This document shows positions 1-64,000 of a DNA stretch of 64,000 bases, one piece after another. The DNA lies in the NCBI RefSeq assembly GCF_001571405.1, contig NZ_BCNX01000008.1, positions 124,001 to 188,000 on the forward strand. Reading direction: 5' to 3'. Numbering within the stretch: position 1 is the stretch's first letter; every line of letters begins with the position of its first letter. The DNA comes from Methanoculleus thermophilus (GTDB taxonomy: Archaea; Halobacteriota; Methanomicrobia; Methanomicrobiales; Methanoculleaceae). Under the pieces are notes generated by a model. It ran no database searches. It was not told the origin of the DNA and saw only the letters and a program-made list of their open reading frames with translations. A program made the translations under genes and the position numbers.

Positions 1-330
1 AAGGTTGCGGATGCGGGCCACGAAGTGGAGGTACTCCTCGGCGGTGAGGAAACTCGGCGGGGTCTCCTGCTCGGGGATGATCCCGACGAGTCTGCGGACC
101 GCGATGGGATCGTCGGCCACATCGAGCCCCATCACCCGGGCCGATCCCGCGGTCGGCCGGACCTGTCCGGTCAGCATCCGGATCATCGTCGTCTTGCCCG
201 AGCCGTTCGGACCGAGCAGGCCGAAGAGTTCCCCTTCCGCGACCGAGAACGATACCCTGTTCACCGCGGTGACGCTGCCGTAGTCCTTCGTGAGGTCGAC
301 CGCCTCGATCATCTGCCGCATTGTAGTCAT
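1..330 (-). CDS. ABC transporter ATP-binding protein (5' part, cut by window edge)
   Basis: The first 110 codons are present and the gene continues beyond base 1. The product starts MTTMRQMIEAVDLTKDYG and carries a Walker A motif GPNGSGKTT at residues 40-48 and a Q-loop glutamine at about residue 88 (IIPEQETPP). This is the nucleotide-binding subunit of an ABC exporter of the CcmA/NatA type; ABC-2 type permeases usually lie next to such genes, but any partner here is outside the window. The start at 330 sits 3 bases after GGAGG; an in-frame ATG at 321 with 12-base spacing is the alternative. The signature motif and Walker B are not in view, so the substrate cannot be called. Confidence 0.9.
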   Translation of the reverse strand, partial: MTTMRQMIEAVDLTKDYGSVTAVNRVSFSVAEGELFGLLGPNGSGKTTMIRMLTGQVRPTAGSARVMGLDVADDPIAVRRLVGIIPEQETPPSFLTAEEYLHFVARIRNL

Positions 331-371
331 GCTCCTCCGGGTCTTTGGTGGATGAACATCGGCACAAGGCC

Positions 372-381
372 AGTATAATAC
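372..381 (-). promoter_or_regulatory. TATA box for the ABC ATPase gene
   Basis: Read on the minus strand this is GTATTATACT, about 42-50 bases upstream of the ATG at 330. It predicts a transcript starting near 350, with a short leader that contains the GGAGG ribosome site. It is assigned only on match to the archaeal TATA consensus and on spacing. Confidence 0.5.
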
Positions 382-541
382 CTTTCGATCTATTTCGGCT
401 GAACTGCGTGTGACTTAACAAAAACTTTCTGAACGCTTCCGGTTTTATCCCGGAAGGAACCTCGCTACTGTCCGAATATTGCCGGCGACGGAGAGAGGCG
501 CAGGTTCTGCTCCCTGCAGGCCCGGGCCGCCCGGTAGCAGA

Positions 542-549
542 TATTAATA
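542..549 (+). promoter_or_regulatory. TATA box for the 2TM protein gene
   Basis: An AT-rich palindromic core (TATTAATA) lies 28 bases before the ATG at 577. That spacing is typical of an archaeal TATA box driving a nearly leaderless mRNA, and no ribosome-binding site is seen before the ATG. Confidence 0.45.
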
Positions 550-576
550 TCTACTCTGATTGTTTACCACATCCTC

Positions 577-856
577 ATGGACGAACAGGAACGGTATGCG
601 CGTGCAAAGGAGTATGTCGAGGGGCTGCAGGGCTTCTATGTGCACCTTGCCGCCTACATCATCGTCAACGTCCTCCTCTTCGCCTTCAACATCCTGACCG
701 ATCCCGGGGGCCTCTGGTTCTACTGGGTGACCATCTTCTGGGGCGTGGGCCTGGCGCTGCACGCGATCGGCGTCTTTGCCGGGGACCGGGTCTTTGGCAG
801 GGCGTGGGGAAGAGCGAACGATCCGCGAGATCATGGAGCGCGATCGGCGGCGGTGA
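577..856 (+). CDS. 2TM domain membrane protein, frameshifted near its 3' end
   Basis: A small membrane protein of the 2TM-domain type (PF13239-like). It has a charged N-terminus with a YAXAKEYVE helix, membrane segments at about residues 20-41 and 47-66 (WFYWVTIFWGVGLALHAIGVF), then a basic tail. In the continuous frame the tail becomes unlike the family after GRAW, and the ORF runs to 1029, 119 bases into the next gene. Reading one G fewer in the GGGG run at 806-809 gives EERTIREIMERDRRR and a stop at 854-856, the expected family ending just upstream of the phosphorylase. I therefore annotate 577-856 with a +1 frameshift at 806-809, either a sequencing error or a real mutation. Function of the family is unknown. 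Confidence 0.7.
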
Positions 857-910
857 TCCGCCCCTCCGACAGAAGCACTTATCAGGTGCGACAGGTAATG
901 CCCCGGCACG

Positions 911-3106
911 ATGAAGACGGAGATACCCTACGACCGATTCGCCCATGTCCCGGAGCGAATCTTCGGACTGGTCGACCTCGCGTACAACCTCTGGTGGAGC
1001 TGGCATTCCTCGGCGAGCGTCCTTTTTAAGCAGCTGAACCGGGAGGAGTGGAAGATGAGCCGCCACAACCCGGTCAGGATGCTCCAGGACACACCACCCC
1101 GGTACTTCGAGCGTGCGGCAACGAATCCAGAATTTCTCCGCCGTTACGATATCATCATGCACCGGTTCCGGCAGTACATGGAGCCGAGGACGAGCTGGTT
1201 TGCGCAGCACTACCCCGGCCGGGTGCCGCTGACGATCGCCTACCTCTCAAGCGAATTTGGAGTGCACCACTCACTTCCGTTCTACGCGGGGGGGCTTGGC
1301 GTCCTCGCCGGGGATCACATCAAAGCAGCGAGCGATCTCGGCGTGCCGACGGTCGCTGTCGGGTTCATGTATGCCGAGGGTTATCTTCACCAGCATATCG
1401 AGGCGAACGGGTGGCAGAAGAACGTCGCCGAGATCCTGGATCGCGATGCCGCCCCGGTCCTCCGGGTTCTCGACGATAACGGCCGCCAGCTCGTGGTCCA
1501 GGTCCCTCTGCTCGACCCTCCCATCCACGTTGCGGTCTGGAAGGTGCAGGTGGGGCGTGTCCCTCTCTACCTCCTCGATACCCATATCGATGAGAACCTT
1601 CCCGAGAACCGGAGCATCTCCCACCGCCTTTACCTAAAGGAGATCGAGAGCCGGCTGCGGCAGGAGGTGGTGCTCGGCATCGGGGGGCGGAAGGTCATTC
1701 ATACCCTCGGGATCGACTACTCGGCGATGCACCTAAACGAGGGCCATTCCGCGTTCGCTCTGCTTGAGCGGCTCAGGGAGCGGATCGTCGCCGGGATGTC
1801 GTTTGAGGAGGCGCGCGAGCAGGTCCGGGGCACCTCGATCTTCACCACCCACACCCCTGTCCCCGCCGCTCACGACGTCTTCCCCGAGGACCTGATGTCG
1901 AAGTACTTCCGCAATTACTGCTCCTCGCTCGGTCTTACCTGGGACGAGTTCATGGCCCTCGGGGAGGACCCGCATAACCCGGGCGCCGGATTCAACATGA
2001 CCGCGTTTGCGTTCCGAATGAGCCGCTTCCATAACGGCGTCTCTAAAAAACACGGCGAGGTTGCCCGGGAGATGTGGCAACCCCTCTGGCCCGAGCACCC
2101 GGTCGAGAAGGTGCCGATCGACTATGTCACAAACGGTGTGCACGTGCCCACGTGGCTGAACCACCGGATCGAGTGGCTCATCGACCGGTACATGGATCCG
2201 ATTCACCCGGACTGGCGGGAGGACTACGATAATCCGACCATATGGGAGGTGATCGATGAGATCCCGGACGAAGAACTCTGGCGTGAGCACCAGTGGCTGA
2301 AGATGAAACTCTTTGCCCGAATCCGGGAGCGGAAACGTCTCAAGTGGGCGGGGCACCGTGATGAGCCTGCAAACCTCGCCGCCGAGGGGCTCATGCTCGA
2401 CACCTCGGCGCTGACGATCGGGTTTGCCCGCCGGTTTGCCGAGTACAAGCGGGCGGACCTGATCTTCCAGGACCTGGACCGGCTCGACCGGATCGTGAAC
2501 AACCGCTGGAGACCCGTGCAGTTCATCTTCGCCGGGAAGGCCCATCCGGCCGACGAGCGGGGCAAGCAGATCCTGCAGAGGATCTACCTGTATGCCCAGG
2601 ATCCCCGGTTCGGCGGCCGAATCGCGTTCGTCGAGGATTACGACGAGCAACTTGCCCACTACATGGTCCACGGGGTTGATGTCTGGATGAACACCCCCGT
2701 CCCGCTCATGGAGGCGAGCGGCACGAGCGGCATGAAGGCGGGGATGAACGGGGTCTTAAACCTCTCGGTTCTCGACGGCTGGTGGATCGAAGGTTACAAC
2801 GGGAGGAACGGCTGGGCCATCGAGGGCCGCCCCGCCACGATGGAGGGGATCGAGCCCGATGCGGAGATGCTTTACGACCTCATCGAGAACGAGATCGCAC
2901 CGCTCTACTACTCGCGAACAATGGACGACATCCCGCATAAGTGGGTTCGGATGATGAAGGAGTCGATAAAGAGTATTGCGCCGCAGTACAGTTCCATCCG
3001 GATGCTCAAGGAGTATATCACCAGGTACTACCCTTCGGTCTGCACGTATGCAACCGGATCCGGGAGGCAGATGGCCGGGCTCGAGGAGGTCTGCCTTCCC
3101 CGGTGA
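911..3106 (+). CDS. glgP: alpha-glucan (glycogen) phosphorylase family protein
   Basis: A 731-residue GT35-type phosphorylase, which releases glucose 1-phosphate from alpha-1,4-glucan storage polymer using pyridoxal phosphate. The N-terminal region (FGLVDLAYNLWWSWH) matches the DUF3417 module of the short archaeal/bacterial phosphorylases. The PLP-lysine motif EASGTSGMKAGMNG is intact, with the Schiff-base lysine at K609. The RFAEYKRADLI and WMNTPVPLMEASGTSG blocks of the sugar-phosphate site are also visible. The size is shorter than E. coli GlgP (about 800 residues), as is usual for this subgroup. It is probably co-oriented with the 2TM gene by chance. The cytoplasmic role is energy-reserve glycogen breakdown, inferred from the family. 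Confidence 0.92.
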   Translation: MKTEIPYDRFAHVPERIFGLVDLAYNLWWSWHSSASVLFKQLNREEWKMSRHNPVRMLQDTPPRYFERAATNPEFLRRYDIIMHRFRQYMEPRTSWFAQHYPGRVPLTIAYLSSEFGVHHSLPFYAGGLGVLAGDHIKAASDLGVPTVAVGFMYAEGYLHQHIEANGWQKNVAEILDRDAAPVLRVLDDNGRQLVVQVPLLDPPIHVAVWKVQVGRVPLYLLDTHIDENLPENRSISHRLYLKEIESRLRQEVVLGIGGRKVIHTLGIDYSAMHLNEGHSAFALLERLRERIVAGMSFEEAREQVRGTSIFTTHTPVPAAHDVFPEDLMSKYFRNYCSSLGLTWDEFMALGEDPHNPGAGFNMTAFAFRMSRFHNGVSKKHGEVAREMWQPLWPEHPVEKVPIDYVTNGVHVPTWLNHRIEWLIDRYMDPIHPDWREDYDNPTIWEVIDEIPDEELWREHQWLKMKLFARIRERKRLKWAGHRDEPANLAAEGLMLDTSALTIGFARRFAEYKRADLIFQDLDRLDRIVNNRWRPVQFIFAGKAHPADERGKQILQRIYLYAQDPRFGGRIAFVEDYDEQLAHYMVHGVDVWMNTPVPLMEASGTSGMKAGMNGVLNLSVLDGWWIEGYNGRNGWAIEGRPATMEGIEPDAEMLYDLIENEIAPLYYSRTMDDIPHKWVRMMKESIKSIAPQYSSIRMLKEYITRYYPSVCTYATGSGRQMAGLEEVCLPR

Positions 3107-3498
3107 CCCGGGATGCCCCCGACTTCAACTGGGAATCACGCAGGTGTATGGGGGTAACAGGGATTCCTGCAATAAAAGGCACCTCACGCGGCGGAAGACG
3201 ACTACCCGGCGATCCACGACATGGCCCGCGTGCGTTCGGCCATGAGAACGAGGCGTGGCTGGTTGATCCCCTTTTGGCGTCACCGGAGTTCGTCCCGCCC
3301 CTCTTCTTGGTCGCGGAGGCGGAGGAATGATGCGGCCTGCTGGTGGGAAGGCGCCACGTTGTCGGGGATGTTCGAATCTAAATATAATACTGAATATTAA
3401 TTTTTTCGGAATTAATATTCGACTGATAGAAACCGTTAACGTTTTTTAACAGACGAGATCAAATATCTCTACCTGAGGCCAACGTTTAAGGTTTTGAT
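3107..3498 (+). other. intergenic region with AT-rich promoter and a palindrome
   Basis: The first half is GC-rich and holds only a doubtful 60-codon ORF (3148-3330, MGVTGIPAIKG...) with no ribosome site or recognisable motif. The second half (3370-3490) is unusually AT-rich for this genome. It contains the 11-bp perfect inverted repeat at 3392-3420, a second GTTAA/TTAAC pair near 3442-3457, and a TATA-like CAAATATC near 3462-3469 that suits the gene starting at 3499. Confidence 0.6.
3392..3420. repeat. perfect 11-bp inverted repeat, AT-rich
   Basis: GAATATTAATT at 3392-3402 and its exact complement at 3410-3420 flank a 7-base loop (TTTTCGG). It lies 79 bases before the transglutaminase-like gene and just downstream of TATA-like AAATATAATAC. 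It could be an operator, or a terminator hairpin for upstream transcription because the loop holds a T-run. Confidence 0.75.
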
Positions 3499-4458
3499 AT
3501 GGAGTTAAAGGACGTTCTCCCCGTCCTCGCGGGCGGGATCGTGATCCTGGTCATTGCCCTCGTAGTCAAGCCCATGCTTCTAGGGGAGCCGATCGGCTTG
3601 GGCTCCCGTGAAACGGTACCTCTCCCGGAACTGCCTGAATATCGCCCGCCCACGCCGGTAGCGACCGCGACGCCCCTGCCGGACGACGGCGAGGTCTATA
3701 CCCGGAGTTTCCGCTGGACGTCGATCGACGGCGGTGTCCATACGACAGAGATCAGTGTTCCAAAAGCGCTCTTCCATGAGCACCGGGAGACGCCGCGCTA
3801 TGCCGATCATCTCTACTGGGGCCGGTACGCCCTCGAGGATGCTGACCGGCCGGTCCTTGAGGACCTCGCCCGGCAGATTGCGCCTCCGGTCGACAACCCG
3901 GACAAGGAGTACTTCCGGCTGATGAATCTCATCTTCTTCGTCCAGCAGATCCCCTACGATGCGGACGGGAACACGACATCCTATATCGAAGGCACCCTCC
4001 CCCCACACACCCTGTCCGTGAAAGGCAGTATCGAATACCCCAAGTATCCCGTCGAGACCCTCGTCGACGGGAGGGGGGACTGCGAGGATGCGGCTATCCT
4101 GATGGCCGGGCTCCTCGACGTTCTTGGCTATGATACGGTGCTGCTTGAGTACTCGGATCACATGGCTCTCGGCATCCGGATGGATGCGTTCAACCCCTAC
4201 TATGCGAAATACTTGCCGAGGTACTTCACACACGAAGGAAAGCGCTACTATTACGTCGAAGGGACGGATTTCGAGTGGAATTACGTCTCACGCTACAGTA
4301 CTGCGCGCTGGGGGAAGCCGCTCGCCATCGGCGACACCCAGGATGCCTCGATCGCGAGTGTGAGATCCGAGAACCCGCGGATCATCCCCATCTGCTACAT
4401 CCCCACGCCTGAGGAGTACCAGATCTATCCGGTCCGGCTGCCGAAAGGAGGAGCGTGA
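3499..4458 (+). CDS. membrane-anchored transglutaminase-like protein
   Basis: A 319-residue protein with one N-terminal membrane anchor (residues about 6-27), a proline-rich linker, and a transglutaminase-like papain-fold domain. The probable catalytic triad is Cys195 in GRGDCEDAAIL, His221 in SDHMALGI and Asp257 in EGTDFEW, all in the usual order and context. The family includes proteases and amidases as well as true transglutaminases, so the reaction is open. The active domain is predicted outside the membrane. It overlaps the next gene by 4 bases (GTGA at 4455-4458), so the two are translationally coupled and likely work together at the envelope. Confidence 0.8.
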   Translation: MELKDVLPVLAGGIVILVIALVVKPMLLGEPIGLGSRETVPLPELPEYRPPTPVATATPLPDDGEVYTRSFRWTSIDGGVHTTEISVPKALFHEHRETPRYADHLYWGRYALEDADRPVLEDLARQIAPPVDNPDKEYFRLMNLIFFVQQIPYDADGNTTSYIEGTLPPHTLSVKGSIEYPKYPVETLVDGRGDCEDAAILMAGLLDVLGYDTVLLEYSDHMALGIRMDAFNPYYAKYLPRYFTHEGKRYYYVEGTDFEWNYVSRYSTARWGKPLAIGDTQDASIASVRSENPRIIPICYIPTPEEYQIYPVRLPKGGA

Positions 4459-5108
4459 GAGCCGTGGACCTGAAGATTCCTGCCCTTCAAGATCTTAAAA
4501 TCCCTCGCCTCCAGGACCTTAAGGTCCCCGGTCTCCAGAACATTAAGGTCCCCAGCCTCTCAAAGATCGCCGCCGGCCTGAGGAAAGTACTTGTTGCTGT
4601 GTGGGTGGTGGTTGCTCTTATAGCAATTGCCTTCGTCGGATGGACGCTTATTCATGACTACAATGAAGACCGAGAGGTTGCAATCTTCGCCGGCCATGTG
4701 GCGGCTTCGGAGGCCGATCTCTCTTTAATCCATGAGAAGATCTCGGCCCATATGCAATCCCGCAATACCTCAATCGCCGAGGCTGATGCCTATACGCAGG
4801 AGTTTGCAGCCATCGCAGAGTATGGCAGGGCCGTCACGGCCTACCACCGGCAGGTCATCAGTGCGGATAGTCTTCCGAAAGAGTACGCCGGGGTGCAGTC
4901 CGCTTACATCCGGGCGCTCGACAACCTGAACCGCGCGTTTTCACTCTGGTCGTCGGCTGCCACCGCCTACGATCTCAAGGAGTACACGGTGGCTGACAGA
5001 AACCTCGCCGAGGCTGACCAGGCGTGGCGGGAGTACATCGTCGCGGTCATGGACTATAATCGTGAACTCCGTGCCGCGGAAGGGGCGGGGAGGGTTCCCC
5101 CCGCCTAA
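4455..5108 (+). CDS. hypothetical single-pass membrane protein with octapeptide repeats
   Basis: I do not recognise this family. The GTG start overlaps the upstream stop (GTGA). Residues 6-37 are four tandem eight-residue repeats of the form LKxPxLQD, with matching 24-base repeats in DNA at about 4470-4565. A membrane segment at residues 45-66 and a mainly helical domain of about 150 residues follow. The repeats precede the anchor, so they probably face the cytoplasm, and their spacing suggests an amphipathic or scaffold segment. It is coupled to the transglutaminase-like gene and ends 4 bases into the convergent lipoprotein gene. Confidence 0.7.
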   Translation: MRAVDLKIPALQDLKIPRLQDLKVPGLQNIKVPSLSKIAAGLRKVLVAVWVVVALIAIAFVGWTLIHDYNEDREVAIFAGHVAASEADLSLIHEKISAHMQSRNTSIAEADAYTQEFAAIAEYGRAVTAYHRQVISADSLPKEYAGVQSAYIRALDNLNRAFSLWSSAATAYDLKEYTVADRNLAEADQAWREYIVAVMDYNRELRAAEGAGRVPPA

Positions 5109-5770
5109 ACGAGATACTTTGTCGGGACGTAGACGGTGATCTTAAACGATCGTACCGCCTCCGTGTGAATGACAAAGCGGTAGTCCTTGTATCCTTCCTT
5201 GATGAAGAACCGTTGGTCCTTCTCGATAAATTCCCTGGAAGTGGTGGAGTTTAGGAACGGGAATTCGTTCCTTGTGTATCTGATGCTCTCGATGATATGG
5301 TTTGGGTCCTCTGGATCTTGGATCTGCACCGTGATCAGGGGGAAGTCGTCTATCGGCACCGCGCTCACGTTGACTGCCCAGTAAGGGAAGGGGATGTGGT
5401 AAGCCTCGGTGATGAAGTCCCGTGGGGTGAAGGAGAGATCCGAGGCGGCCACCACTGCGTACTCGGTCATGCCTTCAGAGATCCGGATATCGTCGGGCTG
5501 CTTCGTCGTCGCGATCGTGGGTGTCGGGGTCGGGGTGTGGTAGATCCACGGGTCGAGGAACTCCACTCTCAGCGGCCCTTTATCGCGGGACGGGACGGGC
5601 GGCGTGGGGGCCGGATGGCCTGCCACCGCCGCCTCCACCTCGGTCGGCACAGGCAACGGGGTTGGGGAGAGCGACTGGATATCTGCTTCGGTACTCTCCG
5701 TCTCCGTGCAGCCTCCGGCGATCGTAGCGGCCGCAAGGAGAATCAGGAGCAGGATGTGGAGCCTTTGCAT
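5105..5770 (-). CDS. putative lipoprotein with Thr/Pro-rich linkers
   Basis: A 221-residue exported protein. The hydrophobic signal (HILLLILLAAATIAGG) ends in a lipobox with the acceptor cysteine at C21, followed by low-complexity linkers (PTPLPVPTE, HTPTPTPTI) and a C-terminal domain of about 120 residues with no family I recognise. The Thr/Pro linkers resemble those of other surface proteins in this window (for example 20179-21192). The gene is convergent with the upstream pair and overlaps its end by 4 bases. A TATA-like ATAAATGAG lies about 40 bases before the ATG. Confidence 0.7.
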   Translation of the reverse strand: MQRLHILLLILLAAATIAGGCTETESTEADIQSLSPTPLPVPTEVEAAVAGHPAPTPPVPSRDKGPLRVEFLDPWIYHTPTPTPTIATTKQPDDIRISEGMTEYAVVAASDLSFTPRDFITEAYHIPFPYWAVNVSAVPIDDFPLITVQIQDPEDPNHIIESIRYTRNEFPFLNSTTSREFIEKDQRFFIKEGYKDYRFVIHTEAVRSFKITVYVPTKYLV

Positions 5771-5861
5771 AGTTATCTCTTTTTGGGAGAGCCTATTAGT
5801 AGTTACTCATTTATCCGGCCAGCGGCGAATCAAAAAGGGTGTGGTTTCAAGGGGGACTGCT

Positions 5862-6356
5862 TCATGTCCCCTCGAAGGCTTCCATAGTATGGTCTTCGAA
5901 CTGCCTGCCGAAGCGCTCAAACGCCCTCTCCACCTCGGCGATGCCGGCCGGGTCTCCCAGTTTCAGCAGGGCCGCGGCGGTCAGGGCCCGGCAGCACTCG
6001 GACTTGCTGGTCTGGAGGGTCTCGACCAGCGGGCTGACCGCCCGAGGGTCACCGATCTCGGCAAGCGCCCAGATTGCGGGGTTCTTGATCTCGTCGTCCG
6101 TGACGAGCACAACCCCGACGAGTTGCTCGACCGCTTCAGCGCCGAGGCGCGCGAGCGCCATCGCAACGGTCCAGCGTGCGTTGCTCTCGGTGGAGAGAAG
6201 GGTCTGAACCAACGGTCCAACCGCCGGAGCCCCGATCTCCCCGAGGTCGGCAATGGCCTTCAGGCTGGTGTAGGTGTCGGCGTTCAGCATGACCTGTATC
6301 AACTCCCGGACCCGTGTTGCGTCTTTTGCCTCTCTCTTCTCGATGGTCTTCTGCAT
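5862..6356 (-). CDS. HEAT-repeat protein
   Basis: A 164-residue alpha-solenoid protein starting MQKTIEKREAKDATRVREL. At least three HEAT/PBS-lyase-type repeats are visible (ADLGEIGAPAVGPLVQTLL, ALARLGAEAVEQLV, ALAEIGDPRAVSPLVETL). The open frame extends to 6548, but the ATG at 6356 is chosen because CAGGAGGTG precedes it at good distance and the extension is Arg-rich and unlike coding sequence. HEAT proteins act as protein-binding scaffolds; the partner is unknown. Another small HEAT gene lies at 19871. Confidence 0.8.
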   Translation of the reverse strand: MQKTIEKREAKDATRVRELIQVMLNADTYTSLKAIADLGEIGAPAVGPLVQTLLSTESNARWTVAMALARLGAEAVEQLVGVVLVTDDEIKNPAIWALAEIGDPRAVSPLVETLQTSKSECCRALTAAALLKLGDPAGIAEVERAFERFGRQFEDHTMEAFEGT

Positions 6357-6495
6357 CTCTGCACCTCCTGTGCGAATGCTGGATGTTCCGGGGTTAAAAT
6401 AAGCCTTTACAAACCAGAATCGCCGTACAGTGCTGCGCAACGGCTCTGCCGGGCATAGGTTTATGTGTCCTCTCCGGGGCGGTCGGCCCCGTCGC

Positions 6496-6519
6496 CTGGA
6501 GCACCTGGTGGTGCTCCAG
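6496..6519. repeat. perfect 10-bp hairpin between HEAT and PAS genes
   Basis: CTGGAGCACC and its exact complement flank a 4-base loop (TGGT). It lies 30 bases after the stop of the wHTH-PAS gene (6549) and before the HEAT gene start. The T-rich tail (TTCTTTTCC) is on the plus side only, so it does not fit a simple terminator for the minus-strand genes. RNA processing or attenuation between the two genes is possible. Confidence 0.6.
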
Positions 6520-6548
6520 TTCTTTTCCTGGCGAAACGTCGCTTTCAT

Positions 6549-8420
6549 CTACCTGGCAGTAACTGCCGCCATCATGCCGATCACCTTACCGTCGTTGCTG
6601 ACGATCGGCGTCCCGAGGAGGTCGGTCCGGAACGCCTCACCATCGCTCCGGATGCCTGTCTGCTCGCCTTGACAGGACCCGCCGTCGAGGACTGTCCGAA
6701 CGATATCTTGGAGTTCGTCGGACCGCTCCCAGAACCGGGAGAAGTGTGACCCCTGCACCTCCTCTGCGGTCGGGTAACCCCAGAGGGCGAGGTATGCGGC
6801 GTTCGCATAGGTCACCACCCCGTCCGGGTCGAGGAGGGCGACCGCCCGCTGGGTGCAGGCGATCGCACGGTCTTTGATGAGGAGTTCCTGTTCCCGCCGT
6901 CGCAGGTCGGCGATATCCGCAAGAAGGATGCGGTAGGTCTGCACCTCTTCGGTGATGTCCTCGCAGGTAACATATTCCGTCCCGTCAGGGAGCGTGACGG
7001 CACGCGAAAGGATCGTCTTCTTCTGTCCGTCCCTGGATCGGATGACGAATGTCCGGGGGCGAATCCGGCCTGGAGCCGATCGTTTGAGGTCCGATTGCCA
7101 GGCCCTGATGGCCTCCAGCCGGTCGTTGTCGTCAGGGAAGATCCGGCGGCTCCACTCGATGGCCGTGGTTTTGCTCTCCGGCTCGTAGCCGAATATCTCC
7201 CAAAACCTCCGGTTTGTGTAGGTAAACCGGCCATCCTGGTCGATGAGCGCGACCCCGAAGGGGGACGAATCGATCATGCCCCGGAACCGCGCCTCGCTCT
7301 GCCGGAGGTGCTCGGCGGCCTCGCGCCGCGCAAGGGATATGGAAGCCTGCCGGACGAACGACTCCACCGTCTCCCGGTTCTCAAGTCCCTTTCCCGGGGA
7401 GAGAAAGACCCCGGCCATGCCGAAGACCTCATCGCGCCAGACCAGCCCCATGACCCAGAGCGTCTGGATATCGAACCGGGCAAGGATCGCCTCGCAGACC
7501 TCTCTTGGGATCGCCTCAAAGCAGAGGTCGTAGAGCGACCACGAGGAGGGTTCGGGACGGAGGACGAACTCCTGTATGCCGCGCACCGAGTGGGGGGTCT
7601 GGTTGTATGGGGGATCAAAGATCCGGCCGATCGGGAGGGAGAGGCCGACGGGGCCCTCTCCCAGGAGTTCCGTAAGCCCCTCCCGGAACCCCTCGCCAGC
7701 GAGATCCCGGATGATGAACTGCCGGTCGGCCGCATCGTAGGAGAAGATGTAGGCATACGCACCCGGCACGAGTTCCGCAAGCCCTTCGGCGATGTAGCGG
7801 TAGATATCCTCCACCGGCTGGAGGTCGACGAGGTCGATCGCCGTCCGGGCGAGGAACGCCATGTTCTGGGTATAGCGCTTCCGGTCGGTGATATCCTCGA
7901 GGACTATCGTGCACCCCTTCGTCCCGTCCTCGAACGTCGTCGGGATCGCCTGCATCTGATAGAAGGCCTCCCTGCCGTTCTCGTGCCGGTAGCGGATATC
8001 GGTGATCACCTGCTCCCGTTCGAGGCTTTCGACAACCGCAAGGGCTTGTGGGGACGAGACGATGGGGAGGTTGGCCTCACGTAGGTTTTGGCCTACAACC
8101 TCCTCTTTTGGGCGTCCCAATCGCGCAAGGCACTGGTCGTTGGCCTGAACGATGACGAGGTCGGCATCGAGGACCAGGATCAGGTTCTTCGTGAAGCAGA
8201 GAAACGCCGAGAGGGGCACGCGCTGTGCGATGGAGTAGACCTTGGCATTCCCGACGAGTTGGAGATCGACCTGGCCGGCGGCCTGCAGCACCTCGAGGTG
8301 CTTTGAGACCGAGTTCCGGTTCACACCGAGGGCCTTTGCAAGTTCGGTGATCGTCATGCCCTTCGGCCGGGACTTGAGGGCCCGCAGGGCTCTCCCCGGG
8401 ATATCATGGTCCGGGGGCAT
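6549..8420 (-). CDS. wHTH-PAS-GAF sensory regulator
   Basis: A 623-residue soluble protein. Residues about 8-70 form a winged helix (MTITELAKALGVNRNSVSKH). A PAS domain follows (LILVLDADLVIVQANDQC), then a GAF-like region at about 190-370, a second PAS (LIDQDGRFTYTNRRFWEIFG) and a last PAS (ALLDPDGVVTYANAAY). There is no histidine-kinase core, so it looks like a one-component transcription regulator with several ligand or redox sensors. It is a paralogue of 13994-15670. A TATA box at 8443-8449 (minus strand) lies about 25 bases before the ATG, predicting a leaderless mRNA. The signal and the target genes are not evident. Confidence 0.85.
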   Translation of the reverse strand: MPPDHDIPGRALRALKSRPKGMTITELAKALGVNRNSVSKHLEVLQAAGQVDLQLVGNAKVYSIAQRVPLSAFLCFTKNLILVLDADLVIVQANDQCLARLGRPKEEVVGQNLREANLPIVSSPQALAVVESLEREQVITDIRYRHENGREAFYQMQAIPTTFEDGTKGCTIVLEDITDRKRYTQNMAFLARTAIDLVDLQPVEDIYRYIAEGLAELVPGAYAYIFSYDAADRQFIIRDLAGEGFREGLTELLGEGPVGLSLPIGRIFDPPYNQTPHSVRGIQEFVLRPEPSSWSLYDLCFEAIPREVCEAILARFDIQTLWVMGLVWRDEVFGMAGVFLSPGKGLENRETVESFVRQASISLARREAAEHLRQSEARFRGMIDSSPFGVALIDQDGRFTYTNRRFWEIFGYEPESKTTAIEWSRRIFPDDNDRLEAIRAWQSDLKRSAPGRIRPRTFVIRSRDGQKKTILSRAVTLPDGTEYVTCEDITEEVQTYRILLADIADLRRREQELLIKDRAIACTQRAVALLDPDGVVTYANAAYLALWGYPTAEEVQGSHFSRFWERSDELQDIVRTVLDGGSCQGEQTGIRSDGEAFRTDLLGTPIVSNDGKVIGMMAAVTAR

Positions 8421-8442
8421 AGCATGACGGTGACGATCTTGG

Positions 8443-8449
8443 TATATAT
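8443..8449 (-). promoter_or_regulatory. TATA box for the wHTH-PAS-GAF gene
   Basis: The core TATATA, near-palindromic and centred about 26 bases upstream of the ATG at 8420, fits leaderless transcription. The methyltransferase gene that diverges from here has its own TATA-like GGATATATGG at about 8508-8517. Confidence 0.5.
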
Positions 8450-8565
8450 GGGTACCCTTCGGAGAGAAACGGCGCTACAAAGGCCTCGATGGGCTGATAC
8501 GGGGTGTTATGGATATATGGCCGGACCGCCTACCCTGTATGAGAAGGCCCGGAGGCCTCTTATTC

Positions 8566-9303
8566 ATGGAGAAGAACGAACTCGTCAGCATATCCCAGGG
8601 AGGGCTTGCGATCATGAACCCCACGACGCCCGAGAAGGTGCTTGCCGCCGGACGGGCGGCCGTGCTCCGGGAGGGGGCCCGCGTCGTCGAGCCCGGGTGC
8701 GGGAACGGAACGATCCTCGCCCTCTGGGGGCGCGAGTACGGGATATCAGGCCTTGGGATTGAGGCCCGGGAGGATGCCTGCCGCCGCTCTGAGGAGACGT
8801 TCCAGGCGGCGGGACTTACCGATCGGATGGCTGTCCGGTGCATGGACGCCCGGGAGTACGTCCCCGACGAGCCGTTCGACTGTGCCGCAGCAATCGGGGC
8901 CTCCCATATCTGGGGCGGGTTTGCCGCGACGCTCGACGCCCTTGTGGGGATGGTATCGGATGAGGGGACCATCGTCATCGGGGACCGTTGCTGGCGGTCC
9001 GACAGCACTCCGCCCGAGTTCGCCCGGGCATGGCCCGACGTCCTGACGGAGTACGAGATCCTCGGCATCGTCCGGGATGCCGGATTCGATATCGCCGCGG
9101 TTTTTCGGTCAAGCCCTGAGGACTGGGACCGCTACGAGTCCGGGATCTGGCAGGCGATCCTCTCCTGGCTCGCGGAGCACCCCGATCACCCCGAACGCGA
9201 ATGGATGATCGATTACCTCCACCGTATCCAGGACGAGTACTTCGGTTACGGCCGCGAGTACATGGGCTGGGCGATGTATGTCCTGGTGCCCGGGTTCTGG
9301 TGA
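8566..9303 (+). CDS. SAM-dependent methyltransferase (class I)
   Basis: A 245-residue Rossmann-fold methyltransferase. SAM motif I is VVEPGCGNGT at residues 40-49, followed by an acidic residue ending strand 2 (GIEAREDA) and a motif IV-like block (FDCAAAIGASHIW). The open frame begins at 8509, but ATG 8566 follows GGAGG at 10 bases and begins with the family-like MEKNELVSISQG. The substrate is unknown; the fold resembles small-molecule methyltransferases of the UbiE/cyclopropane type. It stands alone, divergent from the PAS regulator. Confidence 0.82.
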   Translation: MEKNELVSISQGGLAIMNPTTPEKVLAAGRAAVLREGARVVEPGCGNGTILALWGREYGISGLGIEAREDACRRSEETFQAAGLTDRMAVRCMDAREYVPDEPFDCAAAIGASHIWGGFAATLDALVGMVSDEGTIVIGDRCWRSDSTPPEFARAWPDVLTEYEILGIVRDAGFDIAAVFRSSPEDWDRYESGIWQAILSWLAEHPDHPEREWMIDYLHRIQDEYFGYGREYMGWAMYVLVPGFW

Positions 9304-9440
9304 GCAGCCGCTAGCCCTGATGCGGGAGCGGGGCTGCGCACCCTCCCCCGTATGCCACATGTCAGACAGTTTGAAAGAATCCTTTCTGATTCAAGTCGTC
9401 AATCTGTCCTTTTTTCTCCCCATATGGACTGGAAAGTTAC

Positions 9441-9459
9441 GATAGCTCGGGAAGCTATC
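9441..9459. repeat. 7-bp perfect hairpin downstream of methyltransferase
   Basis: GATAGCT and AGCTATC flank a 5-base loop (CGGGA). It follows a run of six T at 9410-9415, itself preceded by a small GAAAG/CTTTC hairpin. The T-run is the likely terminator of the methyltransferase; the role of this second hairpin is unclear. Confidence 0.5.
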
Positions 9460-9582
9460 CTATGTTCAAAAAGTCTTTCGGTAATTTGAAGCGAAAATGA
9501 GGATTGATGGGCGGAATTAAATAGAATCGTATAAATATCGCCCGGATCATCTAATAATTTGGGGAACTATTACCCCGGTGAC

Positions 9583-9738
9583 ATGAGAGAACTTGTAGAC
9601 GCGAGTGGAACACCTCCCGGTGGGAGGTATTCGCACTTACACGTCGCGTGCGGCGTTTGCCGTGTTTGGGCGGTCGGGTGGGTACCCACCCCCTGCACCA
9701 CCTCCGGCGCTGGTACGCCCTCTTTCTCGCTCCGATAG
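9583..9738 (+). CDS. doubtful small ORF behind a TATA box
   Basis: 51 codons, MRELVDASGTPPGGRYSHLH..., ending at TAG 9736-9738, with two cysteines spaced CGVC. The TATA box at 9530 would give a leader of about 25 bases. GGTGA lies immediately before the ATG, closer than usual. The same frame stays open after the TAG for about 30 codons. I cannot decide between a micro-protein, a gene remnant and an RNA gene. Confidence 0.25.
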   Translation: MRELVDASGTPPGGRYSHLHVACGVCRVWAVGWVPTPCTTSGAGTPSFSLR

Positions 9739-9993
9739 CCTCCGTCGGTCACGCATCTGGGAGGCATACCCGGGTCACGTGCAATCACCAGCAAGGCCGT
9801 CACATTCGAGTTTCTCCGCAATCAGGCGCCCTGACGGTCGAGGTCTTCACCCGGACGGGATGCACCTTTTCGCCGAACCGGATCGGCACTCTCTTCCGGT
9901 CCTGCACCCCGAGTCTCCCGGTCTTCTCCATCAGCGGATCAGATGGTCCCCATCGCTGGCCGCCGCCATCACCGGAATGACGCTCGGCCGGTG

Positions 9994-10485
9994 CTACATA
10001 TACAGCGCCTGGAGGGCGACGACCTCGGCGCTGTCCTTTGCCCGCGAGTAGTCCTCGAGGGGATCGGCGTTCACCTCGAGGAACCGGAGCCCCCATCCAA
10101 ACGGGGCGAGGATATCGTGAGCCTGCTCCTTCTCGCCGAGGATGTAGAGCGTCGCGGCCATCGCCTCCACCGAGGTGAGCCGGAACGGCCTGCCGAAGTT
10201 CACCGGGTTTGCGGCCACAAGGAAGGGGAGCGCCCGGCGGTTGCGCCAGGAAGCGACGGCCCCGGTATCGAGGACCTCCCAGGAGCAGTCGAGCGCGGTT
10301 ATCGAGGGGAGGTTCCGGTCGGCGGGGGAGACCGCTTTCTCCGCAGTCGGGTCGAGGAGGAGGGTCGAGCGGGGGATCTTTGCGATGCTTGTGACCATCC
10401 GGAGAAGCCCGCGCTGTGCGAGTTTCTTTACCGTACACTTCCGCGGATCGCAGGTGTTGTCACGGTAAGCATAGAGCGGTATCAT
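9994..10485 (-). CDS. tsr3: 16S rRNA aminocarboxypropyltransferase
   Basis: A 163-residue Tsr3/DUF367 family protein. Tsr3 transfers the 3-amino-3-carboxypropyl group of SAM to N1-methylpseudouridine in helix 31 of small-subunit rRNA, a late ribosome maturation step in archaea and eukaryotes. The start MIPLYAYRDNTCDPRKCT is the family N-terminus; the longer frame to 10521 adds 12 residues that would run into the divergent gene's start. SAM-site segments such as LDCSWEVLDTG and LPFLVAANPVNFGRP are visible. Only 35 bases separate it from the divergent gene at 10521, so the two promoters must overlap. Confidence 0.9.
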   Translation of the reverse strand: MIPLYAYRDNTCDPRKCTVKKLAQRGLLRMVTSIAKIPRSTLLLDPTAEKAVSPADRNLPSITALDCSWEVLDTGAVASWRNRRALPFLVAANPVNFGRPFRLTSVEAMAATLYILGEKEQAHDILAPFGWGLRFLEVNADPLEDYSRAKDSAEVVALQALYM

Positions 10486-10520
10486 CTGTCTTGTTATGGT
10501 ACGCCGCCCAGGTACTATCA

Positions 10521-11360
10521 ATGTACGTGCTCATCGCTCCCTGCATAGAGGATCCCGCGTGCCGCGCCCGCGGAATCACGACCGATGAGGATCTCCGCTG
10601 CTTTGGCCGGGCCAGAGAGCGCTGCCGGCGCTTCTCGATCGAGATGGTCCCGCTCCCCTGCCCGGAGACGATTTACCTCGGCCGCGACCGGCCGCCGGGC
10701 TCGTATCTTGAGCGGCTTGCGACCGACGAATTTGCCGCTCTCCTCGATCGGCTCGAAGCGGAGGTCCGAAAGATCATCCGGGAGCGCGGGGAGCCGCCGC
10801 TTGCGATCGTTGGGGTGGACTCCTCACCAACCTGCGGGGTGAACGCCACCTACTACTCGACCGAGAAACAGCCGGGACGCGGTGCCTTTCTTGCCCGGTT
10901 CCCGGAGATCCCGGCGGTCGACGTCAAGGAGTTCGCCCGCTACAGGGTCTACCTTGCAGGCCCACTCTTCTCAGAGGCTGAGAGGACCTACAACCTTGCC
11001 ATCCACGACCTCCTCGAATCACACCTCTTTGATGTCTACCTCCCTCAGGAGGTGGGGGACACAAGCCATACCCGGTGCCGGGAGGAGCACCGGGCCATCT
11101 TTGCGCAGCACCTTGCGGCTCTCCAGGACGTCGATCTCGTCGTCGCGGTCGTCGATGGCGCCGATGCCGATTCCGGGACATCCTGGGAGATGGGGTATGC
11201 CTACGCACTTGGAAAGAGAGTCGTCGCCCTCCGGACCGACTTCAGGATTGCCGGGCAGCACGAACTCGTCAACCTGATGCTTGAGGAGTCGGCAGAGGTC
11301 GTCACGAAGAAAGAGGACCTCCCCCGGGTGCTCGGATCGCTTCTTCTGGCCTCAAGGTGA
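10521..11360 (+). CDS. TudS-like desulfidase / nucleoside 2-deoxyribosyltransferase fusion
   Basis: 279 residues in two parts. Residues 1-135 resemble the TudS-related (DUF523-like, CD3072 type) desulfidases: MYVLIAPCIEDPACRARG with C8 and C14, and VGVDSSPTCGV with C105, giving the three cysteines expected for a 4Fe-4S site. Residues 141-279 are a nucleoside 2-deoxyribosyltransferase-like domain (YRVYLAGPLFSEAER) with the probable nucleophile E223 in DSGTSWEMGYA. The start is ATG 10521; the longer frame has no support. Family knowledge suggests removal of sulfur from thiolated bases by the first part and base-sugar cleavage or exchange by the second, that is, salvage of thionucleosides. That pathway is an inference. 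Confidence 0.75.
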   Translation: MYVLIAPCIEDPACRARGITTDEDLRCFGRARERCRRFSIEMVPLPCPETIYLGRDRPPGSYLERLATDEFAALLDRLEAEVRKIIRERGEPPLAIVGVDSSPTCGVNATYYSTEKQPGRGAFLARFPEIPAVDVKEFARYRVYLAGPLFSEAERTYNLAIHDLLESHLFDVYLPQEVGDTSHTRCREEHRAIFAQHLAALQDVDLVVAVVDGADADSGTSWEMGYAYALGKRVVALRTDFRIAGQHELVNLMLEESAEVVTKKEDLPRVLGSLLLASR

Positions 11361-11762
11361 GGCTTTCCGCCTCTTTGCCATCGAGAGGATATTCCTCTCG
11401 TCCCTTCGGGCGTATGTGACGCTGTCCATCACCGTCCGGATGAAGTGGATCCCGAGCCCCCCGATCGGGCGCTCTTCTGCGGGGACGTCAAGGCGTGGCG
11501 GCGGAGCGGTAAGGGGATCGAAGGGAATGCCGTCGTCGGTGATCGTCACGAGGACTGCGTCGGCATCGACGCTACAGGTGAGCGTGATCGTACCCGCCTC
11601 TCCGGCAGGGTAACCGTAGAGGATGGTGTTGCTGCAGGCCTCGTCGACGGCGAGCTGGACAGCAAAGATGAGGTCGTCGCCGCATCCCGCAAGGGTCTCG
11701 GCGAGGAAGTCGGCAATCACCGGGAGTGCCGCAAGATCCGCCTGCACGGTGAGTTCCGGCAT
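11352..11762 (-). CDS. RsbW-like anti-sigma-type serine kinase (GHKL ATPase)
   Basis: A 136-residue HATPase_c_2 protein. The N-box DEACSNTILYGY, the G1-box TDDGIPFDP and the G2-box GGLGIHFIR are intact, so ATP binding and kinase activity are expected. In bacteria such proteins phosphorylate a STAS antagonist and sequester a sigma factor; archaea have no sigma factors, so the output partner must differ. The ATG at 11762 shares its last base with the end of the phosphatase gene, which suggests translational coupling in the order antagonist, phosphatase, kinase. It overlaps the convergent gene by 9 bases. Confidence 0.88.
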   Translation of the reverse strand: MPELTVQADLAALPVIADFLAETLAGCGDDLIFAVQLAVDEACSNTILYGYPAGEAGTITLTCSVDADAVLVTITDDGIPFDPLTAPPPRLDVPAEERPIGGLGIHFIRTVMDSVTYARRDERNILSMAKRRKASP

Positions 11763-13129
11763 CAGACCACCCGGATGACCATGAGGGTCTGGTCGTCGAA
11801 CTGCGGCTCGTCGCCTGAGAACTGCATAACCGCGTCGCGGACCCGGCCGACGATCTCGGCTGGAGGGAGATCGCGACTTCTCATGACCGTCTCGATCAGC
11901 CTCTCTTCCCCGAACTGCTCTTCAGCGGAGTTGATCGCCTCGGTGACGCCGTCGGTGTAGAGGAGGAGGAGGTCGCCGCTCTCAAGACGGATTGTTTCCT
12001 CCCGGTACTCGGCATCCGGCATCACCCCGATGATGATCCCGGTTCCTTTCAGCTTTACCGGCCGACCGCCGCCCGATCGAAAGAGGAGGGGCGGGTTATG
12101 CCCTGCGTTGACGTAAGCAAGCGTTTTTTCTGCCGGATCGACGACCGCGTAAAAGAGGGTGACGAACATCCCGGACTTCGCGTCCTCGGCGATCAGGGTG
12201 TTCGCCTCGCTGACGGCCTCGCGGGCGCTCCGGGGAACCTGCGCGTTCGCCCGCAGCACCGTCCGCGAGAGCGCCATGAAGAGTGCTGCAGGAACACCCT
12301 TCCCCGCAACATCGGCGATGACAAAGGCCGTCCGGTTCCCGGAAAGCGGGATCGCGTCGTAGAAGTCGCCTCCGACCTCTTTTGCCGGGAGCGAGAGGGC
12401 GGCGAGTTCGAGGCCGGGGATCTCCGGCAGTCGATCGGGGAGGAAGCTCATCTGGATATCGCGTGCGATCCGGAGTTCGGCCTTTTTGCGCTCGAGTTCC
12501 TGGAGGTAGGTATCGCGCTCGGCCTTCGTCTGCCGCTCGGTGATCAGGTTTCCGATGATGAACGAGAAGATGAAGACCCCGATGGTGTTTGCGACGATCA
12601 TCGGGATGGCCACCTCCTCGACGACCGCAAGCGCCTGCTCGAACGGCTGGCAGAGGAGGAGAGTGAGCCCCATATGAAGCATCTCCATGCCGGCGGCAAA
12701 GAGGACCGCGCCGTACATCCCGATGAACTTTCGGCCGGCGGCAAGGAAGATCAGCCCACCAAGGAGGCCTGCGAGGATGGTTGCCACCGTGCACGGGACG
12801 GCGGTGAATCCTCCAAGGGAGAAGCGGTACGCAGCGCCGATCAGGCCGGCGCCGAGCCCAACCACCGGGCCGCAGGAGAGCCCCCCGACCATGGGACCGA
12901 GGTCGCGGACGTTTGCCGTGGCTCCGGCAATGGTGATGCCGCTCTCGGTACCGTAGATGGAGAGCGCTCCAAACAGGAGGATGAGTATCGCCTGGCCCTT
13001 CCAGGTGACGGCGCCTTCAAGCACCTCTGTAAAAGATTTCGTCCGCGTGATCAGGTAGGCGACCACGATGACGACGCAGATCATCTCCAGAAGCACGTAA
13101 AACATGTCGCCAATGCCGGAGAACGCCAT
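11762..13129 (-). CDS. membrane PP2C/SpoIIE-type serine phosphatase with LytS-like 5TM domain
   Basis: 455 residues. The first 190 or so form a six-helix membrane domain of the 5TM-5TMR_LYT kind (the GPMVGGLSCGPVVGLGAG signature). A coiled-coil linker (ERQTKAERDTYLQELERKKA) leads to an RsbU/SpoIIE phosphatase domain with the metal-site block KEVGGDFYDAIPL, DVAGKGVPAALFMA, NAGHNPPLL and LLLYTDGVTEA. It would dephosphorylate the STAS protein encoded just upstream, in response to a membrane or ligand cue. The 5TM domain in bacteria senses small molecules or cell-wall products; the cue here is unknown. Confidence 0.88.
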   Translation of the reverse strand: MAFSGIGDMFYVLLEMICVVIVVAYLITRTKSFTEVLEGAVTWKGQAILILLFGALSIYGTESGITIAGATANVRDLGPMVGGLSCGPVVGLGAGLIGAAYRFSLGGFTAVPCTVATILAGLLGGLIFLAAGRKFIGMYGAVLFAAGMEMLHMGLTLLLCQPFEQALAVVEEVAIPMIVANTIGVFIFSFIIGNLITERQTKAERDTYLQELERKKAELRIARDIQMSFLPDRLPEIPGLELAALSLPAKEVGGDFYDAIPLSGNRTAFVIADVAGKGVPAALFMALSRTVLRANAQVPRSAREAVSEANTLIAEDAKSGMFVTLFYAVVDPAEKTLAYVNAGHNPPLLFRSGGGRPVKLKGTGIIIGVMPDAEYREETIRLESGDLLLLYTDGVTEAINSAEEQFGEERLIETVMRSRDLPPAEIVGRVRDAVMQFSGDEPQFDDQTLMVIRVV

Positions 13130-13139
13130 ACAGGTCTAC

Positions 13140-13496
13140 CTATGGTCCCGCTTCAAGCTCGGTGAGCGCCGCCGCCTCGTCATTGTATATGGAAAAGATC
13201 CGGTGGAATCCGGCCATGGTGAATACCTCGAGGATCTGCGGATTCCCGCAGGCGATCCGGAGCGTTCCGCCGTCTTTCTTCAGCCGTTTCAGCGCAGCAA
13301 GCAGCACCCGAAGACCGGAGCTGCTGATGTAGTCTAAATCGCAGAGGTTGATGAGGAGGCACTTTCCCCCGGCGTCGAGCACCCGGTTGATCCGCTCCTC
13401 AGCCAGTCCGGAAGTTCCGGCATCAAGCCTGCCGCTCACCGCGATGATATCGACGGTGTCAATCCTTCTCTCGATGATCTCAAAATGCCCGCACAT
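13140..13496 (-). CDS. STAS-domain anti-sigma-factor-antagonist-like protein (RsbV type)
   Basis: A 118-residue STAS protein and first gene of the partner-switch operon, 10 bases upstream of the phosphatase. The phosphorylation loop reads DYISSSGLRVLL, with the probable acceptor at S59. Phosphorylation by the RsbW-like kinase and dephosphorylation by the PP2C protein are the expected switch. An AATAAAATT element about 10-20 bases before the ATG may be the TATA box of a short-leader mRNA. A closely similar STAS protein is encoded at 19518-19874. Confidence 0.88.
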   Translation of the reverse strand: MCGHFEIIERRIDTVDIIAVSGRLDAGTSGLAEERINRVLDAGGKCLLINLCDLDYISSSGLRVLLAALKRLKKDGGTLRIACGNPQILEVFTMAGFHRIFSIYNDEAAALTELEAGP

Positions 13497-13623
13497 TCAA
13501 CGAAATTTTATTCTGATGGATGATAGATGTTGCTTTCTGATTCTTGGGCCTCTTAGGGGAGGGACAAAAAAGATGAGGGATATTGTCGGGTGTGTGATAA
13601 CCATTGTGGGGTTTGCGGGAAAT

Positions 13624-13650
13624 CCCGGGCGGGTGTTACACCCGCCCGGG
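13624..13650. repeat. perfect 12-bp GC-rich hairpin with 3-base loop
   Basis: CCCGGGCGGGTG and its exact complement surround TTA. It is the most stable simple hairpin I see outside the RNA genes. No T-run follows on either strand, so it is not a canonical terminator. It lies about 20 bases upstream of a possible promoter. Confidence 0.7.
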
Positions 13651-13960
13651 TCCCCCCACCGTGCCGGTATAAGTGTTTAGAGAGGTGTGCCTTTTGAGGT
13701 GTGCCTGTGGATGCACCTGATGCTGGCGCATCGTGACGTTGGTGCAATCAGCGTGGTGAATGTTCCGTTCACCGAGCCCAGCCGACCAATGCCGGTCCGG
13801 ACCACTTGTGCCCGTGTGGCCCGGGTCGTCAGGGAGATTCCCCGTTTCCTGACGCTGGGGGATCATATGTTACCCTGTTTAATTTATATAATTTTCGCCT
13901 ATTGCTTTGCATTATGGCGTAGCATTGTGCGAATCACTATGACATGCAACACTGCAAAGC

Positions 13961-13968
13961 ACTATATC
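13961..13968 (+). promoter_or_regulatory. TATA box of a leaderless wHTH-PAS gene
   Basis: ACTATATC lies 26-33 bases before the ATG at 13994 with no ribosome-binding site between. This supports ATG 13994 rather than the TTG at 13988 as the start. Confidence 0.5.
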
Positions 13969-13993
13969 CTCAGGCGCGAAATTCTGTTTGCAC

Positions 13994-15670
13994 ATGGATC
14001 GCACTACCGACGCACTCCCTCTCCTGCTTGGCGCCTTGAAAGAGCACCCGCGGGGCATGTCGGTCTCTGATCTTGCCGCCGCCGTCGGGATCAATCGAAA
14101 CACGGTCTCGCGGTATCTGGATGTCCTCCTCGTATCGGGGCAGGTGGAGATGGAGACCTACGGAAAGGCCAAGGTCTTTTACCTCTCTCAGAGGGTTCCC
14201 ATCGCTGCCATGCTCAACTTCTCGTCGGATCTCGTGCTGGTGCTCGACCGCGAGCGCCGGATTGTCCAGGCAAACGATGCTGCCTGCAAGTTTGCGGGGC
14301 GAGAACGGGACGATGTCATCGGAAAAAGTATCGAGGAGTCCCCGCTTGCCGCGTTCGATCACCCGCTGATACAGAGCCGGATCACCGATGCCTTGAACGG
14401 CCGTGAAGTCACGGAAGAGCTCCGGTTCCTGCGGCGCGACGATGAACTCTTCTTCCGGATCAAGTTCCTTCCCACCGTCTTCAATGACGGGGCCCCGGGG
14501 GTCACCATCATCCTTGAGGACATCACCGAGAGCCGGCGGGCACAGGAGGCACTGCGCGAGAGCGAATTCCTCTTCCGGAGCCTCGTCGAGAATATCAACG
14601 ACCTGATCCTGAACGTCGACGAGACATGCACATTCACCTATGTCAGCCCAAAAAGCCAGGATATTCTCGGTTACTCTCCCGAGGAGATGCTTCACAAGAC
14701 CCCCTGCGACTTCATGCCGCCGGATAAGGCGGAGCGGGTCAAGGAGCAGATTGCCGCCCTCTTTGCCGACCCGGAGCAGAAAGTCCTCTTTGAGTGGACG
14801 ATGCACCACCGGGACGGGAGCACCGTCATCCTCGAGGTAAGCGGAACCCCGGTCTACGATATCATCGGCGATTTTACGGGCTACCGGATGGTCTGTCGTG
14901 ACGTCACCGAACGGGTGCGCGCCACAAAGAGGGTGGCCCAGTGGAAGTCGTTCCTCTATTCGGTCGTCAACAACATCCCGAGCATGGTCTTCGTCTGGGA
15001 GGTGGAAAAGAACACCTTTGTCTTTGCGAACCGGGCCTCAGAGGTCTTCCTCGGACTGACACAGGAGGAGATGGCCGGTAAGCAGGCCATCGACCTCTTC
15101 CCACCGAAGATGGCTGCCTTCTTCGTTGACGGCGATCGGGAGCTGCTGGAGGGATCAACCGCCCTGGAAGAGAAGATCACCCTCCCGGAGGGGCGGATCC
15201 TTGCGGTGAAGAAGATCCCGATCTTCAATTCCCACGGCAGGCTGCGCTACATGCTCGGAATCGCCGAGGACGTCACCGACCGCGCTGCAGCAGAGAGCCT
15301 CCTGGTCGCCGAGCGTGACCGGGTTCAGGGTTACCTGAACGCCGCCGGCATAATGATAGCAGTGATCGGGGCTGACGGCACCATCAACCTCATCAACCAT
15401 CGGGGGTGTGAGATCCTTGGGTATGTCGAGAAGGACCTCACCGGGAAGAACTGGTTTACGACGGTCGTCCCTGAGCGTCTGCGCGACCGCCTTGCGCAGA
15501 ATTTCGCTGAGGTTATGGCGGGCAAAAACGATCTTCCTCCCCTCGAGGAGAGTCCGGTTCTGACCAGAAGCGGCCGGGAGCAGCCGATCCTCTGGCACAA
15601 TGCCCTTCTCCGTGACGAAGAGGGCAAGATCGTGGCGATGGTGAGTTCCGGCGAGGTTGTCCCGGAGTAG
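13994..15670 (+). CDS. wHTH multi-PAS sensory regulator
   Basis: 558 residues: an N-terminal winged helix (MSVSDLAAAVGINRNTVSRY) joined by SGQVEMETYGKAKVFYLSQR to at least four PAS domains, among them LVLVLDRERRIVQANDA, TFTYVSPKSQDILGYSPEEM, FVFANRASEVFLG and IAVIGADGTINLINHRGCEI. There is no kinase or cyclase output, so DNA binding is the likely output. The head matches the paralogue at 6549-8420 closely (SKxVxLxxQRVP-like junction), which points to a lineage-specific family. PAS ligands cannot be predicted; the protein is cytoplasmic because no membrane segment is present. Confidence 0.85.
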   Translation: MDRTTDALPLLLGALKEHPRGMSVSDLAAAVGINRNTVSRYLDVLLVSGQVEMETYGKAKVFYLSQRVPIAAMLNFSSDLVLVLDRERRIVQANDAACKFAGRERDDVIGKSIEESPLAAFDHPLIQSRITDALNGREVTEELRFLRRDDELFFRIKFLPTVFNDGAPGVTIILEDITESRRAQEALRESEFLFRSLVENINDLILNVDETCTFTYVSPKSQDILGYSPEEMLHKTPCDFMPPDKAERVKEQIAALFADPEQKVLFEWTMHHRDGSTVILEVSGTPVYDIIGDFTGYRMVCRDVTERVRATKRVAQWKSFLYSVVNNIPSMVFVWEVEKNTFVFANRASEVFLGLTQEEMAGKQAIDLFPPKMAAFFVDGDRELLEGSTALEEKITLPEGRILAVKKIPIFNSHGRLRYMLGIAEDVTDRAAAESLLVAERDRVQGYLNAAGIMIAVIGADGTINLINHRGCEILGYVEKDLTGKNWFTTVVPERLRDRLAQNFAEVMAGKNDLPPLEESPVLTRSGREQPILWHNALLRDEEGKIVAMVSSGEVVPE

Positions 15671-15866
15671 CCGGATTTCCTCCCCCCGACCCATTCACAC
15701 CGGCTCCAAAAGGCGAGGTGAAAGCCAGCCTTTTCGGATCTCCTCACCCATCCTTGCCTGAATTGAACCAGGGCACTCTTTGAATGGGTGCGGTGGTTAT
15801 ATCCGATTAATCTGGGCAAGAATTCCTTTATTTTTGGTTTTGAGGTGAGATTTTCTCATCCCTGCA

Positions 15867-15874
15867 GTTTAAAT
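15867..15874 (+). promoter_or_regulatory. TATA box of the LemA-DUF2207 operon
   Basis: TTTAAATA ends 23 bases before the GTG at 15897, predicting a nearly leaderless mRNA. It is flanked by GCAG/CTGC, a short inverted repeat. Confidence 0.5.
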
Positions 15875-15896
15875 ACGCTGCAAGGCACATAGAATA

Positions 15897-16475
15897 GTGG
15901 TGACAACCTTGGTGGACATCATCTCCCTTGTCCTTATCGTCGTCGTGGTGCTGATCGTCATCGGCATCGTCGCGGCCGGTATAGGTATCTATAACCGGTT
16001 CTTCTCCCTCAAAAACTCCGCGGAAGCCACGGTCGGCCAGGTGAAGGTCGCGATGAAGAAGCGGCTTGATATGATCGAACAGCTCCTCGGCGCCGTGAAG
16101 AGCTATGCGGCATTCGAGAAGGAGACCCTGACCGAAGTGACCGCGATGCGGGCCCGTATCGGCAGCGCCGGTCCCGGTGACTTGAACGAACTCGAGCGTG
16201 AGTCCCGGTCGGTCCTCGGGCGGCTGCTTGCGGTTGCCGAGAACTACCCTGACCTCAAGACCTCCCAGACGGTCCAGAACCTGATGAGTGCGGTCAAGGA
16301 TGTCGAGGATGAGATCGCCCGGCACCGCTACACCTACAACAACATCGCCCAGCAGTACAATACCATGACCGACACCATCCCCTCGAACCTGGTCGCCCGG
16401 ATCATGGGCTTTACGAAGCTCGAGTACCTTGAGTTCGGCGAAGAGATTGAGCGAGCCCCGAAGATAGCCTTCTGA
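15897..16475 (+). CDS. LemA family protein
   Basis: A 192-residue protein with one N-terminal membrane helix (residues about 8-31) and the helical-bundle LemA domain: [18 protein letters not shown], then a core ending [18 protein letters not shown] and [12 protein letters not shown]. LemA proteins are membrane-anchored coiled bundles of unknown biochemical role, often encoded beside TPM or DUF2207 proteins as here. GTG 15897 is chosen from the TATA spacing; GTG 15900 or 15912 would also fit. It lies 6 bases upstream of the DUF2207 gene in one operon. Confidence 0.88.
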
Positions 16476-16481
16476 TCTGCG

Positions 16482-18305
16482 ATGGGTATGACCGAACGGC
16501 AACAGATCGCCATCCTTGTTGCCATCACCCTTCTTGTCGGGGTGCTGGCGGTCGCAGGAGTAAATGCTCTCGGTGGCCTCTTCCAGGGGAACCTGGAGGT
16601 CCAGCACTACGATGCCGTCTTTTACGATAACGGGACCTTCATCGAGCGCTACACGTATGATGTACGGGCGGCGGGGGAGTATCGGATGCTCTTTCGCTAC
16701 TGGGCAGACCCGCTCACCTTCATGGCCATCGACCAGCCGCACATCGAGTTTCTCGGTATGACCGCCCCGCCCGGGACCATAGGCTACATCAAGGACTTCG
16801 AGGGTGAGGTGCGGACCGCCTCCGGGATGCCGAGCTCCGCAGATCTAGCGACGATCCGTAATTTAGCGCTCACAAGCGAGGTTGGTATCTACAACCCCGA
16901 CTACTTCACCCCGGGCACCTACACGGTGGAATACCGCTACCAGATCCGGCCGCCGATCGAGTACGATGACCAGTGGGCGCACTTAAACCTCCGGCTCGTC
17001 GACGAGCACGTCCCTTACCGGGATCTCCGGATCACCCTCCCGTTCGCCGGGAGCATCGAGGAGGTCTACACTCATCCCCCTACCCTGAATGTCGAGCGGA
17101 CGGATGACGCCGTCGTCATCACCGGGAGTGCGTCGCAGGACGACGCGCTGAACGTCGAGATGCTCCTCGACCCCGCCTTCATGGAAGGGATCGAGGCCTT
17201 CCCGCAGTTCGTCCCGAACGTGCAGCAGCAGGCGGCCGACGCCAACCGGTGGCCTCCGATCTTCTATGCCGCGGCAGGCATCCTCAACGGCCTTGCGACG
17301 ATCCTTGTACTTCTAACACCGTTCATCCTCCTGGGCATATATCTGCGCTACGGCAGAGAGAAACCCTTCACCGTGCCGGAGTATCTGAGTTTCACCCCGA
17401 ATACCGCGCTCAAACCCTGGCAGGTGAACCTCCTCTTCAAGGGAGATCCCTTTGAGTTCGACGAGAATGGGTTCTATGCGACGGTCCTCGATCTTCACCG
17501 GAAAAAGAAGATCGTTGTTGCGGAGAAACCGGAGGGCGGCGGGGTCACGGTCCGGATCATCTCAAACGAGTCGGACGATCCCTACGAGCAGCGGGTGCTC
17601 AACTTCCTGGGCCACATCGCAGACGACCATATCGTCGATACCGCTGAACTTGAGGCGTTCGCCGAGACCGCGCGGCGGAGCCCGGGCTACCAGCACCGGA
17701 TCCTGCAGTATCAGCAGTCGTTTGCCGCCCTGACCCGCGACGTGGACACAACCCTCTCGCGGCGGTACGTCCGTGATGGCCGGGAGACCATCCTCCCGCT
17801 CATCTTCCTCGGCGCCATCCCCTGTGCGCTTGCGATCCTCCTCTTCATCCTCGCGCCGGGAGCGGCCTACCTCCTCATACCGGCCGCCCTCCTCTCCTTC
17901 GTCGTCGCCGTCCAGGTCGGGATTGCGGCTCTCTTCCCCTCGCCGCTCTTCGGCTTCTGGAGGGACGACCACTACAAGGAGAAACTCGAGTGGGACGCGT
18001 TCGCCAACTTCCTCTCGGACCTTGCCCTGATCCGGCAGTACTCACCTGCTGATCTCTCGATATGGGGAGAGTGGCTGGTCTACGGAACGGCGCTCGGTCT
18101 TGGGGATAAGGTCGAGGAGGCGATGAAGAACTTAAACATCAGTCTCCCGGACGTCGGGATGCCGCTCTACTCGAACATGCCGGTGATCTTTGCCCCCATC
18201 GTCCTCTACTCACCGCCCTCTTCCGGCGGCGGTGGCGGTTTTGGCGGTGGCGGGTCCTTCGGCGGCGGTGGCGGTTTTGGCGGCGGCGGCGTCGGGGGAA
18301 GATAA
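16482..18305 (+). CDS. DUF2207 family membrane protein with glycine-rich tail
   Basis: 607 residues: signal or anchor helix at about 8-30, a large extracytoplasmic beta domain (DUF2207, with YDAVFYDNGTFIERYTYDV), a membrane helix near 265-288, a cytoplasmic region, two more helices near 425-490, and a C-terminal tail of GGGGGFGGGGSFGGGG type. DUF2207 proteins are consistently paired with LemA, as here, and are thought to act at the envelope; the reaction is unknown. ATG 16488 is an alternative start. A T-run follows the stop. Confidence 0.87.
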   Translation: MGMTERQQIAILVAITLLVGVLAVAGVNALGGLFQGNLEVQHYDAVFYDNGTFIERYTYDVRAAGEYRMLFRYWADPLTFMAIDQPHIEFLGMTAPPGTIGYIKDFEGEVRTASGMPSSADLATIRNLALTSEVGIYNPDYFTPGTYTVEYRYQIRPPIEYDDQWAHLNLRLVDEHVPYRDLRITLPFAGSIEEVYTHPPTLNVERTDDAVVITGSASQDDALNVEMLLDPAFMEGIEAFPQFVPNVQQQAADANRWPPIFYAAAGILNGLATILVLLTPFILLGIYLRYGREKPFTVPEYLSFTPNTALKPWQVNLLFKGDPFEFDENGFYATVLDLHRKKKIVVAEKPEGGGVTVRIISNESDDPYEQRVLNFLGHIADDHIVDTAELEAFAETARRSPGYQHRILQYQQSFAALTRDVDTTLSRRYVRDGRETILPLIFLGAIPCALAILLFILAPGAAYLLIPAALLSFVVAVQVGIAALFPSPLFGFWRDDHYKEKLEWDAFANFLSDLALIRQYSPADLSIWGEWLVYGTALGLGDKVEEAMKNLNISLPDVGMPLYSNMPVIFAPIVLYSPPSSGGGGGFGGGGSFGGGGGFGGGGVGGR

Positions 18306-18309
18306 CTCC

Positions 18310-18315
18310 TTTTTT
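18310..18315 (+). terminator. T-run terminator of the LemA-DUF2207 operon
   Basis: Six consecutive T follow 5 bases after the TAA stop, in the sense strand of the operon, as expected for U-run termination in euryarchaea. There is no hairpin. Confidence 0.45.
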
Positions 18316-18420
18316 CTACGCTCGATGTATACGGCCCCGCTGCGCGGATGGGTTCGAATACGTTCGTAGTTAAGGTAACCTACTTACCTGCAGCGATAGA
18401 ATAGTTCGTTGTTGAAGCCT

Positions 18421-19425
18421 ATGACGCGAGCACATCCAAGCTACCTAGTCATCGCCCTCGCTCTCCTTGGTGCGATCATCGCCTGCGGGTGCATGGCCGC
18501 CGAGAAGGCGGGCGGTGGTCCGGCCGACCGCATCGCGGGGAACGGGACAATCACCTATGTCGACCTTGAGGGCGGATTCTACGGGATCGTCGCCGATAAC
18601 GGCGAACGCTATCTGCCTGCGAGCCTCCCGGCGGAGTTCCAGCAGGACGGTCTCAGGGTGACGTTTGTCGTTGAACCTTCAGGCGAGACGGCGACCATCC
18701 AGCAGTGGGGGACGCCGGTCGAGATAATCGAGATTGAGACGGACGATACTCCCCGCACGGTTACAGCCAACGCCACGGTCACCTACATCGATCTTGAGGG
18801 CGGGTTCTATGGCCTCATCACCGACGACGGCGGGAAGTATCTGCCCACAAACCTCCCGGAGGAGTACCAGGTTGACGGAATCCGGGTGGCGTTCAGCGCC
18901 GACGTGGCAAAGGACGCTATAGGGTTCCATATGTGGGGCACCCCGGTCGAGATCCGCTCAATCGAGCGGATCGCGGGGGTCCAGCTCATTGCCGGAAACG
19001 CGACAATCACCTACATCGATCTCGAGGGTGGGTTCTACGGGATCATCACCGACGACGGCCGGCGGTATCTCCCGCTCAACCTGAACGAGACCTGGCAGAA
19101 AGACGGAGCGAACGTGACGTTCGTTGCCCGGGTCCGGGAGGGTACCGTGACCATCCAGCAGTGGGGGACGCCGGTCGAGGTCATCGCCATCGATGAAGCA
19201 GAGAACGCCACCTACGTTGCAACAACCGGGACGGTCACTTACGTCGACCTCGAGGGTGGGTTCTACGGGATCGTCGCCGATGACGGTGAAGACTACCTTC
19301 CGCTCAACCTGAACGAGACCTACCGCGTCGACGGTACTCGGATCACCTTCGCAGGCGAGATCGCCCGCGATACCGTGACCATCCAGCAGTGGGGCACCCC
19401 GGTCGAGATCATCGCCGTTCTCTGA
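18421..19425 (+). CDS. lipoprotein made of four tandem about 75-residue repeats
   Basis: 334 residues. The signal ends at a lipobox-like IIACGC, and after a short linker four copies of one domain follow, each running from a TxTYxDLEGGFYGI strand through YLPxxLP or YLPLNLNE to a closing QWGTPVEIxxI. Repeats start near 18541, 18769, 18997 and 19228 and are also alike in DNA, so the gene grew by recent tandem duplication. The fold looks like a small beta barrel (OB-like). I do not know the function; surface binding is an inference from export and repetition. The ATG at 18421 is preferred over the TTG at 18409. Confidence 0.78.
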   Translation: MTRAHPSYLVIALALLGAIIACGCMAAEKAGGGPADRIAGNGTITYVDLEGGFYGIVADNGERYLPASLPAEFQQDGLRVTFVVEPSGETATIQQWGTPVEIIEIETDDTPRTVTANATVTYIDLEGGFYGLITDDGGKYLPTNLPEEYQVDGIRVAFSADVAKDAIGFHMWGTPVEIRSIERIAGVQLIAGNATITYIDLEGGFYGIITDDGRRYLPLNLNETWQKDGANVTFVARVREGTVTIQQWGTPVEVIAIDEAENATYVATTGTVTYVDLEGGFYGIVADDGEDYLPLNLNETYRVDGTRITFAGEIARDTVTIQQWGTPVEIIAVL

Positions 19426-19517
19426 GAGATCGGCAGACCCACTCACCTTTTTTGAATCACGCCAATCACGCGCCCAAAAACGAGTGCCTTTTTCTTTCCC
19501 GCGCCGATAGAAGGATC

Positions 19518-19874
19518 ATGGATGTCACAGTCCGCGAACAGGACGGTACAGCAATCGTATCGGTGGACGGGAGGATCGATGCAGAATCGGCGGGTCGCCT
19601 GGATACGGCTCTCTCTGAGGTTCTGGCCCGGGGCGGGAGGCGGGTGCTCGTCAACCTGGAGAAAGCTGTCTACATGAGCAGCAGCGGTCTACGCGTGCTT
19701 ATTGGAAAGCTTCGGGACCTGCGCCAGACGAATGGTGAGATGGCGCTCTGCTCGCTCTCGCCCGAGGTTCAGCGAGTCTTCCTGCTTGCAGGCGTCCACG
19801 AGCTCTTCCCGGTCTACGTGGGCCTGGACGAGGTCTTTGCCGAGTTTGAGCAGAAGGAGAAAGAGTCGCAGTGA
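19518..19874 (+). CDS. STAS-domain antagonist protein (second copy)
   Basis: 118 residues, the same length and architecture as 13140-13496 (MDVTVREQDGTAIVSVDGRI; loop VYMSSSGLRVLIG, acceptor S55). The longer frame from 19389 lies inside the preceding gene's tail and is rejected; ATG 19518 is used. It could be another input to the RsbW-like kinase at 11352 or serve an unlinked kinase. The stop overlaps the next gene's GTG (GTGA at 19871-19874), so it is coupled to a HEAT-repeat protein. Confidence 0.87.
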   Translation: MDVTVREQDGTAIVSVDGRIDAESAGRLDTALSEVLARGGRRVLVNLEKAVYMSSSGLRVLIGKLRDLRQTNGEMALCSLSPEVQRVFLLAGVHELFPVYVGLDEVFAEFEQKEKESQ

Positions 19875-20173
19875 TCGAAGAGTTGATTGACGCCTTACGC
19901 GACGGCGGAAGCGCTGACCGGATGGAGGCGGCGAAATCCCTCGCCTCCCTGGGCCCGGCCGCCCTCCCGGCGCTTTTAGCCGCGCTCAAGGACCCTGACC
20001 CCCGACTCCGGATGTGGGCGGCCTACACCCTCGGGATGAACGGGGATACGGCCGCGGTCCCGGCGCTCTCCGCGGCGCTCGATGATCCCGATCCTGGTGT
20101 TGTAAAATGGGCGGCAGCTGCTCTGCGCCGGATCCGGGATGGGGCCGGGTGCTGCGGCTGCCGGTTCTGTTGA
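19871..20173 (+). CDS. small HEAT-repeat protein coupled to STAS gene
   Basis: 100 residues with two to three HEAT/PBS-lyase repeats (EAAKSLASLGPAALPALLAA, AAYTLGMNGDTAAVPALSAA, AAAALRRIRDG) and a cysteine-rich end GCCGCRFC. The GTG start overlaps the STAS stop. Coupling suggests the scaffold binds the STAS protein or its target. The terminal CCxC cluster could bind a metal or form disulfides. It is convergent with 20179, only 5 bases between stops. Confidence 0.8.
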   Translation: MIEELIDALRDGGSADRMEAAKSLASLGPAALPALLAALKDPDPRLRMWAAYTLGMNGDTAAVPALSAALDDPDPGVVKWAAAALRRIRDGAGCCGCRFC

Positions 20174-20178
20174 GTATC

Positions 20179-21192
20179 TCAGCGGCGCCTGCCGACGAGG
20201 AGGACCGCGAGACCGAGCGCTACGACTGCAAGCCCTACCGGGAGCGGCGCTTCGGTCGGCGTGGTGGTTGCCGGCACCGTCGTCTCAGTCCCGGTCGGGG
20301 CCGGTGGTGTGGCGGTCTCTGTTGCCGTCGGGGCGGTCGTGGGCGGTGTCGTCGGGGTGGGGGTTGCCGTCGGTGTTGGAGTCGGAGTCACGGTGGGTGC
20401 CGGTGTTGGGGTGGTATCGACCCCGACACGGTTGGCGACCGTGAACGTCACCGGTTCGGAGTCGGGAGCGTTCGCTTCGAATCCTGCCGGTGTACTCCAT
20501 ACAGCCCGGACTGAGTAGGTCCCCGGCGCACCGAGGTCGCCGATCCGGATTGCCCCGGGCATTCCGGGATCGTCGGTGTAGAACCGGGTCGAACTGACGT
20601 TCAGCCCCGCGAAGTTGAGACCTCCGATCCTGGTCGTCTCAGCCCCGCCCGGCGTGGTGAGCACGAGGTCGATCGTCGCCGGATAGAGATTGTCCGTCCG
20701 ATAGAATGCCCCGACATCGGGACTGACCACCCGGAAGGCAATTCTCGTGTTCGGGGAGACCGTAAGCCCTGCCAGGGGCTCGTTGTGGTTGGGGTTTGCA
20801 AGCACCACGTCAAGGAAGATCTCGGGTTCGCGGATGAAGACGAGCGCTGTGTTGCCGTCGGTGGGGTTGAAGGCGTAGTAGGGTCCGTAATCCCCCCGCA
20901 CCAGGAACTCCTGCACGTCGAAGTTGGTATCGTCAGCGACAGGGATGCTTCTCGTGACCCCTCGGTCAGGGTTGTCGTCCTGGTACTTCTGAAGCGCCGT
21001 GATGGGGCTCTTCGTGGTCGGGTCGCGGAGCTGCGTGAGGTTCAGCCCCTCTTCGTAGACGAAGATCGTGTCATACGGCTGGATATCGCTGATCGTCGGT
21101 CCGCGTGCACCAGCCGGCCCTGCACAGAGGGCAAGCAGGCAGAGGGCGAGCAGGATGATGATCGCTCGCCCGGGGTTCCTCTCTGGCGTCAT
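20179..21192 (-). CDS. DUF3821 surface protein with Thr/Pro stalk and C-terminal anchor
   Basis: 337 residues: signal peptide (AIIILLALCLLALCAGPAGA), a DUF3821 domain typical of Methanomicrobiales surface proteins (TISDIQPYDTIFVYEEGLNL), a second beta domain ending in VTFTVANRVG, a stalk rich in TPTP repeats, and a C-terminal membrane helix followed by GRRR. This is the layout of cell-surface proteins tethered near the S-layer. The start at 21192 follows GGGAG and begins the signal peptide; the longer frame to 21378 is not supported. Its TATA-like element is near 21219. Confidence 0.83.
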   Translation of the reverse strand: MTPERNPGRAIIILLALCLLALCAGPAGARGPTISDIQPYDTIFVYEEGLNLTQLRDPTTKSPITALQKYQDDNPDRGVTRSIPVADDTNFDVQEFLVRGDYGPYYAFNPTDGNTALVFIREPEIFLDVVLANPNHNEPLAGLTVSPNTRIAFRVVSPDVGAFYRTDNLYPATIDLVLTTPGGAETTRIGGLNFAGLNVSSTRFYTDDPGMPGAIRIGDLGAPGTYSVRAVWSTPAGFEANAPDSEPVTFTVANRVGVDTTPTPAPTVTPTPTPTATPTPTTPPTTAPTATETATPPAPTGTETTVPATTTPTEAPLPVGLAVVALGLAVLLVGRRR

Positions 21193-21434
21193 GATCTCCC
21201 GTGTGCTTATTGTACAGATATAGGTTGGTGTGACGCGACCCGGGATCCGCCGTATCGTCCGATCCTTATCTGTGGCGTTATCCCGGGAACTCTCTCTAGG
21301 GCGGACCGACCGGCTGCGAGGCCCGAGTACCGATGATCCGGCGATACGTGGTGGCCGTTTGCCGGTGGATGCCCACAAAAACCGATCCGATTCGGTTCCC
21401 TATGCTTAAATAATCAATTCTCCAAAATCTGGTG

Positions 21435-22943
21435 ATGAATAAGGTCGCCTTTATCATTGCATCGTTCTTGATATTCTTCGCAATTTTGGCGATCCCTATC
21501 GATCCCGGCATCCTCTCGCCTGAGGCGAAGGCCGTTGCTGCAGTTACCGTCCTTATGGTCCTCTTCTGGGTCACCGGCGTCATCCCCCTTGAGGCAACCG
21601 CGCTGCTCCCGCTGGTCCTCTTCCCGGTACTCGGGATCCTCTCTCCGGTGAAGGTGGCGGAATCCTACGGCAACGAAGTGATCTTCCTCTTCCTCGGCGG
21701 ATTTATCATCGCGATGTCGATGCAGCGCTGGAACCTGCACCGGCGGATCGCTCTGCATATCATCCGGATCGTGGGGACAAGCCCCCGGCGGCTGGTACTT
21801 GGATTCATGGTCGCGACCGGTTTCCTCTCGATGTGGATATCGAATACCGCCACTGCGATGATGATGATCCCGATCGCGGTCGCGATCATCCTGACAATTC
21901 TCCCCGGAACCGACCACGCACTCGAGAACCTCGAAGGAAAGGAGGCAGCGCTTGCAAAGTGCCTGATCATCTCCATCCCGTATGCGGCAAGCATCGGGGG
22001 GATTGCCACGATCATCGGGACGCCCCCGAACGGGATCTTCATCTCCCAGCTTGCGACGCTCTTTCCCGACGCGCCCACCATCGACTTTTTCACCTGGATG
22101 AAGTTCGGCGTCCCGTTCGCCGCCGTATTCATCCTTCTTGCCTGGCTCTGGCTCACCCAGGTCCCCTACCGGCGGATGGTGACGACCCTCCCGAGCGCAA
22201 AGGGGATCATCCAGGAAGAACTTGAAAAACTCGGTCCGATCTCGTCGGGTGAGCGGTGGACGCTCATTGTCTTTGCCCTGACCGCTCTTGGCTGGATATT
22301 TGCCCAGACAAAAGAGATCGGCGGGTTCATCATCCCTGGTCTCGATATGCTCGTACCCGGGATCAAGGACTCGACCATCGCGATTTTTGGAGCGCTCCTC
22401 CTCTTCCTCCTCCCGGTCGATGCGAAGAAGGGAGTCTTCACGATGGACTGGGAGTGGGCGGTGAAGATCCCCTGGGGTATCCTGCTCCTCTTCGGTGGCG
22501 GCATCGCCCTCTCTAACGGGTTCATTCAGAGCGGGCTTGCCGCGACGATCGTCGAGTCCCTCACCCTCATCCACGCCCTCCCGATCGTCCTCCTGATCCT
22601 CATCGTGGCTCTGGGAGTCTCGCTTGCGACGGAGGTCACCTCGAACACCGCCATGGCCGCCGTCATGATGCCGATCATGGCCGCCACGGCCGTCAGCGTG
22701 GGAGTCAACCCGATCTATCTGATGATGACCGCGGCGGTCTGCGCCTCGATAGCCTTCATGCTCCCGGTCGCCACGCCGCCGAACGCCGTCGCCTATGGAA
22801 GCGGCTATATCTCCGCAAGAGACCTCCTCCGGTCGGGTTGGGCGCTCAATATGATCGGGGTCGTGCTCTGGACTGTCCTCCTCTTCACCCTGGTCCTCTG
22901 GGCGATCGGAGTCCCCCTGGATCTCCCTGCCTGGGCGCTCTGA
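21435..22943 (+). CDS. SLC13/DASS family sodium-coupled anion transporter
   Basis: A 502-residue integral membrane carrier with about 11-12 helices. Both family hairpin motifs are present as SNTATAMMMIPIA and later TSNTAMAAVMMPI, matching the SNT signatures that bind Na+ and carboxylate, and LPVATPPNAVAYGSG is the C-terminal family signature. Members move dicarboxylates, citrate, sulfate or phosphate with Na+; the substrate is not decidable here. ATG 21435 lies 18 bases after the TATA-like TTAAATAA (about 21410-21417), so the mRNA is probably leaderless; GTG 21432 is one codon upstream. Confidence 0.9.
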   Translation: MNKVAFIIASFLIFFAILAIPIDPGILSPEAKAVAAVTVLMVLFWVTGVIPLEATALLPLVLFPVLGILSPVKVAESYGNEVIFLFLGGFIIAMSMQRWNLHRRIALHIIRIVGTSPRRLVLGFMVATGFLSMWISNTATAMMMIPIAVAIILTILPGTDHALENLEGKEAALAKCLIISIPYAASIGGIATIIGTPPNGIFISQLATLFPDAPTIDFFTWMKFGVPFAAVFILLAWLWLTQVPYRRMVTTLPSAKGIIQEELEKLGPISSGERWTLIVFALTALGWIFAQTKEIGGFIIPGLDMLVPGIKDSTIAIFGALLLFLLPVDAKKGVFTMDWEWAVKIPWGILLLFGGGIALSNGFIQSGLAATIVESLTLIHALPIVLLILIVALGVSLATEVTSNTAMAAVMMPIMAATAVSVGVNPIYLMMTAAVCASIAFMLPVATPPNAVAYGSGYISARDLLRSGWALNMIGVVLWTVLLFTLVLWAIGVPLDLPAWAL

Positions 22944-22948
22944 TCTCC

Positions 22949-23509
22949 CTACCTTCTCTTCAGCAGATAACCGAAAGCTGCCGCCGCAAAGACTGCCGCA
23001 AACGGCGCAGCCGGCCCTGCCGTGGTCGGTGTGGGGCTCGGCTCAGTCGTCGCTGTAGCCGGTGTGGTGGGGGTGGCCGCCGGGCTCGTCTCGGTCTCTC
23101 CCGGGGTGGCGGTCTCTCCCTCGGTGATGTTGAAGGTCGCGCTTGCGACGGCGTCGCCTTCGACCCACTCGACGGTCACGATATACTCACCCGGTTCAAA
23201 CCCGGTTGTGTCGGCCTCAAACGACCAGATGTTTGCGGTAGCGTTTCCTTCCTCGACGATGGCCGTCCCGGACGTGCCTTCCACTCCGCCCGGTGCGGAC
23301 GCGTTCGACGGCGCAAACCCGATCGCTGCTATATTGACAAGCAGACTGTTGCCCGGCTCGATGTTCGTCGTCCCGTTGATGACGACCGTCTCGCCAACAG
23401 CGACGTCCCCGATCTCGTTGATGGTCACCTCTTGAGCGGCGGCAATACTGCAGGCCAATGCCGCGAGCACGAGAGCGGTCAAAAGAACCATTCTGGTCTT
23501 CATCCTCAT
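22949..23509 (-). CDS. exported protein with Thr/Pro stalk and C-terminal anchor (DUF3821-like surface protein)
   Basis: 186 residues. The signal peptide (MVLLTALVLAALACSIAAAQ) precedes one beta-sandwich-like domain (EVTINEIGDVAVGETVVING) similar to the second domain of the protein at 20179. A stalk of TPT/ATP repeats and a C-terminal helix ending LLKRR follow. It is probably a surface protein. The start at 23509 is supported by AGGTGA five bases upstream. It is convergent with the SLC13 gene with 5 bases between the stops. Confidence 0.78.
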   Translation of the reverse strand: MRMKTRMVLLTALVLAALACSIAAAQEVTINEIGDVAVGETVVINGTTNIEPGNSLLVNIAAIGFAPSNASAPGGVEGTSGTAIVEEGNATANIWSFEADTTGFEPGEYIVTVEWVEGDAVASATFNITEGETATPGETETSPAATPTTPATATTEPSPTPTTAGPAAPFAAVFAAAAFGYLLKRR

Positions 23510-23666
23510 CTTCACCTGCACCCCTCTTCCCGCAGCGCCAGATAAACATATCCCCTCCCGCCCCTGCCGGGGATCTCGGCGGAAACCTCCATCCCACGAC
23601 AAAATCCGCCGAGTTTTTCTCGTGTACGGCCGAACACTCTTTACCATTCCTTTTCAGGTGTAGAGA

Positions 23667-25307
23667 ATGCTTGAGGACCAACAGTGGCAGCCGGTGCCGG
23701 GGACCTCCGGCGCCGAGATATATCCCTTCCTCCGGAAACCGGACGTCACGTGCTCGAACGCCTACGTCATCCGGATGCCCGATGAGATTCTTCTCATCGA
23801 TACCGGGGCGGACGCCGACCAGATGAACCGAATTTTGGCCCTCATCGAGGAGAGCCTCCAGGAAGGCCCGCGTGGGGTCCTCCTCTTCCTCACTCATTGC
23901 CATGTCGATCACTGCTACCAGGCCATCCGGGACCGACGGTTCCGGTCCCTCCCGATGCTCACCGTCGCCGCAGAGGAGGAGGGTGCCCGGGTGCTTGAGG
24001 CCGGTGATGCAGTCCTGACAATTGCGGATCTGATGGGAAGGGAGATTGAGCCGCTCCCGGTCAATCTCCACCTCTTTGCCGCCGATCGCGAGACCCTGGA
24101 GATGGACGGCGGCACCCTCCTCTACCGGCAGAGGATCCCGCTCCAATCCGGGGATCACCTCTTTGTCTACCATACCCCTGGGCACTCCCCCGACAGCATC
24201 TGCATCCAGCTTGGGGAATACCTCTTCATCGGTGACTTCCTTTTCTCAGCGAACCCAGGAGTTGCGGGACTTTCCGGGTGGGACCAGCCGGCGCTGCTTG
24301 AGTCCGTCAGGCGCGTCCGCTGGATCCTCGCTCACGAACCCGTGACCCTCTGCTGCCCGGGCCACGGCAGGAGCATCCCGGCCGCTGCAATGCCGCCGCT
24401 CCTCGACCGGCTCGAGGCCGATGCAAAGAGGATGGCGGATATCGGCGTCTTCAACAGAGAACGGCTCGCCGACTCCCTGGAGCACGCCGTCGACCTGCTG
24501 TTGGAGGCCAACCGGACCTTTGCGGTGATTGGCGGGCGGCTTTACGCCCTCGCCTACCGTCTCGAGGACCTTGGTGAGACCGAAGAGGCCCAGCGTTACC
24601 TGACGCTTCTTGAGGCAGACCGGATCGACGAGTTCCTGGCCGATTTTGCACAGTTCGCCGATGAGTTTCGGGCGGGGACCAAAATCGATGTCCAGCTCGT
24701 CCTCAAGGCAGTCCAGGTTATCCAGCGGATTGAGGCCCACTTTGCAGGGGACCGGCTCAACCACGTCGTCGACGCATCGCTCCTGCGCCGGACCGACCGG
24801 CTGCTCACCGATTTTATGAAGACAATCCTCGGCTACCGTGAGACCCCCCACCTCTCCCCGGAAGACCTTCCGGCGGTCCTTTCCAGCCTCATCGACGATC
24901 TCTCAAACCCACCGTTCTCGGACGAGGCGTTCATCGAGGCCGCCGACGACCCGGAGGCCTACCGGGCGGAACTTGTCTCCCGGCTCGCCTACCTCCCGCT
25001 CTTTGAGGACGTCGATATCTCCGTCGAGGCAGAGGGGACCCTTCCATTGGCGATGATCGACCGGGAACGCTTCTCCGACGAGGTCGCCGGGGTTCTTGAG
25101 GATATGGTGGCTTCCGGCACCCAGAAGATCAGGCTCACGCTCCGGCGGAGCGGGGATGCGGTCGGGCTCTTGATCCGCGGATCCGGCCCCCTCCCGGCAA
25201 GAAGGCTCCGGTTCTACCGGCGGAAGTTAGGGCTCTCGGGAGCGGTGCTTGCGGTTCCGGAGGATGGGGCGGGGCTTCACCTCCTCCTCCGCCCCGCCCC
25301 CACCTGA
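23667..25307 (+). CDS. metallo-beta-lactamase-fold hydrolase with degenerate histidine-kinase-like C-terminus
   Basis: 546 residues. Residues about 20-240 are an MBL domain with the metal motif H77-C-H79-V-D81-H82, a later metal histidine in YHTPGHSPDSI, the bridging aspartate in LFIGDFLFS, and a last histidine in CCPGHG. The second half has a helical segment like a dimerisation domain (about 345-400) and an ending like a GHKL ATPase (DEVAGVLEDMVASGTQKIRLTL), but the DxGxG nucleotide loop is missing (LIRGSGPLPARR). The hydrolase is probably active; the C-terminus is probably a binding or dimer module. The substrate is unknown. Confidence 0.78.
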   Translation: MLEDQQWQPVPGTSGAEIYPFLRKPDVTCSNAYVIRMPDEILLIDTGADADQMNRILALIEESLQEGPRGVLLFLTHCHVDHCYQAIRDRRFRSLPMLTVAAEEEGARVLEAGDAVLTIADLMGREIEPLPVNLHLFAADRETLEMDGGTLLYRQRIPLQSGDHLFVYHTPGHSPDSICIQLGEYLFIGDFLFSANPGVAGLSGWDQPALLESVRRVRWILAHEPVTLCCPGHGRSIPAAAMPPLLDRLEADAKRMADIGVFNRERLADSLEHAVDLLLEANRTFAVIGGRLYALAYRLEDLGETEEAQRYLTLLEADRIDEFLADFAQFADEFRAGTKIDVQLVLKAVQVIQRIEAHFAGDRLNHVVDASLLRRTDRLLTDFMKTILGYRETPHLSPEDLPAVLSSLIDDLSNPPFSDEAFIEAADDPEAYRAELVSRLAYLPLFEDVDISVEAEGTLPLAMIDRERFSDEVAGVLEDMVASGTQKIRLTLRRSGDAVGLLIRGSGPLPARRLRFYRRKLGLSGAVLAVPEDGAGLHLLLRPAPT

Positions 25308-25363
25308 CCCGGATCTCCAGGGCAAACTACTTATTCCGGGCACCCGGACTCTAGGTGATCGTA

Positions 25364-25645
25364 ATGACGATGCAGCACGTGCCCGGCGCTGACCGCGGCA
25401 GGGTGATCCTCTATGCCCTGAGTACCTGCGGCTGGTGTGCCCGGACAAAGGACCTCCTCACCGATCTCGGTGTCGGATTCTCGTACATCTACGTCGACCT
25501 CCTCACGGGCGAGGAGCGGGACCGCGTGGTCCGTGAGGTCGAGCACTGGAACCCGCAACTCTCGTTCCCGACGATCGTCGTCAACGACTCGAAAGTGGTC
25601 GTGGGGTTCCGGGAGCAGGAGATCCGGGAGGCGATCGGTGCCTGA
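25364..25645 (+). CDS. glutaredoxin-like protein
   Basis: 93 residues with a thioredoxin-fold redox site C22-G-W-C25, the cis-proline segment [10 protein letters not shown] and the C-terminal [13 protein letters not shown] typical of archaeal NrdH/glutaredoxin-like proteins. ATG 25364 follows AGGTGAT at five bases; the longer GTG start at 25355 is part of that site. It overlaps the FTR-rubredoxin gene by 8 bases, so the pair is likely an electron path ferredoxin to FTR to this protein. Methanogens often use such proteins instead of glutathione systems. Confidence 0.88.
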
Positions 25646-26141
25646 AAGCCCAGGCGACGAGATTGTCGACCGGTTCATGCGCGATCTCGAGCTCGAGGCG
25701 GAGGCCGGCGGGTATCATCTCAATCCCGACCGGGAGTTCACCCGCGGTCTTGTCCGGGGACTGCTTGCGAATAGGGAGCGCTACGGCTACATCTCCTGCC
25801 CCTGCCGGCTTGCCTCAGGGAACCGGGAGGACGATCTCGATATCATCTGCCCCTGTGACTACCGGGACCCCGATCTCGCCGAGTACGGCGCCTGTTACTG
25901 CGCCCTCTACGTCTCCGCCGAGGTCGCGGCGGGAGCGCGCGTTCCCGATCCCGTCCCGGAACGCCGGCCGCCTCCGGCAGAGCGCAAGCGGCAGAAAGCT
26001 GAGCATACCGTAGTCTCGGAGACCCTGAAGTACCCGGTCTGGCGGTGCCGGGTCTGCGGCTACCTCTGCGCCCGGAATGAGCCGCCTGAGTTCTGCCCGA
26101 TCTGCAGGGTTTCCCGTGACAGGTTCGAGCGGTTCATGTGA
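25638..26141 (+). CDS. ferredoxin:disulfide reductase (FTR catalytic domain fused to rubredoxin)
   Basis: 167 residues. Residues about 10-95 are an FTR catalytic chain with cysteines 54, 56, 71, 73, 86 and 88 in CPCR, CPCDYR and CYCALYV, which hold the 4Fe-4S cluster and redox disulfide. A charged linker leads to a rubredoxin-like end, [10 protein letters not shown]...FCPICRVS. A two-domain enzyme of this kind is known from Methanosarcina acetivorans as ferredoxin:disulfide reductase. The GTG start lies inside the glutaredoxin gene. The last 82 bases overlap the convergent permease gene, so the rubredoxin coding sequence is also read on the other strand. Confidence 0.88.
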
Positions 26142-27373
26142 AGCAGGTCAAGGAACGCATAGAGAAGGAACGCGGCGACGATCCCGTTTGCCGGGGGGAT
26201 CCCCGGGACCACGAGAGCGGCAAGGGAGCCTGCGGCGTAGGCGGCGAGCCCCTGCAGGTTGAATCGGGGGAGGGCTGCCTCCTCGAGCGCGGGGTAGTGC
26301 CCCTTGTGATGGATGAAGAAGTCGGCCATGATCACCCCGCCGAGCGGGGGGATGAAGACCCCCATCATGACCATATAGGGGATCAGCATATCATACATCC
26401 CTAGCAAAGCAAGGACGGTCCCTGCAACGGCGCCGGCGAAGGTGACCAGCCTTCGCCGTTCGGTCCGAAAGAAGTGGCACCCGGCCACCGAGAAGTTGTA
26501 GATGGTGTTGTCCTGGGTTGTCCAGATGTTTAGAAAGAGCATCAGGACGCCGGCGGAGAGAAGCCCCTGGACGGCCAGAACCTCGACGATGTCGGAGAGA
26601 CCGTAAACGGCGGCACAGACGGCCCCTGCGGCGATCATCAGTCCGTTCCCGAAGAAGAAGGCAAGGAGCGTAGAGCCGACGGCGGCCCGGGTTGAGCCGA
26701 CAAATCGCGTCCAGTTGGCAACCTGCGTCCCGCCGGCGACGAAGGTGCCGACGACGATGGTGAGGGCTTCGGCGACCGTGAGGGTGCCCGCCGACCCTGC
26801 CATGAGAAGACCGTCGAGACCCCCGCCGTCTCTTACGGCAACCGCGCCGCTTATCGCGACAAGAAGGAGCATCGCCGGGACCGCGACCTTCGAGAGCGCT
26901 GCAAGCCCCCGGCAGCCGACGTACGCCGTCAGACAGAACCCGAGGCCAAAGATTATGATCAGGGGAATCTCCCATCCTGCGCCGAGATTCAGGAGGCGAA
27001 CAAGGACGATCGCGATCGTCGCGGCTCCCCAGGCATACCACCCGATCTGGGTGAGTCCGAGGAGGGCGTCGGACCACCGGCTGCCTGCATCGCCGAAGGC
27101 GAACCGGGCGGAGAGGACGGTGGATAGCCCGCTCTTGTAGCCGATGTAGCCGAGACCGGCGACGTAGAGTGAAAGAATCGCACTCCCGGAAAGGATGATC
27201 AGGGCAAGATCAGGCCAGAACCGGAACGCGACCCCGATCTCCGCGCCGCCCCACATCGTGGCGGAGAAGAAGGTGAACCCGAGCAGCACCAGGGTGATCG
27301 GCCAGAACCCGGATCGGTCCTCGTCCGGAACGGCGGAGAGCGGATAGTCCTCTGCATTACTGCGATCCGTCAT
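26060..27373 (-). CDS. codB: cytosine permease-like NCS1 transporter
   Basis: A 437-residue NCS1 family carrier with about 12 helices. It begins [23 protein letters not shown]..., followed by the family sequence [20 protein letters not shown]-like loops ([11 protein letters not shown]) and [13 protein letters not shown], which match CodB-type nucleobase symporters. It would import cytosine or a related base. The last 26 or so residues (after DLLHMNRSN) are hydrophilic and antisense to the rubredoxin domain of the neighbour; most CodB proteins end near the preceding helix, so this tail may come from loss of an earlier stop. No deaminase gene is adjacent. Confidence 0.85.
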
Positions 27374-27559
27374 CTGGCCGCCTTGACCGCTTCGAATTAC
27401 TGCTGCTCCTGCAATAGGTTACAGTTTCGCCATAGAGCACTAATCCATTTCGGATCGTCTTCTGAAAAGACCGCGTCGGATGCTCTTACCCCAAAACCGC
27501 CCACCATCATCCGGCGAAGAGATCCAAGGTCTCATATAGCGGTGGGACGAATCTCCTGT
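27374..27559. other. upstream region of the permease gene
   Basis: 186 bases between the CodB-like start and the small ORF at 27560. A TATA-like CATATAG at 27533-27539 points rightward. I see no riboswitch fold or clear operator for the permease. Confidence 0.4.
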
Positions 27560-27772
27560 ATGCCGAGCGTGCGGATCAATGACGGTGTCCTCCCCTCGGG
27601 TGCTGGTGTCGAGGGGGGGCGAAAGAAGCGACCCGACGAGCAGCAGACCCCTACCTCCCGGGAGCCCATGCCGGAGGTCGAAAAGATGGGGAGCCACGAG
27701 AAGTCCCGGATAAGGGGGCCCCGGTTCGCTGGCGACGAAAGCGCCGATATATTCTACACAGGGACGAAATAG
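27560..27772 (+). CDS. hypothetical small charged protein
   Basis: 70 codons, MPSVRINDGVLPSGAGVEGG..., rich in Lys, Arg, Glu and Gly and probably disordered. Support is contextual: a TATA-like element 21-27 bases before the ATG, GC-rich third positions like its neighbours, and a stop that lies one base from the convergent gene's stop. No family is recognised. It could still be chance ORF. Confidence 0.4.
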   Translation: MPSVRINDGVLPSGAGVEGGRKKRPDEQQTPTSREPMPEVEKMGSHEKSRIRGPRFAGDESADIFYTGTK

Positions 27773-27773
27773 G

Positions 27774-28139
27774 TCACACGAGCACCCGGATATCGGCGGC
27801 GGAGGAGACCACCACCTCCCGCGCCCCACGATAGGTCTGGACAACCCCATACAGCGTCACGCTCTCGTTCTCGTGGAGTTCAAGCCCCGCTGCCACATTT
27901 TGCGGCAGAAAGACGGTAGTGCCGTTGACGGAAAGAATAAGGTGCCCCCCACTCGAGGTCTCTCTGATCTCCTCGATCCTCCCCTCAAGGAGGACCAGCG
28001 CCCCGTCGGGAACCTCTTCCGAGTAAGGTTCCACGAGAAGCGGCCGACCGACGGCGCCAAAGAGGAGGTGGACGGCAAGCACGATCCCGACGACGCCTAC
28101 AAGCATAACGAGTGCTGTCTTCTCCTCCCGTTCCAGCAT
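27774..28139 (-). CDS. membrane-anchored OB-fold-like small protein
   Basis: 121 residues with one membrane helix (residues about 9-31) and a beta-rich outer domain (GALVLLEGRIEEIRETSSGG, VTLYGVVQTYRGAREVVVSSA) that reads like the OB-fold seen in nucleic-acid-binding or CcmE-like proteins. No catalytic residues are evident. It is divergent from the HTH pair at 28210. Function unknown. Confidence 0.65.
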   Translation of the reverse strand: MLEREEKTALVMLVGVVGIVLAVHLLFGAVGRPLLVEPYSEEVPDGALVLLEGRIEEIRETSSGGHLILSVNGTTVFLPQNVAAGLELHENESVTLYGVVQTYRGAREVVVSSAADIRVLV

Positions 28140-28186
28140 AAATCTCTGTAGAACTCCCGGGGCTATAAGATCCGTCAGTTTGATAT

Positions 28187-28201
28187 GTTAACAGCGTTAA
28201 C
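28187..28201. promoter_or_regulatory. tandem GTTAAC palindromes (putative operator)
   Basis: Two GTTAAC sites at 28187-28192 and 28196-28201 are spaced 9 bases apart, directly before the TATA-like ACTATATATGG that contains the start codon of the HTH gene at 28210. The symmetry and position suggest autoregulation by one of the two HTH proteins encoded downstream. Confidence 0.45.
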
Positions 28202-28209
28202 TACTATAT

Positions 28210-28443
28210 ATGGATGATGTGAACCTTCCCCCGTCTTCCAGAAAGATATTGATGCTGCTTGAGGATGGGGGCGCCCTTACCCATAAGGAACTCGTCCGCC
28301 GCAGCAGTCTGGCCCCCCGCACCGTCCGCTATGCCCTAAAACGGCTCAAAGATAACGATATGATCGTAGAGAAGTTCAACTTCCGGGACGCCCGGCAGAT
28401 CCTCTACGAGTATAAAGACCCCCAGATGGTGTCTGCACAATGA
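28210..28443 (+). CDS. small winged-helix transcription regulator (MarR-like)
   Basis: 77 residues, essentially one winged helix: ILMLLEDGGALTHKELVRRS then SLAPRTVRYALKRLKDNDMI. This is the archaeal MarR/ArsR-like class with no ligand domain. The ATG overlaps the end of an ACTATATAT stretch, so the true mRNA start needs care. The stop overlaps the next gene by 4 bases (ATGA at 28440), so two DNA-binding proteins are produced together. Confidence 0.82.
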   Translation: MDDVNLPPSSRKILMLLEDGGALTHKELVRRSSLAPRTVRYALKRLKDNDMIVEKFNFRDARQILYEYKDPQMVSAQ

Positions 28444-28757
28444 CGGAGCCTTTCTCCTGCGACATCATGCGCTGCGACAACCTCGCACGGGTGCTCCTTC
28501 CCCGGATGCGCGCCGAGATGGTCTACCGCCTGGTGAACGAACGCGGGATCACCCAGAGCGAGGCCTCCAAGCGCCTCGGAGTCAGTAGAGCCGCAATATC
28601 CCAGTATATGAGCCGGAAACGCGGGTTTGCCGGGCAGGACTTCTCCGAAGACCTCGATAGGGTCATCGAGCGCTGGGTCTCCGCCGTCGCTTCGGGTGAA
28701 GGGACGATCACCATCTGCGACGTCTGCCGGTCGGCCGGTCTTCCGGAACGCCGGTGA
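28440..28757 (+). CDS. XRE-like regulator with cysteine motifs (COG2522 type)
   Basis: 105 residues: an N-terminal CDIMRC motif, a helix-turn-helix (GITQSEASKRLGVSRAAISQY), and a C-terminal CDVCRSAGLPE. The four cysteines in two pairs could bind zinc or an iron-sulfur cluster and make DNA binding redox- or metal-dependent. It is translationally coupled to the winged-helix gene. It ends 2 bases from the convergent phospholipase-D-like gene. Confidence 0.82.
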   Translation: MTEPFSCDIMRCDNLARVLLPRMRAEMVYRLVNERGITQSEASKRLGVSRAAISQYMSRKRGFAGQDFSEDLDRVIERWVSAVASGEGTITICDVCRSAGLPERR

Positions 28758-28759
28758 AG

Positions 28760-30436
28760 CTATGTGCGCCGTCGGCGGTAGAGGTAGAGCCCAATGAGCC
28801 AGACCAGGATGCATGCTGCTAGAATAATCTTGAGCCGGTCCGGCCCCGGGGCAGCGCCAGCCCCGCTCCCTTTTGAGGCATTCCAGTCGTCGAGAAAGAC
28901 CGCGGTGTAATAAGCGGCGATCGCCGGATGCTCGATGATCACGCCCGCTTCCCGGTTGAACGCCGGGGAGTTGGCATTCCAGTTGATGCTGCTGACAAGG
29001 ACCGCGCGCCCATCGACGATGACGCCTTTGTTATGGATCTTTGCAAGATTATTCGCCTCGATATCCGCAAGCCTGGCCTCAAGCGGTAGCCCTTCGGCCG
29101 CGGCAATCCGGTTGATGACCGCGACCATCTCGTCGTTGTCCGCATCGTCCTCGGTGTTGAACCAGGCGGAGTCGAGGAGGATCTGTACCACGACACCCCG
29201 CCGGGATGCGTTGATCGCGGCCGCAAGGTAGGGATTGAGTTCGTACCGGGTCTCGTTTGTGATGTAGGCCTGCTCGATCGCGATGCTCTCTTCTGCCCCC
29301 TCGATCAGGTCGAGGATGAGCGCGCTCGTATCGGGGGAGAGGACCACCGTCACCCGCGCATCCTCCGCGCGGCAGGGCCCAAACTCCACGGCGTATGTGG
29401 GTGCCCAGGGCGTGTAGAGTTCGGCTGCGGTTCCCTCCAGGGGCACGATATCCCCGCCCGCGGCATCGATGAGGAAGACCTCCCGGAAGTAGGCCGCAAG
29501 GTCGGGGTCCTCGAGGATGACTACCCACCCGCGGTTGCCCTGCAGACCCGGTGCCGGGTAACCGCCGGGCTTGAAGTTCTCGCTCCCGAGGAGGACCGTC
29601 TCGCCATCGATGACGAGGTACTTCGCGTGGTTGTAGCGGTACTTCGCATGGGCCAGATCCGTCGTCTCCATCGCGAGGACCACAATCCCGCTCCGGTTGA
29701 GGGCGCCCGCGACGGCCCGCTCTTCCGGTGAGATGCCGCCCACCGGCCCGCCCTCAAGGAGGACGGTCACCTCAACACCGCGTTCGCGGGCGCCGATGAG
29801 GGCGTCTGCGATCGTAGGGTCGGTGAACTCGTAGACGTTTGCGAGAATCTCGCGCTCGGCGCTCGAGACCGCCGAGAGGAAGGCCTCCTGTGAACAGTCC
29901 GGGGCGACGAACGCAGTCACCTCAACGCCTTCGAACGTTTCCGGACCAAAGCGTGACTGGCCGATACCGAGCGGACGCGGGTCCCAGATGCCATTCTCAA
30001 GGTAGTGGATCTGCCCTTCGCGGGGACGGACGTCCCCGGGCCAGGCCACCTTCTGGACGAGCGTGGTTCCATGGTAGATGAAGAGTTCGTCGCCCTGGTT
30101 CGCCATCTGAAGGTTCCCGCTCTGGATCACGTCCGGCACCGCCGGCGTCCTCCCCTCGATCTCGAAGTCGGGCAGGTACCCGTGGGTCTGCTCGAAGGCC
30201 GGACCGCTCCTTGCGACCACCACCCGCCCGTCTATCCGCGTGCCCGGGGGGAACCGAAACCCGCCCTCTCCATCCGAGAAGACGTAGCCGTCGAGCACCC
30301 CCCTCCCCTCAATCACCAGGTACTCGTCGAGATCCCCGGCAAGATAGGGATCAGGACAGAACTCAACGATCTGGACAGCATCGACGGCGGCAACAAGGAG
30401 GCATACGAGCAGGATGGCTGCGGCGATCCGGCGCAT
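28760..30436 (-). CDS. exported phospholipase D-like protein with C-terminal anchor
   Basis: 558 residues: signal peptide (IAAAILLVCLLVAAVDA), a lamin-tail-like beta domain to about 150, two phospholipase-D domains and a C-terminal helix (IILAACILVWLIGLYLY) ending RRRRT. The two HxK motifs are HAKYLVIDGETVLLGSENF and IHNKGVIVDGRAVLVSSINW, both intact, so phosphodiesterase or transphosphatidylase activity is expected outside the cell membrane. The substrate may be nucleic acid or phospholipid. It contrasts with the cytoplasm-facing cardiolipin synthase at 34442. Confidence 0.85.
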   Translation of the reverse strand: MRRIAAAILLVCLLVAAVDAVQIVEFCPDPYLAGDLDEYLVIEGRGVLDGYVFSDGEGGFRFPPGTRIDGRVVVARSGPAFEQTHGYLPDFEIEGRTPAVPDVIQSGNLQMANQGDELFIYHGTTLVQKVAWPGDVRPREGQIHYLENGIWDPRPLGIGQSRFGPETFEGVEVTAFVAPDCSQEAFLSAVSSAEREILANVYEFTDPTIADALIGARERGVEVTVLLEGGPVGGISPEERAVAGALNRSGIVVLAMETTDLAHAKYRYNHAKYLVIDGETVLLGSENFKPGGYPAPGLQGNRGWVVILEDPDLAAYFREVFLIDAAGGDIVPLEGTAAELYTPWAPTYAVEFGPCRAEDARVTVVLSPDTSALILDLIEGAEESIAIEQAYITNETRYELNPYLAAAINASRRGVVVQILLDSAWFNTEDDADNDEMVAVINRIAAAEGLPLEARLADIEANNLAKIHNKGVIVDGRAVLVSSINWNANSPAFNREAGVIIEHPAIAAYYTAVFLDDWNASKGSGAGAAPGPDRLKIILAACILVWLIGLYLYRRRRT

Positions 30437-30476
30437 ACGCAGGATTATCTAGGTCCCGGTTTAATAGCAAGACGAA

Positions 30477-31079
30477 ATGACTTCGCCTGCACTTCCGCTG
30501 GTCGTCAAGGTGGGTGGAAGCCTCTTTGACCGGACAGCGTCTCTGATCGATATCTTTCAGGAGATCGGGCGCCCGGTGCTGATCGTGCCCGGCGGCGGGA
30601 AGTTCGCCGACCTCGTCCGGCGCCTCAACGTCTCCGATAACGCGGCCCACTGGATGGCCATCGCCGGTATGGAACAGTTCGGATGGTATATCGCCTCGCA
30701 CGGCGTCCCGGCAACCTCCGAGATCGCGCTCCCAGAGGAGGTGACGGTCCTCCTTCCCTATTGTGCCCTCCGGCGGGCCGACCCGCTTCCCCATTCCTGG
30801 GATGTCACATCCGATACCATCGCCGCCTGGGTCGCACGCGAGCTCTCTCTGGATCTCCTCCTCTTAAAATCGGTCGACGGCATTCACCATCACCGAAGGC
30901 TTCTTTCACGCATCGAGGATCCCTCCCTCATCTCCGACGAGGTCGATCCCACGTTCATCCGATTTGTCTTCGAGCACGGTCTCCGGGCCCGGGTGGTGAA
31001 CGGCAGGCACGAGGATCGGGTCCGTGGAGCTCTCCGGGATGAGGCGGTAACGGGGACTCTTCTCGAACCGAGATTTTAA
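30477..31079 (+). CDS. mfnE: amino acid kinase family protein, probable methanofuran biosynthesis kinase MfnE
   Basis: 200 residues with an amino-acid-kinase fold: LPLVVKVGGSLFDRT and VLIVPGGGKFADLVRRL bind phosphate, and LLLKSVDGIHHHRRLL is the nucleotide side. Size and motifs match MfnE, which phosphorylates the aminomethyl-furan phosphate to its diphosphate in methanofuran synthesis. Other methanogen kinases of this family are longer (about 260 residues for aspartate or acetylglutamate kinase). No other methanofuran genes are adjacent, so the assignment rests on the sequence only. Confidence 0.7.
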   Translation: MTSPALPLVVKVGGSLFDRTASLIDIFQEIGRPVLIVPGGGKFADLVRRLNVSDNAAHWMAIAGMEQFGWYIASHGVPATSEIALPEEVTVLLPYCALRRADPLPHSWDVTSDTIAAWVARELSLDLLLLKSVDGIHHHRRLLSRIEDPSLISDEVDPTFIRFVFEHGLRARVVNGRHEDRVRGALRDEAVTGTLLEPRF

Positions 31080-31124
31080 CTCCTGCGAGGGCAATATAAT
31101 AGGTTAACTTTCGAGGAAGCGATA

Positions 31125-31289
31125 ATGACAGCCAAAGAGCGATGTACCTCCTGCAACGCCACACTGGCGGTTGAAGGCTCGACCGGGTTCCCGTGCCCGG
31201 TCTGTGCGAACACGATCTACAGATGCTATCGGTGCAGGGAGCAGAGCATAGCCTATACATGCCCGAAGTGCGGGTTCCAGGGGCCATAA
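31125..31289 (+). CDS. small zinc-finger protein preceding aEF-1beta (HVO_2753 type)
   Basis: 54 residues with four CxxC pairs: CTSC, CPVC, CYRC and CPKC, enough for two zinc sites. It begins MTAKERCTSCNATLAVEG and ends GFQGP. Such proteins sit directly before the elongation factor 1-beta gene across euryarchaea, as here (3 bases between the genes). The haloarchaeal homologue HVO_2753 is a two-zinc protein. It is probably ribosome- or translation-associated. A TATA-like ATATAATAGG lies near 31093-31102. Confidence 0.9.
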   Translation: MTAKERCTSCNATLAVEGSTGFPCPVCANTIYRCYRCREQSIAYTCPKCGFQGP

Positions 31290-31292
31290 GCC

Positions 31293-31547
31293 ATGGGTAA
31301 CGTAGCCATTATCGTCAAGGTCATGCCCGAGTCGCCCGATGTCGACCGTGAGGCGCTCAAAGCAGCGATCCGGGCAGCTGTCCCGGTCGACGACATCAAG
31401 GAAGAGCCGATCGGCTTTGGCCTTGTGGCACTGAAGGTTGTTTCCGTCGTCCCCGATAAAGCCGGGGCTCCTGACGAGGTTGAGAAGGCGCTCCAGAACC
31501 TTGAGGGTGTTGGCAGCGCGGAGATCCTCGAGTCCACCCTCGTGTAA
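31293..31547 (+). CDS. ef1b: elongation factor 1-beta
   Basis: 84 residues, full length for archaeal aEF-1beta, the nucleotide exchange factor of EF-1alpha. The ferredoxin-like fold is evident from GNVAIIVKVMPESPDVD, the basic-acidic DDIKEEPIGFGLVALKVVSVV core and the terminal LEGVGSAEILESTLV. It is transcribed with the zinc-finger gene. Confidence 0.95.
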   Translation: MGNVAIIVKVMPESPDVDREALKAAIRAAVPVDDIKEEPIGFGLVALKVVSVVPDKAGAPDEVEKALQNLEGVGSAEILESTLV

Positions 31548-31574
31548 GGTGGATTCGCACCACTTTTTCCCGTT

Positions 31575-32528
31575 CTATTGGGTCTTTTCCAGCCGCTCCA
31601 TCACTTTAGCAGTGATCTTCTGGATCTTGGCGACCGATCTGCTGAATCCCGCGATCTCATCGTCTTCAAGACGGATCGCAACCGGGAAGACCCCTTCGCG
31701 GTTGATGCGAGCGGGAACACCAATGCAGACATCACCGATCCCGTGGATCTCGCTCTTGATGTAACTGGAGACGGTGAGGATCCTGTTCTCGTTTCCGAGA
31801 ATCGTCCGGACAAGGGTTGCAATCGCTTCACCCGGTCCATAGACGGTAGCGCCCTTGTCTCTGATGATCGCTTCGCCGCTGGTCCTGACGGTCTCGATCA
31901 TCTCCTGTGTGGGAAGTCCTGAGAACGTGGGCAGATTCTGGATCCGGATGCCGCCGATCGTCGTCGCCGACCAGAGCGGGACCATGCTCTTGCCGTGCTC
32001 GCCGATGATACGGGTATGCACCTCGCTGACGTGGACCCGGAAGTAGTGCGCGATGAGGGATTTTAAGCGCATCGAGTCGAGGTGCGTCCCGAGGCCGAAG
32101 ACCTGCCTCGGCTCAAGCCCCGAATACTTCAGGGCAACGGCGGTCATGACGTCGACCGGGTTTGTGATGACAAAGAGAATAGCATCGGGCGATACCTGGC
32201 CGATGGTTCTGGCGGTCTCTGCGACAATCTTTGCGTTCTCGAAGGCGAGGTCGTTTCGGTCCTGGCCCGGCTTGCGGGGCACCCCTGCTGTACAGACAAT
32301 AATATCCGAGTCTCTTGCATCGGCAAGGCTGGTGCTGTATGACAGCCGGACATCGGTGCCTCGTGCGGCGAACGAATCCGAGAGATCACGGCAGCAGCCT
32401 GCAAGAAAGTCTTCGCGCCCAGGTCTCCCGACAAGCAGCATATCGCTGACGTACGGGATCTCGGAGATAGTGTGGGCAGCAAACAAGCCGACGTTCCCTG
32501 TAGCCCCAAGAATCGTTACTTTTGCCAT
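31575..32528 (-). CDS. mdh: malate dehydrogenase (LDH-like family)
   Basis: A 317-residue NAD(P)-dependent 2-hydroxyacid dehydrogenase of the LDH/MDH family. The dinucleotide motif is GATGNVG near residue 8, with AGVPRKPGQDRNDL, the catalytic histidine in RIIGEHGKSMVPLWS and substrate arginines near KPGQDR and RLKSLIAH. It interconverts malate and oxaloacetate in the incomplete TCA branch of methanogens. The frame stays open to 32933, but that part is SRP RNA; the real start is ATG 32528 (MAKVTILGA), only about 12 bases after the RNA 3' end, and no strong ribosome site precedes it. Confidence 0.92.
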   Translation of the reverse strand: MAKVTILGATGNVGLFAAHTISEIPYVSDMLLVGRPGREDFLAGCCRDLSDSFAARGTDVRLSYSTSLADARDSDIIVCTAGVPRKPGQDRNDLAFENAKIVAETARTIGQVSPDAILFVITNPVDVMTAVALKYSGLEPRQVFGLGTHLDSMRLKSLIAHYFRVHVSEVHTRIIGEHGKSMVPLWSATTIGGIRIQNLPTFSGLPTQEMIETVRTSGEAIIRDKGATVYGPGEAIATLVRTILGNENRILTVSSYIKSEIHGIGDVCIGVPARINREGVFPVAIRLEDDEIAGFSRSVAKIQKITAKVMERLEKTQ

Positions 32529-32539
32529 GAAGATCGCCG

Positions 32540-32850
32540 TTGGGGACACGTCCGCAGTCGACCGTGCGCGCAAACATGCACCACTGCACCCCTCCTCCAC
32601 CCCGCAACCCCATGGGCGCCGAACGTCCACGGTAAGTCTGCTCCCTTCCGGGCCTGAACCGGTACCCGCGGCAAGAGGTCGCCGCCCCCTCCGGGGCTTT
32701 GATCCCTCTCCGTCGACCTCATAGGACGAGGTTTCTCCGTCGGGGCGCAGCGGATTCTGCAAGCCGCTGCGGCCTTCCTTGGACTTCGCCCCCCGCGTGA
32801 CGACGGTTTCGGGTGACAGGTGACGCCGAGCCACCCGGGCTAGTCCCCGT
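32540..32850 (-). ncRNA. ffs: 7S signal recognition particle RNA
   Basis: Read on the minus strand, this holds the universal domain IV motif GGCCCGGAAGGGAGCAG (plus strand near 32634-32653), which binds SRP54, and the 5' Alu-type segment GTCACCTGTCACCCGAAACC. The ends pair as GGGGAC (32848-32843) and GTCCCC (32547-32542), giving a closing helix for a molecule of about 310 bases, the normal archaeal size. It guides membrane and secreted proteins to the translocon. A TATA box at 32869-32880 supports the 5' end; exact ends are uncertain by a few bases. Confidence 0.95.
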
Positions 32851-32862
32851 ATACAATGGGCT

Positions 32863-33879
32863 CTAAGGGATAAAAATAACTCCGCCCACGGAAGACTGCC
32901 AGGCCCGGGTGATCCGCGCGACCTTCCCGGCATCTCGCTTCTCGAAGAGGTCCAGAGCGGTAAGGTCGACTTCTGGCGGAAGAACGGTCGAAAGCAGCCT
33001 CAGATCTCCCTGATAGACCGCCGCCTCCTCTGTATCGGCGATCAGGATGGGATCGCGCGCGACCGGGTTGCGCCGGAGGTCGTCGTAGGACCGGTGCATC
33101 GTCACCTCCCCGATCTTGAGGAACTCGCGGTTCAGGTGGAGGTTGCAGGCGGTCCAGTAGGCGGCCGCGTACCAGGCGTCGTTGCAGATGACGCGCGGGA
33201 CACCCATGCGTGCGGCGGCTAGCCCGAGGGTTCCGGCCCCCGAGCACGCGTCGACGAAGACCCGGGGCCGGTGCTCCCTGATCTGGCGTTCGAGGGAGAG
33301 GATCTTTTCGTCACGGTTCCGGGGGAACTCGATATGCAGGACCGATTGCTGCTTGTAGACGGCGATCGGTCCTGCCCGCGTCGGAAAGATATCGGCCCGG
33401 ACGTCGCAGCCCGCAAGCAGGGTATGGGTCGTGGGCGCCGCGTCGGTATCGTTGATCCCCGGTGTCCCTGGGCCTGCTTTGACGACACCCTTAACCTCCG
33501 GGACCGTATCGATCAGGCGTGCTGCCGCCCGCTCTCCTATTGCCCTGGAGAGAAGGACGAGCGATCGCGGCGGGAGATAGGGAGGCCTCCGCATGGCGTA
33601 GCCGGGATGGACGAGCGGTGTCCCGACGGCGGCGAGGGGTTCGGTCCCGGCAAGATCCCCTTCATCGACCATCACCCGGTAGATCTCGGCAAAGACCTCG
33701 TCGATGAACCGTTTCCCGCAGGTGGGACAGGGTTCTGCCGGATCGATACCGGGCGGCGGGCTTTGTTTGTCGTAGACGAGCCCCATGCAGTCCGGGCAGG
33801 GGGCGAAGCGTTCCGGCAGATCGGCAAGGAGTTTGCGGGCCTCGGTGAGGCAGTCGTGCCCGCAGACGGGACAGTGCAT
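32863..33879 (-). CDS. zinc-ribbon methyltransferase-like protein
   Basis: 338 residues. The N-terminal 60 hold three cysteine clusters (CPVCGHDC, CPDC, CPTCGK) for one or two zinc sites. The C-terminal part is a class I methyltransferase fold with a SAM motif VFVDACSGAGTLGLAAARMG and a following acidic ICNDAWYA. The combination suggests RNA or protein methylation; the exact target is unknown. ATG 33879 is chosen because the upstream ATG (33906) lies inside a likely TATA box (CCTATATG), which would make the mRNA leaderless. Confidence 0.75.
   Translation of the reverse strand: MHCPVCGHDCLTEARKLLADLPERFAPCPDCMGLVYDKQSPPPGIDPAEPCPTCGKRFIDEVFAEIYRVMVDEGDLAGTEPLAAVGTPLVHPGYAMRRPPYLPPRSLVLLSRAIGERAAARLIDTVPEVKGVVKAGPGTPGINDTDAAPTTHTLLAGCDVRADIFPTRAGPIAVYKQQSVLHIEFPRNRDEKILSLERQIREHRPRVFVDACSGAGTLGLAAARMGVPRVICNDAWYAAAYWTACNLHLNREFLKIGEVTMHRSYDDLRRNPVARDPILIADTEEAAVYQGDLRLLSTVLPPEVDLTALDLFEKRDAGKVARITRAWQSSVGGVIFIP
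32869..32880 (-). promoter_or_regulatory. TATA box of SRP RNA gene
   Basis: GTTATTTTTATC on the minus strand lies about 20-30 bases before the predicted RNA 5' end. It overlaps the last codons of the upstream methyltransferase gene (ending 32863). Confidence 0.6.
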
Positions 33880-33915
33880 ACACGATTCTGTTGGGGCCCG
33901 CAGCATATAGGTGTA

Positions 33916-34308
33916 TCACGCGGCCCGCGGCACGACCACGAGCCCCTCCCTGAGCCAGCCCCAGGCATCCCGAAGACGCCCCTCAGGGAAGTAACGGACA
34001 TCGACGTCGACGAAACCGACGAAGAGACTCGGTAATCGATTCATCCATTCCCGCCACCGTTCCCCGCCGACGACGGCGATCCGATCGACACTCTTGAGCC
34101 CCGGCCACTGCCTGAAGGCGTCCCAGCCCTCCCCCGGTCTCCAGCTGCGGAAACCCTCGATCTTAAAGAGAATCCGGACGTTGTCGTGGTCTTCCATTGC
34201 TCGTGTAAGTTCAGGTATCAGGATGGTGGCGTAATCACTCTCACTCATTTTTCCATCGAACCGGAACCCGATCACACGTCCTGAACTCTCTCTCATCCGG
34301 TCAAGCAT
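33916..34308 (-). CDS. SpoIIAA-like (STAS/SEC14) protein
   Basis: 130 residues of the SpoIIAA-like family PF11964, found in bacteria and archaea and related to STAS and CRAL-TRIO lipid-binding folds. Marks are VIGFRFDGKMSESDYATILIPEL, then KSVDRIAVVGGERWREWMNRL and VDVDVRYFPEGRLRDAWGWL. The start follows AGGAGG at a good distance. A paralogue with the same layout is at 36828-37214; both flank the cardiolipin synthase and PHP genes. Lipid binding is an inference from that setting. Confidence 0.85.
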   Translation of the reverse strand: MLDRMRESSGRVIGFRFDGKMSESDYATILIPELTRAMEDHDNVRILFKIEGFRSWRPGEGWDAFRQWPGLKSVDRIAVVGGERWREWMNRLPSLFVGFVDVDVRYFPEGRLRDAWGWLREGLVVVPRAA

Positions 34309-34441
34309 GGGTCCTCCTATAACTTCCAGAGAGAAAAAACCTCTGCCGGATAGGGGTGTCGTTCCGGCAAGGAACACTGATATATCCCTATACGAGTATT
34401 CCTCTGGTAGCGCCCGGTTCCGGCAGGGAGACAGTGGCACG

Positions 34442-35872
34442 ATGGGACCTGAGTTCTTACTTGCGGTCATCCTGGTCATCAATGTCGTATTCGCCGTCAT
34501 CATCGTCTTTTACGAGCGGAGAAACCCGATAGCGGCGGTGGCCTGGCTGATGGCCCTCTTCCTCATTCCTCCGATAGGGTTCGTCCTCTATCTCTTCTTC
34601 GGCCAGAACTACACCCGGCGGAGGATCTGTGCTATGATGGAGGGAAGAGACCTCCTCCGGGATCTCCTCCTTGCGCAGGAGCGCACGTTTTCCGATCCCC
34701 GTCACCGGTTCACCAGACCAGAGGCAGACGAGTTTCGCGAGACGATCCTTCTCCTCCTTCGCAACGACCGGGCGTGCCTGACCGAGAAGAACCACCTCGA
34801 TCTCTACACCCGCGGCGAGGATATGTTCGAGGCGCTCTTTGCTGCAATCAGGGGGGCGCGCCACCACATTCACCTGGAATACTTCATCGTCAACAACGAC
34901 GACCTCGGTCGGTCGGTCATCCGTGCCCTCGCAGAGAAGGCCCGGGAAGGCGTCGAGGTCCGCCTCCTCATCGACGCTATGGGGGTCCGGGCCGGGGGAG
35001 GGTCCCGGGCCGCGTTCTCGGAGCTTACGGAGGCCGGCGGGAAGATCGGTGTCTTCCTTCCGGCGATCTACCGGTTCAACTACCGCAACCATCGAAAGAT
35101 TGTCGTCGTCGACGGGACGCTCGGCTTCATCGGCGGGTTCAACATCGGGGACGAGTATCTCGGAAGAGGGCCGCTCGGCACCTGGCGCGACGCGGCCGTC
35201 CGGATCGTGGGAGATGCCGTCAGGATGCTCCAGTACCGGTTCCTCCTCGACTGGAACTACACAACCGGTGAGCGCCTAGAGCCCGGACCTCTTTACTTCC
35301 CTGACCCGGGATCCTCCACCGGCACGACCCCCGTTCAGATCGTCTCCGGGTGCCCGGGCACCCGGTGGAATCCGATAAAAGAAGGCTACATCAAACTGAT
35401 CAACTCCGCCCGGGAGTCGGTCTACATCCAGACGCCCTACTTCATACCGGACGAGAGCGTCATGGATGCCCTGCGGCTCGCCGCTCTCTCCGGGGTCGAT
35501 GTCCGGATCATGATCCCCTGCAAACCCGACCACCCGTTCGTCTACTGGGCGACCCTCTCGTTCATCGGCGATCTCCTTGATTCCGGTGTCCGGGCCTACA
35601 CATACGATGACGGGTTTTTGCATGCAAAGACGATCGTCGTCGATAGAAAAGCAGGGTCAATTGGGAGCGCGAACTGGGATATCCGGAGTTTCCAGTTGAA
35701 CTTCGAGGCGAACGCCTTCTTTTATGACGCGAGGATAGGGGCCGAGTTTGCGCGGAGATTCGAAGAGGATCTCGTCATCTCCACCGAGATCACCCCGGAG
35801 CGCTACCGGGCGCGGTCCATCCGGGTCCGGATGAAAGAGTCGATATCCCGTCTTTTTTCGCCCCTCGGCTGA
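34442..35872 (+). CDS. cls: cardiolipin synthase
   Basis: A 476-residue phospholipase-D-type enzyme. Two N-terminal membrane helices (about 5-25 and 36-55) are followed by two HKD motifs: FNYRNHRKIVVVDGTLGFIGG and FLHAKTIVVDRKAGSIGSAN, both intact. In archaea this family makes cardiolipin-like dimers of archaetidylglycerol. The longer frame from 34307 is rejected; ATG 34442 opens the first helix. It is divergent from the SpoIIAA-like gene; TATA-like GATATATCC lies near 34379-34387. The stop is 6 bases from the convergent PHP gene. Confidence 0.92.
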   Translation: MGPEFLLAVILVINVVFAVIIVFYERRNPIAAVAWLMALFLIPPIGFVLYLFFGQNYTRRRICAMMEGRDLLRDLLLAQERTFSDPRHRFTRPEADEFRETILLLLRNDRACLTEKNHLDLYTRGEDMFEALFAAIRGARHHIHLEYFIVNNDDLGRSVIRALAEKAREGVEVRLLIDAMGVRAGGGSRAAFSELTEAGGKIGVFLPAIYRFNYRNHRKIVVVDGTLGFIGGFNIGDEYLGRGPLGTWRDAAVRIVGDAVRMLQYRFLLDWNYTTGERLEPGPLYFPDPGSSTGTTPVQIVSGCPGTRWNPIKEGYIKLINSARESVYIQTPYFIPDESVMDALRLAALSGVDVRIMIPCKPDHPFVYWATLSFIGDLLDSGVRAYTYDDGFLHAKTIVVDRKAGSIGSANWDIRSFQLNFEANAFFYDARIGAEFARRFEEDLVISTEITPERYRARSIRVRMKESISRLFSPLG

Positions 35873-35878
35873 GAGCGT

Positions 35879-36745
35879 TCACCGGTTCAGTTGCTCCTCG
35901 ACAAACTTCCGGATCCGGGGGATACTCTGCTCCCAGCGCGCCTGAAGAATCGGGACGGTGTAGATGATGTGGTGCGGGAGGACTGCAGTCCCCATCACGG
36001 CTTTCTCGACGAGCGGCCGCTCACGGCCGATGACGACCGTCTCCCTCTTACGGATGGCATCGAGAAGTTCGTCCACCGTCTCCGCCTCGGCACAGGTGAC
36101 GACCCCGCCGAGCTCGTGGAGGAGGTGGCCGTCGGTCCCGCCGGTCCGCCCGAGGTCGTGGGCGAGAGCGAGCCGGGCGGCCTTCAGGTTATGGGAACGG
36201 GCCATCCCGCCGCAGATCACCTCAAGAGCGTCGAGGCGGGAGAAGACCTCCTCTCCGATGCACCTGCCTGCGACGCACCGCTCGACCCCGCGGTTCAAGA
36301 AGGCGTAGCCGCAGGGGTGCGCCTCGACGGCGATGCAGGAGTAATCCTCCCGGCGATCGAGGATATCGGGGGTGTCGAGGCGTATGGCGGTGAACGGACC
36401 GTTCCTCCGGTTCTTCTCGATGTGGCGCCGGTAGAAGTCTAAAAGATCGGCGACTGAGTAGAAGTAGAAGAGGAGGTGCGGACCATCGTTCGCGCTGACC
36501 TCGATCCCCGGGACGAGGGGGACCCGGATCCCCTGCCTCCTTGCCTCGACGACACCGCTTGCCTGGTTGTGGTCGGTGATCGCAAGCCCGATCCCCTGCC
36601 GGGCCGCGAGTTTCAGCGCGTCCCGGACGCGGGTGGGTGAGTCGGAATGCCGCGTATGGAAGTGGAGGTCTACAGGGAGAAGCCCAAGGCGCCGGATCTC
36701 TTCTGGTTGGGGTTTTTGGAATATAATATCTTTATAATAGTGCAT
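35879..36745 (-). CDS. PHP-domain metal-dependent phosphoesterase
   Basis: 288 residues with a PHP (polymerase and histidinol phosphatase) fold. The N-terminal metal motif is LHFHTRHSD (H28, H30, H33), then GLAITDHNQASG, VPGIEVSAND and near the end GGTDGHLLHELG, the four usual metal-binding blocks. Such proteins hydrolyse phosphomonoesters, phosphodiesters or nucleoside phosphates. The substrate is unknown. The start MHYYKDIIF is preferred over the longer frame, which runs into the neighbouring gene. Confidence 0.83.
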   Translation of the reverse strand: MHYYKDIIFQKPQPEEIRRLGLLPVDLHFHTRHSDSPTRVRDALKLAARQGIGLAITDHNQASGVVEARRQGIRVPLVPGIEVSANDGPHLLFYFYSVADLLDFYRRHIEKNRRNGPFTAIRLDTPDILDRREDYSCIAVEAHPCGYAFLNRGVERCVAGRCIGEEVFSRLDALEVICGGMARSHNLKAARLALAHDLGRTGGTDGHLLHELGGVVTCAEAETVDELLDAIRKRETVVIGRERPLVEKAVMGTAVLPHHIIYTVPILQARWEQSIPRIRKFVEEQLNR

Positions 36746-36827
36746 GGGATCGCTGTTCTGTCGATCATCGGTTGGTCGCCCGGGATGAAAAAGAATTGCC
36801 TGATCTCTGAAATCGGCTAAACGGCTT

Positions 36828-37214
36828 CTATTCCGCCTCCAGGGTGATAGGTTCCCGCAGCCAGTCGATGGCGGCGTCAAGGTGGTCGTTTGTGAAGTAG
36901 CGGACATCGATTCCGGTAAAACCGACAAAGAGCCCGGGCAGGTGGTTCATCCATTCCTCCCACTTCTCCCCGCCGACGATCGCGATCCGGTCGACTATCC
37001 TCATCCCCGGCCAGTCCTTGAGGGCCTCCCAGTACCCGTGTGCCCTCCAGCCGTGAAAATCAACGATCTGGAAGAGTATCCGGAGCGTCGGATGGTCTTT
37101 TCGTGCCTTCTCAAGCGCCGGGATCAGCGTCCCGGTATAGTCGGTCTCCGTCATCTCACCGTCGAACCGGAACCCGACGATGCCTCCCGCACCCGTCTCC
37201 ATCCGTTCAAGCAT
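36828..37214 (-). CDS. SpoIIAA-like (STAS/SEC14) protein, second copy
   Basis: 128 residues, clearly paralogous to 33916-34308 along its whole length: IVGFRFDGEMTETDYTGTLI, then IVDRIAIVGGEKWEEWMNHL and TGIDVRYFTNDHLDAAIDWL. The start follows GGAGGGAG. Conserved Trp and Asp positions in both copies mark the family. It lies between the PHP gene and the DUF2238 membrane gene. Confidence 0.85.
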   Translation of the reverse strand: MLERMETGAGGIVGFRFDGEMTETDYTGTLIPALEKARKDHPTLRILFQIVDFHGWRAHGYWEALKDWPGMRIVDRIAIVGGEKWEEWMNHLPGLFVGFTGIDVRYFTNDHLDAAIDWLREPITLEAE

Positions 37215-37256
37215 GGCGCTCCCTCTCCGGGCTGCATCAGAAAAAGGTTCCGGTTC

Positions 37257-37871
37257 TCACCCGGCCTGCCCCTCCCCCGGGGTCACCATCCTGCCTGTGA
37301 TCTCCTCTTTCGAGTACCGGGAGAGGTAGCGGTTCCCGGCAAGCGCGACGACGATCGACCCGATGAGGACGAAGATCATATCGAGCATGGTATCATCGAG
37401 GCCGTGCTGGAGGTTTGTCCCTAGGATTGTATCGAAGGTCCACTCGTAGATCTCCCAGAACCCCTCCATCGCCATCGCGGCTATGATGATGAACCCGACG
37501 ATCATCCACCTCGAGAGGTTGAGCCGGCTGAACCGGTCGAGGAGGAGGACAATGACGAAGGCAAGCACCGAGACGGTTATACCGGAGACGAGGTGGGCGA
37601 TCTTGTCGTAGTAGGGGTAGTAGATATCGTAGAACCCCCGGATCTCGCCGGCGATATGGAAGTAGAGTGAGAGGGCGATAAGAAGGTTGACCTCCCAGGG
37701 GAGCGTGAGGCTCAACCGGCGGGTGAGGACGGTCGGGACGAGTGTCAGGCCGAGCGCGACAACACCGGTAAAGACCTGCGAGTATTCACCGAGCGAGAGC
37801 GCAAGGAGGACGTTTCCGGCGATGAGGAACTGGAAAAGGTAGGCGAGGTAGAGACCGAGGGGTCTCTTCAT
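37257..37871 (-). CDS. DUF2238-like membrane protein
   Basis: 204 residues with about six helices. Conserved charged motifs sit at membrane edges: YYPYYDKIAHLVSG, MEGFWEIYEWTFD and LDDTMLDMIFVLIG, matching the DUF2238/YjdF-like membrane protein family. The pattern of Asp, His and Glu in membrane-proximal sites hints at a metal-dependent lipid phosphatase-type activity, but the function is not established. Confidence 0.75.
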   Translation of the reverse strand: MKRPLGLYLAYLFQFLIAGNVLLALSLGEYSQVFTGVVALGLTLVPTVLTRRLSLTLPWEVNLLIALSLYFHIAGEIRGFYDIYYPYYDKIAHLVSGITVSVLAFVIVLLLDRFSRLNLSRWMIVGFIIIAAMAMEGFWEIYEWTFDTILGTNLQHGLDDTMLDMIFVLIGSIVVALAGNRYLSRYSKEEITGRMVTPGEGQAG

Positions 37872-37916
37872 AAAGGAGTATTGGGCAGCGGTCCGTAAAC
37901 ACCTTCTGCTCTATTA

Positions 37917-38474
37917 TCACTCCCTGACCCGGATCTCGATCTCCGAGAGTTTTTCGTAGATCCGGCGCCTCTCCATCTTGCGTCGGTAGTCGTAGAGGAA
38001 ATACTCGTAGGTATCCCAGACGGTCACCCAGATCAGGATGGTGGTAAGGCCGGTGAGCATGGTCAAGGGGGCGTCAGTGAGGTACATGGCAGCGAAGCCG
38101 GCAATCACCAGGGCGACCGGCACGGTGAATAGGGCAACGGTGATGCTGGTCCATCCTTCCCGGCGAGAGACCCGCATATCGTTGTCGGGATCGGCCAGCC
38201 GGAATGAGAAGTGCCGCCGGATCGCCTCAGGAAGGAGTTTGGCCTCCCCCGGGGAGAGCGACCCCCGCGGAAGGCCTATGGTGATGGCGGCGATCTTTTT
38301 GACGTTGTACCCGTTGAGGTAACTTACGATGTACTCTTCGGCGAACTCAGTGATCTCCCGCGTGGGGAGGGGAGACGGGTCATCCGGGTCGAGAAGTTGA
38401 TCCAGCGATTTGAATCGGAATTCGATCTCGAGTGCCCCGTCCTGTTCGGTCTCTGTGACCCTGACTTCCCGCAT
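37917..38474 (-). CDS. hypothetical membrane protein
   Basis: 185 residues: a soluble N-terminal part with acidic and mixed character, two helices near 110-155, then a conserved-looking DTYEYFLYDYRRKMERRRIYEKL end. I do not recognise a family. ATG 38474 (MREVRVTETEQ) is chosen over the longer frame, with GGAGGA 11 bases upstream. The gene is part of a run of envelope genes on the minus strand. Confidence 0.65.
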   Translation of the reverse strand: MREVRVTETEQDGALEIEFRFKSLDQLLDPDDPSPLPTREITEFAEEYIVSYLNGYNVKKIAAITIGLPRGSLSPGEAKLLPEAIRRHFSFRLADPDNDMRVSRREGWTSITVALFTVPVALVIAGFAAMYLTDAPLTMLTGLTTILIWVTVWDTYEYFLYDYRRKMERRRIYEKLSEIEIRVRE

Positions 38475-38569
38475 TTTCTGTGTTTTCCTCCGGATTTGTA
38501 TTACGGTGCGATGAAGATCTGTCCCGGGATATCTGGCGCCATCAGTAGAAAAGTGTGGGGTGTTGACGC

Positions 38570-39091
38570 TCACGCGGCAGGTGGCGGAACTTCCATTTTT
38601 GCCGGTGTGCCGGCGCCGAAAGCTTCGCGGAGGTTCGCCTCCTCCTTCTCCGAGAGTGACGTCCGGATGACGTGTCCGCCGTACTCCTTGATGGCGTCGA
38701 CCACCTTGTCCGGCGTCATCTTCTTGACGAGCAGAAAGACCGCGGAGTTGCCCGGCCTGACGCTCTCGGCGACTTCTTTGATGAATTTATCGTCGATGCC
38801 GTAGTCGGAGAACCGCCCGGCGAGCGCCCCGGCGATCGCGCCGATGGCAAGCCCGAAGATCGGGGCAAAGAAGATCAGACCGATGAGAAGCCCCCAGAAT
38901 GCCCCCGAGAGTGCTCCCATACCGGCAAGGTTCGTAGCCTGCTTGATCTCGGTCTTGCCGTCCCGGTGGTGGACGACGACCACCAGGTCCTCCAGTTCGA
39001 TGATGTGCTCCTTTGAGAGATCGGCAAGCCGGTCTCTGACACGGAACGCGGTATCCTCGCCCTCGTAGGCGATGGCTATCAGGTCACTCAT
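38570..39091 (-). CDS. DUF1269 family membrane protein
   Basis: 173 residues with one glycine-rich membrane hairpin (GALSGAFWGLLIGLIFFAPIFGLAIGAIAGALAG region, about 57-90) between alpha/beta halves: SDLIAIAYEGEDTAFRVRDRL and VFLLVKKMTPDKVVDAIKEYG. This is the DUF1269 pattern, a stress-linked family of unknown activity that has glycine-zipper helices. Confidence 0.85.
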   Translation of the reverse strand: MSDLIAIAYEGEDTAFRVRDRLADLSKEHIIELEDLVVVVHHRDGKTEIKQATNLAGMGALSGAFWGLLIGLIFFAPIFGLAIGAIAGALAGRFSDYGIDDKFIKEVAESVRPGNSAVFLLVKKMTPDKVVDAIKEYGGHVIRTSLSEKEEANLREAFGAGTPAKMEVPPPAA

Positions 39092-39161
39092 ACCATTCTC
39101 CCCTGCATGAGGCGCATCCGGGATACGATGGAGTGTATATAAGACCTGCGGTACCCGGCCC

Positions 39162-40187
39162 TTACTCCCCTTTCCCGGCGCTCATCAACTCCCCGATCCA
39201 CCGTGTCTCCTCCCAGCTGTCGAGGAAGAGTTTCACCGCGATCGTCAGGGGTATGGCGAGGAAGACCCCGACTGTTCCGAGGATGAGCCCCCAGAAGACG
39301 ACGGAGAAGAGGACGACGAACGGCGAGAGGTTGAGTTCCTGTCCGGCCATCCGGGGGAGGACGAGATTCTCGGCGGCGGCGTCGATGAGGGCGATGGCGA
39401 TGATGACGGCGAGAGCTCCAACCGGCCCGAACTCGATAAAGGCGAGGAGGGTCGGAGGGATTGCGGCTACGACGAGACCGATGTAGGGGACATAACTCAG
39501 AACGAAGGCGATGAATCCCCAGAGGATCGCGAAGTCGATCCCGAGGAGGGCGAGGAAGATCCCGGTCCCTGCTCCGGTGATCAGGTTCACTTTCGTCCTG
39601 ACCACCACGTAGTCGATGAGGAGCCTGCCCGACTGCGAGAGGTGCTGGTAGAGGGCACTCTCCGCCCCGAGATGCCGCTTGAGGGTGGCCGAGAGTCGGG
39701 GGGCTTCAATGAGCAGGAACCCGATCCCGACAAAGACCAGGAAGGCGTCGACGGCGAGACCCCCGATCTGCTGGGCAATCCCGGCAATCTGCTGAATGAC
39801 GAACCCCTGGTCGATGTAATCCCATACCGTGAAGTTGCCAAGATCGATGCCGTAGCCGGCGAGGGCGGCAGCCTGGGCTTCAAGGGCCGCCTGGTAGCGC
39901 GGCAGGGAGCGGACGAACCCGGTGAGGGCCACGCCGAGGAAGGCGATGACCCCGGCAAAGATCCCGATGAGCCCTGCGACGACTATTACGGCGGCAAGGA
40001 TTTGCGGCACTCCCCGTCGGGTCAGCCACGCCATGACGGGTGCGGTGATCATCGCAAAGAAGACGGCAACGAGGAGCGGGCCGAGGATCGGCGTTGCCGC
40101 TCTCGCCCCCGCGAGCACGATGACGACTGCGGCCCCTATGATCGCGATCCGGGCAGGGGGGGAGAGGTTCTCGCCGATGATCTTCAC
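39162..40187 (-). CDS. AI-2E family transporter
   Basis: A 341-residue integral membrane protein of the AI-2 exporter/YdiK superfamily, about 8 helices. The signature region LSYVPYIGLVVAAIPPTLLAF and the later LSPFVVLFSVVFWGLILG are typical. Members export signalling molecules or act as Na+/H+ antiporters in some haloalkaliphiles. The role here is unknown. It ends 70 bases downstream of the DUF1269 start; the SulP gene lies 48 bases upstream. Confidence 0.88.
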   Translation of the reverse strand: MKIIGENLSPPARIAIIGAAVVIVLAGARAATPILGPLLVAVFFAMITAPVMAWLTRRGVPQILAAVIVVAGLIGIFAGVIAFLGVALTGFVRSLPRYQAALEAQAAALAGYGIDLGNFTVWDYIDQGFVIQQIAGIAQQIGGLAVDAFLVFVGIGFLLIEAPRLSATLKRHLGAESALYQHLSQSGRLLIDYVVVRTKVNLITGAGTGIFLALLGIDFAILWGFIAFVLSYVPYIGLVVAAIPPTLLAFIEFGPVGALAVIIAIALIDAAAENLVLPRMAGQELNLSPFVVLFSVVFWGLILGTVGVFLAIPLTIAVKLFLDSWEETRWIGELMSAGKGE

Positions 40188-40235
40188 AAGGACGATATGG
40201 GTCTTCCCAAAAGAAAGAGTTTTCCGGGCGAGTTT

Positions 40236-41885
40236 TTAATCTCCGGCCTCCGCTGCCCGGATCGCCCCCTGGAGCGACTCCCAGATGACCGGGGTTGCAA
40301 GGAAGATGTTTTTCCGGCCGATGGTCCCGGCTGCTCCGCTCTCTTCGAGGCCCGCAAGGAGCCGGGGTTCGACCTCGGCGAGGATGAACCGACCGTTGTG
40401 GGCCCTGACCTTCCGGGCGTAACGCTCAAGCATCCGGAAGAGGCCGATCCCGGCCTCGCTCCTCCCCCGGAGGGCGAGGATGACGACGGCGCTCTCCGAC
40501 CCCTCGGGGGACGGGAGCGAGCGCTCGATCGCCCGGAGGGTGGCGAAGTAGACGCTGCCGGAGATCGAGAGGATGGTGGTCGTGCCGGAGGGAAGTCGGT
40601 CGGGCACCGGTTCCACCCGGAAGATCCACTCGTCGACCGGCACGAGGTGGACAACGCTTGCCTCCCGGGTGGAGGTGACGAGGTAGATGACGAGCGAGAG
40701 GAGGACGCCGATGTAGATGCTGTACTGGAGCGGGAGGATCTGGGTGGAGGTGAAGGTGGCGACCATCCCCCAGCGTCCCGGGCGGGAGTACTTCCAGATG
40801 CAGGCGATCTCGCGGGGCTGGTAGATGAGTTCTATCCCGATGAGGATCAGGATGCCTGCAAGCGCCGGGAGGGGGATCAGTTCCGCGAGCGGCCCGGCGA
40901 CGAGGATGATCACCCCGACGATGACGCCCGAGATGAGGTTTGCCGCCCGGGTCTTGGCTCCCGCAGCGACGTTTAGGGCCGTTGCGGAGAGGGAGCCGCT
41001 TGATGGTGCGCATTGAAAGAAACTGGCAAGGATGTTCGTCGCCCCCTGACCAAGGAAGTCCCGGTTCACGTCGGCGACGGTCCCGTCGGGCTCGGGGGTC
41101 GTCTCCGTGACCCCGACGGCCATCACGAGCCCGATGATGGCAAGCGCAAGCGCCGGGATCAGGAGTCCGGGCGCGAGGGCAAGATCGGGGATGACTGGGG
41201 CAGGGAGGCCGGCGGGGATCGAGGCGATGCTCCCCACGATTGCAACCTCCGGGAATGCGATCCGGGCGATGAGGGTCGCGATGATGACGGGGAGGAGGAG
41301 GGCGACGGAGCGGAGGCGCTTCAGTTGCCGGAAGCCGAGGGCGAGGGCGATGGTGAGGAGCCCGACGGCGAGCGCCTCGGGCTGGAGCTCGTCCGCGTGG
41401 AGGAGAAGATCGGGTACGGCAAGGATCTGGATCGCCTCCCGCGGGAGCTGGTAGCCGGTGAGGTTTCCAAGCTGCGCGAGGACGATGAGGAGGGCCGCCC
41501 CCGCAACAAACCCGGTGAGGACGGAGTTTGATATGAACCGGGTCAGGCTGCCCGCCTTGATGAGCCCGAACCCGAGCTGGAAGGTCCCGACGAGGAGCGT
41601 CAGGACAAAGAGGGTGGCCGGGACGTCGGCCTCCGGGACCGGGGCGAGGACCGAGTAGATCGAGACCGCAAGGACGTTTGAGAGCATCACCCGAAGGTAG
41701 GTGGAGCCGGTGAGAAACGCCCCGAACGCCGTCGAGAAGATCGCGGTGTAGAGGCCGTAAACCGGGTTGATCCCGGCGACGAGCGCAAACCCCATCACCT
41801 GGGGGATGCCGACGAGGGCGGTGGTCGTCCCGGCGACGATGTCGGCGGGGAGGCTCTTTTTCCAGTTCGTCTCGCCACCCGGCAT
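40236..41885 (-). CDS. SulP family anion transporter with STAS domain
   Basis: 549 residues: about 11-12 helices with the SulP core (LPADIVAGTTTALVGIPQVMGF) and IELIYQPREI, then a C-terminal cytoplasmic STAS domain from about 430 (ILSISGSVYFATLRAIERSL). Members carry sulfate, bicarbonate or carboxylates. The canonical STAS phospho-site is not obvious, so regulation by the partner-switch kinase is not claimed. The start MPGGETNWKKSL is the only good one; a longer frame begins 4 bases upstream out of phase. Confidence 0.9.
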   Translation of the reverse strand: MPGGETNWKKSLPADIVAGTTTALVGIPQVMGFALVAGINPVYGLYTAIFSTAFGAFLTGSTYLRVMLSNVLAVSIYSVLAPVPEADVPATLFVLTLLVGTFQLGFGLIKAGSLTRFISNSVLTGFVAGAALLIVLAQLGNLTGYQLPREAIQILAVPDLLLHADELQPEALAVGLLTIALALGFRQLKRLRSVALLLPVIIATLIARIAFPEVAIVGSIASIPAGLPAPVIPDLALAPGLLIPALALAIIGLVMAVGVTETTPEPDGTVADVNRDFLGQGATNILASFFQCAPSSGSLSATALNVAAGAKTRAANLISGVIVGVIILVAGPLAELIPLPALAGILILIGIELIYQPREIACIWKYSRPGRWGMVATFTSTQILPLQYSIYIGVLLSLVIYLVTSTREASVVHLVPVDEWIFRVEPVPDRLPSGTTTILSISGSVYFATLRAIERSLPSPEGSESAVVILALRGRSEAGIGLFRMLERYARKVRAHNGRFILAEVEPRLLAGLEESGAAGTIGRKNIFLATPVIWESLQGAIRAAEAGD

Positions 41886-42214
41886 ACATGAGGAGGGAAC
41901 GAACCGCGGGATATAGGTTGTCCCTGCCGGGGTAACCGTCCGGAGGTCCCCGGACAGAATATCTGGTAAATGGCTTGTGGTCTAACTGGTTATGACGTCG
42001 CCGTGGGTTGGCGAAGTTGTACCGCTAGACCATACTAGACCATTATTAAGGGGTAGGTGAAGGTCGATGGATAGAGGATGCTTGATGAGATTCGGGGTCG
42101 GGTGCAGCCGCCAGCGCGAGAAGGGATGTCCCGAGGATGAGGACGACTCCACCGACTGGTCACCCTGAGCGGAGATGAGGGCGCCCGCTCTGCCATTTTT
42201 CTTTAAAATTCGAG
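41886..42214. other. intergenic region with a tRNA-half-like inverted repeat
   Basis: Between the SulP start and the tRNA. The main structure is the inverted repeat at 41978-42032. Downstream (42080-42170) is GC-rich, with several GATGAG/CTGA-like elements that superficially resemble C and D boxes. No protein is supported. Confidence 0.5.
41978..42032. repeat. tRNA-5'-half-like long inverted repeat
   Basis: TGGTCTAACTGGTTATGAC then GTCGCC, a 7-base loop (GTGGGTT, 42003-42009) and GGCGA, as in the D-arm and anticodon arm of a tRNA-Pro(GGG). No T-arm or matching acceptor strand follows. Instead the right half, read on the other strand, is TGGTCTAGCGGTACAACTTC, another D-arm-like sequence. The ends TGGTCTA and TAGACCA match exactly and CTAGACCAT is repeated at 42025-42043. 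It is either a decayed tRNA remnant or a strong hairpin. Confidence 0.55.
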
Positions 42215-42289
42215 TGGGCCCGGAGGGATTCGAACCCACGACCGCTCGGTTATGAGCCGAGCGCTCTAACCGGACTAAGCTACGGGCCC
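42215..42289 (-). tRNA. tRNA with CAU anticodon (elongator Met or Ile2)
   Basis: A 75-base cloverleaf: acceptor GGGCCCG pairs with CGGGCCC plus discriminator A, D-arm GCTTAGTCCGGTTAGAGC, anticodon stem CTCGG/CCGAG around loop CTCATAA, and T-arm GTGGGTTCGAATCCCTC-like with TTCGAAT. CCA is not encoded. The 5' end is not that of an archaeal initiator tRNA. Elongator Met versus lysidine/agmatidine-type Ile2 cannot be settled by eye; the G-rich acceptor favours Ile2 slightly. Confidence 0.92.
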
Positions 42290-42388
42290 CAAACGAGCGC
42301 CAAGACCCGCGGACTTGGAGATTGGCGCAAGTTACTGCCGATCCCGGGATCCGCACGGATCACGGTGCACATAAACATCTCCTTTGAA

Positions 42389-42402
42389 CGTTATATATTA
42401 TG
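42389..42402. promoter_or_regulatory. strong TATA element upstream of the tRNA
   Basis: GTTATATATTATGC, read on the minus strand as GCATAATATATAAC, is the only strong TATA-like stretch near the tRNA, about 100 bases before its 5' end. It could drive a tRNA precursor with a 5' leader. It could instead relate to the 3' region of the phosphohexomutase operon. Confidence 0.35.
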
Positions 42403-42438
42403 CGCACCAATCCCCGCCTGTCTCGCGCTCCTTTTCTC

Positions 42439-43785
42439 TTACACCTCCCGTGCCGCCGGGTCGGCCGTCCGGATGACCGAGAGCACCTCCTGCACTTTCC
42501 CATCCATGAGATCCCTCGTCTCCGCTTCAAGGTTCAGCCGCACCACCGGCTCGGTGTGCGAGGGGCGGATGTTGAACCACCACGTCGGGTAGCCGATGGT
42601 CAGGCCGTCGAGGTGATCGAGGTCGGCGTCCCGGTAGCGTGCCTCGAGCACCGCGAGCACCGCCGAAGGATCGCGCACCGCAAGGTTGATCTCCCCGGTC
42701 GAGGGATAGCGCTCCAGCGGCCGGATGAGCTCGGAGAGGGTCTGACCGCTTGCTGCGAGGATGTTTGCGACGAGGACCATCGTTAGAAGTCCGTTGTCGG
42801 CGTAGCCCATATCCCGGTAGTAGTAGTGGCCCGAGAGTTCGCCGGCGAATATGGCCTTCTCCTCCCGCATCAGGGCCTTGATGAAGGCGTGGCCCACCCT
42901 CGAGCGGACGGCCCGGCCCCCGGCCATCTCGATCGCCTCGACGACCGCCCTGCTCGACCGGAGATCGTAGAGGATCGTCGCCCCTGGGTTCTCTCCAAGC
43001 AGGTAGTCGGCGATCAGCGCCGTCACCAGGTCCTCCCGGACGCGTTCGCCCCGCTCGTCGATGAATCCGCACCGGTCGCCGTCGCCGTCGAACGCGACTC
43101 CGAAGTCCGCACCCTCGGCGACGACCCGTTCTTGAAGTTCTTGAGTGGTCTTGGGGTCGAGCGGGTTTGCGTGGTGGTGGGGGAACCGCCCGTCGGGCTC
43201 GAGGTAGAGAGGGATGAGCCGCCAGGCCGGGACCCGCTCAAAGAGCCGGGGCACCTCCGGCCCAACCATCCCGTTCCCGGCGTCCGCCACGATCGTGAGG
43301 GGCCCGGGGCTCCGGACGAATCCGGCCACCTTTCCGATGTAGTCGTCGAGCATATCGGTCCTGCGGCACGATCCGGCGGCGCGGACGACCGGCTCCTCAT
43401 CGGTCAGGGTCTCGAGGAGCGGCAGGTCCCGGTCGCCGGAGAGCGGGACGGCGTCTTCGCGGGCGAGTTTGAATCCGTTCATCTCCCCGGGGAGGTGCGA
43501 GGCCGTCACCATCACCCCGCCGTCGAACTTCCCCGCGGCGATGGCGTAGTTGAGGAGCGGGGTGCTCACCATCCCGATATCGGTGACCTCCGCTCCGGCC
43601 TCGACCGCACCCTCGATGAACGCCCGGGCAAGCGCCGGGGACGAGAGGCGCATATCCCGCCCGACGACGATCTGCTCCGCCGCAAGGAGACGGATGAAGG
43701 CGTTTCCGATCCTCTTTGCCGTCACCTCGTCGAGTTCGTCCGGGTAGCGCCCCCGGATATCGTAGGCCCGAAAGATCTCTGCCAT
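42439..43785 (-). CDS. phosphomannomutase/phosphoglucomutase
   Basis: A 448-residue alpha-D-phosphohexomutase. The catalytic phosphoserine is S96 in VMVTASHLPGEMNG, the metal loop is AFDGDGDRCGF and the sugar-specificity loop GELSGHYYYRDMGYADNG; the phosphate-binding end has RPSHTEPVVRLNLE. It interconverts mannose- or glucose-1- and 6-phosphates for glycan and cofactor precursors. The active-site loop has Leu where most have Asn (TASHNP). ATG 43785 follows the NifS stop by one base, so it is the last gene of a three-gene operon. The longer frame is rejected. Confidence 0.92.
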   Translation of the reverse strand: MAEIFRAYDIRGRYPDELDEVTAKRIGNAFIRLLAAEQIVVGRDMRLSSPALARAFIEGAVEAGAEVTDIGMVSTPLLNYAIAAGKFDGGVMVTASHLPGEMNGFKLAREDAVPLSGDRDLPLLETLTDEEPVVRAAGSCRRTDMLDDYIGKVAGFVRSPGPLTIVADAGNGMVGPEVPRLFERVPAWRLIPLYLEPDGRFPHHHANPLDPKTTQELQERVVAEGADFGVAFDGDGDRCGFIDERGERVREDLVTALIADYLLGENPGATILYDLRSSRAVVEAIEMAGGRAVRSRVGHAFIKALMREEKAIFAGELSGHYYYRDMGYADNGLLTMVLVANILAASGQTLSELIRPLERYPSTGEINLAVRDPSAVLAVLEARYRDADLDHLDGLTIGYPTWWFNIRPSHTEPVVRLNLEAETRDLMDGKVQEVLSVIRTADPAAREV

Positions 43786-43786
43786 C

Positions 43787-44959
43787 TCACGTCTCCCCCC
43801 GAAGCGGTGAGATCGCCCGCAGGCGCTCAATCACCCCCGGGAGGACCGAGAGAACGTAATCGATATCGTCGTCGGTATTCCGGGAGCCGAGGGTGAGCCG
43901 GAGCGAGCCGTGCGCCTCCTCGTGCGGAAGACCGCAGGCCGTAAGGACATGCGAGGGCTCAAGCGATGCCGAGGTGCAGGCGCTCCCCGTCGAGGCGGCG
44001 ATCCCGAGCGCATCGAGCATAAGGAGGATCGATTCGCCCTCGACGTAGCGGAAGGCGACGTTCACGTTGTTCGGGAGCCGCTCGGTAGGGTGGCCGTTTA
44101 AGCGGGTATCCGGGATGGTCTCCAGGATCTTGCGGATCAGCCTATCCCGCATCGCGGCGAGCCTGGGGGACTTCTCCGGCATCTCGGCGACGGCCAGTTC
44201 AATCGCCCGCCCAAGCCCGACAATCCCGGGAACGTTCTCCGTCCCGGCCCGTTTTCCCCGCTCCTGCGCCCCGCCGTCGATAAACGTCCCGATCCGGGTC
44301 CTCTTTCTGATGTAGAGCGCTCCCACCCCTTTCGGCCCGCCGAACTTGTGGGCCGAGAGTGCAAGCAGATCGGCCCCCATATCGTCCACGCTCACCGGTA
44401 TCGCCCCGATCGCCTGGACGGCGTCGGTGTGGAATGGAATATCATGGTCGTGAGCGACTTTCGCGATCTCTGCGACCGGTTCGATCGTCCCGATCTCGTT
44501 GTTTGCGGTCATTATCGATATGAGGATGGTCTGATCCGTGATCGCCTCCTCGACCGTAGCCGGGTCCACCCGGCCGAACTCGTCCACGGGGAGGTAGGTG
44601 ACCCGGTAGCCCTGCTTCTCGAGGCTCTCGCAGGTGTGGATGACGGCGTGGTGCTCGATCGAGGATGTGATGATATGATCGCCCTTCTTCCTGTTTGCCG
44701 CCGCCACCCCCTTGATTGCCCAGTTGTCGGCCTCGGTTCCCCCGGAGGTGAAGAAGATCTCTTCGGGGCTTGCACCGATCGCCGCAGCCACCTTCCTCCG
44801 TGCCTCCTCCACCGCCTCTTTCGCCTCCCGGGCGAGGGTGTAGAGCGAGGAGGGATTCCCGAACCGCTCCGAGAAATAGGGGAGCATCGCCCGGGCGACC
44901 TCCGGACGCGTCGGGGTCGTCGCCGCATGGTCCATGTAGACCGATCGTTTCTCTTCCAT
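43787..44959 (-). CDS. nifS: cysteine desulfurase (NifS/IscS family)
   Basis: A 390-residue class V PLP enzyme releasing sulfur from cysteine for Fe-S and thio-cofactor assembly. It begins [21 protein letters not shown] and has the PLP lysine in [15 protein letters not shown] and the persulfide cysteine in [23 protein letters not shown] at 44968 overlaps the Lon stop (GTGA) and would add three residues, equally possible. No iscU-type scaffold is adjacent. The gene is the middle of lon-like/nifS/phosphohexomutase. Many methanogens lack a NifS because they make cysteine on tRNA, so its presence is informative. Confidence 0.93.
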
Positions 44960-44964
44960 CCTGG

Positions 44965-47361
44965 TCACTTCGCCGGCATCGGCTGGAACCCGCGCATCGT
45001 CTCCGCCATCTCCCGGAGCCGCCGGTCCACGAGGTAGTTCACCGTCCCTTCCTCATACGTCCCGTCTTCCCGGCGGGTACCCGCCGGAACCCCGGTGAGG
45101 ATCTCGATCCCCTCGTCGATCGTCCGGACAGGGTAGATACGGAACTTCCCGGCCTTTGCGGCCTCGACGATCTCCTCTTTCAGCATCAGGTTCTGGACGT
45201 TGCTTGCCGGGATCAGGACTCCCTGGTTTCCGTTGAGCCCTTTTGCCTTGCAGACCTCATAGAATCCCTCCAGTTTCTCGTTGACGCCGCCGATTGCCTG
45301 GACCTCTCCCTTCTGGTTCACGGAACCCGTGACAGCGAGGTACTGCTTTATGGGGAGACCCGAGAGCGCCGAGAGGAGGGCGTAGAGTTCGGTGCTCGAG
45401 GCGGAGTCGCCCTCAATCCCCTCGTAACTCTGCTCAAAGACGAGCCGGGCCGAGAGAGAGAGGGGTTTGTCGTGTGCGTATTTGTTGTTGAGGTAACCGT
45501 TGATGATGAGGACCCCTTTGGTATGGATCGGCCCTCCAAGCGCCGCTTCCCGCTCGATATCCACGATACCCTCTCGGCCGACCCCGACGCTCGCGGTCAC
45601 CTTCGACGGCCGGCCGAAGGCAAAGTCCCCTAGCCCGATCACCGATAGACCGTTCACCTGGCCGACCTTCTCTCCCTCGGTATCGATGAGGAAGATCTCG
45701 CGCTCGATGGCCTCCTCGATCTTCTTCTGGATCAGGTTCGAGCGGTAGACCTTCTCCTCGATCGCCTTCATGATATGCTGCTTCTGGATCAGGTCCGACC
45801 CGTCGCTTGCGGCATAGAAGTTCGCCTCCCGGATGAGATCCGCGATCGCAGCGAAATGGGTGGAGAGTTTCTTTTTATCCGCGGCAAGACGCGAGCCGTG
45901 CTCGATCACCCTCGCGATCGCCTCCCGATCGAGGTGCCGGAGGTTCTCCTCCCGGACGAGGTTGCACATAAAGTCGGCATACTTTCTCGCGTTCTCGTCG
46001 TTTCGGTCCATCACGGTATCGAAGTCGGCTTTGACCTTGAAGAGCTCCTTGAAGTCCGGGTCCAGTTGATAGAGGAGATGGTAGAGCATCGGGGTCCCGA
46101 TCAGGGCCACCTTGATATCAAGGGGTATCGCCTCGGGCTTGATGGTCTTTGCCGTGATGAACCCCATCCGCTCGCCCGGCTCCTCGATGACGATCTTCCC
46201 GGTCTTTAAGGCCGTCTTGAGCCCGTCCCAGGAGAAGGGGGCTCGAAGGAGGTCTTCGACATTGAGGACGAGGTAGCCGCCGTTGGCTTTATGCAACGAT
46301 CCCGGCCGGATCATCGTGAAGTCGGTTGTGAAGATTCCAAACTGCACCTCCCTCTCGATCTTTCCAAGAAGGTTCTGGAAGGTCGGGTTCTCCTCGACGA
46401 TCACCGGCGCCCCTTTGGCCTCGGCGTTGTCGACGACGACGTTCACCTCGTACTTCCGGAACGGAAGCTCCCGGATGAAGGCCTGGAACTGGGGCGGGAT
46501 CCCGGGCTGCTCAGGCATGCCGAGGAAGGTCTGGAGATTCTCGAGTATGTCGTTCTGAACGGCGTCGATGTACTCGGGGATCTCAGGAACGTCGGCATAC
46601 TTCTCTTTTAATTCGGCAACGAGGTTCCCGATCGCGTAGAGCGCGATGTCGTGGTTTAATCCCTTGACCGCCTCCATACCCTGCCGCTCAAGGTCCTGGA
46701 CCTGCCGCAAAGTGTTCCGGAGTTCCGTGTTCAGGGCGTCCCGCCGCCGCTGGATCTCTGCCCGCACGTCCTCGGGGAGCGTGATCACCTCCTCTTCGGG
46801 TGTCGGCCGGCCGTCGATGACCGGGATGGTCAAAAGACCGATGGGGCTCATCTGGATGACAAACCCGGCTTCCTGGGCGCGCTGATTGATCCTGGCAATG
46901 AGATCGGTCCTCCTGTCCTGGAGCGACTGGAGAGTCTTATCCCGCCGCTCGGTATACGCTTCGCTCTGGAATGCCCGGGGAAGCGCCTGCCGGACCTCCT
47001 CGATGAATCGTTTCATGTCGTCCCGAAACTCTGTCCCCCTCCCTGCCGGAAGGGAGATGGCGTTGGGCTCGTACTGGTTCTCAAAGTTATGCACGTAGAC
47101 CCAGTCGTTTGCTCTCGACTTGGCCTTCGCGAGCTGGTCAAGGAAACTCCGCACAGCGCTCATCCGCCCGGTCCCTTGGGCGCCTGCAGCGTAGACGTTG
47201 AACCCCCGCTCCCGGATCTCAAGACCGAACCGCAACGCCCGGAGTGCTCGCTCCTGACCGATGATCTCTTCGAGCGGGCGCATCTCTCCGGTACTTGCGC
47301 ACTCAAGGTTATCCGGTCTGTAGATGCTCCGGTATTCTCCGATATCTAGAGGCTGAATCAT
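44965..47361 (-). CDS. Lon-family ATP-dependent protease (YcbZ/LonB-like)
   Basis: 798 residues of the Lon-related group with a long helical insertion, like E. coli YcbZ. The C-terminal S16 protease is intact: Ser653 in [18 protein letters not shown] and Lys696 in [13 protein letters not shown], spaced 43 residues as in E. coli Lon. The N-terminal P-loop is altered to GAQGTGRMS, with Arg66 in place of the usual lysine. There are long coiled-coil stretches at about 120-270. ATP use may therefore differ from classic Lon. It starts a tightly packed operon with nifS and the phosphohexomutase. Confidence 0.9.
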
Positions 47362-47693
47362 TCATCTCACCAAGTTCCTGCAACCATACCGCAGGATGTC
47401 GCCGGTCTTAAAAAAGATTCCCCGACCCGGCATGAGATGGCACGATGGTTGGTTTCACTCTCTCGCTCATGGAGTCAACCGGATCATTGCCGGCGGGATG
47501 GGCCTGCGGGCCGCTTCGTTCTTCTAGGAGAACGGCGCGGAGTGTGGCGGGGACTATCCGGCCTCCTTTTCTGCACCGCTAACGTTCAGCCTTCTGGCCG
47601 GGGGACTATGCTGATCGAGCCCTACGTTCTCCTGCAGAAACGGCGTTTGAGCGCCGGGGAATCAGGACTTTTGGAAAAAAGAGTTTTCTCGGT
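47362..47693. other. 332-base region upstream of the Lon-like gene
   Basis: No supported gene; ORFs on the plus strand (47437-47697) lack a ribosome site and motif. The A-run at 47675-47680 is the minus-strand T-run terminator of the zinc-ribbon gene. A GCGCCG/CGGCGT-type short inverted repeat lies near 47641-47657. Confidence 0.4.
47675..47680 (-). terminator. T-run terminator of the zinc-ribbon gene
   Basis: CTTTTTTCC on the minus strand, 14 bases after the stop codon at 47694. Confidence 0.45.
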
Positions 47694-47888
47694 TTAGAAC
47701 CGGGGTTTTCTGTGCTTGGGGAGGCAGTCCTGGCAGTAGACGGGCCTGCCTTCGGTCGGCTTGAAGGGTACTTCGCACTCCTTCCCGCAGTCAGAACAGA
47801 TGGTCTTTGTCATTTCACGGGGGCCGCCGAAGTTTCTCGGACCACCGAAATTTCTGTTTCCTCTATTATAATCCATTGGATTGCTCAT
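47694..47888 (-). CDS. small CxxC zinc-ribbon protein
   Basis: 64 residues with a Gly/Asn/Arg-rich N-terminus (MSNPMDYNRGNRNFGG) and a zinc ribbon CSDCGKECEVPFKPTEGRP followed by VYCQDCL. This matches the CxxC...VPFKPxxxRPVYCxxC family of archaea and bacteria, whose function is unknown; RNA binding is often suspected from the basic Gly-rich tail. A TATA-like TTATATAGC is near 47927-47935 on the minus strand. The longer frame to 48005 is rejected. Confidence 0.8.
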   Translation of the reverse strand: MSNPMDYNRGNRNFGGPRNFGGPREMTKTICSDCGKECEVPFKPTEGRPVYCQDCLPKHRKPRF

Positions 47889-48047
47889 GCAGATAGTAAC
47901 ACTGCCTGTAAGGATACGGGTGTATGCTATATAAGGTACTCCATCGATCCGGAAACAACTATGCCTTCCGCTCTGGATCCAGTTCTCCCCGGCAGGATGC
48001 CCCAAGGTTTATGGATCTACGAACGAGTCTCTCCCCGGTGATTGATG

Positions 48048-48287
48048 ATGAACGGATCCCAACTGAAGTATCGCGTTGAGGTTCTTGGCGACCGCGGCGG
48101 TATCGAGCGCTACGGCCCTTTCAACGAGCAGAGAGCCCGGGAGTTCTTCGAGGTCGAGGAGAGCCTCGGCGGGACCGCCAGGATCGTCCGGCTGGAGGAG
48201 GATGGACTCAGGGAGACGTGGCGGGTCGTCACGGAGTGCGGCGACTGGGGCGGCGTGCCGAGAGCGGAAGCGCCGCCGTCGCAATGA
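48048..48287 (+). CDS. hypothetical small protein
   Basis: 79 residues, MNGSQLKYRVEVLGDRGGIE..., with an alternating beta pattern and a charged middle (NEQRAREFFEVEESLGGTAR). No family is recognised. GGTGAT lies five bases before ATG 48048; ATG 48045 is in frame upstream. It is convergent with the Dsr-like gene, 15 bases between the stops. Confidence 0.6.
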   Translation: MNGSQLKYRVEVLGDRGGIERYGPFNEQRAREFFEVEESLGGTARIVRLEEDGLRETWRVVTECGDWGGVPRAEAPPSQ

Positions 48288-48302
48288 ATCGGGAAAGAAC
48301 GT

Positions 48303-49151
48303 TTACTCACGCGGCTTCAATCCGGCGGCCGCAAAGACCGCATCTCTTCCTGCGCGCTCCATCATCTCGCCAAGCCGCTCTCCTGGCAGTGCTCTCTCCC
48401 GGTAACTTTCAAGAACCTTTCCTACAATCCCGAGCACCTCTTCTTCGGCGATCAACCCGTCCGCCTCGATCCCGGTCTGAAGGACCCTTCCCGACCTCCC
48501 GCCGAGGAAGAAGCGCACCCCCTCTTTCTGGACCCCAATAGCATCCATGGGGCAGATCGTTATGCAATCGCCGCATCCAACGCAGGCTTCTTCGGAGTAG
48601 TGGGCCTCGCCGTCGACGACCCGGACGGCTCCTTCGCGACAGGTCTTCTCGCACGCGCCGCAACCGTTGCACTCCCCGACGCCGTACTCTGGGAACCGCA
48701 GGCCCATGATCCCGATGTCGTTTAATTGAACTCTCGCGCAGTTGTTTGGGCATCCGGTGACGGCGATCTTGAGTTTCCAGGGGAGTTCGTATCCTCCGTA
48801 GCGCTCCTCGATCGCCCGGGCGAGCCCCTGCGTGTCGCAGCACCCGTGCCTGCAGGTCGTACCCTTGCAGGCGACGACCGACCGGAGGGCAGCCCCGGTG
48901 CTCCCCGGCTCTATCCCCGCCTCCCGGAGCCTTTCTGCAACCGCTTGGGCGTCCCGTCGGTCGATGTTTGGGAACTCCACGTTGAGCCGCGTCGTCAGCC
49001 CGATCGTCCCGTCACCGAACTCCTCCGCGATCCGTGCCAGTGCCGCCATCTGCGGCGCGGTCATCAAGCCGGCGAGGATCTTTCCGCGGACTGCGACTTT
49101 CCCCTTTTCCCGGAGTCTGATAACCCCCTGAAACTTCTTCCTGTCGGCCAT
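48303..49151 (-). CDS. group III dissimilatory sulfite reductase-like protein (siroheme, 4Fe-4S)
   Basis: 282 residues. Residues about 1-140 are a nitrite/sulfite reductase half-domain with the siroheme-4Fe-4S cysteines in ACKGTTCRHGC (C95, C100) and VTGCPNNCAR (C134, C138). Two ferredoxin motifs follow at CNGCGACEKTC (161-171) and CVGCGDCITICP (190-201). This single-subunit layout is the methanogen Dsr-LP group III, whose reaction is not firmly established; sulfite or nitrite reduction and siroheme-related roles have been proposed. It is redox-coupled through ferredoxin. The start follows a weak ribosome site. Confidence 0.87.
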   Translation of the reverse strand: MADRKKFQGVIRLREKGKVAVRGKILAGLMTAPQMAALARIAEEFGDGTIGLTTRLNVEFPNIDRRDAQAVAERLREAGIEPGSTGAALRSVVACKGTTCRHGCCDTQGLARAIEERYGGYELPWKLKIAVTGCPNNCARVQLNDIGIMGLRFPEYGVGECNGCGACEKTCREGAVRVVDGEAHYSEEACVGCGDCITICPMDAIGVQKEGVRFFLGGRSGRVLQTGIEADGLIAEEEVLGIVGKVLESYRERALPGERLGEMMERAGRDAVFAAAGLKPRE

Positions 49152-49243
49152 ATTCTAACTGTACGTATCGCGAGATCTCTGGTTAAACCATCCTGTGGAA
49201 AGTGGACACAAAGCGCATATACCCTCGCGCCCGATAACGGGGC

Positions 49244-51250
49244 GTGGACCTTCTAACCCAGGTATGCAACGTCCTGCTCTGGGCCGGGCTCATCAAACTT
49301 CTCCAGATGACCCTCTGGCCCAGCCTCCGCCAAACACTTGGCGACTACGCCTATCCGGCGGCATACCCGGCCTCCCTCCTCCTCTTTGCCCTTGCGACCT
49401 GGTACTGCGGCTTCTTCCGCATCCCGGTTGTCCTCGCCCTCCTTCTCTTCATTCTCCTCGGGATCTGGGGCATCCGGCGGGGGGACTACTGGATCCCCGG
49501 GATCCGGGGCAATCTTACCTGGGACGCGGTCTTCCTCGTCGGGTTTCTCTTCGCGCTTGCCGTCCGGTTCACGAATCCGCCCATCAACTACTTCAGCGAA
49601 CAGTACATGAACCACGCCTTCATCGCGAGCATCATCCGTGAACCGGTCGTGCCGCCGCTCGATCCCTGGTTTGCGGGAGGAGATCTCACCGTCTACTACT
49701 ACCTCGGCCACTGGCTGATGGGCACTCTTTCGATCGCCACCGGCATTCCATCGGAGGTGGCTTTCAACCTCGTCCCGGCCACGGTCTACGGGACGGCGTT
49801 CGTCGTCCTCTACGCCCTCGGCCGCCTCCTCCTCGATCGCTACCGATGGCTCCCCCTCGCGGTCCTCCTCATCGTCCCGCCGTCGGTTCTCTGGTCGCTC
49901 GCCGCGGGCGCCGATATCTACCAGGCCTTCCAGGAGACCAACTGGATCATTCATGGTGCCCGGGTCGAGTTTCCGGTCTTCTCACTCATCCTCGGGAACG
50001 TCCACGCCTTCGAGATGGCTCTCTTCAACGAGGTCTTCCTCATCTTCCTCCTCGGGTTTGCATGGTGCCGGTGGGGTGGGCTCGATCTCCGGGGGCGGGG
50101 GGCGCTCGCCCTCCTCCTTGCCCTCTCCATCGGCTCGATGCCGCTCCTCTCCTCCTGGGATGCTCTCGTCTACGCACCCCTAGTCGCGATCTTTCTCCTC
50201 GTGCTCGCTCTCCGTGAGCGGGACCGCTCCACACTCATGGCCGCCCTCTTCGTCCCCGCGTTCGCTCTTGCCCTCTACCTCCCCTACTACTTCCACCTCG
50301 AGCCTGCGGGTATCGGCGGGATCGGCACCGGGTTTCCCCCCACCGACCCGCTCGCGTTTCTCGCGGTCTGGGGCGGGTTTCTCGCTCTCACCTACGTCGC
50401 CGTCGCCCGGGATATACGCCGCTCCCCCTTCCTGCTCGCCGTCGCCGCACCGGCCCTCATCAGCGGCTACGTGGCTCTCGCGGTCATCCTCGTGCCGCTC
50501 GTCTATCTTCTCGTCCGGCGGGAGCGCTCGTTTGCCGACCTCCTCTGCATCGCCGGCCTTGCGGTCCTCGGCTTCTGCGAGGTCGTCTATCTTCAGGAGA
50601 TGCTCGGGGGCGACTACAGCCGGTTCAATACAATCTTCAAGTTCTACTTCGATGCCTGGATTTTGCTCGGGACCGGCACCATTCTTGCTGCCGCCGGCTG
50701 GCTTTCCGGGCGGCGGCCGATCCCGGTATCCCGGTGGCTTGCACTCGCCGCCTCCGCTGCCCTCATCCTCGCACCGGTTGCCCTCAACATCGAGATCGGC
50801 CGGGGGCTCCTCGGGATCGAGTACCCTCCGGCGGGCTACCACACGCTCGATGGGCTTGCCTACCTTGATGCCACGCGACCCGCGGAGGCCGCGGCGATCG
50901 ATTTCCTGCGGACGCTCGACGGTGACCACCGGATTGTCGAGGCGGAGAACGGCGATTATGGCTATTACTCCCGGATATCGTCTCTTACCGGTATCCCGAC
51001 GATTCTCGGCCAGAGGAGTCACGAACTGACCTGGCGGGGGAACGGCCCCTGGTATACAGAGCGCCCGGCGGACATCCGGGCGATCTACGAGGACCCAGAG
51101 CGTTCTCTCGCGCTCATGGAGAAGTACAACGCGACCCTCCTCTACGTCGGCGAGCCCGAGCGCGAGCGCTACGACGTCCGACTCCCAGACCAGGGACTCA
51201 CTCTGATCTATGATGAGGGTGGGGTTCGGATCTATGAGCGGGTTGGATAA
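49244..51250 (+). CDS. DUF2298 large membrane protein
   Basis: 668 residues with about 14 helices, matching the archaeal DUF2298 (YYY) family. Marks are the short conserved YFSEQYMNHAFIASIIREP, then PLDPWFAGGDLTVYYYLGHW and a C-terminal outer domain with DHRIVEAENGDYGYYSRISS and TILGQRSHELTWRG. The plan resembles membrane glycosyltransferases (GT-C), with an early-loop acidic residue and a large outer tail, so a lipid-linked sugar donor is plausible. GTG 49244 is the only start opening the first helix. It has no clear neighbours in function. Confidence 0.83.
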   Translation: MDLLTQVCNVLLWAGLIKLLQMTLWPSLRQTLGDYAYPAAYPASLLLFALATWYCGFFRIPVVLALLLFILLGIWGIRRGDYWIPGIRGNLTWDAVFLVGFLFALAVRFTNPPINYFSEQYMNHAFIASIIREPVVPPLDPWFAGGDLTVYYYLGHWLMGTLSIATGIPSEVAFNLVPATVYGTAFVVLYALGRLLLDRYRWLPLAVLLIVPPSVLWSLAAGADIYQAFQETNWIIHGARVEFPVFSLILGNVHAFEMALFNEVFLIFLLGFAWCRWGGLDLRGRGALALLLALSIGSMPLLSSWDALVYAPLVAIFLLVLALRERDRSTLMAALFVPAFALALYLPYYFHLEPAGIGGIGTGFPPTDPLAFLAVWGGFLALTYVAVARDIRRSPFLLAVAAPALISGYVALAVILVPLVYLLVRRERSFADLLCIAGLAVLGFCEVVYLQEMLGGDYSRFNTIFKFYFDAWILLGTGTILAAAGWLSGRRPIPVSRWLALAASAALILAPVALNIEIGRGLLGIEYPPAGYHTLDGLAYLDATRPAEAAAIDFLRTLDGDHRIVEAENGDYGYYSRISSLTGIPTILGQRSHELTWRGNGPWYTERPADIRAIYEDPERSLALMEKYNATLLYVGEPERERYDVRLPDQGLTLIYDEGGVRIYERVG

Positions 51251-51282
51251 CCTTTATCGATACCTCTCCATAGGGAGGGGCC

Positions 51283-53172
51283 ATGACACGAGCAGTCGTA
51301 GTCATGGTATCCGTGCTCGTCCTCATCGCTCTGGCAGGCGTTGCCGGGGCGCAGGTGAGCCCGGATAATGAGACCAACATGACGCAGACACCCGCTCCCG
51401 GGATCCCGGGCGGGAACTTGACGAACGCAGGATCGCCCTATGCAGCGGTGTTTGAGAACAATACATCCGTCACCCGACTTATTGAGGATGAACCGCTCAA
51501 CGTGAGTCTCGAACCGATTGCCGAGGGTTTTGTCGCCCCGGTGATGCTCACGCACGCCGGCGATGATTCGGGCAGGCTCTTTGTCGTCGACCAGATCGGG
51601 ACGGTCTCGATCATCTATCCTAACGGCACACGCGCCGAGGAGCCGTTCCTGGACGTTCGAGATCGTCTGGTCGACCTCGATCCGTCGTTTGATGAGCGCG
51701 GTCTCCTCTCGATAGCCTTCCACCCCGAATTCCGGGAGAACGGGAGGGTCTTTGCATTCTACAGCGCACCCCTCCGCGAGGGGGCGCCCGAGGGCTGGAA
51801 CTGCACGAACCGTCTCGTGGAGTTCCAGGTCGATCCCGAGAACCCCGACCGGGTCGACATGACCTCGGAGAAGATCCTGATGGAGATCGACAAACCGCAG
51901 TTCAACCACAACGGCGGGAGCATCGGCTTTAGCCCCCGTGACGGCTACCTCTACGTCCCGCTTGGCGACGGTGGGGCAGGAGACGATAACGGGACCGGCC
52001 ACACGCCAGTGATCGGGAACGCTCAGGATCTCACAAAGATCTACGGCAAGATGCTCCGGATCGACGTTGACAACGTCACCGCCACGAACGCAACACCGCC
52101 GGAGAACGCTACCTGGACGACGGCGGCCGGCACCCTCTACGGCATCCCGGCGGACAACCCGTTCGTCGCAAACACGAGCATCCCACCCGAGATCTACGCC
52201 TACGGTCTCAGGAACCCCGCTTACCTCCGGTTTGACGCCGAGGGCAACGCCTACGTGGCCGACGCCGGTCAGGAACTCTTTGAGGAGGTTGATATCGTCA
52301 CGAGGGGCGGAAACTACGGATGGCGCATCATGGAGGGAACCCACTGCTTCGACCCGGAGAACCCCAGGGTCCCACCGGCAACCTGCCCGACGAACGGCTC
52401 CTCCGGCGATCCCCTGATCGGCCCCATCATCGAGGGCGGACATGACCTGGGTGTCGTCTTCGTCGGCGGCGGCATCTACAACGGCACGACGCTCCCGGAC
52501 CTTGCGGGACGCTACATCCTCGGCTACTGGAGCAACAACTTCGCCACCGGGAATGCAACCCTCCTCGCCGCAACCCCACCTGAGGGCTGGGACCCGTCGG
52601 CCGTTCCCGACTCCGCCGAGAACCTCACGCCCGAGAACATCGCAATGTGGAGGCTAGAGAGGCTCAACGTGAACGGGACGCCTGCCGGGACCGTAGAGGC
52701 CTTCCTCCTCGGGTTCGGTGTGGACGAGTCCTCGGAGATCTACGTGCTCACGACCGACGATGGGGGACCGGATGCATCCAACATGACCGGGAGGGTCTGG
52801 AAGCTCGCCCCGGCGAACGTGACGGCGACCCCGACCGCAACACCGACTACAGCACCGCCCCCGCCCCCTGCCGCCGGGGGTGGCGAGAGTGTGACGGTCG
52901 ATATCGCGGCTGAGAACATCGAGTTCGATACGGAGACGATCACGGTCCCTGCGGGCGCAGAGGTGACGATGAACTTCGATAACCGGGATAGTGCCCCTCA
53001 CAACGTCGCGATCTACACAGACTCCTCGGCGATGACACCGATCTACATCGGCGAGATCATCACCGGCCCGGGCCAGGTGACTTACACCTTCACGGCGCCG
53101 TCGGAGCCCGGAACCTACTTCTTCCGGTGCGATGTGCACCCCTCGATGAACGGGGAGTTCATCGTGGAGTAG
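51283..53172 (+). CDS. exported PQQ-glucose/sorbosone dehydrogenase-like propeller fused to cupredoxin
   Basis: 629 residues. A signal peptide of about 23 residues ends in AGAQ. A six-bladed propeller (GSDH family) spans about 70-500, with FNHNGGSIGFSPRDGYLYV, GKMLRIDV, EIYAYGLRNPAYLRF and DAGQELFEEVDIV. A TPTATPTTAPPPPP linker leads to a cupredoxin domain (about 541-629). Its copper ligands are His in APHNVAIYT and Cys, His, Met in FRCDVHPSMNG, spaced as in amicyanin. It would oxidise a sugar or aldehyde outside the cell and could pass electrons to copper. Fit with strict anaerobiosis is puzzling. A duplicated cupredoxin lies just downstream. Confidence 0.85.
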   Translation: MTRAVVVMVSVLVLIALAGVAGAQVSPDNETNMTQTPAPGIPGGNLTNAGSPYAAVFENNTSVTRLIEDEPLNVSLEPIAEGFVAPVMLTHAGDDSGRLFVVDQIGTVSIIYPNGTRAEEPFLDVRDRLVDLDPSFDERGLLSIAFHPEFRENGRVFAFYSAPLREGAPEGWNCTNRLVEFQVDPENPDRVDMTSEKILMEIDKPQFNHNGGSIGFSPRDGYLYVPLGDGGAGDDNGTGHTPVIGNAQDLTKIYGKMLRIDVDNVTATNATPPENATWTTAAGTLYGIPADNPFVANTSIPPEIYAYGLRNPAYLRFDAEGNAYVADAGQELFEEVDIVTRGGNYGWRIMEGTHCFDPENPRVPPATCPTNGSSGDPLIGPIIEGGHDLGVVFVGGGIYNGTTLPDLAGRYILGYWSNNFATGNATLLAATPPEGWDPSAVPDSAENLTPENIAMWRLERLNVNGTPAGTVEAFLLGFGVDESSEIYVLTTDDGGPDASNMTGRVWKLAPANVTATPTATPTTAPPPPPAAGGGESVTVDIAAENIEFDTETITVPAGAEVTMNFDNRDSAPHNVAIYTDSSAMTPIYIGEIITGPGQVTYTFTAPSEPGTYFFRCDVHPSMNGEFIVE

Positions 53173-53300
53173 GGGGAGACACACCCTCCCTCTTTTCGAA
53201 CTTGATACACTGGAGCAACCTTTATCGTTCTCGATCGCACCGTCTGGCCCATGGCACGACCGACCATAGTCATGGAAACGACCGCCGTGGTGGTGGGCGC

Positions 53301-53597
53301 ATGACCCCGCAGGCGACAATCGATATCGCGGCCGAGAACTTTGCCTTCAATAAAAAGAGGATCACCGTCCCCGCGGGTGCAGAAGTGACGATAAACTTCG
53401 ATAACCGGGACGAAGGCATCCCGCACAACGTTGCAGTCTACACGGACTCTTCCGCGGCCACCGCGATCTCTATAGGGGAGATCATCACCGGACCGGCGCG
53501 GGCGACCTATACGTTCACAGCGCCCGCAAAGCCCGGAACCTACTTCTTCCGGTGCGACGTCCATCCCTCGATGAACGGGGAGTTCATCGTGGAGTAG
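53301..53597 (+). CDS. orphan cupredoxin, duplicate of the upstream C-terminal domain, detached from its signal peptide
   Basis: 98 residues closely like the cupredoxin end of 51283-53172: IDIAAENFAF, TVPAGAEVTINFDNRDEG and FFRCDVHPSMNGEFIVE with the same ligands (H42, C85, H88, M91). Upstream, the leader of the larger gene is also copied: AACCTTTATCG, then ATGGCACGA...ATAGTCATGG at 53251, reading MARPTIVMETTAVVVGA and a stop at the very base where this ORF's ATG begins, but 50 bases out of frame. It therefore looks like a secreted cupredoxin whose signal peptide has been shortened and frameshifted away. As it stands it would be cytoplasmic. Confidence 0.7.
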   Translation: MTPQATIDIAAENFAFNKKRITVPAGAEVTINFDNRDEGIPHNVAVYTDSSAATAISIGEIITGPARATYTFTAPAKPGTYFFRCDVHPSMNGEFIVE

Positions 53598-53614
53598 GGG
53601 GATAACCCCTGTTT

Positions 53615-54520
53615 TTAAAGAACGGCGCCGGCGATGATCGCTATGGCGTAGACGAGCAGTGATGCATGCATGAGCGGCAGCGCCCGAATCGCCGCGCCCG
53701 GGCTCTTTTCCCGGAGGACGATGTAGTTTGCGGCCCCTAGAAGGATGAGCCCTGCAGAAAACCCGGCGATGGTGATCGGCCCGAGTGCGAGACCAAAGAC
53801 GAGCGCTATCGCGGCGTGGACGGCCGAGAAGCCGAGCGTCCAGGCGACTGCTCCCTTCATGCCGTAGAGGACCGGTATCGTCGCCATCCCCCGTGCACGG
53901 TCGTTTCTGATATCGGCGATATCGTTTGCTGCAAGGTGGGCGAGCGTCCAGGGATAGAAGAAGAGGAAGTAGAGGAGGGCGGTCGCGTCCGGGCTCCCGT
54001 GCACCAGGTAGCCGGCGACCGGGAAGAGGGCAAAGTCCGTCCGCCCGATTACCTGGGCTATCGGCAGGGTCTGGCTGCGCTTTTTGGTCTGGTAGAAGTA
54101 CTCGACCAGATACGAGTACCCCATGATCGCGAGGACGTAGAGGCTGTGCGGTGCAGGCAGCGTCACGGCGAGCGCGGTTGCGCTTGCCGCGAGGGCTATG
54201 AAGACCGCAAAGGCCGCCCGGGCCGAGATCCGCCCTTCTGCTATCGGCCGTCCTCTCACCGGGCGCCAGTAGCGGGTGAGCGACCCTTCGACCTCCCGGC
54301 GGTCGTACTCTTCATCAACGTAGTCGTTCAGAACGAGCCCGGCGAGAAACCCAGAGAGCCCGATGAGAGCGGCCCGGGCGATGAGTTCCCACGAGAACCC
54401 GCCGTAGTTCTCAAACGCAAGCATGAGCCCCGAACAGAAGAGCAGCGGCCAGACGAAGAAGAAGTGAATCCGGGTCAGGTCGGCGAGCGCCGCGAGGGTC
54501 TCTTTCATGCTGTATGCCAT
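53615..54520 (-). CDS. UbiA family prenyltransferase
   Basis: A 301-residue integral membrane enzyme with about 8-9 helices. The two aspartate-rich motifs that bind Mg-diphosphate are [17 protein letters not shown] and [14 protein letters not shown], both intact. UbiA proteins attach isoprenoid tails to aromatic or lipid head groups; archaeal homologues include digeranylgeranylglyceryl-phosphate synthase. The exact acceptor is open. The ATG at 54520 follows GGAAGAG; ATG 54508 or the TTG at 54541 are less likely. Confidence 0.88.
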
Positions 54521-54596
54521 CTCTTCCGTATCCTCGTTCAAAAACGTTCCAGGTCACGCATCAGATTTAAATTCGCTGTCGGCAAAATCCACAATC

Positions 54597-54776
54597 ATGA
54601 AGACATACCGCTGCTCGATATGCGGGCATATCTATAACCCCTCGACCGGTGATGCGGATATTCCGCCGGGAACCGCGTTTGAAAACCTCTCTGACGACTG
54701 GCGCTGCCCGGTCTGCCTTGCCGAGAAGAGCAAGTTTTCCCCGTTCGACTCGCCGCTCGCGAGGCTCGGGCTCTGA
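54597..54776 (+). CDS. rubredoxin
   Basis: 59 residues with the full rubredoxin pattern [10 protein letters not shown] and [13 protein letters not shown], which holds one Fe-4Cys site. It is an electron carrier for peroxide and superoxide reduction in anaerobes. ATG 54597 starts MKTYRC. It is divergent from UbiA, and TATA-like TTTAAATTCG lies near 54566-54575. Confidence 0.95.
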
Positions 54777-54895
54777 ACTCAAGTCCAGCCGGGGCAGGAC
54801 CCTGCTCCCCACATTTCTCTCCAGCCTGGAGTTGCCCAAACTATATATAATCCCGGGGTCATCCGTGCCTCCCCTCACAGGGGGAGGTCGAAGAG

Positions 54896-55378
54896 ATGCA
54901 GAAGCGCTGGCTAGTTCTTGCGGCAGTACTCGCGGCCTGCTGCATTGGGGCAGTCTCCGCCCAGGAAGCCGTGGGGATGAATGCAACCGAGAACGCCTCG
55001 ATCCAGGTGACGGATCAGATGATCGAGGGCGATGCGGTCGTAGGGAACGTCACGATCCGCGAGGTCGTGAGCAACGGGACCGGATGGCTCGTTATTCACA
55101 ACAATCTCTTCGGGCATCCCGGCGGGGTCATCGGCTATACGCCGGTCGAGCCCGGGATGAATGAGAATGTCACGGTCACCATCCACACCTTCGTCGCCAC
55201 CGATGCCCTCTTTGCCGTCCTGCACCATGACGCTGGTGAGGCGGGCGTCTTTGAATACCCCGTCCCCGACGTCGAGCAGAGGGCGGAGGGCGAGATCGTG
55301 ATCGTGCCCTTCAACGTCACGGCGGAGAATGCCACCCTGCTCAACCTGACGGAACTCTCTTCCGGCGGCAGGACCTGA
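54896..55378 (+). CDS. exported DUF7282-like protein
   Basis: 160 residues: a signal peptide (LVLAAVLAACCIGAVSA) and a beta-sandwich domain (ASIQVTDQMIEGDAVVGNVTI, GWLVIHNNLFGHPGGVIGYT) typical of archaeal secreted DUF7282 proteins. The TATA box CTATATATAATC at 54841-54852 precedes it and a GGAGGTCGAAG ribosome site is present. The function is unknown; many are linked to surface proteins. Confidence 0.8.
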   Translation: MQKRWLVLAAVLAACCIGAVSAQEAVGMNATENASIQVTDQMIEGDAVVGNVTIREVVSNGTGWLVIHNNLFGHPGGVIGYTPVEPGMNENVTVTIHTFVATDALFAVLHHDAGEAGVFEYPVPDVEQRAEGEIVIVPFNVTAENATLLNLTELSSGGRT

Positions 55379-55443
55379 TAAACTTAAAACTCCTTTTTCC
55401 AGACCAGCCGTAGAGATCCTTTTGTCGTTTCATCTTATCCCGA

Positions 55444-55451
55444 TTTATATA
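55444..55451 (+). promoter_or_regulatory. TATA box of the micro-ORF/DUF1294 operon
   Basis: TTTATATA lies 27-34 bases before ATG 55478, the standard archaeal distance for a leaderless or near-leaderless mRNA. Confidence 0.55.
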
Positions 55452-55477
55452 GAATCATCAAGCAGATCTACCCTGTC

Positions 55478-55588
55478 ATGGAGCACAAAAAACACCCCGC
55501 GACCGCCGGAGAGATCCGGCCGGTGCTCGAGGGATATAAATCGAATTTCCTGAAAAATATCCCTAAACTGGAGGGATTATCGGCATGA
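55478..55588 (+). CDS. micro-ORF coupled to DUF1294 gene
   Basis: 36 residues, MEHKKHPATAGEIRPVLEGY and on to KLEGLSA, basic with a hydrophobic-basic middle. Its TGA overlaps the ATG of the DUF1294 gene (ATGA at 55585-55588), the coupling seen across this genome, and a TATA box sits about 30 bases upstream. These two features together are strong grounds for a real translated ORF or a leader peptide. No family is recognised. Confidence 0.6.
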   Translation: MEHKKHPATAGEIRPVLEGYKSNFLKNIPKLEGLSA

Positions 55589-55857
55589 TCCTCCTTGAGG
55601 CCGCGATCGCGATCTATCTTACTATAAACGCCGCCGCGTTCCTTGCATACTACAGCGACAAACGATCGGCGAGACGCTCGGCCTGGAGGACTCCGGAGAA
55701 GACGCTCCTTGTCATGGCGCTGCTCGGGCCGTTTGGCGCTCTTTTCGCGATGCGGCTTTTCCGGCACAAGACGCAGAAAGGGAAGTTCCGGCTTGTCCCG
55801 CTCTTTCTCTGCCTGCATATCGTGCTTGCCGTCGCGTTTGTCCTGACGCTCACGTAA
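55585..55857 (+). CDS. DUF1294 membrane protein
   Basis: 90 residues with two to three helices: AIAIYLTINAAAFLAYYSDK, the family motif RSAWRTPEKTLLVMALLGPF and a last helix LCLHIVLAVAFVLTL. DUF1294 proteins are small inner-membrane proteins of unknown function, sometimes fused to cold-shock domains. Start ATG 55585 overlaps the micro-ORF stop. Confidence 0.85.
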   Translation: MILLEAAIAIYLTINAAAFLAYYSDKRSARRSAWRTPEKTLLVMALLGPFGALFAMRLFRHKTQKGKFRLVPLFLCLHIVLAVAFVLTLT

Positions 55858-55943
55858 CCGGGATATGGAAGGGATGCCGGACCTCAAAATCGGCGATTAA
55901 CTCAAAGGCAAAGTTAAAAGAGTTCTCTGTATCATCAGATGGT

Positions 55944-56582
55944 ATGGCATACGAGTACGGGTCGCCATCCCGCCCGATCCGGGAGATCCTCACAGTGCTC
56001 CGGGATGATCTTGCCCGCACGTATCGGGCGGAGTACCTTCCCGCCCACCGGCGATCGCCCCGGAAAAGTCGAAGGCTCCGGCGGATCCGGGGATGGAGCC
56101 GGCACCTCTCCCGTCTGGTTGCAGATATCGACCGGGTGATGGATGTGGTTCTCCCCCGGATCGAGCGCGAGACCGGGCATACCTTCCGGGACCACGACGG
56201 GATCGTCCGCGTCCTTATGAGCCCCTCCACAGAACGGCTGTTTCTCGGGATCCTGGGCGATATTCCGGAAGACGCGCTCAACGTCCCGGCACGAGACCTT
56301 GCAATACTTGCGCACTCCCTCAAGGACGCACGAGCCCTCGCCATCATCGGCGACGTCACCCTGCAGTTGAAGGTCATGCACGGTGAGCACCCGATGAAGT
56401 TTGCCTCTCTCGCCGACCGGTGGGGACTGCATGAGAACCGGATCGGTCTTTCCAGCCATTACCGTCCGACGGGTGAGACCCTGATGCAGGAGAAAGAGGC
56501 CCTTGCGCGGGCCACTCTCGGCCTCATATACATCGAAGGAGGCGCCGATGCGTTGAGGGCGGCGGTACCGCTTCTTTCCTGA
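55944..56582 (+). CDS. ribonuclease III-like domain protein (degenerate)
   Basis: 212 residues. The C-terminal 100 follow the RNase III layout: an IIGDVTLQL block (family LGDAVL), GEHPMKFA, a helix with EALARATLGLIYIEGGADAL (family ALIGAIYLDGG). The first catalytic glutamate of family ERLEFLGD is replaced (RALAIIGD) and the second Asp/Glu pair is altered, so processing activity is doubtful. The N-terminal 110 residues are basic and helical (RAEYLPAHRRSPRKSRRL). The fold call rests on pattern only. It might bind structured RNA. Confidence 0.55.
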   Translation: MAYEYGSPSRPIREILTVLRDDLARTYRAEYLPAHRRSPRKSRRLRRIRGWSRHLSRLVADIDRVMDVVLPRIERETGHTFRDHDGIVRVLMSPSTERLFLGILGDIPEDALNVPARDLAILAHSLKDARALAIIGDVTLQLKVMHGEHPMKFASLADRWGLHENRIGLSSHYRPTGETLMQEKEALARATLGLIYIEGGADALRAAVPLLS

Positions 56583-56585
56583 TCC

Positions 56586-56870
56586 TCACGGCAGGTTGCC
56601 GTCCCCGCTGCACTCGCGCTGCCGCTCCTCGCTCATATCGATCAGGATCTCAAAGATCCGCCGGACGGAGATCGGGTCGATCCGGCTCTCGACGGCGTAG
56701 GTGAAGACCCGGTCGAGGACTACCTTCCGCTGTGGTCCGTCGTGAATGGGAAGGCCGTTCTCCTGCTTGATCCTGGCAATCTCTGCTGCAAGTCTCTGCC
56801 GTTCCGCAATCAGATCGATGATCTTCTCATCGACCTCGCGAATCTCATTCCTGACGGCATCAAGGGACAT
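56586..56870 (-). CDS. chorismate mutase (AroQ type)
   Basis: 94 residues of the all-helical AroQ fold that converts chorismate to prephenate in Phe/Tyr synthesis. Key residues by alignment to E. coli are R7, R24, K35, D44 and R48 (VRNEIREVDEKI, AERQRLAAEIARIKQ, HDGPQRKVVLDRV). It is a full-length monofunctional enzyme. A tail of about 10 residues (ECSGDGNLP) is extra. It is convergent with the preceding gene. Confidence 0.92.
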   Translation of the reverse strand: MSLDAVRNEIREVDEKIIDLIAERQRLAAEIARIKQENGLPIHDGPQRKVVLDRVFTYAVESRIDPISVRRIFEILIDMSEERQRECSGDGNLP

Positions 56871-56962
56871 ACTCCATGATTGGCCGCAGGCGGGGAATAA
56901 ACCTGCGGGTTGACTTGAGAGAGCAGAAAAATATTATCGTCTTGGGATAAACCTGGTACCGA

Positions 56963-57550
56963 ATGCTGGAACGAATACCGCTACGCGAGCGTCGGGACCT
57001 CCTGATCGCGTGGCTTGCCATATCGGTCGCCTTCACCCTGATCTATATCCGGGGCGGAGTGAGCCCGATCGGGCTCCTCTTCTTCTTCGTGATGTCTCTC
57101 GTCACGGTAGGGGTCGCCTTTGTCCTCCACGAACTCGCGCACAAGTTCGCCGCCATGCGTTACGGCTACTGGGCCGAGTTCAAGAAGGACAACCAGATGC
57201 TCCTCGTCGCCGTGGTGATGGCGGCGCTCGTCGGGATCGTCTTTGCGGCGCCGGGGGCGACGTATGTCTACGGGAACGCGACACGAAACGAGAACGGAAG
57301 GATATCGGCGGCAGGCCCGGTCACGAATCTCCTCCTCTGCATACCCTTCGCGGCGCTGATGCTCTTCGGCGGCGGCGGACTTCTCGGTACCGTGGGTCTC
57401 GTCGGGCTCCGGGTGAACGCCATGATCGCGACCTTCAATATGCTCCCGATCAGCGTTCTTGATGGCCGCAAGATCCTTGCCTGGAACCCGGTCATCTTTG
57501 CGGTGCTCATCATCGCCTCCCTCGGCATCCTCTTCTGGTCCCTCCTCTGA
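56963..57550 (+). CDS. site-2 protease-like membrane metalloprotease (M50)
   Basis: 195 residues with about 5-6 helices. The zinc motif H56-E57-L-A-H60 (VAFVLHELAHKFAAMRYG) and the third ligand region NMLPISVLDGRKI are intact, so it should cut substrates in the membrane. It has no PDZ or CBS domain, like minimal archaeal S2P homologues. Only 20 bases separate its stop from the stop of the convergent kinase gene. Confidence 0.9.
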   Translation: MLERIPLRERRDLLIAWLAISVAFTLIYIRGGVSPIGLLFFFVMSLVTVGVAFVLHELAHKFAAMRYGYWAEFKKDNQMLLVAVVMAALVGIVFAAPGATYVYGNATRNENGRISAAGPVTNLLLCIPFAALMLFGGGGLLGTVGLVGLRVNAMIATFNMLPISVLDGRKILAWNPVIFAVLIIASLGILFWSLL

Positions 57551-57570
57551 GGGTCCCCCTCTTCTGATTT

Positions 57571-60500
57571 TTAAGCTCGTTTCAGCCAGAACCGGAATGC
57601 CGCTCCGCATTCCGGCCGGCCTGGCACACGATCGTCGACCCGGATCCGGCCGCCGTAGCGCTCAATAAGCATCCGGGTGATGTAGAGCCCGAGCCCCTGG
57701 CCGCTCTTCTGGCTCTTGATCTGACCAAACCGCATGAATATGGCCTCTTTCATATCGTCGGGAACCCCCGGTCCGGTATCCTCGATGGCGATCAGGATCT
57801 CCTCGCCCTCATCCTCCACCCGGATCGCCACCTCGACCTTGGGCCCGCCGAACTTGATGGCGTTTCCTATGAGATTCGTGAAGACCTCGGGGAGAAGCCG
57901 GTCGGCCATGACCGAGAGGCTTGTACCGCCGTAATGGAACTGGATCTCGGGGAAGATCGCGATCTCATCCCGGATAACCCGGTCCAGATCGATCGGCACG
58001 AGTTTGACCGATTCGCGGTGAATTCTGCGGATTGTCGAGACGTTTCTTAAGATCTCGACGCTCTTCCTGATGCTTGCGCGGAGTTTTTCTGCATAGATTT
58101 TTTCCTCCCCATCAAGCATATCGGCGAGGAGGTTTGTGTAGAGACCCGAGATGTTCTCGGCGTTTCTGATATCGTGGCTCAAGATGTCGAGGTAGAGGTT
58201 TGCCTCCTCTTTGGCCATCTCGAGTTGTCGGATGAGCAGTGCGCGCTCGATCGAGGCTCCAACCTCCCTCCCTACAGCAGCAAGGAGGGACCTGTCGGTC
58301 TCGGTGAACCGATTGTTTCCTTGCGGGATGACGTTCAGGGCACCGATCACCCTCCCGTGTGCCACAATCGGGACGCTGGCATAGCGAAGCGGTGTACTCT
58401 CCCCCTCTTCCGGGAGATCATCACGAAATACGGTTCTTCCTTCTACCAGAACCTCTCTGTATGGCGGGGCATTGATATCCCGAATGCATGGCTGCGGGGT
58501 GAAACCTTCAGGGAGACCCTTTGAGTAGACGAGGCGGGCTCTTTTGCCTCCCTGTTCTTTTAAGTAGATGCTCCCGCCTGCAAGGTCGAGGAGGGCGAGG
58601 GTCACCGTGAGCACCCGCTCCACTACCTCGTTGCTGTCCGTTGCGGACGCCGATGCGCCGATGATCTGGTTTAAGATCGAGAGTGCCCGGTTATGGGCTT
58701 GAATCTCTGCTTCGGCCTCTTTCAGGTCGGTGATATCGGTGAGCGTCTCGGCAAGGCAGATGGGGTTTCCGTCATTATCCGTGACGCAGCTCCCCGAGAA
58801 CATGATGTGGAAGGTTGTCCCGTCCCGCCTCCTGCCGACCCGCTCACCGGTGTACCTGCCGGTCTTGAGGAGTCTTTGAAGAGCATCTGCGGCCTCCGCC
58901 TCGTCGTGCCAGAACTCCGTAACCGATCTCCCCAGCACCTCGGAGGCAGAAGCATAGCCCCACAGGGAAAGGAAGGCCTGGTTGACGTAGGTCAGGCGAC
59001 CGCGAAGATCGGCGATGGCAAAAGCGCTCGGCGAGGATGCTATCGCCATATCCCGGATCCGGAGGTCGAGTTCGGCCTGTTGCTGCCTGGTGACGTCGCG
59101 GAGCGAGTAGAGCGTCCCGGTAACCCGCCCGGAGTCGTCGGTTAATGTGCTGAGGATCACGTCGATGGATATAGTCTCGCCATCCCGCTTCTGGTGACCG
59201 GCAACGCCGCGCCATGTTCCGGACGACAGGAGGGCGTTCTTCGCCATCTCTTCCTCGCCCGTATGAAGCCACTCAATGCCGAAGAGCTCCGGGATCGGCC
59301 GCCCGAGAGCCTCGTCGGAAGGAACGCCGAAGAGCCGCTCTGCCGCCCGGTTCATGTAGGTGATCCTCTCATCCGTATCGACCGCGATCACGGCGTCCTC
59401 TACCTGCGAGAGCACCTGCGCCTGGAACCGGAGTTGCTCTTCCGCCCGCTTCTGGTCGGTGATGTCGCGGCAGATCCCGATCAGATTCCGGACGGTACCG
59501 TCGGGTCCCGCCATCGGGATGAGGCGCACCTCAAGCCAGACATCTCCACCGGCCCCGTGTACCAGGGCCTCCTCGGTGAGGATCTCCCCGGGCGACGCGA
59601 TTGCAATCGGGATCGTCGTGCGCCACCATTCCCCGAGACCGGGCAGAAACAGTTCCTGGATGTTCTTTCCCCGCAGTCCCTCCGGGTCGGTGCCGACCAG
59701 ACGGCCGCCGGCACTGTTCACGTAGAGGACGTCCCCCCTGGTATCGATGAGGAAGATGACGTCCGGCGACAGTTCCGTAAGCGCCCGGTAACGCTCCCTG
59801 CTTTCACGGAGCGCCTGAGCCATGCGCATCTCCTCGCTGATATCGACCGTGGTGACCATGATGCAGATCGGATCTTCGGAATCGTCCTTGAGGAGCACCA
59901 CGGTAACATGGGCGATGAATTCCGTCCCGTTGGTCTTTCTACAGACAAGTTTCCCGGTGTACTTCCCGCCCTCCGCTAATGTCGCAAGAATCCTCTCAAC
60001 CTGGGTCGGTTCCACCCAGAACTCCGCGATATGCCGACCGAGAACCTCCTCCGGGTCGGTCAACCCGTTCATCTCCAGTAGTGCCCGGTTGACGTGCGTG
60101 ATGTTGCCGTCGAGGTCGGCGATGGCGATCGCGGCAAGCGACGACTCAAGCGAGACCTTCCCAATCTGGAGTTCCCTCTCCGCCTCCTTTCTCTTCGTGA
60201 TATCGGAGTACGTCCCCGCGATCCGGATCGGCCTGCCGCCGGCATCGCGCCTGACGACCCGGAGCCGGCCGAGCACATAGACCCACTTCCCGGACGCGGA
60301 GCGCATCCGAAACTCTATCTCGGCGTGATCGCGCTCTCCCGTGGCGAGAGCCGTGAACACCATCTCTACACGGGCGCGGTCCTTCGGGTGAACGAGCGCG
60401 AGAATCGTGGGAATCGTGGGCACGAATGCATCCGGACTGTAGCCGAGCATCGTAAAATTCCGGGAACTGTAGTAGATCGCCCCGGAACTGACGTCCCAGT

Positions 60501-61251
60501 CTATCAGCCCGTCTTCTGCCGCCGAGAGTGCGAGGCTCAGCCGCTCTTCACTCTCCCGCAATGCCTGCTCCGCACGCCGTCGCTCGGTCACGTCAAGGAG
60601 CGACATCACCGAACGGGCCGTCCCCGGGATCAGGCCGATGGTTGCCTCGACGACGTGAAAATTGCCGGAACGGTCGACGAACGTGAAGGAGTAGTTCTTC
60701 GGTGCAGCACCGGGCTCTCTCCGCCTGAGAGAGTGATATCCGAGGATCCTCTCCTTCTCGCAGTCTAATGCGATGAAATCGAAGAGCCGCTTCTCTCCGA
60801 TGATCTCCTGGCGCGAGTATCCGGAGAGCCGCTCGAACTCCGTGTTTGCGACCGAGATGGTGCCGTCTTCCTCGATGAGGATGGTTGCAGTCCCGGTGTA
60901 CTCGACGATCGCCTCGTAGTCTCTCTTATGGTCAGGTTCCTCCCGGAACCGGAGCAACCAACCCTTCTCCGACGAGGTCCTCCAGCCCGAGCAGAAGTAT
61001 CGCCGCTCGCTTCCGTCCGGTGCACGGAGCCGGCACTCAAAATCCGCAATCTTATCATGGGTGGCCGCCGCGAGCCTCGCGGCAAGGTTGGATATTGCGT
61101 TTGGTATCCCCCCGGGTCTGCCATCCACCCCTCCAAACATCCGGTGGAAGGCCGGGTTCGCCCAGACGACGGTGCAGTCCTCGTTGACCACGAGAATGCC
61201 GTCGTCGATCTCGTCGAGTATTCGGTATTCCTGGGGCTCGATGGGGGTCAC
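57571..61251 (-). CDS. multi-PAS, GAF sensor histidine kinase
   Basis: 1226 residues in the cytoplasm (no membrane segment). At least six to seven PAS/PAC units are visible, each with a spacer such as VTYVNQAFLSLWGYAS or ITYMNRAAERLFGVPS. A GAF domain (DLAGGSIYLKEQGGKRARLV) comes next, then a HisKA-like segment with phospho-His about H1026 in ILSHDIRNAENISGLY and a C-terminal ATPase with GNAIKFGG, EDTGPGVPDDM and SGQGLGLYITRML. No receiver or regulator is adjacent. The start GTG 61251 follows GAAGGAT; the TTG at 61275 is an alternative. Confidence 0.88.
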   Translation of the reverse strand: MTPIEPQEYRILDEIDDGILVVNEDCTVVWANPAFHRMFGGVDGRPGGIPNAISNLAARLAAATHDKIADFECRLRAPDGSERRYFCSGWRTSSEKGWLLRFREEPDHKRDYEAIVEYTGTATILIEEDGTISVANTEFERLSGYSRQEIIGEKRLFDFIALDCEKERILGYHSLRRREPGAAPKNYSFTFVDRSGNFHVVEATIGLIPGTARSVMSLLDVTERRRAEQALRESEERLSLALSAAEDGLIDWDVSSGAIYYSSRNFTMLGYSPDAFVPTIPTILALVHPKDRARVEMVFTALATGERDHAEIEFRMRSASGKWVYVLGRLRVVRRDAGGRPIRIAGTYSDITKRKEAERELQIGKVSLESSLAAIAIADLDGNITHVNRALLEMNGLTDPEEVLGRHIAEFWVEPTQVERILATLAEGGKYTGKLVCRKTNGTEFIAHVTVVLLKDDSEDPICIMVTTVDISEEMRMAQALRESRERYRALTELSPDVIFLIDTRGDVLYVNSAGGRLVGTDPEGLRGKNIQELFLPGLGEWWRTTIPIAIASPGEILTEEALVHGAGGDVWLEVRLIPMAGPDGTVRNLIGICRDITDQKRAEEQLRFQAQVLSQVEDAVIAVDTDERITYMNRAAERLFGVPSDEALGRPIPELFGIEWLHTGEEEMAKNALLSSGTWRGVAGHQKRDGETISIDVILSTLTDDSGRVTGTLYSLRDVTRQQQAELDLRIRDMAIASSPSAFAIADLRGRLTYVNQAFLSLWGYASASEVLGRSVTEFWHDEAEAADALQRLLKTGRYTGERVGRRRDGTTFHIMFSGSCVTDNDGNPICLAETLTDITDLKEAEAEIQAHNRALSILNQIIGASASATDSNEVVERVLTVTLALLDLAGGSIYLKEQGGKRARLVYSKGLPEGFTPQPCIRDINAPPYREVLVEGRTVFRDDLPEEGESTPLRYASVPIVAHGRVIGALNVIPQGNNRFTETDRSLLAAVGREVGASIERALLIRQLEMAKEEANLYLDILSHDIRNAENISGLYTNLLADMLDGEEKIYAEKLRASIRKSVEILRNVSTIRRIHRESVKLVPIDLDRVIRDEIAIFPEIQFHYGGTSLSVMADRLLPEVFTNLIGNAIKFGGPKVEVAIRVEDEGEEILIAIEDTGPGVPDDMKEAIFMRFGQIKSQKSGQGLGLYITRMLIERYGGRIRVDDRVPGRPECGAAFRFWLKRA

Positions 61252-61394
61252 ACGCGATCCTTCTGCAGCCCTCAAAAGCGTCTGTAGAGTGCTACGAGAG
61301 AGAAATCTTATTATATTGTATTAATGCATTCCGGTTTTGGGCTGCTATGAAATATTTTTTTTCACCAATATCTGGCTCTGGATAGAGGGTAAAA

Positions 61395-62015
61395 TCAGTT
61401 ATTGACCTGTTCACCCTCCTTTTTGACGAGAGCGACCACACTCCGCCCCTTCTCCCGCGCCTCTGCGAGTGCGGTTGGGTGCCCCTTAATCCCTCCGTAG
61501 CGGTCGAGATCGTTTGCAATGACGTTGTCCCAGTAATCGAACCCGGTGGTGTTGAAGAAAGCGGTGATCGCCGGAAACGCCGCATCGAAGACGTTCTCCC
61601 AACCGAGTCCCGCGGTCGATACAAAGATCCCCTTATGCCGGCGGATATGCTCTGGCGTGTAGTAAAGATTCTTCTTGATGAACTTGCGCGCCCAGAGGTA
61701 CTGGGCCCGGTCGATCAATCCTTTCGTCTCCGCCGTGATCCCCATCGAGTAGATCGGGGATGCTATGATGAGAACATCGGCGGCTGCAATCTTTTCAAAG
61801 ATCTCCGTAAGATCGTCGGTGATGACACATACCCCGGTCCGGTGGCAGGCGTTGCATCCCCGGCACGAGGTATAGTTGAGCAACCGGAGGATGATCTTCT
61901 CCGCATCCGCTCCCGCTTCCCGGGCTCCCTCAAGGACGGTATCAAGGAGCGTCTCGGTGTTCCCATGCCGCCGGGGGCTGCCGGAGATTCCGAGGACTTT
62001 TACTGGTTTGTTCAT
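61395..62015 (-). CDS. iron-sulfur flavoprotein (ISF family)
   Basis: 206 residues with a flavodoxin-like FMN fold (GISGSPRRHGNTETLLD, LIIASPIYSMGI) and the compact 4Fe-4S motif C51-X2-C54-X2-C57-X5-C63. Methanogen ISF passes electrons from ferredoxin and can reduce O2 or H2O2. The ATG overlaps the stop of the upstream paralogue (62012-62015, ATGA), so the two are made together. Confidence 0.9.
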   Translation of the reverse strand: MNKPVKVLGISGSPRRHGNTETLLDTVLEGAREAGADAEKIILRLLNYTSCRGCNACHRTGVCVITDDLTEIFEKIAAADVLIIASPIYSMGITAETKGLIDRAQYLWARKFIKKNLYYTPEHIRRHKGIFVSTAGLGWENVFDAAFPAITAFFNTTGFDYWDNVIANDLDRYGGIKGHPTALAEAREKGRSVVALVKKEGEQVNN

Positions 62016-62626
62016 GTTGAAAGGACCTCCTGCAGGTGTGCGACGACCTCCCGTGCCAGTCTCTCCGCATCGGCCTTCGCGGTGGGGTGGCGCTCGATTG
62101 CGCCCTTCTCGTCGACCCCGTTCACCATCAGGTATCGCATATCCTTATTCCTGATATCGACGACGTGAAAGAAGCATTTCACCGACGGAATTGCTGCATC
62201 AAAGACATAGTCCCAGTTTTGCCCGGCCGTCGCAAGGAAGATTCCGACCCGTTTACCCTTCCGCTCCGGCGGGACGACCGGGAGGTGGAGGACGTACTTG
62301 CGGGAGCGGAAGACCTGTGCCCGGTCGACCAGCGCCTTCGCCTGCGCGGCAAGCCCCATGCAGTAGATGGGGGAGGCGAGGATGATGCAGTCTGCAGCGA
62401 TGATCCGGTCCTGGACGTAACTTACCATGTAGTCACGCTGAACGCACCGATTGAGCGTCTCGCAGAGGTTGCACCCGTGGCAGGGTCTGATATCTACCTC
62501 GGGGACGACGATCTTCTCGACTGCGGCTCCCTCCTCCGCCATCGCCGCGAGCACCCAGTCGAGAAGGGTCTCGGAGTTGCCATGGCGACGGGGCGAGGTC
62601 GCAAATGCGAGGACGTCTATGGTCAT
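62012..62626 (-). CDS. iron-sulfur flavoprotein (ISF family), second copy
   Basis: 204 residues, paralogous to 61395-62015: FATSPRRHGNSETLLDW, cluster cysteines C49-X2-C52-X2-C55-X5-C61, and CIILASPIYCMGLAAQ. It probably forms a homodimer or a heterodimer with its neighbour. It is the first gene of the pair. Confidence 0.9.
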   Translation of the reverse strand: MTIDVLAFATSPRRHGNSETLLDWVLAAMAEEGAAVEKIVVPEVDIRPCHGCNLCETLNRCVQRDYMVSYVQDRIIAADCIILASPIYCMGLAAQAKALVDRAQVFRSRKYVLHLPVVPPERKGKRVGIFLATAGQNWDYVFDAAIPSVKCFFHVVDIRNKDMRYLMVNGVDEKGAIERHPTAKADAERLAREVVAHLQEVLST

Positions 62627-62660
62627 ATATGGTGTATTGTCGAAGGGTGAGGCTAAAAAA

Positions 62661-62825
62661 GTGCCGGGACTTCCCTCTCACTCCGGCGCGTCCTCCTTCG
62701 ACAGCAAGGGCGAGATCATCACGAGCGTGCACGGGAACGCGGCCGTGTTCGCCGTCGTCCGGGGGATTCGAAGTCCCCTCCTGTCAACCCCGCAAACGGA
62801 TGAGACTGGAGACTCCGGTCGATGA
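62661..62825 (+). CDS. doubtful small ORF or gene remnant
   Basis: 54 codons from a GTG, MPGLPSHSGASSFDSKGEII... with strongly GC3-biased codons from the middle (AGC AAG GGC GAG ATC ATC). No ribosome site, no TATA and no family; it may be the remnant of a lost gene. Included because the codon bias is hard to get by chance. Confidence 0.25.
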   Translation: MPGLPSHSGASSFDSKGEIITSVHGNAAVFAVVRGIRSPLLSTPQTDETGDSGR

Positions 62826-62935
62826 TGTTACCGATGTACCCGCCGAGGGTCGAGGAGAAGGACCGCTGCGGGGACGGTGTTGAGGTTCGAGAGTGTCCGG
62901 CCTCCTCTCCGCACTCAGAGGCTTACAGATGCCAT

Positions 62936-62941
62936 AAAAAA
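62936..62941 (-). terminator. T-run terminator of the peroxiredoxin operon
   Basis: Six T in the minus-strand sense (AAAAAA on plus), about 6 bases after the peroxiredoxin stop at 62947. Confidence 0.45.
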
Positions 62942-62946
62942 GAGGT

Positions 62947-63597
62947 TTAGAGTTCTTTGAAGCAGAGGTACCAGTCTTTGCACTCGTAGCCTTCTTTCAT
63001 CCGCTTCTCGATCTCTTCGGGGGTCTTCGGCGCCGGGACGATGACCTTCTCTCCGGGCTGCCAGTTCGCCGGCGTCGCGACACCATACTTGTCCGAGGTC
63101 TGGAGTGCCTTTGTGAGCCTTAAGATCTCCGGCATGGACCGTCCGTTGGACATCGGGTAGTAGAGCATGGCACGCATGATCCCCTTGTCATCGATGAAGA
63201 AGACCGTCCTGATGGTCGAGGTGTTGCTCTGACCCGGATGGATCATCCCGTAGCGCCGGGCGACCTGCATGTCGAGATCGGCGATGACGGGGAACGGGAT
63301 CTCGACGCCCATCTTCTCCTTGATATTTCGGATCCAGGCCAGGTGCGAGTGGACGCTGTCGATCGAGAGGCCCACGAGCTGGACGTTCATGCTTGCGAGT
63401 TCCTCGGCGATCGCGGCAAACGCCATGAACTCCGTGGTGCAGACCGGCGTGAAGTCAGCGGGGTGAGAGAAAAGGATGACCCACTTCCCCCGAAGATCCG
63501 AGAGTTTCAGGCGCCCATGGGTGGTTAGTGCGTCGAACTCCGGTGCTTTCTCACCGATAACCGGCATCTGGAGCGGTGCTTCAGGCTCCATAACCAT
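62947..63597 (-). CDS. peroxiredoxin (Prx6/thioredoxin peroxidase type)
   Basis: 216 residues. The peroxidatic cysteine is C53 in ADFTPVCTTEF; the C-terminal pair in GYECKDWYLCFKEL is spaced CX5C, as in the Aeropyrum pernix enzyme, so it should form the archaeal decamer with intra- and inter-subunit disulfides. It reduces peroxides. ATG 63597 overlaps the upstream stop by one base (TGATG). The transcript continues from the AhpD-like gene and the desulforedoxin-like gene at the right edge. Confidence 0.93.
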   Translation of the reverse strand: MVMEPEAPLQMPVIGEKAPEFDALTTHGRLKLSDLRGKWVILFSHPADFTPVCTTEFMAFAAIAEELASMNVQLVGLSIDSVHSHLAWIRNIKEKMGVEIPFPVIADLDMQVARRYGMIHPGQSNTSTIRTVFFIDDKGIMRAMLYYPMSNGRSMPEILRLTKALQTSDKYGVATPANWQPGEKVIVPAPKTPEEIEKRMKEGYECKDWYLCFKEL

Positions 63598-63953
63598 CAC
63601 TTCTTTTGGCGGTCGCCCAGGTACTCTTCAAGCGCGGTCTTACCGTGGATGTATGCCGGCATCCCGGCGAGCAGGAACGCGACCCGAAGCCCCTCCTCGA
63701 TCTCCTCCTTCGAGACGCCGAGACTCTTCGCGCCGGCCATCTGAGCACGCACGGCGTGCCAGTCCCGGAGGGCCGCCGCGATTGCAATCGCGATGATCTT
63801 CTTTGTCTGTCTTGAGAGGGCGCCGTCGGCCCAGACCACCTGGTCGAGCCCCATGACCTTCCCATAGAGATCGGGATCCGTCTCCTTGAGTTCCTTAAAG
63901 ATCTCGGGCACTTTGCCGATCTTCTCTTCAAGCCTCTTTAAGTCCTCTCCCAT
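63597..63953 (-). CDS. carboxymuconolactone decarboxylase/AhpD-like protein lacking the CxxC
   Basis: 118 residues with the CMD helical fold (WADGALSRQTKKIIAIAIAAALRDWHAV, then LGVSKEEIEEGLRVAFLLAG and HGKTALEEYL). The AhpD CxxC disulfide site is replaced by RDWHAVRAQM, so it cannot act as a classic alkylhydroperoxidase. Its place between a desulforedoxin-like gene and a peroxiredoxin suggests a partner role. ATG 63953 has GAGGAG nine bases upstream; a GTG at 63962 overlaps the upstream stop (GTGA). Confidence 0.85.
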   Translation of the reverse strand: MGEDLKRLEEKIGKVPEIFKELKETDPDLYGKVMGLDQVVWADGALSRQTKKIIAIAIAAALRDWHAVRAQMAGAKSLGVSKEEIEEGLRVAFLLAGMPAYIHGKTALEEYLGDRQKK

Positions 63954-63958
63954 CTCTC

Positions 63959-64000
63959 TCACTCCTCGAGCACCATCGGCTCCCCGCAGCAGATCAGTTC
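63959..64000 (-). CDS. 3' end of a desulforedoxin-like protein (cut by window edge)
   Basis: Only the last 13 codons are in view: ELICCGEPMVLEE and stop. The CCG(E/K)PM motif is typical of the C-terminal iron site of desulforedoxin/desulfoferrodoxin, which carry electrons to superoxide. With peroxiredoxin and the AhpD-like gene it forms an oxidative-stress operon. The rest is outside the window. Confidence 0.6.
   Translation of the reverse strand, partial: ELICCGEPMVLEE

Follow-up and report, generated by a model that had tools for sequence, protein, structure and literature searches.

A conserved cupredoxin without a signal peptide in Methanoculleus, apparently an old partial copy of a neighbouring dehydrogenase gene

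The window analysed here, a stretch of 64,000 nucleotides from the 2.2 Mb genome of the methanogen Methanoculleus thermophilus, contains a gene (gene 1) encoding a signal peptide, a glucose/sorbosone-dehydrogenase (GSDH) domain and a C-terminal cupredoxin domain, and beside it a small gene (gene 2) that consists of a single cupredoxin domain with 77–78% identity to the C-terminal domain of gene 1. We consider it fairly probable that gene 2 stems from an old partial duplication, that the hydrophobic leader was lost and that the result is a cytoplasmic cupredoxin without a leader, whose translation probably proceeds by termination-reinitiation. No earlier report of gene 2 was found in literature searches. 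The features referred to below, all on the + strand, are as follows.

51249–51258, +: gene 1 promoter-like TATA element, AACCTTTATC, lying 34 bases 5' of the gene 1 ATG (motif scan)
51283–53172, +: gene 1, GSDH-type dehydrogenase of 629 aa, predicted to be secreted (signal peptide and profile matches)
about 51283–51351, +: gene 1 signal peptide MTRAVVVMVSVLVLIALAGVAGAQ, hydrophobic core with Kyte-Doolittle (KD) value of 3.5 over 11 residues
52891–53169, +: C-terminal cupredoxin domain of gene 1 (profile search)
53217–53226, +: gene 2 copy of the promoter-like element, AACCTTTATC, lying 34 bases 5' of the short-ORF ATG
53251–53304, +: short leader ORF, MARPTIVMETTAVVVGA and stop, a remnant of a gene-1-type leader; the TGA of the ORF and the ATG of the cupredoxin overlap as ATGA
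53289–53295, +: Shine-Dalgarno-like GGTGGTG, 5 bases 5' of the cupredoxin start
53301–53597, +: gene 2, cupredoxin of 98 aa lacking a signal peptide, with His42, Cys85, His88 and Met91 as ligands

Gene 2 proper begins at 53301; a longer, mechanically delimited ORF from 53127 begins within gene 1. It scores 46.1 bits against PF13473 (Cupredoxin_1, cut-off 27) and 38.1 bits against PF00127 (Copper-bind, cut-off 21.2), and its product is predicted to be a copper-binding type-1 cupredoxin of about 100 residues. The four ligands are invariant across 16 orthologues and were seen by eye in all 22, with the C-x2-H-x2-M spacing of amicyanin. An AlphaFold2 model (pLDDT 87) predicts a Greek-key beta-sandwich, whose best Foldseek matches in the PDB were auracyanin, rusticyanin and amicyanin (E about 1e-6 to 1e-8), the closest solved structures being auracyanin and amicyanin. 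Gene 2 is like the type-1 cupredoxins amicyanin, plastocyanin and auracyanin in fold, size and His...Cys-x2-His-x2-Met ligands; it falls far under the NCBIfam cut-offs for amicyanin and plastocyanin, and was rejected as amicyanin proper (29.4 bits compared to an equivalog cut-off of 110.2). Pairwise dN/dS between the window gene and its orthologues is 0.12–0.37 (median of all pairs 0.28), about equal to the 0.27 of the secreted gene 1 domain; the gene 2 frame is not decayed, and purifying selection acts on it.

No signal peptide was found in gene 2, where hydrophobicity near the N-terminus peaks at a KD of 1.3 over 11 residues compared to 3.5 for the gene 1 leader and 3.2 for a paralogous lipoprotein, nor by inspection in any of the 22 orthologues. 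Since gene 2 carries no export signal, its product should remain in the cytoplasm, a location predicted from the sequence. Characterised type-1 cupredoxins function outside the cytoplasm, and in this respect gene 2 differs from them. The secreted and lipoprotein cupredoxins of Methanomicrobiales belong to the same domain family and occur as paralogues in the same genomes, but these have a signal peptide or a lipobox (LAAGC) and gene 2 has neither. The most likely role of the product would be that of a cytoplasmic electron carrier or a copper-holding protein, with low confidence as to which of the two.

The initial annotation had regarded copper proteins in an anaerobe as notable in themselves. 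However, cupredoxins are already known from methanogens and are not unusual: Methanosarcina acetivorans has Copper-bind matches, and there are five here, the genome encoding three secreted-type cupredoxin domains besides gene 2 and one weaker match. In M. barkeri, cupredoxins are raised during interspecies electron transfer (PMC6315138); these have a transmembrane helix, whereas gene 2 has none. The M. thermophilus genome also contains an open frame of 836 residues that has two HMA domains and is probably a copper-transport ATPase, and a second cupredoxin locus (G000:C3:77053-79746; L003, L004) encodes two secreted-type proteins in open frames of 315 and 804 aa. Loci of this kind are present in many genomes of the genus, in several of them with lipoprotein cupredoxins nearby.

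The region upstream of gene 2 repeats the promoter-like element of gene 1 together with the first codons of its leader. Of the first 27 bases counted from the ATG, 20 agree, and over positions -36 to +27 the match is 40 of 63. For the 1,644 other ATGs of the window, anchored and compared identically, the corresponding means are 9.2 and 18.4 and the maxima 16 and 30. The similarity also holds within relatives: in L126, for example, 26 of 33 bases match, and no control exceeds 20. When the two leaders were aligned locally and set against mononucleotide shuffles, significance was only moderate (score 25, shuffled mean 16, maximum 30), and it is the ATG-anchored control that is decisive for their likeness. 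Apart from one unrelated site, the window has the TATA motif pattern only in front of genes 1 and 2, and the exact promoter-plus-start pattern is found in 11 of the 35 genus genomes, once per genome and always at gene 2. TATA-to-ATG spacing at gene 2 is 33–36 bases across 22 genomes, varying by single bases. The earlier proposal that gene 2 carries copies of both the leader and the last domain of its neighbour is supported, in that gene 2 has both ends of a GSDH-type gene; this is consistent with the proposed origin from an internally deleted gene copy, which is right in outline. The best reading is that gene 2 goes back to an old, incomplete copying of a GSDH-type gene at the same locus, with the middle missing, in which the promoter and first leader codons would have been joined to the cupredoxin domain and the hydrophobic part of the copied signal peptide lost. 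As the layout is shared, this loss would have preceded the split of the 22 genomes.

Gene 2 is flanked by DUF2298 and UbiA prenyltransferase genes in nearly all regions examined in the genus (a DUF2298 match was not seen beside it in L052), and is present whether or not gene 1 or a second GSDH gene lies alongside. The interval between DUF2298 and UbiA holds zero, one or two GSDH genes, fused to a cupredoxin or not, with gene 2 kept in the regions examined; there are two GSDH genes in L121 and L133, and GSDH genes without cupredoxin in L122, L123, L126 and L132. Judged from these gene arrangements, GSDH genes turn over at a fixed DUF2298–UbiA site. A rubredoxin gene (54597–54776 of the window) lies close to the UbiA gene, as does a gene for a DUF7282 protein with a leader-like N-terminus (54896–55378), and this redox-flavoured neighbourhood of rubredoxin, DUF7282 and UbiA is conserved in several relatives. 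In L118 (G005) the DUF2298 gene was matched as two overlapping segments in different frames, which suggests a frameshift or an assembly error.

The donor of the copy may have been either gene 1 or the other GSDH type. In the cupredoxin tree the split between gene 1 and gene 2 is weak (support 62/0), and local gene conversion may be blurring it. Blocks of raised identity between the two genes within a genome reach 0.92–0.95 over 60 bases in L130 and L124 and are also present in L133, and in the window 33 identical bases are shared by the gene 1 domain and gene 2 up to the stop codon (53140–53177). These patterns suggest local conversion between the neighbouring genes.

Gene 2 was detected in 22 of the 35 Methanoculleus genomes and not detected in the other 13. 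The copied leader, which runs from 53251, does stop out of frame at the cupredoxin start, as was first noted, its TGA (53302–53304) being one base out of phase with the ATG at 53301, and a short ORF of 12, 16, 17 or 21 codons terminating in ATGA or GTGA on the cupredoxin start is found in 20 of the 22 genomes (in L115, for example, 12 codons with an ATGA overlap). In all 20 of these unfused genomes the RTGA overlap is preceded, 5 bases earlier, by the consensus GGNGGTG, relatives having GGGGGTG or GGAGGTG in place of GGTGGTG, and the 16S 3' end of the window's genome contains the anti-Shine-Dalgarno sequence CACCTCCT. In the remaining two (L118 and L133), differing deletions have removed the Shine-Dalgarno-like element and the start codon, so that the cupredoxin now follows the leader ATG in frame; the fused products begin MARTTVITTTVAIAAEN and MVQKTAGRVTVAIAAEN, and both lack a signal peptide.

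From one sequence the out-of-frame leader looks broken, yet across the genus it is the rule. The initial annotation proposed that a secreted cupredoxin had been made and then damaged. The homology of leader and domain and the stop in the leader frame speak for this, but as a recent event in M. thermophilus that left a pseudogene we regard it as highly improbable. The layout is common to 20 genomes, in which an apparently cytoplasmic, leaderless version is under purifying selection with its ligands intact, a finding that the initial annotation itself had named as counting against its reading; the two fusions join in frame at different breakpoints and gain no signal peptide by it; and an intact secreted orthologue is present at the gene 2 locus in none of the 22 genomes. 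The conserved layout refutes lineage-specific damage, and a sequencing error at the gene 2 leader is likewise excluded, since the same out-of-frame arrangement is conserved across the genus. Nor do we give much credence to programmed frameshifting, by which the leader would be joined to the cupredoxin to yield a longer or exported form. Both frames overlap at the stop, and some short ORFs are mildly hydrophobic (KD 1.8–2.3 over 11 residues), but this is well under the true leaders of the locus (3.2–3.5), no signal peptide arises in the natural in-frame fusions either, and the third base of the conserved element, GGNGGTG, varies; a conserved slippery run was not found, and the frameshift link was rejected on this ground.

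A further rival reading is that the cupredoxin is translated directly from its own Shine-Dalgarno-like element and ATG or GTG, the short ORF being a silent relic without a role. This is unlikely in our estimation, although the element is strong and occurs in 20 of 20 unfused genomes, and could initiate the cupredoxin without the short ORF, which counts against coupling. Purifying selection on the short peptide was sought and not found: pairwise differences at codon positions 1, 2 and 3 are 0.26, 0.28 and 0.20, showing no codon-position signal, hence the peptide itself is unconstrained, and the absence of stops within the short ORF in 20 genomes is uninformative given a chance expectation of 43%. 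Against direct translation, the CATG at the short-ORF start is invariant in all 22 genomes and is the sole run of four invariant bases between -45 and +26, and in a neutral, substitution-only simulation on the gene tree the ATG was kept in all 22 in none of 3,000 runs. Changes in short-ORF length maintain the frame and the RTGA overlap, whereas the stretch 5' of the ATG shifts by single bases, an argument that rests on few length changes. Both deletion variants use the leader ATG in frame, and the homologous ATG of gene 1 begins a real signal peptide. The short ORF is therefore likely to be translated, while a function for its peptide is unlikely.

Archaeal transcription usually starts about 27 bases from the TATA centre. 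The short-ORF ATG lies at about this distance, so the mRNA should be leaderless, with the ATG at its expected 5' end. Under termination-reinitiation, which we prefer, ribosomes would load at that end, terminate at RTGA and reinitiate on the cupredoxin, which starts at an ATG or GTG with what appears to be its own Shine-Dalgarno-like sequence; this course is the most likely one because the stop of the short ORF overlaps the cupredoxin start. Experiments in Haloferax volcanii have shown coupling at overlaps of this kind (PMC6728339), and the ATGA coupling described there and in E. coli resembles gene 2 in its 4-base overlap and preceding Shine-Dalgarno-like motif, but the upstream frame is a full gene in those systems and a signal-peptide leftover of 12–21 codons here. 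Against this reading, only about 15% of mRNAs are leaderless in those methanogens that have been studied (PMC7531240). It is possible, and we put it forward tentatively, that a signal-peptide remnant now serves as a translated leader ORF and delivers ribosomes to a cupredoxin that the same event switched from secreted to cytoplasmic.

Copper is kept out of the cytosol, and for this reason cupredoxins are as a rule found outside the cytoplasm. If our reading is true, the conserved leaderless cupredoxin of this methanogen genus would exemplify in nature the relocation of a domain by duplication, and there would be a genus-wide cytoplasmic protein of the blue-copper type in a strict anaerobe. The 20 coupled layouts and two direct fusions also form a natural set of variants for reinitiation on an mRNA whose expected 5' end is its first start codon, a process that has been little studied in methanogens.
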